Shown here piece after piece: positions 1 through 48,372 of a DNA stretch of 48,372 bases. Source of the DNA: Bryobacteraceae bacterium (GTDB lineage: Bacteria; Acidobacteriota; Terriglobia; Bryobacterales; Bryobacteraceae); the NCBI GenBank assembly GCA_014860455.1, contig JACZJQ010000033.1:1-48372 (forward strand). Reading direction: 5' to 3'. Under the pieces are notes generated by a model, which did not search any database, was not told the origin of the DNA, and saw only the letters and a list, made by a program, of their open reading frames with translations. The stretch's first letter is position 1, and each line of letters starts with the position of its first letter. Made by a program: the position numbers and the translations under genes.

Positions 1-770
1 TCGGGGAGGGGGTCGATGAGGTCGTGGGTGAGGCGGCGGGCGCCGAGGAAGGTGCGGCGGTAGTAGGGGGAAGCGAGGGAGGAGACTTTGATGGATTCGC
101 GTCGGTTGGGAGAGTGGATGAACTGGCCGTCGCCGGTGTAGATGCCGACGTGCCAGCCGCGGCGACTGCGGAAGAAGACGAGGTCGCCGCGTTGGAGTTC
201 TTCGCGGTCCACACTAAGGCCAACCTGATACTGCTGGCTGGCGGAGCGTGGGACCTGCAACTGGCAGGAGGCGTCGAAGACGTGCTGGACGAAGCCGCTG
301 CAATCGAAGCCGGTTTCCACCGAAGTGCCGCCGCGGCGGTAGCGGAGGCCGACCAGGGAAAAGGCGCGGACCAGAGCCTGTTCAGAGCAGGTGACGCAGG
401 TGTTGGCGGCATCCGGCGCGGCGACGCCGAGAGCGCACTGCTGGGCGGTGACGGCGGGTTCCTGGATCACCAACTTTGGCTTGGCCGGACGTTTGACGCG
501 TTTGGCGGAGGCGCGGGTGACGGTCTTCTTTGCCGTCACCTTGCGTTTGGCGGAGGCGCGGGTGACGGTCTTCTTTGCCGTCACTTTGCGTTTGGCCGAG
601 GCGCGGGTGGCGGTGGGTTTCTTCTTGTGTGTTTTTTTCGCGGATGTTGTGGACTGCTTTTTCGCCGGAGCCTTGGCCTTGGTGGTGGAGGGCTTCGCCT
701 TGGCCGGCGCGCCCGGGAGGGGGACGAACATGGCCACGAGGGCAAGCACGGCTGCCGCGAGTCGAATCAT
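1..770 (-). CDS. NlpC/P60 cell-wall endopeptidase with basic repeat linker (3' end outside window)
   Basis: Probable secreted peptidoglycan endopeptidase that cuts stem-peptide bonds. Reading from the ATG at 770, residues 1-22 form a signal peptide. Residues 23-100 are a Lys/Ala/Thr-rich basic linker with two perfect 15-residue repeats (RASAKRKVTAKKTVT, residues 56-85) and a partial third. Residues 130-250 are an NlpC/P60 domain: DCSGF with catalytic Cys157, WHVGIY with His207, and His219 as likely third residue. The frame is still open at base 1, so the C-terminus lies outside the window, but the domain is essentially complete. It is last of a run of minus-strand genes, 137 bp from its upstream neighbour, so it may have its own promoter. 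The basic linker may bind anionic wall polymers or DNA; that is inference. The family call is firm. Confidence 0.9.
   Translation of the reverse strand, partial: MIRLAAAVLALVAMFVPLPGAPAKAKPSTTKAKAPAKKQSTTSAKKTHKKKPTATRASAKRKVTAKKTVTRASAKRKVTAKKTVTRASAKRVKRPAKPKLVIQEPAVTAQQCALGVAAPDAANTCVTCSEQALVRAFSLVGLRYRRGGTSVETGFDCSGFVQHVFDASCQLQVPRSASQQYQVGLSVDREELQRGDLVFFRSRRGWHVGIYTGDGQFIHSPNRRESIKVSSLASPYYRRTFLGARRLTHDLIDPLP
501..611. repeat. 45-bp direct tandem repeat inside the NlpC/P60 gene
   Basis: Two near-identical 45-bp units occupy 501-545 and 546-590, and a diverging partial third copy runs to about 611. They differ by single bases (for example accttgcg versus actttgcg). Being in frame, they encode the 15-residue basic repeat of the linker, so copy-number change would lengthen or shorten the linker without shifting the frame. 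Confidence 0.9.
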
Positions 771-907
771 CAGTCTTAGGTCGGTCTACACGAGATCAAA
801 CAGCTTTCGGGGGCGACCCCTGACCGGATGAGCCGGCCAAGTAAAAATCATAGTCCATTCTGACCCGTTTGTGCATCTATCGAAAATTGTCCGTCGGAAG
901 ATGAGGG

Positions 908-2188
908 CTACGGGCGGCCGGGTTTGTCGAGCCACATGCCGCGGAGGGCGTAGAGGTTGACCAGGTGCTGGTCCATGATTCGTTCGGCGGCGGCGACTTC
1001 GATGTTGGTTGCGTTGTCGGCGCCGTAACCGCCATGGGCGGCCGATTTGATATCGGGGAGGTAGCCGGGCCAGGGGTTGGAAGTGGTCTGGGTGTAGCCG
1101 TAGAAGAAGGGATAGGGGACGCCGGCATCGGATTTCCAGCGGGTCTGGAGAGCCAGGAGGGGTTCGCCGGGGACGGTGGCGATGGCGATTTTACCGTTGA
1201 TGAGGAGGGTGGTGATGCCGACGGGGAAGGCGCGCGACTGGTCCCAGCGGCCCTTGAAGGGGAGGGTTTGGGTCTTGGAGACGATGGAGGCAGGGCCGGC
1301 GGGGAGGGGTTCCATGGACTTGGCGGCGCGGAGGACCTCGGCGGCGAGGAGTTCGCCCATTTTGGTCATGGTGGCGAAATCGGCTTCGGAGTTGCCGGTG
1401 CGGCCCTGGAACAGGGGGTTGGTGTCGCCGGCGGCGCCCTGGACGAACATGGTTTCAACGCCGGGCATGGCGGATTCGACGCGGGCCTTCATGACGCCGG
1501 GGTAGTCGGCTGAATAGAGGCAGTTGGTGGAGCCGAGTGTGACGGGGTGGGCGGTGTAGTGGACCATGAGGGCGCGGGGGCGGCCGTCGGCGGCGTCAAT
1601 GCGAATCAGGCCGACTTCGGGGTCGACGGGGCCGTAGGGGACGCGGTCGAGGTTGTCGAACAGGGCGCGGGAGCGGCCGTCGTCGCGGGGCAGGAGGCGG
1701 TTGTAGCCGAGTTGGATGGATCCGCGGCCGAGGGCGAGGCGGGCGGGGGCCATGGACGCGGAGGCCTGTTTGACGACGACGAAGAGCTTGGTTTCGAGTT
1801 CCTTGAGGTAAGGGGAAGGCTCCTTGCCGCCGAGGGAGGAGGCCATGAAGGCGGGGCCGGAGTGGGTGTGGGAGAGAGAGAGGATGAGGACGGGGATGTT
1901 GAGTTCATCGGCGACACGGCGGAATATGGCGTCGCTGGAGATGCTGCCAAGGTCGATGGTGACGATGGCGACACGCTGGGAGCCGGCCTGAAGGACGAGG
2001 GCCTTGGCGAAGAGAGGATCGTGGACGGCGGTGGACTCGCCGCATTTGCGGTTGGAGTAACCGTACATGGGCCCGTTGAAGGCGGGGGTGATTTCGATTT
2101 TGGCGATTCCGGCCAGCAGATCCTGGGCGGCGGCGGACAGGGCGCCGGCGCAGATGAGCACGACGGCAAGCATGGATTTCGGCAGCAT
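908..2188 (-). CDS. Neutral/alkaline ceramidase-like secreted protein
   Basis: A 426-residue protein with a signal peptide (residues 1-21, cleavage near AAAQ). The mature start IAKIEITPAFNGPMYGY and the motif SHTHSGP match the N-terminal domain of neutral/alkaline non-lysosomal ceramidases, in which the HTHSGP histidines bind the active-site zinc. It is much shorter than characterised ceramidases (about 650-750 residues) and seems to lack their C-terminal Ig-like domain, as do many bacterial proteins annotated only by this domain. The real substrate may be another amide or lipid. It lies 25 bp downstream of the methyltransferase gene, same strand. Family membership is likely; ceramide as substrate is not shown. 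Confidence 0.8.
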   Translation of the reverse strand: MLPKSMLAVVLICAGALSAAAQDLLAGIAKIEITPAFNGPMYGYSNRKCGESTAVHDPLFAKALVLQAGSQRVAIVTIDLGSISSDAIFRRVADELNIPVLILSLSHTHSGPAFMASSLGGKEPSPYLKELETKLFVVVKQASASMAPARLALGRGSIQLGYNRLLPRDDGRSRALFDNLDRVPYGPVDPEVGLIRIDAADGRPRALMVHYTAHPVTLGSTNCLYSADYPGVMKARVESAMPGVETMFVQGAAGDTNPLFQGRTGNSEADFATMTKMGELLAAEVLRAAKSMEPLPAGPASIVSKTQTLPFKGRWDQSRAFPVGITTLLINGKIAIATVPGEPLLALQTRWKSDAGVPYPFFYGYTQTTSNPWPGYLPDIKSAAHGGYGADNATNIEVAAAERIMDQHLVNLYALRGMWLDKPGRP

Positions 2189-2213
2189 GGATCGTCTCCT
2201 ATGACCTTATAGA

Positions 2214-3050
2214 TTACTCCTGAAGGCGATGCACCGGCCCGGAGACTTCGCTTTTCTCAGCGACCAGGCGGGCAACACGTTCAGGGCGCCAGGACCAATC
2301 GGCCTGACGGCGGACGTCTTCATAGCGCAGGATGCGCAGGGCGGCGAAGGTCTGAAGAAGTTGGTTGGGACGAGGCAGCCAGACGGCGGCGTTATCGCTG
2401 CCGGACGAGTCCATGAGATGTTCGAAGACCAGGATGGCGCCGGGTTTGAGGGCGGCTACGATGCGTGTGGTCCAAGGCTCGGCGAGCGGAACCCAGGTAT
2501 AGGACATGACGATGAGGTCCCAGCGGTTATTGCCGAAGTCGAAGTCCTCGTGGCGGGCGACTACGGCTTCGATTCGTACGCCCGCCGAGGATGCGGACTT
2601 GCTCGCCGCCTCGACGCCTTCGCGAGAGTAGTCGAAGCCGGTCACCTTCCAGCCGAGGCGCGCCAAGTGGATGGCGTTGCGGCCCTGGCCCATGTGGATG
2701 TCGAGGGCAAGGCCGGGTTTTAGGGATTTCACGGTCTCGGCGAGCAGTTCGTTGGGTTTGGATTGGAAGCGAGGTTCGGTGGAGCGATAGGTGCGGTCGA
2801 AGAAGGCGCGCTGATAGTCGTCCGGCCTGGCGCGCCGCATGCGTTCGATGAGACTGAAGCGCGCCTGGGCGGCGTGTTCGTCGAGGCCTTGGCGCTTCAA
2901 CTCGGCAAGGTAGGCGGAGCGGGGATCCGCCAAGCCGAAGGGTTGGCGGCGCAACCAATCGAGGTAGTCGTGCCAGACGCGTTCGTCATCCTGCGCGCGA
3001 AGCAGGTTGAGGGGCGCGGCCAGGCAGGAGAGGATGGAGCGTCTTCGCAT
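2214..3050 (-). CDS. Class I SAM-dependent methyltransferase, variant motif I
   Basis: 278 residues. The C-terminal two thirds is a Rossmann-type methyltransferase: motif I is LALDIHMGQGRNA (residues 114-126), followed by VTGFDYS (acidic end of strand 2) and DLIVMSYTWVPL near strand 4. The usual D-x-G-x-G-x-G here reads D117-I-H-M-G121-Q-G123, so the first glycine is His119. The N-terminus (MRRRSILSCLAAPLNLLRAQ) looks like an Arg-rich or Tat-like export signal, odd for a SAM enzyme, followed by a helical region (residues 21-100). GGRN/GQGRN-type motifs occur in TehB/thiopurine-like enzymes, but the substrate cannot be told. Neighbours are a TlpA-like thioredoxin upstream and the ceramidase-like gene downstream. 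Confidence 0.8.
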   Translation of the reverse strand: MRRRSILSCLAAPLNLLRAQDDERVWHDYLDWLRRQPFGLADPRSAYLAELKRQGLDEHAAQARFSLIERMRRARPDDYQRAFFDRTYRSTEPRFQSKPNELLAETVKSLKPGLALDIHMGQGRNAIHLARLGWKVTGFDYSREGVEAASKSASSAGVRIEAVVARHEDFDFGNNRWDLIVMSYTWVPLAEPWTTRIVAALKPGAILVFEHLMDSSGSDNAAVWLPRPNQLLQTFAALRILRYEDVRRQADWSWRPERVARLVAEKSEVSGPVHRLQE

Positions 3051-3122
3051 GGAGCGATTTCCATGATGATTATAGTCGCGGTAGGGGCTTAGTGAAGACT
3101 GGCGGACCGATGAGAGGGGGAC

Positions 3123-3629
3123 TCAGCGGTCTTCGAGGAGTATGGCCTGGACGGCTTTGCGGAGTTGAGCTTCCGACAGAGTCTGGTCGTGAGAGGCGGC
3201 GATGCGGCCATCGCGGCGGATGAAGACGGTGAGAGGGAGGGTGCGCAGGCCGCCGTAGTCGCGGGCGATGCGGGGGTTGCCCAAGAGGATGGGGTAGGAG
3301 ACGGGGAACTGGGCGAGGAAAGGGGTGACGGCGGCCCAGCCGCGTTGGTCCATGGCGACGCCAAGGACGGTGACGCCGCGAGAGGCGTATTCGCGGGCGA
3401 TGCGGTCGAGGGCGGGCATCTCCTGACGGCAGGGCTTGCACCAGGTGGCCCAGAAGTTGAGCACAACGACCTGGCCGCGGTAGGAGGATAGCGATTGCAG
3501 GGTTCCGGAGGAGTCAGGGAGCCGGAACTCAGGGGCGTTCTGGCTCGATTCCGGTGGCCGAGCAATGGCCGCCGAGGCGAGGAGGAGGCTTGCGATGGCC
3601 AGCCGCCGAAGGGCCCGTGTTGTAACCAT
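3123..3629 (-). CDS. TlpA/ResA-like exported thioredoxin
   Basis: Periplasmic thiol-disulfide oxidoreductase of the TlpA/ResA/AhpC-TSA class. Counting from the ATG at 3629, residues 1-23 are a signal peptide or membrane anchor with an Arg-rich n-region. The redox motif is W63-C-K-P-C67, preceded by VVVLNFWAT. A TLPLTVFI segment near residue 137 provides the cis-proline of the fold. Length (168 residues) is typical. A start at 3659 would add ten residues (MQPSCKKYSF) before the signal sequence; I prefer 3629 because it gives a normal signal peptide, though neither start has a clear ribosome site. It is divergent from the TonB receptor, with about 60 bp between starts. The reduced partner is unknown; cytochrome c maturation is a typical role of the family. 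Confidence 0.9.
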   Translation of the reverse strand: MVTTRALRRLAIASLLLASAAIARPPESSQNAPEFRLPDSSGTLQSLSSYRGQVVVLNFWATWCKPCRQEMPALDRIAREYASRGVTVLGVAMDQRGWAAVTPFLAQFPVSYPILLGNPRIARDYGGLRTLPLTVFIRRDGRIAASHDQTLSEAQLRKAVQAILLEDR

Positions 3630-3653
3630 GAACGAATATTTTTTGCAACTGGG

Positions 3654-3682
3654 TTGCATGTCGCAATAAGCTCGAATACAAT
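3654..3682 (+). promoter_or_regulatory. Sigma-70-type promoter of the TonB receptor
   Basis: TTGCAT (3654-3659), 17-bp spacer, TACAAT (3677-3682): five of six and five of six matches to the housekeeping consensus with the preferred spacing. The predicted transcription start is about base 3689, which is the A of the receptor's ATG, and no ribosome-binding sequence precedes that ATG. The mRNA may therefore be leaderless. Confidence 0.65.
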
Positions 3683-3688
3683 TAAACC

Positions 3689-5959
3689 ATGATTCGGGCC
3701 TTGTTGTCCTTTATCGTGACTGGCTCTGCCCTGGTGGGGGCGGCCGCACAGACGACGCATGCAGGAGCAGCGTCGAGTGTGCTGGTAGTCGAGGTGAGGG
3801 ATGAGGCAAAGCAGCCGGTTGCGGACGCGACAGTGAAGATTGGCGGGGTGGCGGGGGTGTTCCGGACGGACAAGGACGGGATAGCGCAGTTGACGGTTGG
3901 AGTGGGGCGGGAGTACGGAATCCGGGTGGAGTCGGCGGAGTACTACCCGGCGAAAGTGGATGGGGTGGAGGTTTCGGCGAACGAACCGTCGCTGGTGGTG
4001 GTGGAGTTGAAGCGGGCGGCGGTGGTGTCGGAGATCCTCGTTGTGACGGCGACGGGCACGGCAACGGAGTTGCAGTCGTCTCCGGTGCGGACGGAAGTGA
4101 TCCAGGCGGCGCTGGCGGACCGGCAGGTGAAGACGACGCTGGCGGAGGCGTTTCAGGCGACGGTATCGGGTGTGCGTGTGGAAACGAACTGCCAGAACTG
4201 CGGGTTCATGCAGATCAGGATGAACGGGCTGGAGGGTCCGTACACGCAGATATTGGAAGACGGGCTGCCGACGTATTCAGGGGTGACGGCGGTGTATGGG
4301 CTGGAGCAGATACCGGCGGCGTTTCTGGAACAGATTGAAGTGGTGAAGGGCGGCAACTCGGCGCTGTATGGGCCGGGTGCGGTGGCCGGAGTGATTAATC
4401 TGATCCGGCGCGAACCGAGAGAGAACCGGTTCCGGTTGGATGCACTGGGCGGGTGGCAGAAGGGGCGGCCGGAGCAGCAGATCGGCGGGGCGGCGCAGAT
4501 TATCGACATACCGGGCGGGTTGTCGGGCGACTTTTTCGTGCGGTCGGTGAACCGGGTGCCGGTGGACCGCGATGGGGACGGATTCAGCGAAATGGGCAAG
4601 CGGCGGCTGGATTCGGGAGGATTCAGCCTGTACCGGAGGTTTATGGAGAACCGGGGCAGGCTGTCGGTGACTGGGGCATTGGCGAGCGAGTTTCGCCGCG
4701 GCGGCGACCAGTTTGAACTTCCGCCGGAGCAGTCCTGGATTACCGAGCAGGTGGATTCGCGGAGGTACTCGCTGGCCGCGAACTGGAATCACACGATTTC
4801 CGCCAATACTTTCTATGCTTTGCGGGCGAGCCATGCATACTACGCACGCAAGTCATACTATGGCTCGGGCATGGATCCGAATGCGTATGGGGACACGCGG
4901 AATCCGGTTTGGGTGACGGACACGCAGGCCGGCCATCAGAAAGGGAGCCATTCGCTTCTGGCTGGCTACCAGGTGTGGTGGGAGCATGTGGAAGACAATG
5001 CGCCGGCGTATAACCGGACGCTAGGAGGGACGTTCAACAACCACGGTGTGTATTTTCAGGACGAATGGCGGCCCACGTCGCGGTTGACGCTGATCGGCGG
5101 AACGCGGGTGGACAAATCGAACCGGTTGGACAAGGCGATCCTCAGCCCGAGGGCGGGGGTTCGGGTGGGGCTCAGCAACAGTCTGGTGGCGAGGGCGACG
5201 GTCTCGACGGGTTTCCGGGCGCCGGCGGTATTCGATGAGGATCTTCACATCGCCCAAGTGGGGGGTGAGGGGTTTGTGCTGCAGAACGCAGGCAGTCTGC
5301 GAGAGGAGAGGTCAGTTAGCTACAGCGGTGGTTTGGACTTCTCCGGACTGGTGATGAGCAGGCGGGTGCAATTGGGGCTGAACCTGTTCCGGACCAATCT
5401 GCATGACGCGTTCACGCTGGCCGAGGATGTGGTGGAGGGCCAGGAGTTCCGGCGGTTGTTGAGGATCAACGGGCCGGACGCGTCGGTGGGCGGAGCGAGC
5501 TTTGACGGGACGCTTCGCCTGACGAACCAGGTCGGGATCCGGGGCGGGTTCACGGCGCAGCACGCGCGGTGGGCGGAGCCGGAGCCGCAGTTTGGGTCGC
5601 GGTCGTTTTTCCGGACGCCGTCGCGGTATGGTTTTCTGGGGACGGACTGGTCGATGCCTGGCGGCGTTGAGTGGTCGCTGACCGCGGACTTCACGGGCAG
5701 GATGATAGCGCCGCACTATGCGGGCTACATCGCCGAGGACCGGTTGGAGACCACGCCGCGGTTTCTGACCTTCAACACGGTAGTCAGCCGGACCTTCGAG
5801 CTTTCCGAGCGTAAGCGGCTGAGACTGTTTCTAAACGTGCAGAACATCGGGGACAGCTACCAGAGCGACCTGGACCGGGGACCGAGCCGGGATTCGGCCT
5901 ACGTTTATGGCCCGAGTGAGATGCGCAGAGCGGTGGTCGGGCTCACTTTCGAGTTCTAG
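3689..5959 (+). CDS. TonB-dependent outer-membrane receptor
   Basis: A 756-residue outer-membrane active transporter. Order of parts: signal peptide (1-21), carboxypeptidase-regulatory-like beta domain (about 30-110), a stretch SEILVVTATGT (114-124) at the TonB-box position, plug domain (about 128-245, with RMNGLEGPYTQILEDGLP and YGPGAVAGVINLI), then a beta-barrel ending in a terminal aromatic (VGLTFEF). The plug contains C168-x-x-C171 (NCQNCG), a pair conserved in a receptor subgroup also seen in Bacteroidota; it might bind a metal or form a disulfide. The substrate is unknown and no partner SusD-like or siderophore gene is adjacent. The divergent neighbour is a thioredoxin, which could act on that cysteine pair (inference). 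Confidence 0.93.
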   Translation: MIRALLSFIVTGSALVGAAAQTTHAGAASSVLVVEVRDEAKQPVADATVKIGGVAGVFRTDKDGIAQLTVGVGREYGIRVESAEYYPAKVDGVEVSANEPSLVVVELKRAAVVSEILVVTATGTATELQSSPVRTEVIQAALADRQVKTTLAEAFQATVSGVRVETNCQNCGFMQIRMNGLEGPYTQILEDGLPTYSGVTAVYGLEQIPAAFLEQIEVVKGGNSALYGPGAVAGVINLIRREPRENRFRLDALGGWQKGRPEQQIGGAAQIIDIPGGLSGDFFVRSVNRVPVDRDGDGFSEMGKRRLDSGGFSLYRRFMENRGRLSVTGALASEFRRGGDQFELPPEQSWITEQVDSRRYSLAANWNHTISANTFYALRASHAYYARKSYYGSGMDPNAYGDTRNPVWVTDTQAGHQKGSHSLLAGYQVWWEHVEDNAPAYNRTLGGTFNNHGVYFQDEWRPTSRLTLIGGTRVDKSNRLDKAILSPRAGVRVGLSNSLVARATVSTGFRAPAVFDEDLHIAQVGGEGFVLQNAGSLREERSVSYSGGLDFSGLVMSRRVQLGLNLFRTNLHDAFTLAEDVVEGQEFRRLLRINGPDASVGGASFDGTLRLTNQVGIRGGFTAQHARWAEPEPQFGSRSFFRTPSRYGFLGTDWSMPGGVEWSLTADFTGRMIAPHYAGYIAEDRLETTPRFLTFNTVVSRTFELSERKRLRLFLNVQNIGDSYQSDLDRGPSRDSAYVYGPSEMRRAVVGLTFEF

Positions 5960-6004
5960 CCAGCGAGTTGGCGGCGGACCACAGGGAGAGGCTGAATCAG
6001 GCGG

Positions 6005-6421
6005 CTAGGCCGATGCGCCGACTCCGAAACGAACGGCGTTCTGAACCTTGATGAGGAGTTCGACCTCGCGCCGGGGAATGCCGAGCACGGAAGCGATCTG
6101 CTCGAGCGGTTCGCCGCGGCGGTGCATCCGAAGCGCCTGAGTGCGCTTGCTGAGATTCATGGATAGTCCGGCGGGAAGGGACGGCGCAGGCGTGGCGAAT
6201 TGGATTGTGTCGTCGCGGGTGATAGCGAGGTCGGTTTCGACGCGAGAGATTGCAGCGCGAAGCAATTCGACCGCGGCGACGGTCTGCTCGCGATCCAGGC
6301 GGAGGCGGCGATCGAAGGCGGCGTTCTCGCGTTTGAGCGACCAGAAGAGGGCAAGCGCTCCGGCCAGCCCAGCCGAACTCACTGTTGACACAGCCGCGGC
6401 GATCATCGTTTCATTACTCAT
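6005..6421 (-). CDS. Small membrane protein with C-terminal HTH, DUF2802-like, last gene of flagellar operon
   Basis: 138 residues from the ATG at 6421, chosen because GAGGT sits five bases upstream; an upstream TTG at 6433 overlaps that site. Residues about 6-28 form one membrane segment, 30-65 an amphipathic, probably coiled-coil helix, and the C-terminus (KRTQALRMHRRGEPLEQIASVLGIPRREVELLI) a helix-turn-helix-like motif. This layout matches DUF2802/DUF6115-type proteins, which in other bacteria also sit at the ends of flagellar or chemotaxis operons and have no defined biochemical role. It follows the fliN/Y-like gene by 31 bp. Flagellar linkage is inferred from position; the domain assignment is by resemblance only. 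Confidence 0.65.
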   Translation of the reverse strand: MSNETMIAAAVSTVSSAGLAGALALFWSLKRENAAFDRRLRLDREQTVAAVELLRAAISRVETDLAITRDDTIQFATPAPSLPAGLSMNLSKRTQALRMHRRGEPLEQIASVLGIPRREVELLIKVQNAVRFGVGASA

Positions 6422-6452
6422 TAAGTACCTCAATCAGAGCATTCAAATGTTG

Positions 6453-7274
6453 CTAGAACAGGGTGCGGAGTCGCTCTTCCCGGCTGACAATCTCCTGGAT
6501 CCTCACGCCATAGTTGCCTTCGACGACGACAACCTCACCGCGGGCGATGACGCAATTGTTGACGATGACCTCAACGGGTTCGGTGACGCGGCGGTTGAGT
6601 TCGACGATGGAGCCGGTGGTCAGCTTCACGGCATCGCGTAGTCTCATCTGCACCCGGCCGAAGCTGACTCCGACAGGGAGTTCGACCTCCATGAGCAGGT
6701 CCATTGTCTTGGAGGACCGCGCAGGAGAAGGGAGCTTGAGGGGCTGAGTGTCCGGGCGACCCCGGTCATCGGCGTCTTCAGCCTGATTGGAGAGGAGTTC
6801 CTCGAATCCCGGCGCGGCGGCCAGCAGGAGGGGCGAGAGTTCGGTTGAGCCGAGGTGGACTTGAAGCGACGCCCAAGTCAGGCCGGGAGGCGGAGCGGCA
6901 TCGAGATCTGCCGGTGGGAATTCGACTTCACGTCCCAGCCGGCCTCCGATGGCCTGAGCCAGCGGCGCGACTGCTTGTTGAAGGACCTCGAGGAAGGTGC
7001 CGCGCGCCTCGTCGTCGGCTGCCTCCGTGATACCAGCACTCTCAAGGACCTTGCGGCCGATGGGCCGCCAGGACTCACCGGGCACGGCGAACCAGAGGTC
7101 TGCTCCGGCGGCCAGACCTGTCGGCTGCCGGAGGACGAGAGCACCGTCGAGAATGGGTTCGGATGGCTGGTCAACCGGGCTGGTGCTGGTGGGCTCACCC
7201 GTCATCGACTCAACCGCGGGGGCGAGCCGGTCCGCGTATTCGCGGCGCAGCCAGTTCAGGACTTCACTTGCCAT
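6453..7274 (-). CDS. Flagellar motor-switch FliN/FliY-like protein (long form)
   Basis: 273 residues. Residues about 188-262 form a SpoA (FliN C-terminal) domain: MDLLMEVELPVGVSFGRVQM, then MRLRDAVKLTTGSIVELNR and RGEVVVVEGNYGVRIQEI, the same plan as the short FliN encoded at 14511-14786. Residues 1-180 have no obvious CheC phosphatase signature (no clear E-x2-N repeats), unlike classical FliY. A strong ribosome site (AGGAG, six bases before ATG) supports the start. It is 9 bp downstream of fliA. The likely role is a C-ring subunit or FliN/FliM-related accessory at the motor base. fliM is not in the window, so whether this replaces or adds to FliM is open. Confidence 0.8.
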   Translation of the reverse strand: MASEVLNWLRREYADRLAPAVESMTGEPTSTSPVDQPSEPILDGALVLRQPTGLAAGADLWFAVPGESWRPIGRKVLESAGITEAADDEARGTFLEVLQQAVAPLAQAIGGRLGREVEFPPADLDAAPPPGLTWASLQVHLGSTELSPLLLAAAPGFEELLSNQAEDADDRGRPDTQPLKLPSPARSSKTMDLLMEVELPVGVSFGRVQMRLRDAVKLTTGSIVELNRRVTEPVEVIVNNCVIARGEVVVVEGNYGVRIQEIVSREERLRTLF

Positions 7275-7283
7275 GCATGACTC

Positions 7284-8036
7284 CTATATGCCCCTCTCGG
7301 TCGGCCATTTTTTCCGCATAAAAGCGCGCAAGCGGACGATGGCCTGCGTTTTGAGTTGCGAAACGCGGGATTCGTGCAGATCGACGACCTTGGCGATTTC
7401 GCGAAGTGTGAGTTCTTCCTGGTAGTAGAGGCCGAGGACGGTTCGCTCCACGTAGGGCATCCGGGAAATGGCCTGAGCCAGCAGACGGCGGAGTTCGGAG
7501 CGTTCGAGTAGTTTGGATGGAAGGTCCTCGTCGCTGCCGGAGACGAATCGCAGGAGGTCACGACCTTCTTCTTCCGGAGCATGCTGATCGAGACTACCCA
7601 GGCTGAGCCCCCTGACCTCGCCGAGCCACTCATGATATTCCTCCAGCGTCACGCCGACCTCGGCGGCGATCTCTTCCTCGGCCGGGGCGCGTTTGAGGCG
7701 CTGCTCGAGGACTGAGACGGCCTGTTCGATGCGCTTGCTGCGGCGGCGTTGCTGGCGCGGCGCCCAGTCGAGGCCGCGGAGGCTGTCGAGGATCGCGCCG
7801 CGGATCTTGTATTCGGCGTAAGTCTTGAGTTTTACGTTCTGACCGGGGTCGAAGCGGTCGATGGCTGAAATGAGGCCCACGACGCCGGTGGACACAAGGT
7901 CTTCCAGATTAACGCTGTCCGGAAGCCGTTCATGGATGCGGCGCGCGATGAGCCTGACTTGAGGCAGGTGCTCGATGATCACCCGTTCCCGTTCCTCGGA
8001 GGTGAGTGCCGCGGCCGTAGCTTGATATGGATTCAT
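7284..8036 (-). CDS. fliA: RNA polymerase sigma-28 factor FliA
   Basis: 250-residue sigma-70-family factor of the FliA/WhiG type, lacking region 1. Region 2 (about 20-95) has SVNLEDLVSTGVVGLISAIDRFD and KLKTYAEYKIRGAILDSLRGLDW, characteristic of sigma-28. Region 3 spans about 100-165 and region 4 about 190-245, with an HTH at LTLREIAKVVDLHESRVSQL. It directs late flagellar genes; a matching promoter (GCCGATAA -10) lies upstream of flgM at 47063-47090. It sits in the large flagellar operon 27 bp after flhF, so sigma-54 expression of that operon would switch on the sigma-28 stage. FlgM encoded at 46702-47013 is its predicted antagonist. Confidence 0.95.
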   Translation of the reverse strand: MNPYQATAAALTSEERERVIIEHLPQVRLIARRIHERLPDSVNLEDLVSTGVVGLISAIDRFDPGQNVKLKTYAEYKIRGAILDSLRGLDWAPRQQRRRSKRIEQAVSVLEQRLKRAPAEEEIAAEVGVTLEEYHEWLGEVRGLSLGSLDQHAPEEEGRDLLRFVSGSDEDLPSKLLERSELRRLLAQAISRMPYVERTVLGLYYQEELTLREIAKVVDLHESRVSQLKTQAIVRLRAFMRKKWPTERGI

Positions 8037-8063
8037 CGCCTTGTTCCTGCGAGTAACTGCCGC

Positions 8064-9179
8064 CTAAGCAGTGGCGGCCCGCGCCGCAGGTTCCTGTTCC
8101 ATAGCGAACGACACCAGGCGGCTGAGCGCGGCCGGTTCGATGTCCTCGGGAACCGATTGTCCGGCGCAGAGGAACGACACCGGGAGCGCTGAGCTCATAG
8201 CGAGGGCAAGGATGCCGCCGCAGCCGGCGGCCTCATCAAGCCTGGTGAAGATCAAACGAGACGGCGAGTAGGAAGACCAGAAGGCGAGCGCCGATTCCAT
8301 ATCGCGGAAGCGGGTGGAGGCGTTCAGCACGAGTTGGACCTCGATCTCGCTGCGGGAGCGGAACAACCGCGCCCATTCGGCGGCCAGGTCAGCCTCGCCT
8401 GGCCCGTAACCTGGGGTGTCGACGAGCAACAACCGCTTGTTGCGGTGGGCTTCGAGACAGCGCATCAGGTCGCCGGGCGTTTCCGCGCAATCGAAGGGCA
8501 GGCCGAGTATGGCGGCGTAGCTGCGCAACTGATCGGCGGCAGCAACGCGAAACGAGTCGGTCGAGATGATGGCGGCAGGCAGGCCCTGCGAGACGCCGGC
8601 GGCTACCGCCAGTTTCGCCAGGGTGGTGGTTTTTCCCGATCCAGGCGGTCCCACCAGCACGACGATCTTGCGCGCGGCGGCGTCGCGGCCGACTCCGGGG
8701 CTCACCTGGAGCCGAGATTCGAGCTCCGCGGCCAAAGTTCGTTGGAGGTCGCGTTCAGAAGGAATCTCCCTTTGGTGCGCGCGGCCCAACCGGCGTTCGA
8801 TGTGGAAGACCAGTTCCGAGGAGAGCTCTGGCGGAAAGCCGAGATCGCCCAGTCTCGCAGCCACGGGCGCGAGAGCGGCGTCGGAGTGGTAGGCGGCGGC
8901 GGCAAGGTGGCGGAGCAGCGCGTTCATGCGAGCCAGATCGCGCTGGAGCCCGGCGACCTGCTCGGCGAGTCCCGAGGTTTCCAGCGATGTGGCGGGCGTC
9001 TCAGACCGATCGGCGCAGGCGGAATCGAACAGCACCTCATAGCCGGCGGAGCCTTGCTCGTGGCCAGCGATGCGGCGTGACTCCACCAGGAGCGCGTCGT
9101 CTCCCAGTTCGAGGCGTGCCTGCGCGACGGCGGCTTCAACGGTCTGGGCAAAGTACGATCGCCTGGTCTGGCTATTCAT
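8064..9179 (-). CDS. flhF: SRP-family GTPase FlhF, flagellar placement
   Basis: 371 residues. An N-terminal basic/acidic B region (1-150) precedes the SRP-type NG domain: P-loop GPPGSGKTTT (177-186), TDSFRVAAADQLR (G2 area), DTPGYGP (254-260, G3) and TRLDEA (312-317, G4-like). FlhF is a signal-recognition-particle-type GTPase that places and promotes assembly of polar flagella and often feeds sigma-54-dependent flagellar expression. Its start overlaps the end of flhA by 8 bp, so the two are translationally coupled. The usual partner ATPase gene flhG (fleN/ylxH) is not between flhF and fliA here, as it commonly is elsewhere; it may lie outside the window. Confidence 0.95.
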   Translation of the reverse strand: MNSQTRRSYFAQTVEAAVAQARLELGDDALLVESRRIAGHEQGSAGYEVLFDSACADRSETPATSLETSGLAEQVAGLQRDLARMNALLRHLAAAAYHSDAALAPVAARLGDLGFPPELSSELVFHIERRLGRAHQREIPSERDLQRTLAAELESRLQVSPGVGRDAAARKIVVLVGPPGSGKTTTLAKLAVAAGVSQGLPAAIISTDSFRVAAADQLRSYAAILGLPFDCAETPGDLMRCLEAHRNKRLLLVDTPGYGPGEADLAAEWARLFRSRSEIEVQLVLNASTRFRDMESALAFWSSYSPSRLIFTRLDEAAGCGGILALAMSSALPVSFLCAGQSVPEDIEPAALSRLVSFAMEQEPAARAATA

Positions 9180-11349
9180 GGTTAGGCGCTCCTTTCAAAA
9201 CACCGAAACTGACCACACGCACTGAAGACGGGACTTCCCCGTGTGACAACACCGCCGCCTGGGGGGTGCGGGATTCGATCATCTGGCGCAGGAAGTACCT
9301 TGCGCCTGAGCCCACCAGGATCACCGCGCCGGCTTGAGCCGCTGCAACGCCAGAACTGACGGCGTCGACGATCTCCCGGACCTTGTGCGGGGAGAGATTG
9401 AGATGCGAGGCGTGCTCACCGTGCTCGACCGACCGTTCGATTTCGCCTTCCAGGTCGGGGTCGAGGAAGAAGACGCCGAGTTCATTGCTGGAATTCAGGT
9501 AGGGTTGGACGACGCTGCGGCGGATGGCCTGCCGCGCGTATTCAGTCGTGAGAACCGGATTTCGCGTCACGGCCGCGGCTTCGCTCAGAGCTTCGAGGAT
9601 GGTGGCGGCATCGCGGATGGAGACGCGTTCGCGGAGCAGATTCTGGAAGACTTTCTGAACGGCGCCGAGAGGAACCAGTTTGGGGACGAGGTCTTCGACA
9701 AGCTTGGGATTGTCCTCGGCAACGCGGTCAAGCACCTTCTTCGCGTCCTGGCGGGAGAAGATCTCATGAGCGTGGCGGCGGACCAGTTCCGAGACGTGGG
9801 TTCCGAGAACGGAGATGGTGTCGACGACCGTGTAGCCCTCGACGCGAAGCCGTTCGGCCTGGTTTGAAGGGACCCAGAATGCCGGTATGCCGAAGGCCGG
9901 CTCGATGGCGGGCGAAGCGTTGGGAGGCACAACGCCCGGCTTGGGCGGGATGGCGAGTTCGCAGCCCTGGACGAGCTCGTAGCGGGCCAGTTCGACGCCC
10001 TTCAGCATGACCGAGTATTCACGGACCTTCAGCGAGAGGTTGTCGGTGACGCGGACCGAAGGTAGCAGGTAGCCCATCTGAGTGGCCATCTGGCGGCGGA
10101 TGCCGGCGATGCGGCGCAGGAGCGGAGAATTTGCTCCTCCTTCGACCAACTTCACCAGGCCGAGGCCGACCTCGATGGAGAGCGGCTCGACCCGCAGGAG
10201 CGAGTCGAGGTTCTCGCGCGGCGGGGCGGGTCTGGAGTCAACTTCGTGTTGCACGGTCTCGGCCATCTGGCGAGTCCGGAGGTTCCAGGCGGCATAGCCG
10301 ATACCGCCGCCGAGCAGCAGGAAAGGAACGGTGGGCAGACCTGGGAACAGACCCATGGCGACAAGCGCTCCGGAGGCCATGAGCAGCGGCTGCGGGGCAT
10401 TGAGGACCTGCTTGTGGAAGTCCGACCCCATGTCCTCTTCAGAGCCTGCTCGGGTGACGATCAATCCGCCGGCGATGGAGATCATCAGCGCCGGGATGAC
10501 GGTGACCAGGCCGTCGCCGATGGTGAGCACGGTGTAGGTTTCGAGCGCCTGCACCATGTCGAGGCCGTGCTGGAAGACGCCAATGAGGAAGCCGGCGATG
10601 ATATTGATGGCCGTGATGAGGATGCTGGCCACGGCGTCGCGCTGAGTGAAACGGGTGGCGCCGTCCATGGCTCCGTAGAACTCGGCCTCGGCGGAGAGGG
10701 CCTTGCGGCGGACCTTGGCCTCGTTCTCGTTGATCAGACCGGCATTGAGGTCGGCATCAATCGACATCTGCTTGCCAGGGAGGGCGTCGAGGGTGAACCT
10801 GGCCGTGACCTCGGAGATGCGCACCGCGCCGTGGTTGATGACCACGTACTGGATAGCAATGAGGACGAGGAAGATCACCACGCCGATGACGAAGTTGCCT
10901 CCGACCACGAAGTTGCCGAAGCTCTCGATCACTTCACCTGCAGCCGAGGTTCCCTGCGAACCATTCAGCAGTATGAGCCGCGAACTGGAGACGTTCAGAG
11001 CAAGGCGGAACAGCGTCATCAGCAGCAGCGTGGTGGGGAAGACGCTGAATTCAGAGGGCTTCCGGATGTACATGGAGACCAGCAGCACGACCGTGGAAAG
11101 GGTGATGTTGGCGCTGATCAGGAAGTCGAGCAGAAACGATGGCAGCGGGGTTACCATCGCCAGCAGGATGCCGAGCACGGCGGCCGGGACGGCGACATTG
11201 CCGCGAACAAGCCGCTTCAAGCCGCTCTTCAGCGGCCCTGGGGCGGCCGTTGCCGTTCGCCTTGCGGCGGGATGAGACGGCCTCTCCGCAGAGTTGAAGG
11301 GAGGCGCGGAGTTGGTGGCTCTGGCCGGCATCATGGGACTGGTCGCCAT
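9172..11349 (-). CDS. flhA: Flagellar export apparatus protein FlhA
   Basis: 725-residue inner-membrane subunit of the flagellar type III export gate. The N-terminus has a 45-residue Pro/Ala/Arg-rich extension, then about eight membrane segments (about 50-345) enclosing the conserved FHIPEP-type loop; the region LFRLALNVSSSRLILLNG, and ALPGKQMSIDADLNAG are hallmark sequences. The C-terminal cytosolic domain (about 375-715), which docks chaperone-cargo complexes, ends in HGEVPSSVRVVSFGVL. Length matches the family (about 690-720). The chosen ATG (11349) lacks a good ribosome site; an internal ATG at residue 6 is an alternative. Gene follows flhB by 14 bp. Confidence 0.96.
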   Translation of the reverse strand: MATSPMMPARATNSAPPFNSAERPSHPAARRTATAAPGPLKSGLKRLVRGNVAVPAAVLGILLAMVTPLPSFLLDFLISANITLSTVVLLVSMYIRKPSEFSVFPTTLLLMTLFRLALNVSSSRLILLNGSQGTSAAGEVIESFGNFVVGGNFVIGVVIFLVLIAIQYVVINHGAVRISEVTARFTLDALPGKQMSIDADLNAGLINENEAKVRRKALSAEAEFYGAMDGATRFTQRDAVASILITAINIIAGFLIGVFQHGLDMVQALETYTVLTIGDGLVTVIPALMISIAGGLIVTRAGSEEDMGSDFHKQVLNAPQPLLMASGALVAMGLFPGLPTVPFLLLGGGIGYAAWNLRTRQMAETVQHEVDSRPAPPRENLDSLLRVEPLSIEVGLGLVKLVEGGANSPLLRRIAGIRRQMATQMGYLLPSVRVTDNLSLKVREYSVMLKGVELARYELVQGCELAIPPKPGVVPPNASPAIEPAFGIPAFWVPSNQAERLRVEGYTVVDTISVLGTHVSELVRRHAHEIFSRQDAKKVLDRVAEDNPKLVEDLVPKLVPLGAVQKVFQNLLRERVSIRDAATILEALSEAAAVTRNPVLTTEYARQAIRRSVVQPYLNSSNELGVFFLDPDLEGEIERSVEHGEHASHLNLSPHKVREIVDAVSSGVAAAQAGAVILVGSGARYFLRQMIESRTPQAAVLSHGEVPSSVRVVSFGVLKGAPNHE

Positions 11350-11363
11350 AAGTTGCTTAGCCC

Positions 11364-12422
11364 CTACCTTTTCCCGCCCATGAGCCTGAAGACATAGGCA
11401 AGCACTTCAGCCACGGCGCGGTACAGGTGCGCGGGGATCTCCTGGCCGACGGCGCAGTGCTTGTAAAGCGCCTGGGCCAGAGGCTTGTTCTCGATGACAG
11501 GCACCTGGTGTTCGAGTGCGCGCGCCTTAATCCGTTGGGCAAGATAGTTTTTGCCCTTGGCGACGACTTTCGGCGCCGCCATCGAGTTGATTTCGTATTT
11601 GAGGGCGACGGCGAAGTGGGTCGGATTCATCACAACGGCGGTGGCGGTTTCGACATCGGCCATCATGCGGCGGCGAAGCAGGTCGCGGCGAATGCGGCGA
11701 AGGCGCATCTTGATCTCGGGGCTACCTTCGTTTTGCTTCCATTCGTCGCGGATCTCCTGTTTGGTCATTCGAAGTTCGCGAAGGTACTTCTGCCGTTGCC
11801 GGAACAGGTCAATCGCGCCCCAGACAACCAACAGCGCCACCGAGCGCCAGATTAGGGAGGCCGCTGCCGAGCCTGCCTCCACCGCGCCGGAGTTGAGGTC
11901 CAGCAGTGGAAGGCGGAGAAAATCCTCGAAGCTGTCTGCGATAACGAAGTAGACCGCTAGGAGAATGACGGGTAGGATCAGTGCGGCCGAGAGCGCGGCG
12001 CGCAGGTTCTGGCCGGGGAGTTCGCGGAGTTTTGAGACGGGGTTCAGCTTCTTGAAGTCGGGCGCCAGACGGGCGGTGGCGAAGCCGAACTGAGTCAGCG
12101 ACAACTGAGCCAGCATCATGGAAAAGCACACGGCCGCCCCTGCCGCGAACAGAGGCACGGAGGCCGGCGCCAGGCGTTGCCTGACGAGCGAGGTCACGGA
12201 TAGCTGGTCGAGGTCGATGGTGAAACCGAGGGTGAGCAAGGCGCGGATCTGGTTTTGCAGCGACGGCCACCATTGCCCGGCGAGACCGACGATGAGCGAA
12301 GCGGCTACGGCGAACTGAACAGCGGCGACGAATTCCTTACTGACCGGGAAGCGGCCCTCGCTGCGGGCCTTGCGGATCCGCTGCGGGGTGGCTTTTTCGG
12401 TGCGCTGGGAACGGTCTGACAT
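11364..12422 (-). CDS. flhB: Flagellar export apparatus protein FlhB
   Basis: 352-residue export-gate protein that sets the switch from hook to filament substrates. The N-terminal RTEKATPQRIRKARSEG box is typical. Four membrane segments lie at about 33-50, 88-110, 143-163 and 185-205. The cytosolic domain carries the self-cleavage site N266-P-T-H269 (VMNPTHFAVAL), where cleavage between Asn and Pro drives specificity switching together with FliK (encoded at the head of this operon). The ATG overlaps the fliR stop codon by one base (TGATG), showing translational coupling. Confidence 0.96.
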   Translation of the reverse strand: MSDRSQRTEKATPQRIRKARSEGRFPVSKEFVAAVQFAVAASLIVGLAGQWWPSLQNQIRALLTLGFTIDLDQLSVTSLVRQRLAPASVPLFAAGAAVCFSMMLAQLSLTQFGFATARLAPDFKKLNPVSKLRELPGQNLRAALSAALILPVILLAVYFVIADSFEDFLRLPLLDLNSGAVEAGSAAASLIWRSVALLVVWGAIDLFRQRQKYLRELRMTKQEIRDEWKQNEGSPEIKMRLRRIRRDLLRRRMMADVETATAVVMNPTHFAVALKYEINSMAAPKVVAKGKNYLAQRIKARALEHQVPVIENKPLAQALYKHCAVGQEIPAHLYRAVAEVLAYVFRLMGGKR

Positions 12423-13210
12423 CAGCGTCTGAGCATCCCTTCCAGAGTCGCGGCACTGTGGTCAAAGGCGCGCCGGTAGATGGCAACCCACATCGGTGCC
12501 AGCGCGGCAAGAGCGGCCAATGTGCCCAGCATTTTGATGGGGAAAGCGAGCGAAAGCAGTTGAAGCTGGGATTGGATGCGGCTGACCACGCCCAGGGCGA
12601 TTTCAGCCAGCAGCAACAAGCCGGCGACCGGTAGTGCGAGCCGGACGGAGAGTTCGAAAATCGAGCCTCCGAGGCGCCTGACGGCATCGCCCCAGGCAAT
12701 GGTGGCCGCAGCGCCGCCGACCGGCCAGACTTCCAGGCTGGTGGCAAACGCGCGGATGACGAGGTGGTGGCCGCCGAGGGCAAAGAAGAGCAGGTTGCTG
12801 ACCAGCAAGGCGAGAATCAGAAGCACGCCGCTATCGGCATCGCTGTTGGGGTCGATGCTGGAAGCGTAGGAATAGCCGGCCTGCAGCGCGAACGCCTGCA
12901 TGGCGAATGTCAGCACCTCGCTCAGCAGGGCGACAACGACGCCGACGGCGAGTCCGTATACCGCCTCGCCGGCCAGCGCCCAGGCGAAGGCCGCGGGTGA
13001 CGCCGGCAGGTTCATGGAGGCTGGCAGCAGGGGAACAACGGCAGCAGCCATGGAGACGATGAGCAACGCCCTCACCATTTCAGGGGCCGACTTGACCCCG
13101 GGCAGCGGAACGAAGATGAAAGCGAGGCCAAGCCGGGTCAGGGTGAGCAGAAACCGGGCGAGCAGGTCCCAATCGAGGAATCCGGCGGCGCTGAGGATGC
13201 TATCTGGCAT
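12422..13210 (-). CDS. fliR: Flagellar export apparatus protein FliR
   Basis: 262-residue integral-membrane subunit of the FliPQR export-gate core. It has about six hydrophobic segments and the family features FIFVPLPG near residue 33 and LRLALPVAGLLLLAEIALGVVSRIQPQ-like sequence near 185-212. Size is typical (255-265). Its first 11 bases overlap the end of fliQ and its stop overlaps the flhB start, so fliQ-fliR-flhB form a tightly coupled translation unit. The protein supplies one subunit to the helical export channel formed with FliP and FliQ. Confidence 0.94.
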   Translation of the reverse strand: MPDSILSAAGFLDWDLLARFLLTLTRLGLAFIFVPLPGVKSAPEMVRALLIVSMAAAVVPLLPASMNLPASPAAFAWALAGEAVYGLAVGVVVALLSEVLTFAMQAFALQAGYSYASSIDPNSDADSGVLLILALLVSNLLFFALGGHHLVIRAFATSLEVWPVGGAAATIAWGDAVRRLGGSIFELSVRLALPVAGLLLLAEIALGVVSRIQSQLQLLSLAFPIKMLGTLAALAALAPMWVAIYRRAFDHSAATLEGMLRR

Positions 13211-13469
13211 AGCGCGCGAAATCTCCCAGAATTGAGGCGGCGTATGCGCAGATGCGTATCAGCATCCATGGCAGGAAGACGACGAAGGCCGCGAAGAACG
13301 CAGCCAGCCGCGGCACGCTACCGAAAGCCGGATCCTGGACCGAGGTGACGATCTGAAGCAAGCTGATGACCACCCCGGCGACGAATCCCACGGCGAGCAG
13401 AGGCAGGCAGAGCCAGAAGGTGTTCATCAGGGCTTCGCGGATCAGGTCGACAACCATGTGTTGGTTCAT
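13200..13469 (-). CDS. fliQ: Flagellar export apparatus protein FliQ
   Basis: 89-residue protein with two long membrane helices (about 16-38 and 52-75) and the family signature VVISLLQIVTSVQDPAFGSVP between them. The start MNQHMVVDLIREAL is typical. FliQ packs around the FliP-FliR core of the export gate. It follows fliP by 12 bp and overlaps fliR by 11 bp. Confidence 0.94.
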   Translation of the reverse strand: MNQHMVVDLIREALMNTFWLCLPLLAVGFVAGVVISLLQIVTSVQDPAFGSVPRLAAFFAAFVVFLPWMLIRICAYAASILGDFARYAR

Positions 13470-13481
13470 TCAAATCTCCTG

Positions 13482-14201
13482 TCAGGCGAAGCTTTTCATG
13501 AGCGAGCCGACTACCAGATTCCAGCCATCAACAAGGACGAACAGGAGGATCTTAAACGGGGCGGAGATCATCACTGGCGGCAACTGCACCATGCCGATGG
13601 AGAGCGTGACGCTGGCGACGAGGAGGTCAATTACCAGAAACGGCAGGAAGATGACCGCACCGATCTGAAAGCCCGCCCTTAGCTCCGACAGGACGTAGGC
13701 GGGGGCGAGGATCTTAAGGTCGAGATCTTCGGCTGAACGGGGAGCGGGCGACTTGGATATTTCGATGAACAGCGCGATGTCCTTTTCCCTGGCGAAGCGG
13801 AGCAGGAACTTCTTGACCGGCTTGGAACCCCGTTCCCAAGCCTCGGCGCCGCTGAGATTACCCTGCTCGTAGGGTTGCCATCCCTGGGTGTAGGCCTCCG
13901 AAACGACCGGTTGCATGATCAGGAACGACAGGAAGAGCGCGAGTCCGAGCAGGACCTGGTTGGACGGGGTGGTCTGTGTACCAAGCGCCTGGCGGAGGAA
14001 ATGAAGAACGACAGTAATCCTCAAGAACGGCGTGAGAGAAACGATGAGTGCAGGCAGGAAGGTGAGCGCCGTCAGCAACAGAACGACCTGCATCGCCGAG
14101 GTAGCCGGCGCACTGCCCGGGGCAGGCAGGCCGAACGGGTTTGAGGCGGGTGCGGCGGCCAGAGGAAGCGCTGTTGCGAACAGGCAGAGGGAAGATCTCA
14201 T
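13482..14201 (-). CDS. fliP: Flagellar export apparatus protein FliP
   Basis: 239 residues. A cleavable signal peptide (1-17, ending AAAPA), as usual for FliP, precedes four membrane segments. Conserved parts include LTFLPALIVSLTPFLRITVVLHFLRQALGTQ-type sequence (about 47-80), the periplasmic loop, and MVQLPPVMISAPFKILLFVLVDGW near the C-terminus. It is the central subunit of the export pore. Its ATG overlaps the fliO stop by four bases (ATGA). Confidence 0.96.
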   Translation of the reverse strand: MRSSLCLFATALPLAAAPASNPFGLPAPGSAPATSAMQVVLLLTALTFLPALIVSLTPFLRITVVLHFLRQALGTQTTPSNQVLLGLALFLSFLIMQPVVSEAYTQGWQPYEQGNLSGAEAWERGSKPVKKFLLRFAREKDIALFIEISKSPAPRSAEDLDLKILAPAYVLSELRAGFQIGAVIFLPFLVIDLLVASVTLSIGMVQLPPVMISAPFKILLFVLVDGWNLVVGSLMKSFA

Positions 14202-14509
14202 TGGTTGGCCTCGCCGGAGCGCAACGCCTGACTGAGAACGCCTGAGAATGGGGCGGGTTGAGGTTCGAAGGCGACTCCGCCCGGGAAGGTGGCGACGACG
14301 ATCGCCCGGCCGTCGAGTTCGACGAGATGGATGGTATGCTGCGCAGTCAGTGCGAGCCTGGCCGCGCAGCGCAACGGTTGGGGTCCATTCGGGCGGCGGA
14401 GCCGAGAGAGGAACTGGAGGCTGATATTGCGCCTCCCCAGGAGGTATACGGAACCGCCGAGAAGCGCGAAGACGAAGATGATGGCGACGAGTTGTTCAGT
14501 CCAGGACAT
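14198..14509 (-). CDS. fliO: Flagellar biosynthesis protein FliO-like
   Basis: 103 residues with one N-terminal membrane helix (about 7-25), then a basic linker and a small beta domain (RLALTAQHTIHLVELDGRAIVVAT) resembling the cytosolic domain of FliO, a chaperone that stabilises FliP during gate assembly. The sequence is poorly conserved across bacteria, so the call rests on topology, the LxxxHxLxLVEVxGR-type pattern and its place between fliN and fliP. It overlaps fliP by 4 bp and starts one base after the fliN stop. Confidence 0.85.
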   Translation of the reverse strand: MSWTEQLVAIIFVFALLGGSVYLLGRRNISLQFLSRLRRPNGPQPLRCAARLALTAQHTIHLVELDGRAIVVATFPGGVAFEPQPAPFSGVLSQALRSGEANQ

Positions 14510-14510
14510 G

Positions 14511-14786
14511 TCATTCCTCGATATTGAAGTCGGTGATGCGGATGCCCATGGTGTCCTCGATGATGACGATCTCGCCGAAGCCGACCAGGGATCCGCCGAT
14601 CGAGATGTCGATGTTCTCGCCGGCTGAGCGGTTCATGCGGATGACGCTGCCGATATCGAGGTCGAGGATCTCGCGGACACTCATGATCCGGCGGTCCAGT
14701 TCGACCTCCACCTGCATGGAGACGTCGGCCAGCGGGAGGATCTCCTGCGGGATGGGCGTCGCTTTGGTGGTGAGGGCCGTGGTCAT
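14511..14786 (-). CDS. fliN: Flagellar motor-switch protein FliN (short form)
   Basis: 91-residue C-ring subunit consisting almost only of the SpoA domain: VSMQVEVELDRRIMSVREILDLDIGSVI, then NIDISIGGSLVGFGEIVIIEDTMGIRITDF. It matches canonical FliN in size and sequence. It helps form the switch ring that reverses motor rotation and docks the FliH-FliI export ATPase. Positioned 19 bp after flgE and directly before fliO-fliP-fliQ-fliR. A second, longer SpoA protein is encoded at 6453-7274 in the same operon. Confidence 0.94.
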   Translation of the reverse strand: MTTALTTKATPIPQEILPLADVSMQVEVELDRRIMSVREILDLDIGSVIRMNRSAGENIDISIGGSLVGFGEIVIIEDTMGIRITDFNIEE

Positions 14787-14805
14787 GGCGAAGTCCGGTC
14801 AGCCG

Positions 14806-16053
14806 TTAGCGTTTGAGGTTGATCGTCTCCTGGCTGATCTCGTCGACTGCCGTGACGACGCGGGCGTTGGCCTGATAGCCTCGCTGCAGGACGATGAGGT
14901 TGGTGAATTCGCGCGCGATGTCGACGGTGGAGAATTCGACCGAGCCGCCGAGGATCTGGCCGCGTCCACCGGTGCCGGCGACGCCAATTGCCGGCAGCGC
15001 GGAGCGGGCGCTTAACTGGAAGTTATTGTTGCCGACGGCGATCATGGACTCGGGGTTGCGGACCGAGCACATCGCCAAGCGTCCGACTGCGACCTGCTGT
15101 CCGTTGGAGTACTGCGCCAGCACAACGCCGCCGTCGCCGATACCGACGCGGATCAACTGCGCTGCCGCGTAGCCGTCCTGAGCGTTTGCGGCGACGGCCG
15201 AGGGTTGCGAATACTGCGTGAGCCGGGGGGCCAGGCCATTCCAGAGGTTCCAGTTCACGGTCATGTCGGCGGCGCCGCTATTGAGGCCGGCAATGGTGAT
15301 TGATGGAGGTGCGGTCAGTGCGTCCGGAGTCTCCAGCTTGCCGGATGCATTGAATTGAATGGTCCCTGCTACGGGCGTGATTGGGGTGGTGACATCGGAG
15401 TCGGGGAATGTGAGCGAGTAGTTCCATTCGCCGGGGTTTGCGGTCTTCTCGAATTGGACGGAGACCACGTGAGAGACGCCGAGCGAGTCAAAGACCTCGA
15501 TGGAACTTGTGAAAGTGGAGGCTGGGGGGCCGACAGTTCCGGCAGCATCGAGGTTGAGGTCGAAAGAGATGTTTTGGGTGGCTATTGGGGTCCTCAGCGA
15601 TCCGACAGGGACGAAGACGTCGGTGGCTGGCTGTGTGGTGTCGAGGACTCCATTGACTTCATTCCATCCCTGGACACGGAAGCCGGTTGCGGTGACCAAC
15701 TGGCCTTCTTTGTTGACCTGGAGGTTGCCGCCGCGGGTGTACAACTGAGCGGAGGTGTTTGGATCCTTGACCACAAGAAAGCCGTCACCCTGAATGGCAA
15801 CGTCCAGCGGCCCGCTGGATGCCTGGATGGCGCCCTGGGAGAACTGGCGGATGGTGGTGGGGCGGGCGACGCCGAAACCGACCTGGGTGGTACCCAACCC
15901 GGCGCCGAGCGATTGCGTGACCAGGTCGCTGAAGGAAACAACACTGGCTTTATAGCCCGGCGTGTTCAAATTGGCGAGATTGTTGCCAACCACATCGACG
16001 GCCGTGGTGTGGGCGCCGAGAGCGGAAAGGGCGGTTGAAAAAGATGTAAACAT
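14806..16053 (-). CDS. flgE: Flagellar hook protein FlgE
   Basis: 415 residues. N-terminal D0 rod signature NNLANLNTPGYKAS (about 24-37), a central hook-type domain with a FlgE D2 region (about 140-290, SFDLNLDAAG, SIEVFDSLGVSHVVSVQF), and C-terminal D0 heptads (EFSTVDIAREFTNLIVLQRGYQANARVV... then DEISQETINL). It forms the hook joining rod and filament. Length is typical (400-430). It follows flgD by 47 bp; fliK, flgD and flgE adjacent form a hook-building block. Confidence 0.95.
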   Translation of the reverse strand: MFTSFSTALSALGAHTTAVDVVGNNLANLNTPGYKASVVSFSDLVTQSLGAGLGTTQVGFGVARPTTIRQFSQGAIQASSGPLDVAIQGDGFLVVKDPNTSAQLYTRGGNLQVNKEGQLVTATGFRVQGWNEVNGVLDTTQPATDVFVPVGSLRTPIATQNISFDLNLDAAGTVGPPASTFTSSIEVFDSLGVSHVVSVQFEKTANPGEWNYSLTFPDSDVTTPITPVAGTIQFNASGKLETPDALTAPPSITIAGLNSGAADMTVNWNLWNGLAPRLTQYSQPSAVAANAQDGYAAAQLIRVGIGDGGVVLAQYSNGQQVAVGRLAMCSVRNPESMIAVGNNNFQLSARSALPAIGVAGTGGRGQILGGSVEFSTVDIAREFTNLIVLQRGYQANARVVTAVDEISQETINLKR

Positions 16054-16100
16054 GAACTCTCCTTATCTTTGCTTTGCGGTCGCTTGGAGCCTTGACCCGG

Positions 16101-16373
16101 CTATGGCTCGGTGGTTTCCGCGGTCTGGGACGCAGCCAGAAACTCCGAAATCGCCTTGACGTCCTTTCGCATGGCCGCCGTTTGCTCCAACTGGCTGAAC
16201 TGCGTGAGTTGGGTCATGAACTCGACGCCATCGGCGGGATTCATCGGGTTCTGGTATCGCAACTGAGCCACGAGAAGCTGCATGAAGATATCCTGGTTGG
16301 CCAGCCGGTCGGTCATCGCCGCCACATCAGGCGCGGCGCTCGATCCGGCGCCAACTCCATTGATTGCACTCAT
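16101..16373 (-). CDS. flgD: Hook-capping protein FlgD, minimal form
   Basis: 90 residues containing the conserved FlgD N-terminal region: [41 protein letters not shown] (residues about 24-64). FlgD caps the growing hook and allows FlgE to polymerise. Full FlgD is about 220-230 residues with FLN-like and fibronectin-like domains; those domains are absent here, as in some other short FlgD proteins (for example Bacillus-type relatives). The gene overlaps fliK by four bases (ATGA). No frameshifted remnant of a C-terminal domain is seen in the 47 bp before flgE, so the short form seems natural. Confidence 0.9.
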
Positions 16374-18073
16374 TTCCGTCCTCCTACTCCGTCATCAAGG
16401 GCATCCTCGATCTGATCAACCCACCGATCCGCATGCCGGCCCTGCCTCCGGCCGCCGGCATCGTCCTGCCGGAGCCAGGCGCCTGGTTGATTGCCTGGGT
16501 TAGGTCCTGCATCGGCACGAGCCGATTGCGACTCCCGGGAAACGGTCAACTCCTGGCCCGCCGACCAGATGTCGCCCGACAGACCTGAATCCTCAATCGC
16601 TTTGCGCAGTTCGGGCAGTTCGCCCGCAAGCTTCTGGCTCAAACCGGCGTCTTGCGTGCGCGTTACCACATGGACTTCTCCACGCCGTTCGGTGAACTTG
16701 AGGTGAACTGCGGCGCCATCTGCGCCTTCCAACTTGAAGGAGACCTCGCGCACGGTGTTGCCCGCACCACCGGATTCGAAGTCCGGATCAGGCGCTATGG
16801 GTAAGACAGGTGCTGGAGAAACTAGATCGGAGGCTCGACTGGTCGCGCCCGAAGGCATTGACGGCTCGCCCTGGCTGCCGGCCGGGGCGTCAAATGAAAA
16901 CCGGCTATCGGCCAAGTTCGCCGCCGATCCGTGCCCGACGGACGCCGCCGGTTGGCCCCGACTCGTCGCGACTTCGGCCTTGTGGGATGATCGCACAGCC
17001 TCTTGGCTAACCGCGGGCTGGAGGTCGGGCGAAGCTTCATGGCCCGGTTCCGCGGTGGATTCCTGCTCCGGCCGAGCCGGGCGCTGGTCCATGGCGAATG
17101 AGCCTGTCCTTCCGGAGAGTCCCAGCCGGGCGGAGGCGCTTCGAGATTCGCCAGAAATGGGAGCACCCGTGGCACTCGCGTTGCCTGAAGTCTGGCTTGG
17201 GCCCAGCGGCTTCAGAACGGCTTCGAAGACGAGCGAACCTCCGCCATCATCGGCGGCCTGCTCGGACGGAAGCCCATCGAGAGCGGTCATGACCGGCTCA
17301 GGCACGGCGCCGGATTCGACCTCCGGCCTCACATTTAGCCTTTGCGACCGCGCCGCCACGATCGATGTCTGCAAGATATTCAACCGGTGGAAGGGCGAAC
17401 CAGCAACCGGGCCGGGTTGTCCAGCTGCGCCGGAGCCGGCCGATGCTGGCAGTTCCCGCTGCCCCGACAGCGGTTCAGAAACGGCACCGCTACCGCCGCC
17501 TGAGGATGTGGTTTCAGATACGGATTCATCGGCGGCAGTGAGTCCGAGACGGGTGAGAGCAGGCGGCGGCATGGATTCCCTGGGCAGAACGGCCGGGCCG
17601 GTGGCGACCAGAGCAATGGCGGATCTCGCCGGGAAAAGGTCTTCCTCGATCAAGCGGGCCGGACCGTCATCTGCGGTTCGGGGCCGGTTTGGCGCCAGTT
17701 TCTCGGTCAGGCTGGTGGAAATGCCCTCAGCCTTGCACTCATCCGAAGACACCGGCACGACGATATCCGGTCTTACGTCTCCGGCGCCAGCAATCGGCAG
17801 GCGGATGATGGCGTGAACACGCTGCATAAGCGCGACCAGCATCGACATCGGCGAGCCGGGAACTGGCGCGGCCAGCGGCTCAGTCGGGCCTTGCCGATCT
17901 ACTCCCGACTCGGGTTCCACCGGTTGCCAGGGGGTACCGGTGCTGGGCGTGTCCATGCCCGCATGATCCAGCGCGATCTCCATTTCAGGGGAGAAGGCCC
18001 CGTTCTGCGCGGATTCGCCGGGGAAGCCCTCGATCGGGGCTTGATTGGCAGATATGGGCGGTGGTGGCATCAT
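16370..18073 (-). CDS. fliK: Hook-length control protein FliK
   Basis: About 567 residues. The first 450 are low-complexity Pro/Ala/Ser/Gly-rich sequence, as expected for the disordered ruler part. The C-terminal Flg_hook domain is recognisable at [52 protein letters not shown]; it would act on FlhB to stop hook export. The frame also has a GTG at 18091, but the predicted sigma-54 transcript starts near 18093, so I favour the ATG at 18073 (or 18070); no good ribosome site marks either. It heads the minus-strand flagellar operon and overlaps flgD by 4 bp. Confidence 0.85.
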
Positions 18074-18103
18074 CAGCAGGCCAGGTTGCACGGTTGGACA
18101 AGT

Positions 18104-18119
18104 TGCAGGTCTGATGCCA
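18104..18119 (-). promoter_or_regulatory. Sigma-54-type -24/-12 promoter for fliK operon
   Basis: On the minus strand the sequence TGGCATCAGACCTGCA has GG and GC separated by exactly ten bases (GG at 18118-18117, GC at 18106-18105), fitting TGGCACG-N4-TTGCA at all but three consensus positions. The predicted start is near 18093, just upstream of fliK. Function inferred from motif and place; the sigma-54 gene itself is not in the window. Confidence 0.6.
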
Positions 18120-18180
18120 GTGGGCGCAGTTGAGCGTTTTCATGGAGTTGCGCTGAAGACCGGTCGGGGGGGGCATCTGG

Positions 18181-18240
18181 ATTCCGGAATGGCACACCGC
18201 TTCGGACCATCGCCGTGCCAATGTGGGACGGTCACCGTCC
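18181..18240. promoter_or_regulatory. Cluster of dyads between divergent flagellar promoters, candidate activator sites
   Basis: Three inverted repeats lie between the two sigma-54-type promoters: ATTCCGGAAT (18181-18190), TGGCAC(18191-18196)...GTGCCA(18215-18220), and the perfect 7-bp-arm palindrome GGACGGT-c-ACCGTCC (18226-18240, centre 18233). Sigma-54 promoters need upstream-bound NtrC-family activators, and these dyads sit about 75-120 bp from the fliK start and 55-115 bp from the flgF start. Which of them is bound, if any, is not known. Confidence 0.4.
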
Positions 18241-18268
18241 AGTCCATTGATTTGACAGGCTTTTGTCT

Positions 18269-18285
18269 TTGGTCCGGCGATTGCC
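18269..18285 (+). promoter_or_regulatory. Sigma-54-type -24/-12 promoter for flgF operon
   Basis: TTGGTCCGGCGATTGCC has GG (18271-18272) and GC (18283-18284) separated by exactly ten bases and matches TTGGCACG-N4-TTGCW except at three positions. The predicted start is near 18295, followed by a GGTGA ribosome site seven bases before the flgF ATG. It mirrors the minus-strand element for fliK. Confidence 0.6.
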
Positions 18286-18309
18286 TATCTCAAGGCTGGT
18301 GACGATCTA

Positions 18310-19050
18310 ATGGACCCGCTCACAACCGCCGCCGCCGCTGGGATGCGGTCGAGAATGGATGCGCTCGATCTGCTGGCTAACAATATGGCCAATAGTTCCA
18401 CGCCGGGCTACAAAGCCGATCGCGAATCCTACAACCTCTATATGTCGGCCGAGGCGGCTGCCGAGGCGACGGGTTCTAGTGTGCGATCTCCGCTGGTGGA
18501 GAGTCAATGGATCGACTTGAGCCAGGGTGCGCTGCGGGCGACGGGGAATGCGTCGGATGTGGCAATCAGCGGCTCCGGTTTTTTGTTGGCCGAAAGCCCA
18601 AACGGTGTGTTGTTGAGCCGCGGGGGGACGTTGCGCGTGACTGGCGACGGCAAGCTGACCACGCAAGACGGCTATGAACTGGTCACTGTCGGGCCGCGGC
18701 GAATCAAGGCCGATCCGGGCCGGCCCGTGGAGATCGACAATGCCGGGGTTGTCCGTCAGGAGGGCGGCATCCTTGGACAGTTGAGGCTGGTGGAGGCGCC
18801 ACCGGCAGGCGAACTGGCGCGCCGGGATGGGGTGTACATGAGGTTGGACACGCGGCGGTTAGGTGAGTTGAAGCCGGCGTCGGCCGAACTCCGGCAAGGC
18901 CACCTTGAGTCCTCCAACACGGGACCGGCGGTGACGGCCGCCAGACTGATCGGGATCCTGCGTCAGTTTGAGTCGCTGCAGAAGGCGATCCAGATCGGCG
19001 GGGAGATGAACCGCCGGGCGGTGGAAGAGGTGGCAAAGATCCACCCATGA
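18310..19050 (+). CDS. flgF: Flagellar proximal-rod protein FlgF
   Basis: 246 residues. The N-terminal rod signature NNMANSSTPGYKADR (about 25-39) and the central block QGALRATGNASDVAISGSGFL identify the FlgF/FlgG rod family. The C-terminal helix (QFESLQKAIQIGGEMNRRAVEEVAKI) closes the D0 domain. Placement directly before flgG and moderate length favour FlgF. It builds the proximal rod. First gene of the plus-strand operon, with GGTGA as ribosome site and a sigma-54-type promoter immediately upstream. Confidence 0.92.
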   Translation: MDPLTTAAAAGMRSRMDALDLLANNMANSSTPGYKADRESYNLYMSAEAAAEATGSSVRSPLVESQWIDLSQGALRATGNASDVAISGSGFLLAESPNGVLLSRGGTLRVTGDGKLTTQDGYELVTVGPRRIKADPGRPVEIDNAGVVRQEGGILGQLRLVEAPPAGELARRDGVYMRLDTRRLGELKPASAELRQGHLESSNTGPAVTAARLIGILRQFESLQKAIQIGGEMNRRAVEEVAKIHP

Positions 19051-19090
19051 CGGCTAAGCAACATCACTTGCCACACGAGAGGAGCACTCG

Positions 19091-19882
19091 ATGATCAGAG
19101 CCCTATTCAGCGCCGCCAGCGGCATGAACGCCCAACAAACCAATGTCGACAACATCGCGCACAACCTGGCCAACGCCAATACTGTCGGCTTCAAGATGCG
19201 CCGGGCGCAGTTTCAGGATCTGCTTTACCAGACCATCTCACAGCCGGGCGCGGCGGCCGGCGCGCAGACGATTGTGCCGAGCGGGCTCCAGATAGGTTTG
19301 GGAACAAGAACGGTTTCCAACGCGATCTCGTTTGCCCAGGGCAGTTTCAGCGCGACAACGAATCCACTGGACGTAGTCATTGAGGGGCGGGGATTCTTCC
19401 AGATCCGGCGGCCGAGCGGCGAGATCGCCTACAGCCGGGCCGGGCAGTTCCATCTGGACCGGGACGGAAATATGGTCACGATGGACGGCGATCCGCTGGA
19501 GCCGCAGATCACGATTCCGCCCGAGGCGCAGGGCATTCAGATCGCCGCGGACGGCACAGTGGGCTATAACCTGCCCGGACAATCCAACACGCAGTTGGCT
19601 GGGCAGATCCAGTTGGCGAATTTCGCGAACCCGGCCGGATTGAACAGCATAGGGCGCAACATGTTCCTGCCCACCGACGCATCGGGCGAGCCGACAATCG
19701 GCAACCCCGGAGGACAGGAGGGGTTGGGCACGCTGATGCAGGGCTATGTGGAGCAGTCGAATGTGTCGGTGGTGGAAGAGTTCATCAACCTGATCGTCAG
19801 CCAAAGGGCTTATGAAGCCAACTCAAAAGTGGTGAAGGCCTCAGACGAGATGTATAGCCAGGTGAACAACTTGACCAGGTAA
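19091..19882 (+). CDS. flgG: Flagellar distal-rod protein FlgG
   Basis: 263 residues, exact family length. N-terminal MIRALFSAASGMNAQQTNVDNIAHNLANANTVGFK-type D0 signature, central QGSFSATTNPLDVVIEGRGFFQIRRPSGE, and C-terminal EFINLIVSQRAYEANSKVVKASDEMYSQVNNL are hallmarks of FlgG, the distal rod that runs through the L and P rings. A strong ribosome site (GAGAGGAG) precedes the ATG. Forty bases separate it from flgF; a small coupled ORF starts 6 bases after its stop. Confidence 0.97.
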   Translation: MIRALFSAASGMNAQQTNVDNIAHNLANANTVGFKMRRAQFQDLLYQTISQPGAAAGAQTIVPSGLQIGLGTRTVSNAISFAQGSFSATTNPLDVVIEGRGFFQIRRPSGEIAYSRAGQFHLDRDGNMVTMDGDPLEPQITIPPEAQGIQIAADGTVGYNLPGQSNTQLAGQIQLANFANPAGLNSIGRNMFLPTDASGEPTIGNPGGQEGLGTLMQGYVEQSNVSVVEEFINLIVSQRAYEANSKVVKASDEMYSQVNNLTR

Positions 19883-19888
19883 CTGGAT

Positions 19889-20143
19889 ATGACGCGAGCA
19901 TCCTACAGGCCCTCGATTCCGGTTTTGGTTTTGCTGGTGGTTGGCCTACTTCCTGCGGGCGACGCATGGTATCACGCGGTGGCGCTGCCAGCACTGAGCG
20001 TTCAGGTGCGCCACGCAGTCCCGTTCTTCATATCGGACCGCGGGGCGGTGCCAAGAGCGGATTCCGCGCAGGCCAGAGTCTCGGGAACGCGTCTTCAACG
20101 GGCGGCCGCGGCCATGACATTGTTGCTGGAGACAAGAAGATGA
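19889..20143 (+). CDS. Small unknown ORF between flgG and flgA
   Basis: 84 residues, unrecognised. It begins 6 bases after the flgG stop, and its TGA overlaps the flgA ATG (ATGA at 20140-20143), the geometry of a coupled operon gene. Residues about 9-27 (SIPVLVLLVVGLLPAGDAWY) are hydrophobic and could be a signal peptide or membrane anchor; the rest is Arg/Ala-rich with no cysteine. The ribosome site is weak. It fills the only sizeable gap in this operon (257 bp between flgG and flgA). It may be a real flagellar accessory or a chance ORF in GC-rich DNA; gene-like spacing is the only positive evidence. Confidence 0.5.
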   Translation: MTRASYRPSIPVLVLLVVGLLPAGDAWYHAVALPALSVQVRHAVPFFISDRGAVPRADSAQARVSGTRLQRAAAAMTLLLETRR

Positions 20144-21165
20144 GGAACTGGCTGCTGATTGCCAGCATCTGGCTTCCGCTGGGCTCGCAGGCGGCCGATT
20201 GCGTCCGGGTGGACGGCGACCGCATCCAGGCGGGCCATATCGCGCGTTCGGTCGCGGGCCTCGAAGCCATTCCGCCGGACACATTTATTGGTTTCTCGCC
20301 GAGGCCGGGAGTAGCGCGCTGGCTTACGCCGGCGGCAATCGAGGCCGTGGGGGCACGATTTGGCTTGAGGCTGAATGTGCCGGCGGCGGTGTGTGTGGAG
20401 AGGCAGGCGGAGGTGCTGGAGGCAGCGGCGATACGCAAGGCGATGGAGCAATCGCTGGCCAAGGCAGGGCACTCGAACGCCAGCCTGCGGGTGATTTCGT
20501 ATCCACAACATTCGTTGCCGGTTGGCGAATTGGAGTTTCCGCTTACGGGCCTTATTGGATCTCCGGGGAAGACGGGCGAGATGGTTTGGCGGGGCCGGCT
20601 GAGGCTGGCGGGCAGTCAATCGATACCAGTGAGGGTGCGGGTGAGCGTATCGGTCGAAGTTGAGGAACTGCGAGCTGCGCGGGCGATCGACGCCGGGGAG
20701 ATGATAACGGCGAACGATTTGGCGATGGTTGTCCGGCGGTCGGTGCCGAGGTCGGGGCCCGCATCAATGAAGCTGTCCGAGGCGGCCGGGATGCAGGCCC
20801 GGCGAAGGATCGATGCCGGACAGGCGGTGCTGCCCGGGATGCTCACCGCGCCGCCCGAGATTCGCAAAGGGGATTCGGTTCTGGTGACCGTGGCCGCGGG
20901 CGGCGCCTCACTTGGCGTCCACGCCAAGGCAGAGACAATGGCCCGCAAAGGACAGCCCGTCGTGCTGACGAACCCATCGTCGGGCAAAAAGTTTACGGCC
21001 CGGGCGACTGGACGCGGCCAAGCCGTGATCGAACTGGAGATATCAAGTCATGAAGCGAGCACTGTTGGTGGTCCTGCTGTGTCTGATGGCACTGATGCCA
21101 GCGCCGGCCGGGCCGGGCGGCAAGAAACCGCCAGAGGTGTCGGAGTTGGACAGAATCATCGCTGA
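20140..21165 (+). CDS. flgA: Flagellar P-ring assembly chaperone FlgA
   Basis: 341 residues from the ATG at 20140, chosen because it gives a signal peptide (MRNWLLIASIWLPLGSQA) and is coupled to the ORF upstream. The C-terminal half is a SAF/ChapFlgA domain: LRAARAIDAGEMITANDLAMV, ARRRIDAGQAVLPGMLTAPPEIRKGD and VLTNPSSGKKFTARATGRGQAVIELE. FlgA is a periplasmic chaperone for FlgI. The family normally ends at about the last motif; here the frame runs 40 more residues, overlapping flgH by 116 bp, with a Gly/Ala/Arg-rich tail that reads out of the flgH frame. That tail is probably a by-product of weak stop placement rather than a domain. Further in-frame codons upstream to 19966 are not used. Confidence 0.9.
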   Translation: MRNWLLIASIWLPLGSQAADCVRVDGDRIQAGHIARSVAGLEAIPPDTFIGFSPRPGVARWLTPAAIEAVGARFGLRLNVPAAVCVERQAEVLEAAAIRKAMEQSLAKAGHSNASLRVISYPQHSLPVGELEFPLTGLIGSPGKTGEMVWRGRLRLAGSQSIPVRVRVSVSVEVEELRAARAIDAGEMITANDLAMVVRRSVPRSGPASMKLSEAAGMQARRRIDAGQAVLPGMLTAPPEIRKGDSVLVTVAAGGASLGVHAKAETMARKGQPVVLTNPSSGKKFTARATGRGQAVIELEISSHEASTVGGPAVSDGTDASAGRAGRQETARGVGVGQNHR

Positions 21166-21745
21166 GGCCGAGGCAGCGGCGAACGAGCCGCGCTCGTCGC
21201 CAGGTTCGCTGTTTGACCCGTCAGGCCGGTTTGCTGATGTAGCGCGAGACCTTCGTGCGGCGCAGGTGAATGATCTGGTGACAATCGTGGTCGCCGACCA
21301 GGCGAGCGCAATCTCGCGAGGCACGACGGCATCGAGCCGTAAGTCGAGCGCATCGGCGGGCGTCTCGGCTCTGGGAGGTCCGACGAGGGTGGCTGGACCG
21401 CTCTCGTCGATGGCGGGCATGAGCGGCGACCGGAAACTGGATGGGCAGGCGGAGACGAGCCGGGAGTCTGAGTTGAGGACGACATTGACTGCCCGGGTTA
21501 CCCATGTGCTGCCGAACGGGAACCTGGTTGTGGAGGGCCGGAAATCGGTGACGGTTAACGCCGAGCGGCAGGTGGTGAAGGTGCGGGGGATTGCACGCTG
21601 GAATGACCTGAGCGGCGGCAACCGCATTAATTCCGACCGACTGGGCCTGCTTGAAGTGCAGGTGGACGGCAAGGGCGTAGTGAACGACGCCATCCGCCGG
21701 CCGAACTTCCTTTATCGACTGCTTCTCGGCATCCTGCCGTTCTGA
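21050..21745 (+). CDS. flgH: Flagellar L-ring protein FlgH, no lipobox
   Basis: 231 residues. Matches FlgH at SLFDPSGRFADVARDLRAAQVNDLVTIVVAD, RTTLTARVTHVLPNGNLVVEGRKSV and VRGIARWNDLSGGNRINSDRLGLLEVQVDGKG. It forms the outer-membrane L ring around the rod. In most bacteria FlgH is a lipoprotein with a lipobox cysteine. Here the signal peptide (MKRALLVVLLCLMALMPAPA) has its only cysteine at residue 11 inside the hydrophobic core without an L-x-[GA]-C context, so signal peptidase I cleavage after APA is more likely. The start lies within flgA; two bases separate its stop from flgI. Confidence 0.93.
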   Translation: MKRALLVVLLCLMALMPAPAGPGGKKPPEVSELDRIIAEAEAAANEPRSSPGSLFDPSGRFADVARDLRAAQVNDLVTIVVADQASAISRGTTASSRKSSASAGVSALGGPTRVAGPLSSMAGMSGDRKLDGQAETSRESELRTTLTARVTHVLPNGNLVVEGRKSVTVNAERQVVKVRGIARWNDLSGGNRINSDRLGLLEVQVDGKGVVNDAIRRPNFLYRLLLGILPF

Positions 21746-21747
21746 CC

Positions 21748-22851
21748 ATGAAAACACTCACCATTGTCGCCATCCTCACGTCCGCCGCACTCGCGGTGAC
21801 GGCCGCCACACCGACGACGCAGGTGCGGATCAAGGAACTCGCCGCGATTGAGGGGGTGAGGGACAACCAGATCCTGGGTTACGGGCTGGTGGTGGGACTG
21901 AACGGGACGGGGGACAAGCGGCAGACGTTCTTTTCGGCACAGTCGCTGGCGAACATGCTGGACCGGATGGGGGTTCAGGTGTCGCCAACCGCGATGCTGG
22001 TGCGCAACACGGCGGCGGTTATGGTGACAGCGAATCTGCCGCCATTCGCGCAGCCGGGAACGCGGATCGACATTCATGTTGCGGCGATCGGCGACGCAAC
22101 CAATCTGCAGGGAGGTATGTTGTTGCTGACGCCGTTGAGGGCTTCCGACGGGCGGGTGTTTGCGGCGGCGCAGGGCCCGGTTGTGACGGGCGGCTTCGCG
22201 GCCGGCGGAGGGGGCAACCGGACGGTGGTGAACCATCCCACGGCCGGACGGGTACCAGACGGAGGGATAGTTGAGCAGGCGCCGCCGTCGACTGCGGCCG
22301 AAGGGCCCGTGCGGCTACAGTTGCGGCGGGCTGATTTTACGACTGCAGCGCGGCTGGCTCAGGCGGTGAACAAGGCGTTCACGGGAGGCGTGGCCAAGCC
22401 GGCCAATGCGGGCCTCGTGGAAGTGGAAGTGCCGAAAGAGTGGGTGGAGCGGCGGGTGGAGTTTATCGCGGCGATCGAGAACCTGACGCTTGATGCGGAT
22501 GCCCGGCAGAGGGTGGTGGTGAACGAGCGGACCGGCACGATTGTGCTGGGCAAAGAGACGAGGATCCGGCCGGTGTCGATTCTGCATGGGAACCTGACGG
22601 TTGAGATCCAGACGAGCTTTGATGTGTCGCAACCCAATCCCATGGCGTCGGGCGAGACGAAGGTGACGCCGGACGTGAAAGTGGGGGCACGGGAGGATCT
22701 GGCGAAGAATGTTCAGTTGAAAGACGGCGCGACGGTGGAGCAGTTGGTGCAGGCGCTGCTGGCGATCGGCAGCACGCCACGGGATGTGATTGCGATCATG
22801 CAGGCGTTGAAATCGGCCGGAGCGCTGATGGCGGAGATCGAAGTGATCTGA
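21748..22851 (+). CDS. flgI: Flagellar P-ring protein FlgI
   Basis: 367 residues, family length. Signal peptide (1-19), then VRIKELAAIEGVRDNQILGYGLVVGLNGTGDK, FAQPGTRIDIHVAAIGDATNLQGGMLLLTPL and the C-terminal VEQLVQALLAIGSTPRDVIAIMQALKSAGAL, all diagnostic. It assembles the periplasmic P ring with help from FlgA. The gene starts two bases after the flgH stop. Confidence 0.97.
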   Translation: MKTLTIVAILTSAALAVTAATPTTQVRIKELAAIEGVRDNQILGYGLVVGLNGTGDKRQTFFSAQSLANMLDRMGVQVSPTAMLVRNTAAVMVTANLPPFAQPGTRIDIHVAAIGDATNLQGGMLLLTPLRASDGRVFAAAQGPVVTGGFAAGGGGNRTVVNHPTAGRVPDGGIVEQAPPSTAAEGPVRLQLRRADFTTAARLAQAVNKAFTGGVAKPANAGLVEVEVPKEWVERRVEFIAAIENLTLDADARQRVVVNERTGTIVLGKETRIRPVSILHGNLTVEIQTSFDVSQPNPMASGETKVTPDVKVGAREDLAKNVQLKDGATVEQLVQALLAIGSTPRDVIAIMQALKSAGALMAEIEVI

Positions 22852-22875
22852 CGGGTCAGGCGGAGGTGTAGGGAC

Positions 22876-23238
22876 ATGGACGGGATACAGACGACGATCA
22901 CGCCATTTGACTGGCAGAACATACAGCGGCCGGGCAACCAGGATTCGCCGGAGCGGATCAAGGAGACGGCCGGGCAGTTTGAGTCGATACTGATCGGGAT
23001 GATGCTGAAGTCGATGCGCGAGTCGTCGGGGGGCGGCTGGCTGGGTACTGGAGACGACCAGGCGCTAAGTTCGCTGTCGGATCTGGCAGAGCAGCAGGTG
23101 GCGCAGGCGCTGGCGGCATCGGGCGGGTTTGGCTTGGCGGAGATGGTCGTAGAGGGACTGAAGAAGGCGGAATCTATGGGGGCGAAGACGGCTGGCGTGG
23201 TTGGGAGCGCAGGAGACGCGCGAACGGCGGGCAGGTAG
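22876..23238 (+). CDS. flgJ: Rod-binding protein FlgJ (N-terminal domain only)
   Basis: 120 residues with the FlgJ rod-binding signature: ETAGQFESILIGMMLKSMRES (about 32-52) and the downstream helix ALSSLSDLAEQQVAQALAASGGFGLAEMVV. It is the rod cap/scaffold. The C-terminal glucosaminidase domain of proteobacterial FlgJ is missing, as in many phyla, so a separate wall hydrolase must open the peptidoglycan. Last gene of the plus-strand flagellar operon, with AGGTG/AGGG ahead of the ATG. No clear terminator follows in the 81 bp before the next gene. Confidence 0.92.
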   Translation: MDGIQTTITPFDWQNIQRPGNQDSPERIKETAGQFESILIGMMLKSMRESSGGGWLGTGDDQALSSLSDLAEQQVAQALAASGGFGLAEMVVEGLKKAESMGAKTAGVVGSAGDARTAGR

Positions 23239-23319
23239 GCAGAAGTAGAAGACAACGGAGTGTGCTTTTTCGAGCAAAGGCCGGCAACCTCATATAGGAT
23301 GTACGGTAGGACCGAAGCC

Positions 23320-24942
23320 ATGAAACGCCGAGACCTTCTCAAATCCGCCGCAGCGCCAGCCGCCGGCCTCACAATTCTCCGCAGTGGAATGCTGCGCGGG
23401 CAGACCGCGCCGAGCAACCGGCTGAATGTCGCCCTTGTGGGCGTCTGGGGCCGGGGCACTGCGCACTACAATTCACTGCTGAACGAAAACGTGGTCGCGC
23501 TGTGCGACGTGAACGACCTTCGCATGAAGGAAGCCGTTCAGATCTTCCCGAAAGCGAAGACCTATGTCGACTGGCGGCGGATGCTCGACCAGAAAGACAT
23601 CCAGGCGGTGGTGATTTGCACGGCCGACCACCATCACGCCTTCATCGCCAACTGGGCGCTGAACCGGGACATGCACGTGTTCTGCGAAAAGCCGCTGGGC
23701 ATCAGCGTTGAAGAGGCGCGGGTGGTGCGGGCCAACTACCTGAAGCGCATCAGCAAAGTGGCGACGCAACACGGAACGCAACGGCATGCGTATCCGAACT
23801 TTGAGCGTATCCGTGAATTGATCCTGGACGGGGCGATCGGTGATCTGAAGGTGGTCCACAGTTGGGACAGCCGGCAGTTGCCGAGGCCCGGATATCCGGA
23901 AGCACAGGGCCAGCCGCCGGCATCGCTGCACTATGAGCAGTGGATCGGGCCGTCGCCATACCACCCTTACAGCCCGCAATACTTCGGCGGGTCGAACGGG
24001 CTGAACTGCCTGTTCTGGAACATGTACCGAGATTTCGGAGTGGGCCAGATGGGCGACATGGGCGCGCACACGATGGACTTGGTTTGGAACGCGGTGGACG
24101 CGGGCGGGCCGCTGGCGATTGAGGTGGATCATGAGATCAGCGACAAGTTCAATCCCGACATCTGCCCGGTGAAGCTGAAAGCCACCTTTGATCATGCGGC
24201 GAACTCGTGGCGTGGACCGATCAAGCTGGTTTGGTATCAGGGCGGGCTGAAGCCGGACAATCCGCGCGGGTTCATCGACGTGAACAAGATCGGCAACGGC
24301 GCGATCTTCGAGGGCACGAAGGGCTCGATCCTGGCCGACTTTACAACGCGGCTGATCATCCCGAACAACGACGACGGCGACTTTACTTACTACAAGCGCC
24401 GGGGCAAGGGCGAGTTGCTGCCGCTGGTAGCAGGGACGGGGCAGCCGACACAGGCGGCGCCGCGACCGGCGAGACCGCAGGGCCAGCGTCCGCAGGGTGG
24501 CCGGCCGCAGGGACCACCGCTGCCGAAGGGCATGACGGCGATGCCAAGCGCGAATCCGGGACCGAGCGGGTTCCCCGAACTTCAGTTCATGGAGGGCGGC
24601 ATCCCGCCGGCCCTGGGCATGCCGAACCCGAACATCGAGTCGATCCTGGCCGCTCAGAAGGCGGGGCAGGCGCCGCGGGGCAATATCGATCCATTCCAGA
24701 TCGACTGGCTGAACGCGTGCAAGGGGATGAGCAACAATGCCGTCCATGGCACGAGCAAGAAGACGCACTGCGACTTCGATTATTCGGGCACGATGATCGA
24801 GCAGATGCTGCTGGGCCTGGTGGCGCACCGGGCCGGCAAGCGGTTGGAGTACGACCCGGCCACGGGTCGCGTGACCAACATGGCCGAGGCTAACGAGTGG
24901 CTGAAGCGGAAGTATCGCGACAACTGGACGTTGAACGGGTAG
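23320..24942 (+). CDS. Tat-exported Gfo/Idh/MocA-family oxidoreductase
   Basis: 540 residues. A twin-arginine leader (MKRRDLLKSAAAPAAGL) is followed by a Rossmann NAD(P)-binding domain (LNVALVGVWGRGTAHY, about 35-50), the family E123-K-P motif (VFCEKPLG) and an alpha/beta C-terminal domain. A Pro/Gln/Gly/Arg-rich insert lies at about residues 376-412 (RPQGQRPQGGRPQG region). Such periplasmic oxidoreductases in Acidobacteriota and Planctomycetota act on sugars or sugar derivatives with tightly bound cofactor. The start at 23320 is set by the RR leader and a TAGGA site; the frame is open to 23260. A TATAGG at 23293-23298 could be its -10. Neighbours include a DUF1080 protein, which often accompanies this family. 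Substrate unknown. Confidence 0.92.
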   Translation: MKRRDLLKSAAAPAAGLTILRSGMLRGQTAPSNRLNVALVGVWGRGTAHYNSLLNENVVALCDVNDLRMKEAVQIFPKAKTYVDWRRMLDQKDIQAVVICTADHHHAFIANWALNRDMHVFCEKPLGISVEEARVVRANYLKRISKVATQHGTQRHAYPNFERIRELILDGAIGDLKVVHSWDSRQLPRPGYPEAQGQPPASLHYEQWIGPSPYHPYSPQYFGGSNGLNCLFWNMYRDFGVGQMGDMGAHTMDLVWNAVDAGGPLAIEVDHEISDKFNPDICPVKLKATFDHAANSWRGPIKLVWYQGGLKPDNPRGFIDVNKIGNGAIFEGTKGSILADFTTRLIIPNNDDGDFTYYKRRGKGELLPLVAGTGQPTQAAPRPARPQGQRPQGGRPQGPPLPKGMTAMPSANPGPSGFPELQFMEGGIPPALGMPNPNIESILAAQKAGQAPRGNIDPFQIDWLNACKGMSNNAVHGTSKKTHCDFDYSGTMIEQMLLGLVAHRAGKRLEYDPATGRVTNMAEANEWLKRKYRDNWTLNG

Positions 24943-24983
24943 TCGCGAAGAGCCTGAGTCTGCGGCCCCAGGCCGCGCAGGAA

Positions 24984-25020
24984 GGGCGTCACGGGCCACG
25001 TAGCCCCGTGACGCCCTTTT
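24984..25020 (+). terminator. Rho-independent terminator
   Basis: A perfect 12-bp stem GGGCGTCACGGG (24984-24995) pairs with CCCGTGACGCCC (25005-25016) over a nine-base loop and is followed by TTTT. It ends the oxidoreductase gene; preceding A residues mean it may also stop the convergent DUF1080 gene read from the other strand. Confidence 0.85.
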
Positions 25021-25033
25021 CGATTGTGTGCGG

Positions 25034-25672
25034 CTATCGGGCAGGCAGGACGCGGTATTCGATCTTGCGGATTTCGCCTCGGGTCGAGTAGGCGGCGAAG
25101 CCGAGCGGGGCCGAGAGGTTGATCTCGCCGCGGCGGAGGCTGATCTGGCGGCCTTCGATCTCGACGTTGAAGACCGGGCTGGAGTCGATCCAGGCGCGGA
25201 CGCGGGCCGGGCGGACTTCGAGACGGAACGAATACCAGCGGCCGTTTTCGAAATTGAAGTAGGACCGGGTTTCGTTTTCCGAGGCGTCCCATCCGTCGAT
25301 GCTGGACATGCCAACGATGTCACCGCCCCATCCGCCGGTGACCCAGGTCGCGAAGGCCTCGCCGACGGGGAAGGTGAGGCTGGAGAAGAAATCGTTGCCC
25401 TGGACGCGGCGGGCTTCCCATCGGATTTCGTAGTTCGACTTCGGGAAATCGCCGGTCCAGGTGACGCCGGTCATGGGGGCGCCGGGCAGCAGGTGGATGG
25501 AGCCGGCACCGGTTTCCACTTTGCCTTTGCCGGTGAAGGGGGATTCGCGCCAGGAGCCGAGCGTACTGCCGTCGAACATCTGCTGCCATGCGTCGCCCTG
25601 CGACTGCGCTGGAAGACAGGCGGCGCCGAGGCAGATGAGCAGGGCAAGGAACCAGGTACAGCGATGTGGCAT
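25034..25672 (-). CDS. DUF1080 (3-keto-disaccharide hydrolase-like) secreted protein
   Basis: 212 residues from the ATG at 25672, preferred over 25714 because it starts a clean signal peptide (HRCTWFLALLICLGAACLPAQ) and has AGG eight bases upstream. The mature part is a concanavalin-like jelly roll: QQMFDGSTLGSWRESPF, SNYEIRWEARRVQGNDFF, WYSFRLEVRPARVRAWIDSSPVFNVEIEG and a C-terminal strand AAYSTRGEIRKIEYRVL, matching DUF1080. Some DUF1080 proteins hydrolyse 3-keto-disaccharides or 3-keto-glucosides made by Gfo/Idh-type dehydrogenases. The convergent neighbour is exactly such an oxidoreductase, so a linked pathway is plausible. Confidence 0.85.
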   Translation of the reverse strand: MPHRCTWFLALLICLGAACLPAQSQGDAWQQMFDGSTLGSWRESPFTGKGKVETGAGSIHLLPGAPMTGVTWTGDFPKSNYEIRWEARRVQGNDFFSSLTFPVGEAFATWVTGGWGGDIVGMSSIDGWDASENETRSYFNFENGRWYSFRLEVRPARVRAWIDSSPVFNVEIEGRQISLRRGEINLSAPLGFAAYSTRGEIRKIEYRVLPAR

Positions 25673-25807
25673 GACGCCTGATATATACCACGGCGGTGGA
25701 CTCGTGCGGCACAAAGCGCTTCAATGGAGGTAACGCAACCATCTTATGCTCCGTCGAATAGATAGGCTTATTCGCCCAGTCGAAGCGCAGGTCAAACGGA
25801 AACTCCA

Positions 25808-27160
25808 ATGAGACTCAATTATCAGCAAAGTCCCGTCCCAACGCCCGCCGGGCCACCCGGCAGGGCAAACCTCCCGGCTCCCCCGGCCAGGCCGGCGAAA
25901 CAGGTCTGGGGGGCCGTGGTGCTTGCCGCCGTGATCGCGGTGGCGGCAGGCGTCCAGTATTCGTCGAGCCGCCAAGCGGCGGCAAGGCCAGCGAGCATCC
26001 GAGCGGTCAAGGTTGTCACGGGAGATCTGGAGAGGACACTGCGGGTGACCGGCGCGACGTCGGCCGAGGGCAGCGTCTTCCTGCGCACGCCGCAGGTGCG
26101 CGGTCGCCGATCGAGAGGCGGCGGATCGGGTGATTTCCGGCTTGTGCTAGCGAGCCTCGTATCCAACGGGAGGCACGTAACAGCTGGCGAGCAGGTGGCG
26201 TCGTTCGACAGCATGTACATGCAAAACCGTTTGGACGATATCGAGGCCGAAAAAGCCAACCTGGAGAGCGGCCTGAGAGTGGTGGAGTCAACCGCCGAAC
26301 TGACTCTCGCCGCGCACAGGCACAGGATCAACATCGCCAAGGCCGCGATGGACAAAGCCGCGCTCGATCTGAAGACGGCCGAGGTGCGCTCGGCGATCCA
26401 AGTCGAGCACTACAAGCTGACCTATGCGGAGAAGAAAGCCGAGTATGAGGCGCTGCTTGCGGAGAGGCCTCACTTGAAGACCTCGACCGGCTCTGACATT
26501 CACATGGCAGAGTTGGAAATCCGGGAGACCGCGGTGGAGACGCGGCGGGCACAGATGAACCTGGACCGTTACAGCATCACGGCGCCGATTGACGGGCTGT
26601 TTGTGTTGAGCGAGTTGCGGCGGGGCAGTGAGATTGCGCAGGTGAAGCTCGGCGACGAACTTGGAGCAGGGCAGCAGTTCGCCCAGATTGTCGATCCTAA
26701 GACAATCAACGTGCAGGCGAAGGTGAATCAGGCCGACATTGAGACGATGAGGCTCGGCAGCGCGGTGCGGGTACGATTCGACGCCTTTCCTGGCCTGGAA
26801 CTGGGCGGGAAGGTGGGTGCTATCGGCGCTTTGGCGGTGAGTCCGGGGAGGCAGAGCGAACATCTTCGCGAAGTGCCGGTCACGGTGAAGCTGAACGAAA
26901 CGGATCCGAGGCTGATCCCGAACCTATCGGTGAGCGCCGACATCGTGCTGGACCGGGCCGAGGACACGGCTATCGTACCGCTGGAGAGCATATTCCAGGA
27001 GCCGGATTCGGGTCAGAGATATGCGTACGTGAGAAAGGCCAACGGCTGGGAGAAACGGCCGATCGAGATCGGACTGTCGAGCAATGTCGCCGCAGAGGTG
27101 GTTTCTGGCCTGGAGCCAGGTGAGCAGGTCGCGGCGGAGATGCCCTCGGGCGCAAACTAG
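25808..27160 (+). CDS. HlyD/RND-type periplasmic adaptor protein
   Basis: 450 residues. A Pro-rich cytosolic N-terminus precedes one membrane helix (about 33-50), a lipoyl/beta-barrel region (about 65-125), an alpha-helical hairpin (about 125-245, IEAEKANLESGLRVVESTAELTLAAHRHRI...), and C-terminal barrel and membrane-proximal domains (KVNQADIETMRLGSAVRVRFDAFPG, IVPLESIF). It is a membrane-fusion protein bridging an inner-membrane pump and an outer-membrane channel. Neither the pump (ABC or RND) nor a TolC homologue is adjacent, so partners must be encoded elsewhere. Ends 4 bp from a convergent gene. An imperfect dyad CGAATA-N8-TATTCG lies about 40 bp before the ATG. Confidence 0.88.
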   Translation: MRLNYQQSPVPTPAGPPGRANLPAPPARPAKQVWGAVVLAAVIAVAAGVQYSSSRQAAARPASIRAVKVVTGDLERTLRVTGATSAEGSVFLRTPQVRGRRSRGGGSGDFRLVLASLVSNGRHVTAGEQVASFDSMYMQNRLDDIEAEKANLESGLRVVESTAELTLAAHRHRINIAKAAMDKAALDLKTAEVRSAIQVEHYKLTYAEKKAEYEALLAERPHLKTSTGSDIHMAELEIRETAVETRRAQMNLDRYSITAPIDGLFVLSELRRGSEIAQVKLGDELGAGQQFAQIVDPKTINVQAKVNQADIETMRLGSAVRVRFDAFPGLELGGKVGAIGALAVSPGRQSEHLREVPVTVKLNETDPRLIPNLSVSADIVLDRAEDTAIVPLESIFQEPDSGQRYAYVRKANGWEKRPIEIGLSSNVAAEVVSGLEPGEQVAAEMPSGAN

Positions 27161-27164
27161 GGGC

Positions 27165-29294
27165 TCACTCGATTGCGGCCACTTCGTAGTCGATCACCTT
27201 GGGGATGGTGAACTCGACGGTGCGGCCCTTCTGGGTGAAGCCGACGGGCTGTTCGGATCTTAAGAGCCGAACGCGCTTCACCGGCGCAGCGCCACCGGGC
27301 AGTTCGAAGCGGACACGCTGAGAGCCGATGGGCGAGTGGCGTTGAATTGTTGCGCGGTGAAGGGCCGGGTTGTTCATATTCAGGAGATGGATGGCGAAGC
27401 CGGCCGAGGTTTCCCAGGCGAAGAGTTCGACGAGTCCGTCACCGGAGACGGTGAGGGGGTGGCGGCCGCGAAGCATCCAGTCCAGCGAGTTGGTGATGAG
27501 GCGGAGCGGGTCCTGGTGGCCGGAGCGCCAGAAGGTGCGGCCGATGTCGCCGGGGAAGTAGACCAGGCGGCTGGGGCCGATTTCGCGCAGGACGAGGGCG
27601 GGTTCGGTGGTGTGCATCTTCTCCGTGTAGACGACTTCGGTGGGGTAGGCGGGGTAGGGGCCGACGGCGGTCATGACGGGCGGGGCATCGCTTTTCACCT
27701 GAACGCGCCATTCGCAGCCGGCGGTCCAGTTGGTCTCGGTGAAGCCGCGGAGGATTTCGTGGGGGCGCTCGATGCGGGCATAGAAGGAGTTCTCAAAGCC
27801 GCGTGAGCCGACGCGGCCGCCGGCCTTGGACATGCCGAAGAGGCGGGCAAGTCCGAAATCGGCGCGTTCCCTGCCCCGCTCGTCGAACAGACTGGTTTCA
27901 AAATCGGCCATGACGGAGCCGCCGGCTGCGGCGTACGCTTCGATCTGGCGGCACTGTGCGTCGCTCATGAGGGCGACGTTGGGCAGGATGAGGGCGTCGA
28001 ACTTGCGCAGCGATTCGGGGACAAGATCGTCTTCGTGGACGAACTCGAAGGTGTGGCGCGAGTCGAGGAGAGCGGCGTAGTAGCCCTCGACGTAGTCGCC
28101 GGCAGTGCCTTCGCCGGGCGGGCGGTAGAAGGTCTGGGTGCGCTGGCCTAGGACGAGGCCGACGTTGGCGATGGAGCGTCTGTTGATGAAGTGGGGGTTG
28201 TGTCGGGCGTGCCATTGGAGGAAGTTGCGGCCGGTCTGCTGCCAGCGGCGGTCTTCCCCGAGCCCGGTTTGGGCGCCGAGCCAGTGGTACCAGATGACCA
28301 TGCCGCTGGCGGCGGTCTGGGCCATCCACATTTCGGCTTCAGCGGGGCTCTTCGTTGCGTTGCGCCACATGGGGTTGCCGGTGGACCAGGCGCCGGTGAC
28401 GTTGGTGATGGTGCGGCCCTTCATGACGGATTGGGCGACGCGGCCCTGCTGGGATGCACCCCAAGCCGGGGAGGCGCCGGTGCGGCCCTGGTTGTCGGCG
28501 TTGAACCAATCGCATTTTTCGGCGAGTTGCTTGATGTTGAGGCCGGTGCGGTAGCCGCCGCCGAGGTTGCCGAAGAAGAGGTTGTCGGGGCTTTTCTCCT
28601 TGGCGATTTTGTCGTAGAGGGTCCAGATCTCGATGGCGCGGGCCATGAAGCGCTCGTGATACTCCATGGATCCGGGTTTGGGGAGGTTGCGGCAGACGTT
28701 GCAGTAGCAGACGGGCATGTGCCAGTTGGGCCAGCCGTTGGCGTAGAGGCCATCGACGTCGTAACGGGCGTTGACTTCGCGCATGATGGCGGGCGTCTGC
28801 TCAAAGTAATAGGGCGAGAACATGCAGGTCTGGTAGAGACCGGGGGTGCGGCTGAAGGGCGGGACGGGCTTGCCGTCGCGGTCGCGGAGGAACCATTCGG
28901 GATGAGCTTCAAGGGCGTCTTCCCATTGGAGGTCGGGACTAAAGCGGCCGATGACGCGGATGCCGCGCTTCTTGGCGGCACGGCAGCATTCGCCGAAGAA
29001 GTCGCGGTTGTTGAGATAGCGGCTGCGCTTGTGGAAGGGAATCTGAGTCGGGTAGAAGGCGATCATGCCGGTGACGTTGATCTGGACTGCATCGACTTTG
29101 ACGTCGGCCCAGTAGTTGGCCCAGGCTTCTACGTCGGCGTCCACGACGTCATGCTCGCTGAAGTTGACCTGTCCGATGCGGCGGACGGTCTGGTGCCAGG
29201 GCTTGGACGGGGCCGCGGCGGATGGGGCGAGAGCCACTGCGCCGCCGAGGGCGATGAACTCGCGTCGGGAGAAGTCGACGGTATGGGTTTTCAT
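27165..29294 (-). CDS. Tat-exported glycoside-hydrolase-like protein (GH42/beta-galactosidase trimerisation type)
   Basis: 709 residues starting at the ATG at 29294, whose Tat leader (DFSRREFIALGGAVALAPSA) fixes the start; the frame extends upstream over the GH10 gene and is not used. A TIM-barrel part (about 35-400, with KVDAVQINVTGMIAFYP, YDVDGLYANGWPNWHMPVCYC) is followed by a beta-galactosidase trimerisation-like domain (about 430-610, YYAALLDSRHTFEFVHEDDL, DALILPNVALMSDAQC) and a beta-rich C-terminus. This resembles GH42-type or uncharacterised acidobacterial hydrolases; catalytic residues could not be assigned. It follows the GH10 xylanase by 2 bp and is likely co-transcribed, suggesting joint work on plant polysaccharide. 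Confidence 0.75.
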   Translation of the reverse strand: MKTHTVDFSRREFIALGGAVALAPSAAAPSKPWHQTVRRIGQVNFSEHDVVDADVEAWANYWADVKVDAVQINVTGMIAFYPTQIPFHKRSRYLNNRDFFGECCRAAKKRGIRVIGRFSPDLQWEDALEAHPEWFLRDRDGKPVPPFSRTPGLYQTCMFSPYYFEQTPAIMREVNARYDVDGLYANGWPNWHMPVCYCNVCRNLPKPGSMEYHERFMARAIEIWTLYDKIAKEKSPDNLFFGNLGGGYRTGLNIKQLAEKCDWFNADNQGRTGASPAWGASQQGRVAQSVMKGRTITNVTGAWSTGNPMWRNATKSPAEAEMWMAQTAASGMVIWYHWLGAQTGLGEDRRWQQTGRNFLQWHARHNPHFINRRSIANVGLVLGQRTQTFYRPPGEGTAGDYVEGYYAALLDSRHTFEFVHEDDLVPESLRKFDALILPNVALMSDAQCRQIEAYAAAGGSVMADFETSLFDERGRERADFGLARLFGMSKAGGRVGSRGFENSFYARIERPHEILRGFTETNWTAGCEWRVQVKSDAPPVMTAVGPYPAYPTEVVYTEKMHTTEPALVLREIGPSRLVYFPGDIGRTFWRSGHQDPLRLITNSLDWMLRGRHPLTVSGDGLVELFAWETSAGFAIHLLNMNNPALHRATIQRHSPIGSQRVRFELPGGAAPVKRVRLLRSEQPVGFTQKGRTVEFTIPKVIDYEVAAIE

Positions 29295-29296
29295 GG

Positions 29297-30529
29297 CTAG
29301 TCGATGTCGATGAGTTTGGCGCCGGCGGACTTGGGGAAGTTGACGATGGTGGACTTGCCGTCGACGGTGACGCGGTAGGTGCCGTAGAAGGCGTTGACGA
29401 CGGCCTGGCCCTGCTTGTCGGCCGAGCCGGACCAGCGGGTCCACCACTGTTTGAGGACGAGGTCTTTGTAGGTTTCGGCGGCTGGGGTTGGGGACCAGTC
29501 GCGTTTGTAGAGCGAGGACTGGGGGATCCAGTTGGCGCCTTCCCAGAAGCCCCACATCATGATACCGGTGACCGCGGGGTGGGCGAAACAGATCTGGTAA
29601 TACTGCTTGAGGGCGGCCGCTTTGGCCTGCTCTTCGGCGGGGGTGAGTTGGGCCTTGCGGTCACCGGTGTAGTATTTCGAGCGCTGGCCGGGGAAGTTGA
29701 ACTCGGTGATGCGGATGGGGAGTTTGAACTGGGCAAGGACGTCGAGGGCGTTCTGGAGGGCGGCGGGGTCGAAGGAATCGCCGTGGAGGTGGCCCTGGAC
29801 GCCGATTCCGTCCATGGGCGCGCCGGCGTCGAGGAGGCGGCGGATGTCCTTGACGTAGTCGTCGAGGCGGTTGCCGGTGAGGATGTCGTAGTCGTTGAAG
29901 TAGAGGACGGCGTTGGGATCTGCGGATTTGACCCAAAGGGCCATTTGTTTGGGGAAGTCGGGGCCGAAGCGGTCGCGGTAGTAGTCGGCGTGGATCATCT
30001 CGTTGTTGAGGTCGTACTCGAAGAATTTGCCGGCGTAGCGGGCGCCGATGGATTTGCCGCGCTGTTCGACGGCCTGTCGGAGTTCGGTGTCGCCGAGGGC
30101 TTTCTGCCAGTCCATGACACGGTTGGGAATGCCCCAGAAGATGCAGTGGCCGCGCAGGGGGATGTCGTGCTGGGAGGCCCAGGCGAGCATACGGTCGACG
30201 ATCGAGTAGTTGACCAGGCCGCGCTCCTTCGCCATGTCGTGCCACTTGAAGGCGGATTCGATGACGCCGGCGTTGAAGTGGGTGGTGAAGATCTCGTTGA
30301 ATTTGGCGACGTCTTCGGGCGAGGCCTTGCCGGAGAAGATGCCGCCGGGCAGGGTGGCTCCGAACCAGAAGTCGTGCTTGAGTTGTTCGACGGTGATTTT
30401 CGCGCCGGGCTTGGCACGGATGACGAGAGGTCCGGTGCGGTGTTTGGCGATGGCGGCATCGAGGTCGGCCTGGGCGGCGCAGAGCATGGACCCCGCGGAG
30501 AGAACGAGAACGGAAGCGAGGCGTTTCAT
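29297..30529 (-). CDS. Secreted GH10 endo-1,4-beta-xylanase
   Basis: 410 residues with a signal peptide (1-19). The GH10 barrel is clear: FGATLPGGIF, IESAFKWHDMAKERG, LRGHCIFWG (family RGHTLVW), YDLNNEMIH with acid/base Glu177, GVQGHLHG, and ITEFNFPG with nucleophile Glu276. Both catalytic glutamates are present. A small beta domain (about 345-410, VVNAFYGTYRVTVDGKSTIVNFP) follows and may bind carbohydrate. Substrate is xylan or a related beta-1,4-linked polysaccharide. It precedes the Tat-exported glycoside-hydrolase-like gene by 2 bp and is divergent from the Rieske-like gene. Confidence 0.92.
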   Translation of the reverse strand: MKRLASVLVLSAGSMLCAAQADLDAAIAKHRTGPLVIRAKPGAKITVEQLKHDFWFGATLPGGIFSGKASPEDVAKFNEIFTTHFNAGVIESAFKWHDMAKERGLVNYSIVDRMLAWASQHDIPLRGHCIFWGIPNRVMDWQKALGDTELRQAVEQRGKSIGARYAGKFFEYDLNNEMIHADYYRDRFGPDFPKQMALWVKSADPNAVLYFNDYDILTGNRLDDYVKDIRRLLDAGAPMDGIGVQGHLHGDSFDPAALQNALDVLAQFKLPIRITEFNFPGQRSKYYTGDRKAQLTPAEEQAKAAALKQYYQICFAHPAVTGIMMWGFWEGANWIPQSSLYKRDWSPTPAAETYKDLVLKQWWTRWSGSADKQGQAVVNAFYGTYRVTVDGKSTIVNFPKSAGAKLIDID

Positions 30530-30562
30530 GACGGGACCAAGCTATCACGGATGCGGGGCAGA

Positions 30563-30591
30563 TTCAGGTGGTTTGGCGCAGAAAGTATAAT
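30563..30591 (+). promoter_or_regulatory. Sigma-70-type promoter of Rieske-like/SUMF1-like operon
   Basis: TATAAT (30586-30591) is a perfect -10 element; a weaker TTCAGG (30563-30568) lies 17 bp upstream. The predicted start is at about 30598, which is a GTG immediately before the ATG at 30601. No ribosome-binding sequence can fit, so the transcript would be leaderless. Confidence 0.6.
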
Positions 30592-30600
30592 GGTCGCGTG

Positions 30601-31080
30601 ATGAAAACGACTCCATTGTCTGATATCGATATGCCGGCCGGTTCGAGCCGGCGGGAGTTCTTCGCCGGGGCGACACTGGGCGCTGCCGGCATCGTTCCGA
30701 TGTGCTGCGGGACACCGGATGCAGCCGCTGGCAGTTGGACGATCGCGGATGGCGTGTTGAGGATCGATCTGCGGCGCGAACCGGGATTGAAGAAGACGGG
30801 CGAACCGCGGGTGGTGGTGGAAATGGACCGGAAGCTGAACATCATCGTGGTCCAGCACGAGAAGGGCCGGTGGGCAGCGCTCGACCGGACATGCACTCAC
30901 GGCGCCGGCATGTGCGCATACGAGAAACGGAGACGAACTATCCGCTGCACAAGCCTCAACCACGCCGAGTACACGCTCGAAGGTGCGCTCCTGCACGGCC
31001 GCACACACGGCAACCTCCGCGCCTACCCGACTGCCGAACGCGCCGGCTGGCTTGAGATTCAATTGGAGTCGAGGGCATGA
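30601..31080 (+). CDS. Tat-exported Rieske-like iron-sulfur protein with altered second ligand motif
   Basis: 159 residues. Tat-type leader (SSRREFFAGATLGAAGIVP) with a CC pair at 35-36, then a Rieske-like fold. The first cluster motif is C98-T-H100-G. The second reads C116-T-S-L-N-H121 followed by AEYTLEG. Rieske clusters need C-x2-H in the second motif, yet the residue three before His121 is Ser118 (codon AGC, one base from TGC), and the nearest Cys is two further away. Either the ligand spacing has shifted to C-x4-H or the cluster is impaired. It is the first gene of a pair, overlapping the SUMF1-like gene by four bases. Start: ATG at 30601, or GTG at 30598 if leaderless. Likely periplasmic electron carrier or binding protein; partner unknown. 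Confidence 0.75.
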   Translation: MKTTPLSDIDMPAGSSRREFFAGATLGAAGIVPMCCGTPDAAAGSWTIADGVLRIDLRREPGLKKTGEPRVVVEMDRKLNIIVVQHEKGRWAALDRTCTHGAGMCAYEKRRRTIRCTSLNHAEYTLEGALLHGRTHGNLRAYPTAERAGWLEIQLESRA

Positions 31081-31778
31081 TGCGCCGCCTGCTTGTTGTC
31101 CTGTCGCTCACCGCAGTGCTGGCTTCAGCCGAACAGAAGGACGGCTATGTCCGGATACCGCCGGGCACGAACGGCGCGCTCGCCGTCGAGGGTGAACTTT
31201 GGATGGGGCGCACGGAAGTCACCGTCGCCGAGTTCGGAAAGTTCGTCCGCGCCACGGGCTACAAGACGGCCGCCGAGAAGGCAGCCGCGCCTCGCACGTG
31301 GAAGTCGACGGGCTTCCCTGTCTCTCCGAAGCAGCCCGTCGTCTATGTGACTCCCTCCGACGCGCAGGCCTATTGCGCGTGGGTGGGCGGCAGGCTGCCG
31401 ACCGACATGGAATGGGAGTATGCCGCGCGAGCCGGTACGACGACGCGGCATTACTGGGGTGACACGATGGACTTTCGTTACCTGTGGTCCCGCGAGAACA
31501 GCGAAGGCCGCCCTCGTGACGCCGGCACCAAGCGGCCCAACGCTTTCGGCCTGCATGACGTCGAAGGCAACGTCTGGGAGTGGACCATGATGACCGGGCA
31601 GAAGGAGCCCACGGCGCGCCGCCGCGGCGCATCCTGGGTGACATGCGAGAACCGCGACAACGGACCAGGCGTCGCCCCGTCGCCCGCCATTGCCTTGAAC
31701 GTCGGCTACGGCATTCCGGTCAGGTTCGATCACCGCTACGACGACATCGGGTTCCGATGCGCGAAAACGGGCCGCTGA
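31077..31778 (+). CDS. SUMF1/FGE-sulfatase-family secreted protein, probably non-catalytic
   Basis: 233 residues, signal peptide (1-18). The formylglycine-generating-enzyme fold is shown by YVRIPPGTNG, MGRTEVTVAEFGKFVRATGY, PVVYVTPSDAQAYCAWVGGRLPTDMEWEYAARAG, NAFGLHDVEGNVWEWT, RRGASW and IGFRC. Catalytic FGEs have two cysteines five residues apart after the RGGS motif. Here C190 (SWVTC) is present but the position five later is Asn195, so sulfatase-activating oxidation is unlikely; non-catalytic members bind sugars, nucleotides or serve other enzymes. No sulfatase gene is in the window. It overlaps the Rieske-like gene by four bases (ATGA), implying a joint role. An 11-bp inverted repeat covers its stop codon. 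Confidence 0.85.
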   Translation: MMRRLLVVLSLTAVLASAEQKDGYVRIPPGTNGALAVEGELWMGRTEVTVAEFGKFVRATGYKTAAEKAAAPRTWKSTGFPVSPKQPVVYVTPSDAQAYCAWVGGRLPTDMEWEYAARAGTTTRHYWGDTMDFRYLWSRENSEGRPRDAGTKRPNAFGLHDVEGNVWEWTMMTGQKEPTARRRGASWVTCENRDNGPGVAPSPAIALNVGYGIPVRFDHRYDDIGFRCAKTGR

Positions 31779-31792
31779 GGGAGCGGCCCGTT
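31764..31792 (-). terminator. Hairpin terminator, best oriented for pckA
   Basis: Perfect 11-bp inverted repeat AACGGGCCGCT (31766-31776) / AGCGGCCCGTT (31782-31792) with a five-base loop. Read on the minus strand it is followed by TTTTC, suiting termination of pckA about 60 bp after its stop. On the plus strand it overlaps the SUMF1-like stop codon but has no T run. A second small hairpin GACACGCC-ggg-GGCGTGTC lies at 31804-31822. Confidence 0.7.
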
Positions 31793-31853
31793 GGGATTCG
31801 CCTGACACGCCGGGGGCGTGTCCTACTCAAGACAGGCCCGGAGGTGTGTCGAT

Positions 31854-33500
31854 TTACAGCCTGGGGCCGTGGGCTTCGAGGCCGCGGGCGCCGACTTCCT
31901 CGCCGGAGAGGAGTTCGAAGTTTTCGATGAAGCGGGAGGCCAGGCTGCGGATTCTCTGGTTGTACTCCTCACGGCTGGGCCAGGTGTTGGCCGGGTCGAG
32001 GATATTGGATGGGACGCCTTCGCAGGACTTGGGCACTTCCACTCCGAAGACGGGGTCGGTTGTGTATTCGACGTTGTCGAGTTTGCCGGTGAGGGCGGCG
32101 TCGAGCAGGGCTCGGGTGTGCTGGATGGAGATGCGCTTGCCGATGCCGAACGGGCCGCCGGTCCAGCCGGTATTGACCATCCACACCTTGGCGCCGCGCT
32201 GCAGGAGGCGGACCTTCAGCATCTGGGCGTATTTGTAGGGGTGGTGCACCATGAACGGCGCGCCAAAGCAGGCCGAGAAGGTGATGACGGGTTCGATGCC
32301 AAGACCGATCTCAGTGCCGGCGATCTTGCTCGTGTAGCCGCTCATGAAGTGGTAAACGGCCTGGTCCGGAGTCAGCCGCGAGATGGGCGGCAGGACGCCC
32401 GAAGCGTCGCAGGTCAGGAAGACGACGTTCGTCGGGTGGCCGGCCCGTTTAGCCTCCAACGCGTTGTCGATGAATCTGAGCGGGTACGCGCCTCGCGTAT
32501 TCTCCGTCAGCTTGTCGTCGTTCAGGTCCAGCTTGCGGGACCTCTGGTCGAAGACGACATTCTCGAGGATCGTGCCAAACCGGCGAGTGCAGGAGTGAAT
32601 CTGCGGCTCGGCGGATGGCGACAACCGGATCATCTTGGCGTAGCAGCCGTCCTCGAAATTGAACACGCCCGCATCGCTCCAGCCGTGCTCGTCGTCGCCG
32701 ATCAACCGGCGCCGCGGATCGGCCGAAAGCGTCGTCTTGCCGGTGCCCGACAATCCGAAGAAGATGGCCACATCGCCGCCGGCTCCGATATTGGCTGAGC
32801 AATGCATCGGCAGAACATTCTGGAATGGCAGCAGGGCGTTAAGGACAGTAAAGATGGTCTTCTTGATCTCGCCTCCGTAAGACGAGCCGGCGATTACGGC
32901 CAGCCGCGAAGCCATATTGAGCACGATGACGGTTTCGGTGCGGGAGGAATCGATCAGAGGGCTGGCGCTGAATCCCGGCGCGACGATGACTGTGAACTCG
33001 GGCACATGCTTGCGCGCCGCGTCCAGCGTCTCCGGCTTGATGAACATCGTACGGGCGAACAGGCTCTGCCAGGCCTGTTCGGTGATGATACGCACGGGCA
33101 TCCGGTATTCGGGGTCGGAGCCGGCAAAGCAGTCCTGCACGAAGATATCGTGGCCCTGGAGATAGCCCAGAACGCGTGCCAGCAGCATGTTGAAGGCGTC
33201 GGACGCGAACGGCCGGTTATGATTGCCCCACCAGATCCATTCCTCGCTCGAGTCCTCGCGGACAACGAACTTGTCGGCGGCGGCGCGGGCCGTGTGCTTG
33301 CCCGTGTGAACGATGAAGGGCCCTTCCTCGGCCATCCAGCCTTCACCGCGGCAGATGGCCTCTTCGTAGAGCGCGGCGGCGGAGAGGTTCCAATAGACGC
33401 GCTTCAGGTTGCGTAGCCCGTGGTTCTCGAGGCCGTAAATCGAAGCCGCCTGGGAGGCTTCCTTCTGGCCTGGCGTGGGGATGTCGGAGTAAATGTTCAT
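31854..33500 (-). CDS. pckA: Phosphoenolpyruvate carboxykinase (ATP)
   Basis: 548 residues, typical for the ATP-dependent enzyme, which converts oxaloacetate and ATP to PEP, ADP and CO2 at the entry to gluconeogenesis. Motifs: RMPVRIITEQAW with substrate Arg, SYGGEIKK, the kinase-1a P-loop GLSGTGKTTLSAD (249-261), the metal-binding IGDDEHGW (267-274) and TRGAYPLRFI. GTP-type features are absent. It begins 12 bp after the aminotransferase stop, with AAGGGG as ribosome site, so the two form an operon; aspartate transamination would supply oxaloacetate directly to this enzyme. Confidence 0.97.
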   Translation of the reverse strand: MNIYSDIPTPGQKEASQAASIYGLENHGLRNLKRVYWNLSAAALYEEAICRGEGWMAEEGPFIVHTGKHTARAAADKFVVREDSSEEWIWWGNHNRPFASDAFNMLLARVLGYLQGHDIFVQDCFAGSDPEYRMPVRIITEQAWQSLFARTMFIKPETLDAARKHVPEFTVIVAPGFSASPLIDSSRTETVIVLNMASRLAVIAGSSYGGEIKKTIFTVLNALLPFQNVLPMHCSANIGAGGDVAIFFGLSGTGKTTLSADPRRRLIGDDEHGWSDAGVFNFEDGCYAKMIRLSPSAEPQIHSCTRRFGTILENVVFDQRSRKLDLNDDKLTENTRGAYPLRFIDNALEAKRAGHPTNVVFLTCDASGVLPPISRLTPDQAVYHFMSGYTSKIAGTEIGLGIEPVITFSACFGAPFMVHHPYKYAQMLKVRLLQRGAKVWMVNTGWTGGPFGIGKRISIQHTRALLDAALTGKLDNVEYTTDPVFGVEVPKSCEGVPSNILDPANTWPSREEYNQRIRSLASRFIENFELLSGEEVGARGLEAHGPRL

Positions 33501-33512
33501 TGTCGAAGCCCC

Positions 33513-34730
33513 TTACATCCAGTCCCGGACCAGGCGGCGGTCGCCGAGATAGAGTTCGTTTGGAGAAGTGGGATCCAGGGCCCAGCGGATTCTCTCGATC
33601 CCCTCCGTGGTCTCCTTGGCTCCACCGCAGAAGCTGATGCGCAGGTGGCCTTCCATACCAAACTCCTTGCCGGGCACGGTGACGACACGGACCTTTTCCA
33701 GCAGGAACTGTGAGAGTTTTTGGGAGTCCTTATAGTAAGCGCTGAAGTCGGGGAACGTATAGAAGGCGCCCATGGGGCAGGTGACCTTGACTCCGGGGAA
33801 GGCCCGGTAGTGGTCCATCAGGATATTGCGGTTGTTTTCGAGCGTCAGGCGCAGTGAATCAATCGAGGACTGGACGCCGTTGAGCGCGCCGACGGCGGCC
33901 CACTGGGACGGGGTGGCGGGGCTGGAGGTCTGCTGGCTCTGGATGGTGGCCATGGACGTGACCACTTCCTTGTTGCCGACGGCCCAGCCGATGCGGAAAC
34001 CGGTCATGGCGTACATCTTTGAGACGCAGTTGATGACGACCATTTTGGACTGCTCGATATCGGTCTTGGTGTATTCGTAGCAGTTCACCGGCTGGCGTCC
34101 GTCGAAGACGAGGCGGTTGTAGGTGTCGTCCATGATCAGCCAGATGTCGCGTTTCTCGCACAATTGGACGAGGTCGGAGACGAATTCGGGCGCGTACATG
34201 ACGCCGGACGGATTATTGGGCGAGTTGAGGATGACCGCCTTGGTGTAGCTGCCCATCGCCGCTTCGAACTCCTCGATGGTGGGGCAGAATGAGCCGTCCT
34301 CCGCCGTCACCACGACGGGGACGCCACCGGCCAACTTGACCATTTCCGGATAGCTGACCCAATAGGGCGCCGGGAAGATGACCTCGTCCTTGGGGTCGAG
34401 AATGGAGTGCAGCAGGACCATGATGGACTGCTTGGCGCCCGACGAAGCGATGACGTTGGCGGGCTTCACCACCCGGCTGTAATGCTCCTCGGTGTAGCGG
34501 ATGATAGCCTTTTTGAGGGCCGGGATGCCGTCGACGGGAGTGTACTTGATGTCGCCTGAATTGAGGACGCCGGTGCAGGCGACGATGGCGTCGATCGGAG
34601 TCTTCGATTTGGGTTCGCCTCCGCCGAGGTGGATGACGGGTTCACCCTTGTCACGGAGTTGCGCGGCGGTCTGATTCAGCTTCAGTGTGGCTGATTCGTG
34701 TATGGTTCGGGCTAGCTGGCTCAAGCTCAT
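33513..34730 (-). CDS. Aspartate aminotransferase-like class I aminotransferase
   Basis: 405 residues, PLP-dependent. The ATG at 34730 is chosen because AAAGGTG sits six bases before it; a GTG at 34739 overlaps that site. Class I/II motifs: YTPVDGIPALKKAI, SSGAKQSI (phosphate loop), NSPNNPSGV, DDTYNRL (Asp binding the PLP nitrogen) and SKMYAMTGFRIGW with the Schiff-base lysine Lys238. C-terminal RISFCGG supplies the carboxylate-binding arginine. This is the AspC Ib-type aspartate aminotransferase fold; exact amino-acid preference is not provable from sequence. It is the first gene of an operon with pckA, behind a 169-bp gap carrying a palindromic operator-like site. Confidence 0.93.
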   Translation of the reverse strand: MSLSQLARTIHESATLKLNQTAAQLRDKGEPVIHLGGGEPKSKTPIDAIVACTGVLNSGDIKYTPVDGIPALKKAIIRYTEEHYSRVVKPANVIASSGAKQSIMVLLHSILDPKDEVIFPAPYWVSYPEMVKLAGGVPVVVTAEDGSFCPTIEEFEAAMGSYTKAVILNSPNNPSGVMYAPEFVSDLVQLCEKRDIWLIMDDTYNRLVFDGRQPVNCYEYTKTDIEQSKMVVINCVSKMYAMTGFRIGWAVGNKEVVTSMATIQSQQTSSPATPSQWAAVGALNGVQSSIDSLRLTLENNRNILMDHYRAFPGVKVTCPMGAFYTFPDFSAYYKDSQKLSQFLLEKVRVVTVPGKEFGMEGHLRISFCGGAKETTEGIERIRWALDPTSPNELYLGDRRLVRDWM

Positions 34731-34784
34731 GGAGTACACCTTTCACCCAGATACATTTTTGCCCCGCCCCTCCGTCCGGCTATT

Positions 34785-34819
34785 AGGACTATTTTGTCCT
34801 ATGCCCGGCTGGCGATCAA
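34785..34819 (-). promoter_or_regulatory. Promoter with overlapping Rrf2/IscR-like palindrome upstream of aspartate aminotransferase-pckA
   Basis: Minus-strand TTGATC (34819-34814) and CAAAAT (34796-34791) with a 17-bp spacer form a plausible promoter. The palindrome AGGAC-tatttt-GTCCT (34785-34800) lies exactly over the -10 element, where a repressor would block polymerase. The A/T-rich centre with GGAC arms resembles binding sites of Rrf2-family regulators (IscR, NsrR, CymR types). The regulator is not encoded in the window; motif class is inferred. Confidence 0.5.
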
Positions 34820-34899
34820 GTGAATGTTTGCATAGCAGTAAAGTTTATAGGCGCATCAACCGGACACGGTCCAAATATGGGCTGCGGCAGGCGGGCTGG

Positions 34900-35676
34900 T
34901 TAACGGATCAATCCGGACAGAGGCGAACTGGCCGAGGCGTAGAGTTTGCGCTCCATGCGGCCGGCTTCGAAGGCCTGGCGGCCGGCGGCGACGGCGTTGT
35001 TCATAGCCGTGGCCATCTTGACAGAGTCAGTTGCGGCGGCAACAGCGGTGTTGAGAAGCAGGCCGTCGAAGCCGAGTTCCATGGCGATACAGGCGTCCGA
35101 GGCGGTGCCGACGCCGGCGTCGACGATGAGCGGGACATCGGTGATCTGCTCGCGGATGATCTGGAGGGCGGCGGTGTTCTGGACGCCGAGTCCGGAGCCA
35201 ATGGGCGCGGCAAGCGGCATGACAGCGGCGGCGCCGGCGTCCACGAGGCGTTTGGCGGTGATGAGGTCGTCGTTGGTGTAAGGCAGGACGACGAAGCCTT
35301 CCTTGACGAGGATTTTCGTCGCCTCGACGAGGCCGAAGACGTCGGGGAACAGCGTCTTTTCGTCGCCGATGACTTCGAGTTTGACCCAGTTCGACAGGCC
35401 GAGTTCACGGGCCAGCATGGCGGTACGGACGGCGTCGTCGACGTTGTAGCAGGCGGCGGTGTTGGGCAGTAGGAAGTACTTGTCGCGGTCGATGTAGTCG
35501 AGCATCGACTCCTTGGTCTTGTCGGTGAGGTTCACGCGGCGCACGGCGACGGTGACGACTTCGGCGCCCGAAGCCTCGTGGCAGCGCTGCATTTCCTCGA
35601 AAGAGCGGTACTTGCCGGTACCGATCATGAGCCGGGAACGGAAGGTCCGCCCGGCGATAGTCAACTGTTCAGACAT
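34900..35676 (-). CDS. thiG: Thiazole synthase ThiG
   Basis: 258 residues, family length. ThiG joins deoxyxylulose-5-phosphate, dehydroglycine and ThiS-thiocarboxylate sulfur into the thiazole phosphate of thiamine. The catalytic lysine is Lys99 in [51 protein letters not shown] and [32 protein letters not shown] are signatures. No thiS, thiF, thiO/H or thiE gene is adjacent, and no thiamine-pyrophosphate riboswitch was seen in the 72 bp upstream. It lies downstream of hyuB on the same strand. Confidence 0.96.
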
Positions 35677-35748
35677 ACCCCTATTGTAGGTCGGCGAGGC
35701 CTTCTGAATCCGGACGCCGCTGCCTGAAAACTGTGATTGGGGAGCGGG

Positions 35749-37332
35749 CTAACTGGGCTTACCGTGGCCGCCGCCGCCGGGGGTTTCGATGCGAAGGCGG
35801 TCGCCGGCGGAGAGGGTGATGCGGACCTTGCCGGGGAGGACGGTTTCGACGCCGGATTTCGAGATGTGGACGGTGCGGCCGGCGGCACCGGGTGAGCCGC
35901 CGTCGAGACCGTAGGGTTGGGAGATACGGCGGTCGGCCAGGATGGTGGCTTCGGCGGGGACAAGGAATTCGAATTCGCGGATGATGCCGTCGCCGCCGCA
36001 GCGGTTTCCCGCGCCGCCGGATCCGCGCCGGACCTTGTACTGGCGGATGCGGACGGGCATTTCGTGTTCGAAGGCCTCGGCGGGAGTGTTCCAGGAGTTG
36101 GTCATGTGGGTGTGGACGGCGGACATGCCGTCAGCACTTTGTGCGGCGCCCATGCCGCCGGCGATGGTCTCATACCAGGCGAAGCGGCGGTTACGCATGG
36201 GGTCCCAGCCGCCGAAGGTGACGTTGTTCATGGTGCCGGAGGAGGCGGCGGGGATGCGGTCCGGCGCGGCCTGGGCGAGTGCGCCCAGCAGGACGTCAGT
36301 GATTCGCTGCGACATCTCGACGTTTCCGGCGGCCATGGCGGCGGGAGGAAGTGCGTTGACAACGGTCCCGGCGGGGGCGACGATTTCGATGGGCTGCATG
36401 AGGCCCGAGGAGGCGGGGACGTCTTCGTGGAGCAGGCAGCGGAAGACATAGAAGACGGCGGCCTGGGTGACGGCGAGGTTGGCGTTGACAGGCCCGGCGA
36501 CCTGGGCGGCGGAGCCGGTGAAATCGACCGAGGCGCGGGAGCCGTGGATGGTAACCACAACGCGGACGCGGACGGGACCGGAGCCGGGCGAGGCCTCGTC
36601 GAGGTGGTCTTCAAATTCGTAACGGCCATCGGGGAGGGAGTCGATGAGGCGGGCCATCATGCGGGCGCTGTAGTCGAGCAGGGCGGCAGAGGCCTGGCGG
36701 AGCTTGGGGAGCCCGTAGCGGGCGGTCATTTCACGCAGGCGGACCTCGCCGCGGTTCATCGAGGAAAGCTGGGCGAGGAGGTCGCCTTCACGCTCGACGG
36801 GGGTGCGAACGTTGGCCAGGATGACGTTCATGAGATCGCGGTCGAGTTTGCCCTTGCGGACAAGTTTGACGGGCGGCAGGCGGAGGCCTTCCTGGTAGAT
36901 TTCGGTGGCCAGGGGCATGGAGCCGGGGCTCATGCCGCCGACGTCGGAGTGGTGGGCGCGGACGGCGACAAAGAAGGCCGGGCCGCGGGTCCCTCTGACA
37001 TAGACAGGGGAGACGGCGGTGATGTCGGGCAGATGGGTGCCGCCCTGGAAGGGGTCGTTGACAATGGCGACGTCGCCGGGGTGGAGTTGGAAGGCCTTCC
37101 GGACGTGGTCGACCGACATGGGCATGGCGCCGAGGTGGACGGGCATGTGGTCGCCCATGGCGAGGGTTTCGCCGGCGGGGCCGTAGACGGCGCAGGAGTA
37201 GTCGCGGCGTTCCTTGATGTTGGCCGAGAAGGCGGTCTTACGAAGGACGACGCCCATCTCTTCGGGGATGGAGACAAACAACTGGCGGAAGAATTCGAGT
37301 TCGACGGGATCTATTGCGGCGCCGGGTCTCAT
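35749..37332 (-). CDS. Hydantoinase B/5-oxoprolinase (HyuB) family protein
   Basis: 527 residues spanning the whole HyuB domain: SIPEEMGVVLRKTAFSANIKERRDYSCAVY, GDVAIVNDPFQGGTHLPDITAVSPVY, HHSDVGGMSPGSMP and the glycine-rich VRRGSGGAGNRCGGDG and PGGGGHGKP. HyuB works with an ATP-using HyuA subunit to open hydantoins, 5-oxoproline or related lactams, or as part of acetone-carboxylase-like enzymes. No hyuA gene is next to it; the partner may be elsewhere. Its start overlaps the upstream membrane-protein stop by four bases (ATGA), placing it in an operon with ugd. Confidence 0.92.
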   Translation of the reverse strand: MRPGAAIDPVELEFFRQLFVSIPEEMGVVLRKTAFSANIKERRDYSCAVYGPAGETLAMGDHMPVHLGAMPMSVDHVRKAFQLHPGDVAIVNDPFQGGTHLPDITAVSPVYVRGTRGPAFFVAVRAHHSDVGGMSPGSMPLATEIYQEGLRLPPVKLVRKGKLDRDLMNVILANVRTPVEREGDLLAQLSSMNRGEVRLREMTARYGLPKLRQASAALLDYSARMMARLIDSLPDGRYEFEDHLDEASPGSGPVRVRVVVTIHGSRASVDFTGSAAQVAGPVNANLAVTQAAVFYVFRCLLHEDVPASSGLMQPIEIVAPAGTVVNALPPAAMAAGNVEMSQRITDVLLGALAQAAPDRIPAASSGTMNNVTFGGWDPMRNRRFAWYETIAGGMGAAQSADGMSAVHTHMTNSWNTPAEAFEHEMPVRIRQYKVRRGSGGAGNRCGGDGIIREFEFLVPAEATILADRRISQPYGLDGGSPGAAGRTVHISKSGVETVLPGKVRITLSAGDRLRIETPGGGGHGKPS

Positions 37333-38093
37333 TCGTATTTGAGTTCCGAGCCGAACATGGAGTGCGGGATCAGATAGACGGCGAAGGTGCCGATGGCGGC
37401 CAGGGCGATGAGCCAGGGCGAGCGGCGCCAGGCGGCGAGGCCCCAGAGGATCCAGGCGATGGCGGTTTTATTGTCGGTGAGATCAGTGCCGAAGGGGAAT
37501 CCGGTCCAATAGGCCCCGAAGGCGTATTTCTGGACGATGGGGCCGAGGATCATGCCGCCGATCGTGAGCAGGATGAAGGTGGGCCAAAGCAGGCTGGTAG
37601 ACCGGTTGTGGCGGAAGAGTTCGAGGCCGGCGCGGGCAGAGAAGAGCATGGCGACGAACATGGCGACGATGTGCGGGTGGAGGACGAAGATGGGCACGTC
37701 GCCCTTGAAGCGGATGACATGGGGAGAGCCACCGAGGGTGACGCGTTCGCCATCCTTCTGGAGGATGACGCGGTAGGCGAGTTTGCCGGCGGGAGGTTGC
37801 TCGGGGAGCATGGCGATGAGGGAATCGCCCACGCGCTGCATTTCGAGGTAGGTCCAGGGATCCTGGGTCTTATTGCGTTTCCAGGAGAGCGTTCCTGCGA
37901 TCGGCTGGGGCGCAGCCACGGTGACTTCGGCGTCACCGGAGCCGTGGGTCCGAATGAGGCGGTATTTGACCTCGATGCCGCCAACCTTGACAGTTCCGCG
38001 GGCGGGGTAAGTCGGACCGGTCATGCGCTGGTAGACGGCCGACGCAAGTGTAATGAAGGTGGCCAGGAGCCACAGGACCCAGGATTTCCTCAT
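37329..38093 (-). CDS. Integral membrane protein of unknown function
   Basis: 254 residues, not assigned to a family. One N-terminal hydrophobic helix (about 6-22, could be a signal anchor) is followed by a soluble beta-rich periplasmic part (about 30-130, GTVKVGGIEVKYRLIRTHGSGDAEVTV) and four to five membrane helices in the second half (about 133-245). Conserved-looking His/Asp residues (HPHIVAMFVAML, FPFGTDLTDNKT) might bind a ligand or heme, but this is a guess. It is coupled by four-base overlaps to both ugd upstream and hyuB downstream. Confidence 0.75.
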   Translation of the reverse strand: MRKSWVLWLLATFITLASAVYQRMTGPTYPARGTVKVGGIEVKYRLIRTHGSGDAEVTVAAPQPIAGTLSWKRNKTQDPWTYLEMQRVGDSLIAMLPEQPPAGKLAYRVILQKDGERVTLGGSPHVIRFKGDVPIFVLHPHIVAMFVAMLFSARAGLELFRHNRSTSLLWPTFILLTIGGMILGPIVQKYAFGAYWTGFPFGTDLTDNKTAIAWILWGLAAWRRSPWLIALAAIGTFAVYLIPHSMFGSELKYE

Positions 38094-39451
38094 GGCACGG
38101 TCAGGAAACGGAATCCGGAATTCTCCATCTCGGCGCGGTCGAGGGAACTGCGTCCATCGATCACGACCTTGTTGCGCATGCGGGCGCCTAGGGCGGGCCA
38201 GTCAAGCTTGAGGTAGTCATTCCACTCTGTGACGAGGATGACGGCGTCGGCGTCTTCAAAGAGATCCTCGGCCGAGGAGAAAAGGGCGACTTCGAGGTCA
38301 GGGTGTTCCTTGGCGAAGAGCTCTTCGGCTACGGGGTCATGGGCGACGACGGTGGCGCCATGCTGGATGAGGCGGCGGGCGATGTCGATGGCCGGGGCTT
38401 CGCGGAGGTCGTCGGTATCGGGCTTAAAGGCGAGGCCAAGCAGGGCGATGCGGCGGCCTTTGAGGATCTTCAGCTCGCCAAGGAGCTTCTCGACCACACG
38501 GACTCGCTGGCGTTTATTGACGTCGCGGGCGGCGGAGACGATGGGCATGGCGAGTCCGTACTCGCCTGCGGTGGCGATCAGCGCGGCCGTATCCTTGCCG
38601 AAGCAGGAGCCGCCCCAGCCGAGGCCAGACTGGAGGAAGCGGGGGCCGATGCGGGAGTCGAGGCCGATGCCGCGGGCGACTTCGCGGACGTCGGCGCCGA
38701 CGCGTTCGGCGAGGTTGCCGACTTCGTTGATGAAACTGATCTTCAGCGCCAGAAACGCGTTGGCTGCGTATTTGATCAACTCAGCCGAAGCGAGATCGGT
38801 GGCCACTAGAGGGACACTGTTGAAACCATCGGGACGGGGCAGGAAGTCTGGTTCAGGGAAGGTCTGTTCGAGCAGTGGCCTGTAGAGTTCCCGCAAGACG
38901 TCAAGCGCCTTTGGGCTGTCGCCGCCGATGACGACGCGGTCCGGGTAAAGCGAATCGGCAATAGCGGTGCCTTCGCGCAGGAACTCGGGGTTGGAGGCGA
39001 CGGCGAAACGGCCTTCCGCCTTGACAAAATGAGCTTTCTCGTAAGCGCCGCGGATGAGCGATTCCACCCAATTGCCCGATCCGATGGGAACCGTGCTCTT
39101 GTTCACCACGACGGTGAACTCGCTGTTGAGGAACTGGCCAACCTGCTCGCTGGCCGATCTTAGATAACGCAGGTCCGGCGAGCCGTCGGGTGAAGGCGGG
39201 GTACCGACGGCGATGATCACCACGTCGGCGCCGGGCACGGCTTCGGAGTAATTGCTGGTGAACTTCATCCGATGCCGGGATTGGGCAAGCAGTTCCTCCA
39301 GGCCCGGCTCATAAATGGGGATCTTGCCGGCGAGAAGTGAGTCTACTTTTTGCTGGTTGGTATCAAGGCAGACGACATCGTGGCCGAGCCAGGCGAAGCA
39401 CACGCCCGTGGTGAGGCCCACGTAGCCGGTTCCGAGGATTGCGACTTTCAT
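38090..39451 (-). CDS. ugd: UDP-glucose/UDP-sugar 6-dehydrogenase
   Basis: 453 residues. NAD-dependent four-electron oxidation of UDP-glucose to UDP-glucuronate (or a related UDP-sugar), for exopolysaccharide, capsule or LPS sugars. NAD motif GTGYVGLTTG (7-16), IYEPGLEELL, VVNKSTVPIGSG, ASNPEFLREGTAI, NEVGNLAERVGADV and the active-site Cys in GWGGSCFGKD are seen; the usual SCFPKD reads SCFGKD. C-terminal LLGLAFKPDTDDLREAPAIDI is canonical. It starts 20 bp after rtcB and overlaps the membrane-protein gene by four bases. No glycosyltransferase lies nearby. Confidence 0.95.
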   Translation of the reverse strand: MKVAILGTGYVGLTTGVCFAWLGHDVVCLDTNQQKVDSLLAGKIPIYEPGLEELLAQSRHRMKFTSNYSEAVPGADVVIIAVGTPPSPDGSPDLRYLRSASEQVGQFLNSEFTVVVNKSTVPIGSGNWVESLIRGAYEKAHFVKAEGRFAVASNPEFLREGTAIADSLYPDRVVIGGDSPKALDVLRELYRPLLEQTFPEPDFLPRPDGFNSVPLVATDLASAELIKYAANAFLALKISFINEVGNLAERVGADVREVARGIGLDSRIGPRFLQSGLGWGGSCFGKDTAALIATAGEYGLAMPIVSAARDVNKRQRVRVVEKLLGELKILKGRRIALLGLAFKPDTDDLREAPAIDIARRLIQHGATVVAHDPVAEELFAKEHPDLEVALFSSAEDLFEDADAVILVTEWNDYLKLDWPALGARMRNKVVIDGRSSLDRAEMENSGFRFLTVP

Positions 39452-39471
39452 GACGGATTTCTAATAGAGTA

Positions 39472-40902
39472 TCAACCTTTGATCACACCCATGGGGCGCA
39501 GGCGCGCGACCTTTTTGGCTAGGCCGGCGCGGTGGACCGTCTCGATCACCTCGTCGACGTCTTTGTAGGCCTCGGGCGTCTCTTCGACGATGCCGTCGCG
39601 CGTCTCTGACCTGACCAGAATGCCCCTGCGTTCCAACTCCTCGCGGATCTGAGTGGCGTTCCTGCCGGCCTTGGCGGCGTGCCGGCTGAGCATGCGGCCC
39701 GCGCCATGACAGACGCTGCCGAAGGTCTCATCCATGGCGCCTTGTTGTCCGGCCAGAATCCACGATGCCGTGCCCATGGAGCCGGGCACCAGCACCGGTT
39801 GTCCCGCCGCGCGGTATTTGGCCGGGATGTCGGGATGGTGTGGCGGGAAGGCGCGGGTGGCGCCCTTGCGGTGAACCAGGACATCGCACTCCCGGTTGTC
39901 CCAGATGTGGCGTTCACGTTTAGCGATGTTGTGGCAGACGTCGTAGAGCATCGTCAGCCGGGCCCTCTTGCCGAAGACCTTTTCGAACGAGGAACGCAGA
40001 AAATGGGTCATTGCCTGGCGGTTGGCCCAGGCGAAATTGGCCGCTGCGCGCATGGCGCTCAGATAGGCCTCCCCCTCGGGGGAGGAGATGGGGACGCAAG
40101 CCAGTTGGCGGTCGGGCAGGGTGATGCCGTAGCGTTTCATGGCGCCGCCGATCTGTTGCAAAGCGTCGGTGCAGACCTGATGACCCAAGCCGCGCGATCC
40201 GGAATGGATGAGCACGACGACCTGGCTTGGTTCGATGCCGAAGGCGGCGGCGGCCGCGGCGTCGTGGATCGACTCGACGTATTGGATCTCAAGGAAATGG
40301 TTGCCCGAGCCGAGCGTGCCCAACTGCGGGCGTCCCCGCTCCTTGGCCCGCGCGGAGACGGTGCCGGGAGCGGCGTGGCGCAGGCGGCCGCCTTCTTCCG
40401 ACAGGCGAGCATCCGAGGCTTCTCCGTAGCCTTCCTCGACCATCCACTGGGCGCCATCTTCGAGGACCCTGTCTAACTGTTTCTGGGTCAGATCCATGTG
40501 GCCCTTGCCGCCGACGCCGCAGGGCACGTCGCGAAAGACCTGATCGACGAGCGCGCGGAGATCGGCGCGGACTTCGGGTTCGTCGAGGTTGGTGCGCAGC
40601 ATCCTGACGCCGCAGTTGATGTCGTAGCCGACGCCGCCGGGGCTCACCACCCCATGCCGGTAGTCCATCGCCGCCACGCCGCCGATGGGGAAGCCGTAGC
40701 CTTGATGGATGTCGGGCATCGCGAGCGAAGGGCCGACGATTCCGGGCAGGCAGGCGACGTTGACCGCCTGCTCCAACGCCTTGTCCCTCTCGATCAGTTT
40801 GAGCAAGGCCTCGCTGGCATAGAAGACGACGTCGGTGTTCATGCCCTGGCGGGCGTCTTTGGAGATTCTGTGCCTCACCTCGCTCGTGGATTCAATTCGC
40901 AT
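39472..40902 (-). CDS. rtcB: RNA-splicing ligase RtcB
   Basis: 476 residues, GTP- and Mn-dependent RNA ligase that joins 2',3'-cyclic phosphate (or 3'-phosphate) to 5'-OH ends, used in RNA repair or tRNA splicing. Metal and guanylate motifs: VGYDINCGVRML (Asp94, Cys97), LGSGNHFLEIQ (His202), LIHSGSRGLGHQV (His233), SVCHGAGRMLSR with the likely guanylated histidine, and the start MPDIHQGYGFPIGG. No rtcA, rtcR or archease gene is adjacent, so regulation by an RtcR/sigma-54 switch is not apparent here. Ribosome site AAGGGG. Likely first gene of the rtcB-ugd-membrane-protein-hyuB operon. Confidence 0.96.
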   Translation of the reverse strand: MRIESTSEVRHRISKDARQGMNTDVVFYASEALLKLIERDKALEQAVNVACLPGIVGPSLAMPDIHQGYGFPIGGVAAMDYRHGVVSPGGVGYDINCGVRMLRTNLDEPEVRADLRALVDQVFRDVPCGVGGKGHMDLTQKQLDRVLEDGAQWMVEEGYGEASDARLSEEGGRLRHAAPGTVSARAKERGRPQLGTLGSGNHFLEIQYVESIHDAAAAAAFGIEPSQVVVLIHSGSRGLGHQVCTDALQQIGGAMKRYGITLPDRQLACVPISSPEGEAYLSAMRAAANFAWANRQAMTHFLRSSFEKVFGKRARLTMLYDVCHNIAKRERHIWDNRECDVLVHRKGATRAFPPHHPDIPAKYRAAGQPVLVPGSMGTASWILAGQQGAMDETFGSVCHGAGRMLSRHAAKAGRNATQIREELERRGILVRSETRDGIVEETPEAYKDVDEVIETVHRAGLAKKVARLRPMGVIKG

Positions 40903-40925
40903 CGCCGGGCCCCTTGCCGATGGAA

Positions 40926-40961
40926 GAAAGGCGGCCCCCCCTGGGTGAGGGAGCCGCCCTT
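40926..40961 (-). terminator. Hairpin terminator after sugar isomerase gene
   Basis: Stem GGCGGC (40930-40935) / GCCGCC (40953-40958) around a C/G-rich loop. Read on the minus strand it lies about 20 bp past the isomerase stop and is followed by TTTCTT, consistent with an intrinsic terminator separating that gene from rtcB. Confidence 0.65.
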
Positions 40962-40981
40962 ATTTTGGGATGGATGGAGGG

Positions 40982-42031
40982 TTACTTCAAGCCCAGGATG
41001 CGGCGGTTGCGCTTGGCGTCAGTGGCGGCGCCGGCGAAATCGTCGAAGGCCTTGGCCGGGACGTCAATGAGGTGGGCTTCGATGAACGGAGCGCCTTCGG
41101 ATGCGCCCTGGACCGAGTCCTTGTAGCAGCACTCCCATTCGAGCACGGCCCAGGAGGAGTAGCCTGCGGCGGTGAGCCGGGTGAAGACCTGGCCGAAATC
41201 GACATCGCCGTCGCCGAGCGAGCGGAACCGTCCGGCGCGATCCTTCCAGCCCATATAGCCGCTATAGACGCCCTGCTTGGCCGACGGTCGGAACTCAGCG
41301 TCCTTCACATGGAAGGCCTTGATGCGTGAACCGTAGACGTCGATGAAGCCGATGTAGTCCAGGCACTGCAGGATGAAGTGCGAGGGATCGTAGTTGATGG
41401 TGACGCGCGGGTGGTTGCCGGTGGCTTCGAGGAAGCGTTCGAAGGTGGCGCCGTCGAAGAGGTCCTCGCCGGGGTGGAGTTCGTAGGCGATATCGACGCC
41501 GTTTTGGTCGGCGAAGTCGAGGATCGGCTTCCAGCGCTTGGCGAGTTCGTTGAAGGCTTCGTCGACGAGGCCGTCGGGCCGCTGCGGCCAGGGATAAAGG
41601 TAGGGCCAGAGTAGTGCGCCTGAGAAGGAAGGGGTCACGGTCAGGCCCAGATTGCGGCTTGCCTTGATGACATACTTCATCTGTTGAGTCGCCCACTTGG
41701 AGCGCGCTTTCGGGTCGCCGTGCAGTTCCTTTGGGGCGAAGACGTCGAATACTTCGTCATAGGCTGGATGCGACGCCACCAATTGCCCAAAGAGATGCGA
41801 CGCCAGTTCGGTGATGACCAGTCCATTGGTCTGGCCCTTCAAGTCGTCGCAATAGCTCTTCGATTCGGCAGCTTTCTTGACATCCATGACGCGGCCATCA
41901 AAGGCCGGCAACTGGACGCCCAGATAGCCGAGCGAGGCTACCCAGTCGGTGATGTTCGGAAGGTTGTTGTATGGTTCCTGATCGCCCATGAACTGGGCCA
42001 GGAAGATGGCCGGTCCCTTGATCTGCGGCAT
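40982..42031 (-). CDS. Sugar phosphate isomerase/epimerase (AP endonuclease-2-type TIM barrel)
   Basis: 349 residues from the ATG at 42031, fixed by a strong AGAGGAG ribosome site six bases upstream; an upstream TTG (42058) precedes that site and is not used. Xylose-isomerase-like TIM-barrel motifs: VDIAYELHPGEDLFDG (metal Glu and His), VTINYDPSHFILQ (metal Asp and His), RIKAFHVKDAEF (His) and a late WAVLEWECC (Glu), the full metal-ligand set. In Acidobacteriota such proteins commonly act with Gfo/Idh/MocA oxidoreductases on inositol or keto-sugars; the precise reaction is unknown. Followed by a terminator, so probably a single-gene unit. Confidence 0.88.
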   Translation of the reverse strand: MPQIKGPAIFLAQFMGDQEPYNNLPNITDWVASLGYLGVQLPAFDGRVMDVKKAAESKSYCDDLKGQTNGLVITELASHLFGQLVASHPAYDEVFDVFAPKELHGDPKARSKWATQQMKYVIKASRNLGLTVTPSFSGALLWPYLYPWPQRPDGLVDEAFNELAKRWKPILDFADQNGVDIAYELHPGEDLFDGATFERFLEATGNHPRVTINYDPSHFILQCLDYIGFIDVYGSRIKAFHVKDAEFRPSAKQGVYSGYMGWKDRAGRFRSLGDGDVDFGQVFTRLTAAGYSSWAVLEWECCYKDSVQGASEGAPFIEAHLIDVPAKAFDDFAGAATDAKRNRRILGLK

Positions 42032-42187
42032 GTTCACTCCTCTAGATTGGTCCTGCAATGCGGACTGATCGTCTGATGGCAGACTGCTTCACAATCGTAT
42101 GTCAACTCACGGGTCCCTGGCGAACACCGAAACAGACCCCTTGTCTCCGTCGTATTCTCTTGCACACTATTGGAATAGCGAACCACC

Positions 42188-43801
42188 ATGTCAAGGGCTA
42201 AGAAGTGGTCAATCTGGATCGCCGCCGTTACGGGCGGCCTGCTGCTGGCTCTGTTCGCCACAGGTTGGTGGATTTCGCGGCGGATCGACCCATTCGTTCG
42301 GGAAAAGACACACGCCTATCTCGAGCGCCGGTTCGAGAGTCGCGTCGAGCTCCGAAGCATGTCGGTTTCCGTGCCGGTGAAGTCCCCGTTAAGCATGTTG
42401 CTGAACCGGGGACGTGGCGCCAAGATTCATGTTCGGATAGAGGGTCTGGCCCTGCATCACCGCACAAGCGTTGACCGCCCGCCGCTGTTCCGCGTGGCCA
42501 GCGTCCGGGCCGAGGTGGACCTGGATTCGCTGCGGCGCGAAACGATTCTGGCCGGGCCCGTCGAACTGACGGGACTGGAGATCACGATCCCGCCCAAAGG
42601 GGAGCGCCCGATTATCGGAGAGAAAGCGGATGACGAGACTGCGCCTGCTCCCCAGGCGCACGACAAGCCCAAGCCGCCCCAGGTCCTGATTGACGGAATC
42701 CGAGCCGACGGCGCCAGACTCACGATTCTGCCACGGGACTCTTCAAAGAACCCCCTGGTTTTTGAGATCCACAGACTCCTCATGAACTCGGCTGGACCCG
42801 GCGTTCCCCTGCGCTATACCGCCAACCTCACCAATGCCAAGCCGCCGGGGCAGGTCCAGTCGAGAGGTTCGTTTGGTCCATGGGACGCTTCGGAACCCTC
42901 GGAGACCCCCCTTTCCGGGGACTACGAGTTCCGCGATGCTGATCTGGGTGTTTTCAAAGGGGTTGCCGGAACGCTTTCGTCGACCGGCAGGTTCAAGGGG
43001 AAGCTGTCGGAGTTCGAGGTCGATGGCGAAACCCGGACGCCGAACTTCAGACTGAAGTCGTCGGGAAACCCGGTCCCGCTCACGACACAATTCCACGCTC
43101 TGGTCGACGGGACCAATGGCAACACATTGCTCCAGCCGCTTGACGCAACCCTCGGCTCGTCCAGATTTCGGGTCAACGGAAGCATCGTCCGGAACGTCGA
43201 CGAGAAGGGCAAGACCGTCGACCTGGACGTTCTGCTTGTCCGGGGCTCGATCGAGGACCTGCTGCGCCTGGCGATGAAGGACAAGGATCCGTTCCTGCGA
43301 GGGAGCGTCGCACTGAAAATGAAGTTCGTTCTGCCACCCGGGCGAGGCGAAATCGCCGACCGCCTGAATATCGACGGTGGATTCAAGCTGGACGACGCAC
43401 GCTTCACCACGCCAGCCATACGGAGCAAACTTGATGAACTCAGCCGCCGCGGGCAAGGCCAGCCGGAGAATCTGGAGATCTCCGAAGTCCCGGCGCGTCT
43501 CGCCGGCGACTTCCATCTCGCCAACGGAAAGATCAATTTCCCGCGTGTCGGGTTCGAGGTGCCTGGAGCCGTCGTGGATCTCGAAGGGATCTACGACTTC
43601 AACACCGAGATGCTGGATTTTCATGGCTCGCTGAAGCTGGACGCAACAGTCTCACAGACCCAGAGCGGTTGGAAGCGGTGGGCGCTGAAGCCAGTCAACC
43701 GGTTCTTCTCGAAGGAGGGCGCCGGCACATATCTGCCCATCGCCATCACGGGTCCATCTTCGTCACCGGTTTTCGGCCGGGACCGCGACAGCAAGCGCTG
43801 A
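42188..43801 (+). CDS. AsmA-like inner-membrane-anchored protein
   Basis: 537 residues. One membrane helix near the N-terminus (about 9-28) followed by an extended beta-rich periplasmic region. VELTGLEITIPP, the repeated substrate-bridge-like strands and the C-terminal NGKINFPRVGFEVPGAVVDLEGIYDFNTEMLDFHGSLKLDATVSQTQSGWKRW match AsmA-like C-terminal domains (DUF748/AsmA_2 group), now viewed as lipid-transfer bridge proteins between the membranes. A Pro/Lys linker lies at about 157-167. It is alone in its direction: 156 bp from the divergent isomerase and 2 bp from the convergent flgL. Confidence 0.8.
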   Translation: MSRAKKWSIWIAAVTGGLLLALFATGWWISRRIDPFVREKTHAYLERRFESRVELRSMSVSVPVKSPLSMLLNRGRGAKIHVRIEGLALHHRTSVDRPPLFRVASVRAEVDLDSLRRETILAGPVELTGLEITIPPKGERPIIGEKADDETAPAPQAHDKPKPPQVLIDGIRADGARLTILPRDSSKNPLVFEIHRLLMNSAGPGVPLRYTANLTNAKPPGQVQSRGSFGPWDASEPSETPLSGDYEFRDADLGVFKGVAGTLSSTGRFKGKLSEFEVDGETRTPNFRLKSSGNPVPLTTQFHALVDGTNGNTLLQPLDATLGSSRFRVNGSIVRNVDEKGKTVDLDVLLVRGSIEDLLRLAMKDKDPFLRGSVALKMKFVLPPGRGEIADRLNIDGGFKLDDARFTTPAIRSKLDELSRRGQGQPENLEISEVPARLAGDFHLANGKINFPRVGFEVPGAVVDLEGIYDFNTEMLDFHGSLKLDATVSQTQSGWKRWALKPVNRFFSKEGAGTYLPIAITGPSSSPVFGRDRDSKR

Positions 43802-43803
43802 GT

Positions 43804-44712
43804 TCACTTAAGATACTCGAACAACGAACGAGTGGGCGATGAGGCTTTCACTCTCAGCGCCGCCTCCTGCTGGAAGGAGGCAAGCTCGAGTTCGAGAATC
43901 GAGGCGGTCAGATCGGCGTCTTCGATGCCGGCTTTTTCGGCTGCCAGCCGGAGTTTCAGCGTCTCGGCCGTGGAGATGCCCTCGGTGATCTGGCTCTGCA
44001 CGTTGCCGTAGAACATCAGCGCGGAGTTCAGATGGGCCGAGATGCCGGCCAGCGGAACCAGCGCCGTCTCAATCGCCCCGTCGTCGTCGGCCAGAAGTGC
44101 CTGGCGGAGGTTCTCCACCGCCTGAAAGACGTTTTTTACCGGGTCGGGGTTGTCGAAGATCTCCTCGGCCGTCATGGCAACTTTGAACTGAACGCCGGTG
44201 GGATGGATGGCCTTGCGCGTGGAGGCCGAGCCGAGATATGCGCCCCAGGGCGGGGTTTGCGTTTCAAAATCGACCTCGTAGGCCTGACCCTGATCGGAGT
44301 CTCCGGCGAAGATCGAGCGCCCATCGACTCCGATGTTCGAGATGCCGGTGAAGCGCTCGATGATCGATTTCAGTTCGTCGGCGATGCCTTGCCGGGTGAG
44401 CGTGGTATTGATGCCGCTGGCCGCGGTCATGCCCAGTGTGCGCACCCTGTCAAACAGCTTGACCGCGTTTTGCAGCCCGGATTCCGCCGCGTCGACTTCG
44501 GTCTTCACCCGGCCGAGGTTCACCCTGGACTGTTCGATCCGGCCGAGTTCGGCCCGGACCTGGAGCATGGCGCTGATGGAATCGGGATCGTCGGACGGTT
44601 TGGCCACGCGCTTGCCGGTGCTGACCTCACGCTGCGCCCGCGATACGCGAGCATTGATGCGGCTTAGGGCATCCAGGTATCTGTCGTTGGCGGCATTGAT
44701 GGATCGGGTCAC
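43804..44712 (-). CDS. flgL: Hook-filament junction protein FlgL
   Basis: 302 residues. Flagellin-like N-terminal helix RYLDALSRINARVSRAQREVSTGKRVAKPSDDPD and C-terminal ELASFQQEAALRVKASSPTRSLFEYLK-type heptads bracket a short middle domain (RSIFAGDSDQGQAYEVD). FlgL is the second junction protein between hook and filament and is chaperoned by FlgN. It follows flgK by 18 bp as last gene of the flgM operon. The convergent AsmA-like gene ends 2 bp away with no visible terminator between them. Confidence 0.94.
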   Translation of the reverse strand: MTRSINAANDRYLDALSRINARVSRAQREVSTGKRVAKPSDDPDSISAMLQVRAELGRIEQSRVNLGRVKTEVDAAESGLQNAVKLFDRVRTLGMTAASGINTTLTRQGIADELKSIIERFTGISNIGVDGRSIFAGDSDQGQAYEVDFETQTPPWGAYLGSASTRKAIHPTGVQFKVAMTAEEIFDNPDPVKNVFQAVENLRQALLADDDGAIETALVPLAGISAHLNSALMFYGNVQSQITEGISTAETLKLRLAAEKAGIEDADLTASILELELASFQQEAALRVKASSPTRSLFEYLK

Positions 44713-44730
44713 GTTTCAGCCTCGGTCGCC

Positions 44731-46092
44731 TTATCGGATCATTTCAAACAGCGTCTGAGTCATCTCGTCCAGAGTCATCACCATGCGCGCCGCCGCTTCG
44801 TAGCCTCGCTGGAACTCGAGCAGGGTGATCGCCTCTTCGTCGAGGTTGACCTTGGAGATGTCGTCCCTCATCTGGCGGGCCTGGACCGAAAGAGCCGATT
44901 GGATCTGAAGGTCGGCACTGGCCGCCGACAGGTCCTGTCCGGCGCGGGCAGCGATGCCACCGTAGAATTGGGTGAAAGTTGAGCCGGACACCAATCGCTC
45001 CGCGGAGAGCGCGGCTAGAGCCACGGCATTCCCGTTGCCGCCCGGCGCCCCGGCCGAGGCGGCAGCCAGATCGTCAGCCGTGAGGCTGGTCACCGTCATG
45101 GTGCGCGCCGTACCGAGGGCGGCGTCGTAGGTAAACAGGTCGGCAGCAGGAGTGTTTCCGCTGCGGTCGAGGCCGGCGGAGAGCTGGCCGTTGACGGCAT
45201 CGGCCAAGGTCGAGGCGAGACGGTCGAAATCGGCCATGTAGCCTGGAATTCTGTCGTTGTAGAGCGATCCCGACGCCGCCACCCGGCCGCCGCTCACCTG
45301 GTTGAGGACATCGACGCCCTGATGGTCGAGCAGCCGGGCCGGGATGCCGCTGACATCGGCCGTCAATCCGTAAAGCCGTTCCCCCATCAGAACCGGCGAC
45401 TGGCCCCCGGCATAGATACTGACGCTGCCGTCCGGCGCGCGCAGCACGGTATAGTCCATCGATTCCGAGAGGTCTTCGAGCAGCGTGTTCATCTGAGCGT
45501 TGAGGCCGGCATCGTCCTGCGCCCGGAAGTCCTGCTTGAACTGGTGATTAATCTGCTGCATCTTCTCGAGAGTCGAGTTGATCTTCGCGGTCTCGGCCAC
45601 CAGTCCCCTTCCGGCATCGGCCTGCGCGGTAGTTAGCCCGGCGGCGGCCTGGCGGTATGCCAGCGCCAGATTGCCGGCGCTCTGCAACACCACCTGACGC
45701 GCGGAGCCGTCGTTGGGCGCGACGGCCAGGGCGGAGAAAGACTCGAACAAAGATTGGATCGCCCCGCCGACACCGGCGCCTTCCTGGACGTCGAAGACAG
45801 GCTCCATCCGAGATAGTTGTGCGGCGAGTTCACTGGCCTGCCCAAAAGAGTTCAACGACCGGCGGACGCTCTGCTCGGCGTAGGAACTGCGCAGGTCGAG
45901 GGTTCCTCCGCTCTTTACGCCGCCGGCAAGACCGGCATCGAGATCCGAGGCCATCGCCACCAGAATCTGGCGCTGCCGGGCGTAGCCCGGCGTATTGGCG
46001 TTGGTCACATTGCCTTGGACCACCATCATGCCGCGCTCGAAGACGCCCATCGAGGCGGCTGAATTTCGAAGTGAGACGAACAGACTTCCCAT
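44731..46092 (-). CDS. flgK: Hook-filament junction protein FlgK
   Basis: 453 residues. N-terminal GNVTNANTPGYARQRQILVA is the FlgK signature; the middle has SIYAGGQSPVLMGE and QLSAGLDRSGNTPAADLFTYD; the C-terminus VNLDEEAITLLEFQRGYEAAARMVMTLDEMTQTL is diagnostic. It is the first junction protein on the hook. It is separated from flgN by 161 bp in which I see no gene and no clear promoter, an unusually long gap for this operon. The ribosome site is poor. Confidence 0.95.
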   Translation of the reverse strand: MGSLFVSLRNSAASMGVFERGMMVVQGNVTNANTPGYARQRQILVAMASDLDAGLAGGVKSGGTLDLRSSYAEQSVRRSLNSFGQASELAAQLSRMEPVFDVQEGAGVGGAIQSLFESFSALAVAPNDGSARQVVLQSAGNLALAYRQAAAGLTTAQADAGRGLVAETAKINSTLEKMQQINHQFKQDFRAQDDAGLNAQMNTLLEDLSESMDYTVLRAPDGSVSIYAGGQSPVLMGERLYGLTADVSGIPARLLDHQGVDVLNQVSGGRVAASGSLYNDRIPGYMADFDRLASTLADAVNGQLSAGLDRSGNTPAADLFTYDAALGTARTMTVTSLTADDLAAASAGAPGGNGNAVALAALSAERLVSGSTFTQFYGGIAARAGQDLSAASADLQIQSALSVQARQMRDDISKVNLDEEAITLLEFQRGYEAAARMVMTLDEMTQTLFEMIR

Positions 46093-46253
46093 GGCTTAGC
46101 GGGCGGTTTGATCCTGCCCCCTTCCGTGTTCTTAACTCGCCGCGGCTGGCGCAGACTTCGCGCCGCCGGCAGGCACGTACTCCTGATTGCCAGGCCTCGA
46201 CGGGCCTTCCGCTGGCGATGCTCGACCGCAACGCCCGCGTGGTTGGATTCCGA

Positions 46254-46679
46254 CTAGCCGCTGGCGTCGCAGCGGCTTCCGGCGGCTGACCCGTCCGGCA
46301 GACCCAATTCAGATCCGTCGGGCCCATAGGCCGAAGCTCGCAATCCAGCCAGCCTCGCCCAGCCGGTATGGAATTCGGCTGACTGCGCCATCAATGAGCC
46401 GATCCGCTGCAATCCTGTCCGGATCACGATGAGACGATCCGCATCCAGAGCTCGATCACCGGGCTGCAACCCAGCCGCATCCGCGCCGTATTGCCTGCAT
46501 GCCTCAAGCGCCGCCTCAAGATGCCCGGCCGCTTCGAACAACCCCGCCGCCGAGCCGGTACTCACAGCGTCTTCAGCCTCTGCCAGGGCTTGGAGCGCTC
46601 GGCCCAGACAGGTCGAGTCCGCCGCCGGGAACTGGATCCCGCCCGGCCGATCATCCTGCCATGTGCCCCCGGCGGTCAT
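46254..46679 (-). CDS. flgN: FlgN-like flagellar export chaperone
   Basis: 141 residues, mostly helical (LGRALQALAEAEDAVSTG, HLEAALEACRQYGADAAG, RLIVIRTGLQRIGSLMAQSAEFHTGWARL) with a disordered Gly/Ser/Asp-rich tail. FlgN is a small helical chaperone that delivers FlgK and FlgL to the export gate; its sequence is poorly conserved, so the call rests on size, helical pattern with the C-terminal long helix, and its place between flgM and flgK, the common order. It starts 22 bp after the flgM stop. It could be an unrelated small helical protein. Confidence 0.65.
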   Translation of the reverse strand: MTAGGTWQDDRPGGIQFPAADSTCLGRALQALAEAEDAVSTGSAAGLFEAAGHLEAALEACRQYGADAAGLQPGDRALDADRLIVIRTGLQRIGSLMAQSAEFHTGWARLAGLRASAYGPDGSELGLPDGSAAGSRCDASG

Positions 46680-46701
46680 TGTCTGTCAGTCCACCGCATT
46701 C

Positions 46702-47013
46702 CTAGCGCGGCCCTTCGGCCCGCCCGGTTTCAATCGAGTCTTCGATCATCCGATCGGCAACGTACTGGGCATCCGCCTCATACTTGCCGCTGGCGACCAA
46801 CTTCGACAACTGGTCCAGCCGCGCCTTGGACACGTCTGAGTTCGCATCCAGGGACTGTACGTTTTCGGCTAGGCTCGAAAGCTGAACCTGGTCGCTCTGG
46901 CCTATCCTGCCCGGCTGCCTGTCGCCTGACGGCTTCTGCGCCTGAATGTTCTGGTCGACCGCTTTGGCCGGCGTTAGACCTGGCGGAGGTAAATTCTTGT
47001 CGTCAATTCGCAT
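46702..47013 (-). CDS. flgM: Anti-sigma-28 factor FlgM
   Basis: 103 residues from the ATG at 47013; the frame is open far upstream but the FlgM-type start MRIDDKNLPPP sits here, just downstream of a sigma-28 promoter. The N-terminal half is disordered and polar (as needed for export through the hook), and the C-terminal half carries the FlgM fold: SDQVQLSSLAENVQSL, VSKARLDQLSKLVASGKYEADAQYVADRMIEDSI. It binds and inhibits FliA until the hook is complete and FlgM is secreted. Head of the flgM-flgN-flgK-flgL operon. Confidence 0.9.
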   Translation of the reverse strand: MRIDDKNLPPPGLTPAKAVDQNIQAQKPSGDRQPGRIGQSDQVQLSSLAENVQSLDANSDVSKARLDQLSKLVASGKYEADAQYVADRMIEDSIETGRAEGPR

Positions 47014-47062
47014 TTGTGTCCGATCCAGCCGCAGAATGCGGAAGGACCAAGCCTCACCCAGA

Positions 47063-47090
47063 TTATCGGCCGAAGCACCGGAGGGTCTTA
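47063..47090 (-). promoter_or_regulatory. Sigma-28 (FliA) promoter of flgM operon
   Basis: Minus-strand -10 element GCCGATAA (47070-47063) is an exact match to the sigma-28 consensus. TAAG (47090-47087), close to the -35 TAAA, lies 16 bases upstream (15 is ideal). The predicted start is near 47055, giving a leader of about 42 bases before flgM. Makes flgM a target of FliA, the classic feedback loop. Confidence 0.8.
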
Positions 47091-47213
47091 GCAAAAAACG
47101 CACAGAACTGGAATTTGGCGGCGATCTGTGACCTGGGACACCTTTGAGGAGCCATTCCATATCCCGAAGGAATATACCGCCTAAGCGAAGAGGACTAGCC
47201 CATTGGGGAAGGT

Positions 47214-47624
47214 TCAGTCGAGAGAAAGAAAGCGCAGCCACATTCCAGCGGACTCGCGCTTAGGCTCTTTCCTCGGGCACTGGGCCGACTGGGGGCTCGG
47301 CGGTTCCAAAGATTGAAGGATCGGATCGGGGCTGCAACCTATGGCGGCGGCGTATTGCCGGACATAGCTACGGCTCAGGAGTCCGCCGGGGAGGTCTTTG
47401 AAACGTCCTTCCTCGATGGCGCGGAGGAAGTGTTTGCCGATCTTGGTGGAGCTTTCGATCTGGTCGAGACTGACTCCGGCGGCTATGCGCAACTCGACCA
47501 ACGAATTGCACTGAGACCCATGCGCGCCATTAAGATTAGCGGCCAAGTTCCTGGAACCTTCTCTCGGCGAGTCCCCATGGAGGGGCCAGACCTTCAGATT
47601 ATCATACCGGGGTGTTGTGTTCAT
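47214..47624 (-). CDS. RodZ-type helix-turn-helix protein, HTH domain only
   Basis: 136 residues. Residues about 43-100 (VELRIAAGVSLDQIESSTKIGKHFLRAIEEGRFKDLPGG, SRSYVRQYAAAIG) form the HTH_25/RodZ N-terminal domain, which in RodZ binds MreB in the cytoplasm. The membrane helix and periplasmic domain of RodZ are absent; the protein ends soon after with a Pro/Arg-rich tail. It may be a soluble regulator or a shortened RodZ relative. It lies 21 bp downstream of mutL and 144 bp upstream of the flgM promoter start, so it may be co-transcribed with mutL. Start chosen at ATG 47624; no strong ribosome site. Confidence 0.75.
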   Translation of the reverse strand: MNTTPRYDNLKVWPLHGDSPREGSRNLAANLNGAHGSQCNSLVELRIAAGVSLDQIESSTKIGKHFLRAIEEGRFKDLPGGLLSRSYVRQYAAAIGCSPDPILQSLEPPSPQSAQCPRKEPKRESAGMWLRFLSLD

Positions 47625-47645
47625 CCATATGAGGTACGCCCGCCA

Positions 47646-48372
47646 TTAGATGCGGTGAAAGCTGCGCAGGATTTCGCGCATGGTGTAGCGCAGGGCGACG
47701 GGGCGGCCGTGGGGGCAGGCCATGGGGTATTGGGTTTTGGCGAGTTCGGTGATGAGGAAGTCCATCTTGGCGGGATCGAGCGGGGTGTTGATCTTGATGG
47801 CGGCCCGGCAGGCGATGGAGGCGGCGATGGCGCGGCGCAAGTCGTCGAGCGAGACGCGGCGGAGCTCGGATTCGGCCATCTCGATGATTTCCAGAACCAC
47901 GCGTTCCAGTTCGCCTTGCGGCAAGCCGGCGGGTGCGGCCTTGACGGCGATGGTGCGGTGGCCGAAGGGCTCGGTTTCGAAGCCGGAGGCTTCGAGTTCG
48001 CCGGCGATGCGGTCGTATTCAACCTGCTGGGCGGGGGTGAGGGTGATGACGATGGGCATGAGCAGGCGCTGGACATCGACGACGCCGCGGGAGCGGGCGG
48101 CGAGCACCTGCTCAAAGAGGATGCGTTCGTGGGCGACGTGCTGGTCGATGATCCAGAGGCCGTCGGGTCCGGTGGCGATGATGAAGCTGGCGTGGATCTG
48201 GCCGAGCACGCGGAGTTGGGAGAGCGAGGCCATAGACTGCGGCACGTCGAGATCGAGCGAGACGGGGAAGCCGACATGGGTGTCGGGGATTTTCAAGCGC
48301 AGCGTTTCGCCGGGCGGATCCTGAGGCGGCGGCTCGGGCATCTGGAAGTCGAAGCGCGGCGGGGGCGCGGGC
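47646..48372 (-). CDS. mutL: DNA mismatch repair protein MutL, C-terminal part (5' end outside window)
   Basis: At least 241 C-terminal residues of MutL; the frame remains open through base 48372, so the N-terminal ATPase domain lies beyond the edge. The dimerisation/endonuclease domain shows DQHVAHERILFEQV, matching the nickase motif DQHA-x2-E-x4-E with Val in place of Ala; ACRAAIKI; and ACPHGRPVAL. These metal-site motifs indicate a self-nicking MutL of the type found in bacteria without MutH. A Pro-rich linker precedes the domain. The RodZ-type HTH gene follows after 21 bp. Confidence 0.95.
   Translation of the reverse strand, partial: PAPPPRFDFQMPEPPPQDPPGETLRLKIPDTHVGFPVSLDLDVPQSMASLSQLRVLGQIHASFIIATGPDGLWIIDQHVAHERILFEQVLAARSRGVVDVQRLLMPIVITLTPAQQVEYDRIAGELEASGFETEPFGHRTIAVKAAPAGLPQGELERVVLEIIEMAESELRRVSLDDLRRAIAASIACRAAIKINTPLDPAKMDFLITELAKTQYPMACPHGRPVALRYTMREILRSFHRI

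Follow-up and report, generated by a model that had tools for sequence, protein, structure and literature searches.

The flaN and flbG genes of Caulobacter form a divergent pair. Sigma-54 operons for rod and hook components, with palindromic activator sites, occur in Caulobacter, Desulfovibrio, Campylobacter, Vibrio and Pseudomonas, according to the sections of two papers drawn on here (PMC3333781, PMC7064773). In the section of the first that deals with binding sites, the FlbD site reads CCCGGCA-N5-TGCCGGG and the Desulfovibrio DVU1063 site GGCA-N4-TGCC (PMC3333781); the corresponding section of the second places sigma-54 rod and hook operons under FlgR, FlrC or FleR two-component control within the flagellar hierarchy (PMC7064773). 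In Pseudomonas fluorescens lacking FleQ, NtrC was rewired to the flagellar regulon during laboratory evolution (PMC5349173), a case of regulator replacement without loss of the regulon in the excerpt of a review used here (PMC13325599). Judging by titles, we found no paper on sigma-54, RpoN or FleQ in the flagellar control of Acidobacteria or Bryobacter, and the string "acidobact" is absent from the main text of one broad sigma-54 survey.

Here we describe the gap between two divergent flagellar operons in a draft genome of a soil bacterium of the Bryobacteraceae (Acidobacteriota), 5.29 Mb long, in 356 contigs and 95% complete. The gap lies on contig C96, which is the whole stretch of 48,372 nucleotides analysed, hereafter the window; among named organisms, it is closest to Candidatus Solibacter and to metagenome genomes of Bryobacteraceae. 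Comparison with related sequences leads us to think it probable that the gap is a bidirectional class-II flagellar sigma-54 promoter with a shared enhancer, in a clade that has lost a FleQ-like activator and in which another activator took over.

Leftward from the gap run fliK, flgD, flgE, fliO, fliP, fliR, flhB, flhA, an SRP54-type gene (flhF by its position), a sigma-28-type gene and a fliM/N-family gene, and rightward flgF, flgG, flgA, flgH, flgI and a rod-binding gene (table 1). The flgD gene (16101-16373) encodes just 90 amino acids, and its match is to the N-terminal FlgD domain. A GTG at 18091 lies about 2 nt from the predicted minus-strand transcript start, and the start of fliK is therefore more likely the ATG at 18073 or 18070. 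Further along the window, flgK, flgL and an open reading frame with a FlgM domain occupy 43.8-47.2 kb. The flgB row of the same genome is on contig C31, where flgB, flgC and fliF were assigned by Pfam, and fliD and flagellin are on contig C355. The fliA-like gene in the leftward row would tie the fliK-side promoter to the late genes. Sigma-28-like sites were seen at 47064-47090 of the window (minus strand), inside the long FlgM-domain reading frame (46702-47241), whose true start is probably further downstream, and before fliD in L140 (2740-2765, plus strand). They are two of the 11 matches to a sigma-28 consensus in the three sequences scanned and may be due to chance; they fit a hierarchy in which sigma-54 is followed by sigma-28.

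Table 1. Features of the divergent flagellar locus, in window coordinates
Feature	Position	Strand	Remarks
TonB-dependent receptor gene past the fliM/N gene	3689..5959	+	On the side that holds the FleQ-like activator gene in four relatives
fliA-like sigma-28 gene, leftward row	7284..8036	-	Pfam sigma-70 regions 2, 3 and 4; named by gene order
fliK, first gene of the leftward operon	16370..18073	-	Named from a weak match to PF02120 (E 0.0025, below cut-off) and position; flgD and flgE next
Predicted sigma-54 -24/-12 box, fliK-flgD-flgE-fliO-fliP-fliR-flhB-flhA-flhF-fliA-fliM/N operon	18104..18119	-	TGGCATCAGACCTGCA; GG-N10-GC, score 8.7
First predicted activator dyad	18180..18196		GATTCCGGAATGGCACA; clade motif; held-out rank 1/48356 (width 17), 7/48358 (width 15)
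Second predicted activator dyad	18214..18230		CGTGCCAATGTGGGACG; held-out rank 5/48356 (width 17), 2/48358 (width 15)
15-bp palindrome	18226..18240		GGACGGT-C-ACCGTCC; 7-bp arms, centre base unpaired; right arm not conserved in L023/L052
Predicted sigma-54 -24/-12 box, flgF-flgG-flgA-flgH-flgI operon	18270..18285	+	TGGTCCGGCGATTGCC; GG-N10-GC, score 11.1
flgF, first gene of the rightward operon	18310..19050	+	Pfam rod/hook domains

A preliminary description of this DNA had proposed a sigma-54 promoter in each direction and activator sites in the space separating the two, on the basis of a GG-N10-GC element near the first gene on either side, and had suggested a search of the genome for rpoN and an NtrC-family regulator. 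Both elements are present, at plausible distances from the start codons on the two strands, and transcripts would be expected to start near 18296 for the flgF operon and near 18093 for the fliK operon. Moreover, the genome has one copy of rpoN (PF04552, E 1.2e-58), and sigma-54 activator domains (PF00158) gave 19 strong and three weak matches. The boxes were scored with weights based on the published -24/-12 consensus, not learned from these genomes. On this scale the plus-strand box comes second in the whole 48 kb, both strands counted, in which two positions score at least 11. The minus-strand box is weak by itself, since 17 positions on both strands score at least 8.7, and for this reason the gaps of relatives were compared; it is conservation that supports this box.

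The comparison covered 47 distinct gaps, 40 of them sequences upstream of flgF and seven recovered by tblastn from among loci in which the pattern used had missed the flgF start. Ten duplicate loci were removed and L068 and L080-L083 left out, and the near-identical pairs L058/L059, L062/L063, L050/L074 and L055/L056 were retained. A plus-strand box scoring at least 8 stands at -46 to -26 of flgF in 43 of the 47 gaps, and a facing minus-strand box scoring at least 8 at -222 to -181 in 28 of the 44 that are long enough; other 21-bp bins on either strand gave 0-2 of 44, except for one plus-strand bin overlapping the plus box. The two boxes together (plus at least 8, minus at least 7.5) were found in 36/47 gaps, with a median separation of 169 bp (quartiles 167 and 177), and the minus box differs by one substitution in the sister species. 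The two family f3 genomes tested (G044, G049) have the same two-box layout; outside the order, G057 has the plus box only and G058 no box scoring at least 8. Sigma-54 boxes with scores of at least 8 were also counted by hand 27-32 bp before flgB, in 22 of 29 regions. That the boxes and dyads arose by chance in a gap rich in GC, with sigma-70 promoters serving the operons, is very improbable: a score such as that of the minus box is common, but the conservation across the gaps against a flat background, together with rpoN, speaks against it. Two of the records, titled Arcobacter sp. and Nevskia soli (L055, L077), cluster by FlgF and FlgG with Bryobacteraceae, and these titles are probably wrong.

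Between the two boxes, conserved dyads of the kind bound by activators were found. A palindrome, GTnCCAAnTTGGnAC, is common to ten loci that form a monophyletic group in a tree of FlgF and FlgG (support 1.0; sister L028), to which the window belongs and which we call its clade. Its log-likelihood at width 15 is 143.7 against 30-39 in six shuffles, the shuffle controls for both dyad motifs described here preserving base composition only. When positions were ranked by a matrix whose training set left out both the window and its sister, the two window dyads were among the best-ranked positions, though not alone at the top. They lie 34 bp apart, centre to centre, with centres near -74 and -108 from the expected flgF start and -95 and -129 from the expected fliK start. 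The sister species, when aligned, matches both dyads letter for letter, and much of the surrounding sequence is variable. Dyads of this type are present in 9/10 clade loci, in two copies in seven of the ten. Outside the clade a single copy occurs in 8/36 gaps and a double one in none, and the control pieces of the window gave 0/343.

The second dyad has its core, GTGCCAATGTGGGAC, at 18215-18229, and its left half is TTGGCACG (18221-18214, minus strand), the third -24 box that the preliminary description had thought might be part of a binding site; that guess is borne out to the extent that the box is half of a conserved GTnCC-N5-GGnAC dyad. The same text had proposed a comparison of related genomes for conserved dyads and had drawn attention to a perfect 15-bp palindrome centred at 18233. 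Two GTnCC-N5-GGnAC dyads proved conserved. The palindrome does exist, but its right half lies in the variable sequence, not being conserved in the sister species, and for this reason it is probably a chance, non-functional match and was ruled out as a binding site. Three inverted repeats had been counted in the gap; our search reported one (exact seed of 6, length at least 7, arms within 60 bases).

The core of the clade dyad, CCA-N3-TGG, presumably resembles NtrC sites. With at most one mismatch, the clade pattern matches 11 sites in its own genome and its reversed form, used as a control, matches 35, so the pattern alone is insufficient to define a regulon. Clade-type matches before flgB in the clade fall inside apparent neighbouring coding sequence and are hence uninformative. 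Another place in this genome, L365 (G000 C275:10848, 1500-1984), has two clade-type dyads 51 bp apart and, about 100 bp on, a sigma-54-like box followed by a 61-amino-acid reading frame; the same activator may act there as well.

The position of two conserved dyads midway between the promoters points to one activator for both operons. Two dyads, in a genome with so many activators, could also mean that each promoter of the same layout has a dyad or an activator to itself and that the operons are controlled independently. We regard this as improbable, given that both dyads fit one motif and sit midway, that their 34-bp spacing recurs in five of the ten clade loci and that the separation of the two promoters is nearly constant.

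Most gaps outside the clade carry a different dyad, CGGCAA-N4-TTGCCG, hereafter the family dyad. A motif search in the central part of 38 gaps, of which the clade contributed seven, gave it as the palindrome gCGGCAAnATnTTGCCGc; the log-likelihood at width 18 was 235.5, and four shuffles gave 33-44. At scores of at least 11 it was found in 31/36 non-clade gaps, most of which had also trained the matrix, and two copies were present in 20/36, mostly 28-30 bp apart; L046 was excluded from the count as short. Only one of the ten clade loci has such a match. Among control pieces of 139 bp, 2/343 from the window matched and 52/1960 from the loci of relatives, true sites included. Additionally, the matrix was applied to the regions before flgB as an independent test and matched 19/25 of those outside the clade and 0/4 of those within; seven of these regions have double family dyads with a spacing of 17-19 bp. 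L168 is without sequence before flgB, and in a few rows (L164, L169) it is uncertain which codon starts the gene. The presence of family dyads before both flgF and flgB supports, at the level of predicted sites, a common activator for rod, hook and basal-body genes.

In four loci, family and clade dyads overlap with half-sites in common: L062 and L063, with dyads at about -121/-112 and -92/-83, and L050 and L074, at about -122 to -103. Such overlaps are a possible route between the two site types.

We found no activator gene in the window, on C31 or C355, or in the loci of relatives, which mostly reach at most 6 kb to either side of flgG. In the outgroup genome G044, the gene directly before flgB is an activator, and its relative in G011 (L193) was searched for in 61 genomes. 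It scored 342-454 bits in 31 others and at most 320 in the rest; the 340-bit line for a FleQ-like orthologue was set after the scores had been seen, with G037 (342 bits) borderline. By this line, of the 39 genomes that have flgG or flgC, 30 carry the FleQ-like gene, against two of the 22 that have neither (Fisher p 4e-7, uncorrected for kinship), the two being G037 and G012. The copy in G012 (C85:1989-2969, L289), a genome in which flgG and flgC were not found, has one in-frame stop, as expected from decay after the loss of flagella.

Layouts picked for linkage in eight genomes place the FleQ-like gene directly before flgB (G049, G053, G044) or near it (G058), between the fliM/N gene and flgK (G031, G022, G016) or adjoining the fliM/N gene (G024). 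By the places listed, no more than about 25 kb separate it from flagellar genes in 11 of the 32 positives, the eight laid out among them, so that linkage is seen in relatives; in G011, G033 and G034 it shares a contig with flgG at a distance of more than 100 kb, and in others it is on a separate contig. When the full-length protein was compared with solved structures, FleQ (295 bits) and ZraR (294.6 bits) tied; the helix-turn-helix alone gave E 1.6e-6 for FleQ against 0.003 for ZraR. The receiver-like N-terminus of the G031 protein reaches 24.5 bits, against a Pfam receiver cut-off of 30.2, and such N-termini are, by eye, without the usual aspartate.

Across 34 genomes, dyad type was compared with the FleQ-like gene and gave counts of 22/4 against 3/5 (Fisher p 0.017), to be read as few independent events, the replacement in the clade counting as a single one. 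In this table G010 was scored as lacking the family dyad, though one (18.7) precedes flgB in an uncounted locus. Three flagellated genomes, G005, G019 and G018 (62% complete), have family dyads and no FleQ-like gene was found in them, in G005 also not within 6 kb past the fliM/N gene; G017, G025 and G036 have the gene and no family dyad above threshold.

In the search for a replacing activator, L002, L008, L009, L012, L014 and L016 had a reciprocal best hit in every one of the five clade genomes, three activator fragments of G008 (L353-L355) being left out of the comparison; L006, L011, L019 and L020, each absent from one of G001 and G008 (both 84% complete), remain candidates. L008 is the only one of the six without a reciprocal hit in G011, G012 and G023, and its neighbours are not flagellar; inspection by eye of the reading frames beside L006, L008 and L009 revealed no flagellar gene. 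L006 and L008 each stand beside a small and a longer gene (L144 9178-12744, L147 7609-11161), which by eye seem to encode an archaemetzincin-type protein and a histidine kinase; the module has apparently been duplicated. Two further activators were rejected as family-wide flagellar activators: the PAS-type L007 has long, strong N-terminal matches in only 7/60 other genomes, and L013, with an atypical receiver, has no strong match to its receiver-like part in the 60 others (best 51.5 bits).

Among the candidates, L002 has the best flagellar linkage in relatives. Five places picked from the matches of the search with L193 put an activator of its type beyond the fliM/N gene, at a distance of 6-8 kb, in G005 and G008 (L380, 15945-17303, in the latter) and on a flagellar contig in G007, G014 and G034 (loci among L376-L379), so the FleQ-like gene is not the sole activator near flagellar genes. 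The type is present in all eight genomes compared. Beside L002 itself, in the window's genome (L154), no flagellar gene was found, and we regard L002 as no more than a candidate for the activator that took over.

The FleQ-like gene was not found in G000-G003 and G008, that is, in any of the five clade genomes tested. It may be that no replacement took place in them and that the clade's FleQ-like activator is too diverged or unassembled, its site having drifted along, or that an older activator of the L002 type serves the whole family. These are drafts (G001 and G008 84% and G000 95% complete), and the FleQ-like gene diverges fast, with 54-67% identity to the query across the sample. Moreover, the sister lineage L028 (genome G014) combines the two dyad types with the FleQ-like gene; the presence of the L002 type in all eight genomes compared, and its place near a flagellar operon in two that lack the FleQ-like gene, G005 and G008, would suit the second version. 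Nevertheless, the five absences include G002 and G003, which are 97-98% complete and whose contigs bearing flgG or flgC contain no activator domain. The best match in each clade genome is an ordinary activator of about 48-51% identity, such as that of the window's genome (301 bits, 51%), which does not place this locus in a FleQ regulon. An L002-type gene is also present in G012 and G023, in which no flagellar gene was found, and this argues against it as the family driver. Continuity of an old activator, in either version, is therefore in our judgement unlikely, though it is the most serious competitor of a replacement.

The changed dyads of the clade, and the fact that no FleQ-like gene was found in its genomes, suggest instead that the regulator was swapped in nature and the flagellum kept. 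In the model that we infer from the computed boxes, with their conservation and spacing, the two dyad types and the distribution of the FleQ-like gene, RNA polymerase with sigma-54 would be held at the two facing -24/-12 boxes, and an enhancer-binding activator on the two tandem dyads, approximately midway, would loop to either promoter and start transcription. Hook and export genes would thus be switched on together with rod and ring genes, and fliA would be carried along for the late genes. In most of the flagellated relatives sampled, the protein bound at the CGGCAA-N4-TTGCCG dyads would probably be the FleQ-like one. In the window's clade, the FleQ-like gene would have been lost and the dyads turned into GTnCC-N5-GGnAC as a different activator took over. 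To the fuller history, in which one monophyletic branch of Bryobacteraceae lost its FleQ-like master activator, gained another and turned over its dyads while keeping the promoter layout of about 169 bp, with the L028 lineage as an intermediate that has both dyad types and the old activator, we would give an even chance.

Several known systems resemble this locus in part. The FlbD-controlled sigma-54 promoters of Caulobacter (ftr sites) likewise serve hook and rod operons through palindromic activator sites, and the FlbD and DVU1063 sites, in the form given by the sections cited above, are close to the family dyad, which can be written GGCA-N6-TGCC; the GTnCC-N5-GGnAC of the window's clade differs from the FlbD site so given. 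None of ten activators tested (eight of the 19 in the window's genome and two of G011) reaches the NCBIfam cut-off for FlbD (750 bits), and none of the ten that for FlgR. The systems of FlgR, FlrC and FleR, as far as the cited section describes them, are alike in their sigma-54 rod and hook operons, but no activator gene was found in the window. Master activators of the FleQ/FlrA type resemble the FleQ-like protein of the relatives in the helix-turn-helix, the full length tying with ZraR, and no such gene was found in the window's genome and its clade. The closest parallel is that of P. fluorescens, in which a flagellar sigma-54 regulon likewise outlived the loss of its FleQ activator; there, however, a second activator was mutated in the laboratory, whereas here a natural clade is concerned and the binding sites would have changed too (PMC5349173). 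If our reading is right, the locus offers a natural case of master-regulator replacement, with the states before, between and after in related genomes, a regulatory scheme for the flagella of Bryobacteraceae and a short, directly testable list of candidate activators, and would be the natural counterpart of the laboratory rewiring from FleQ to NtrC.
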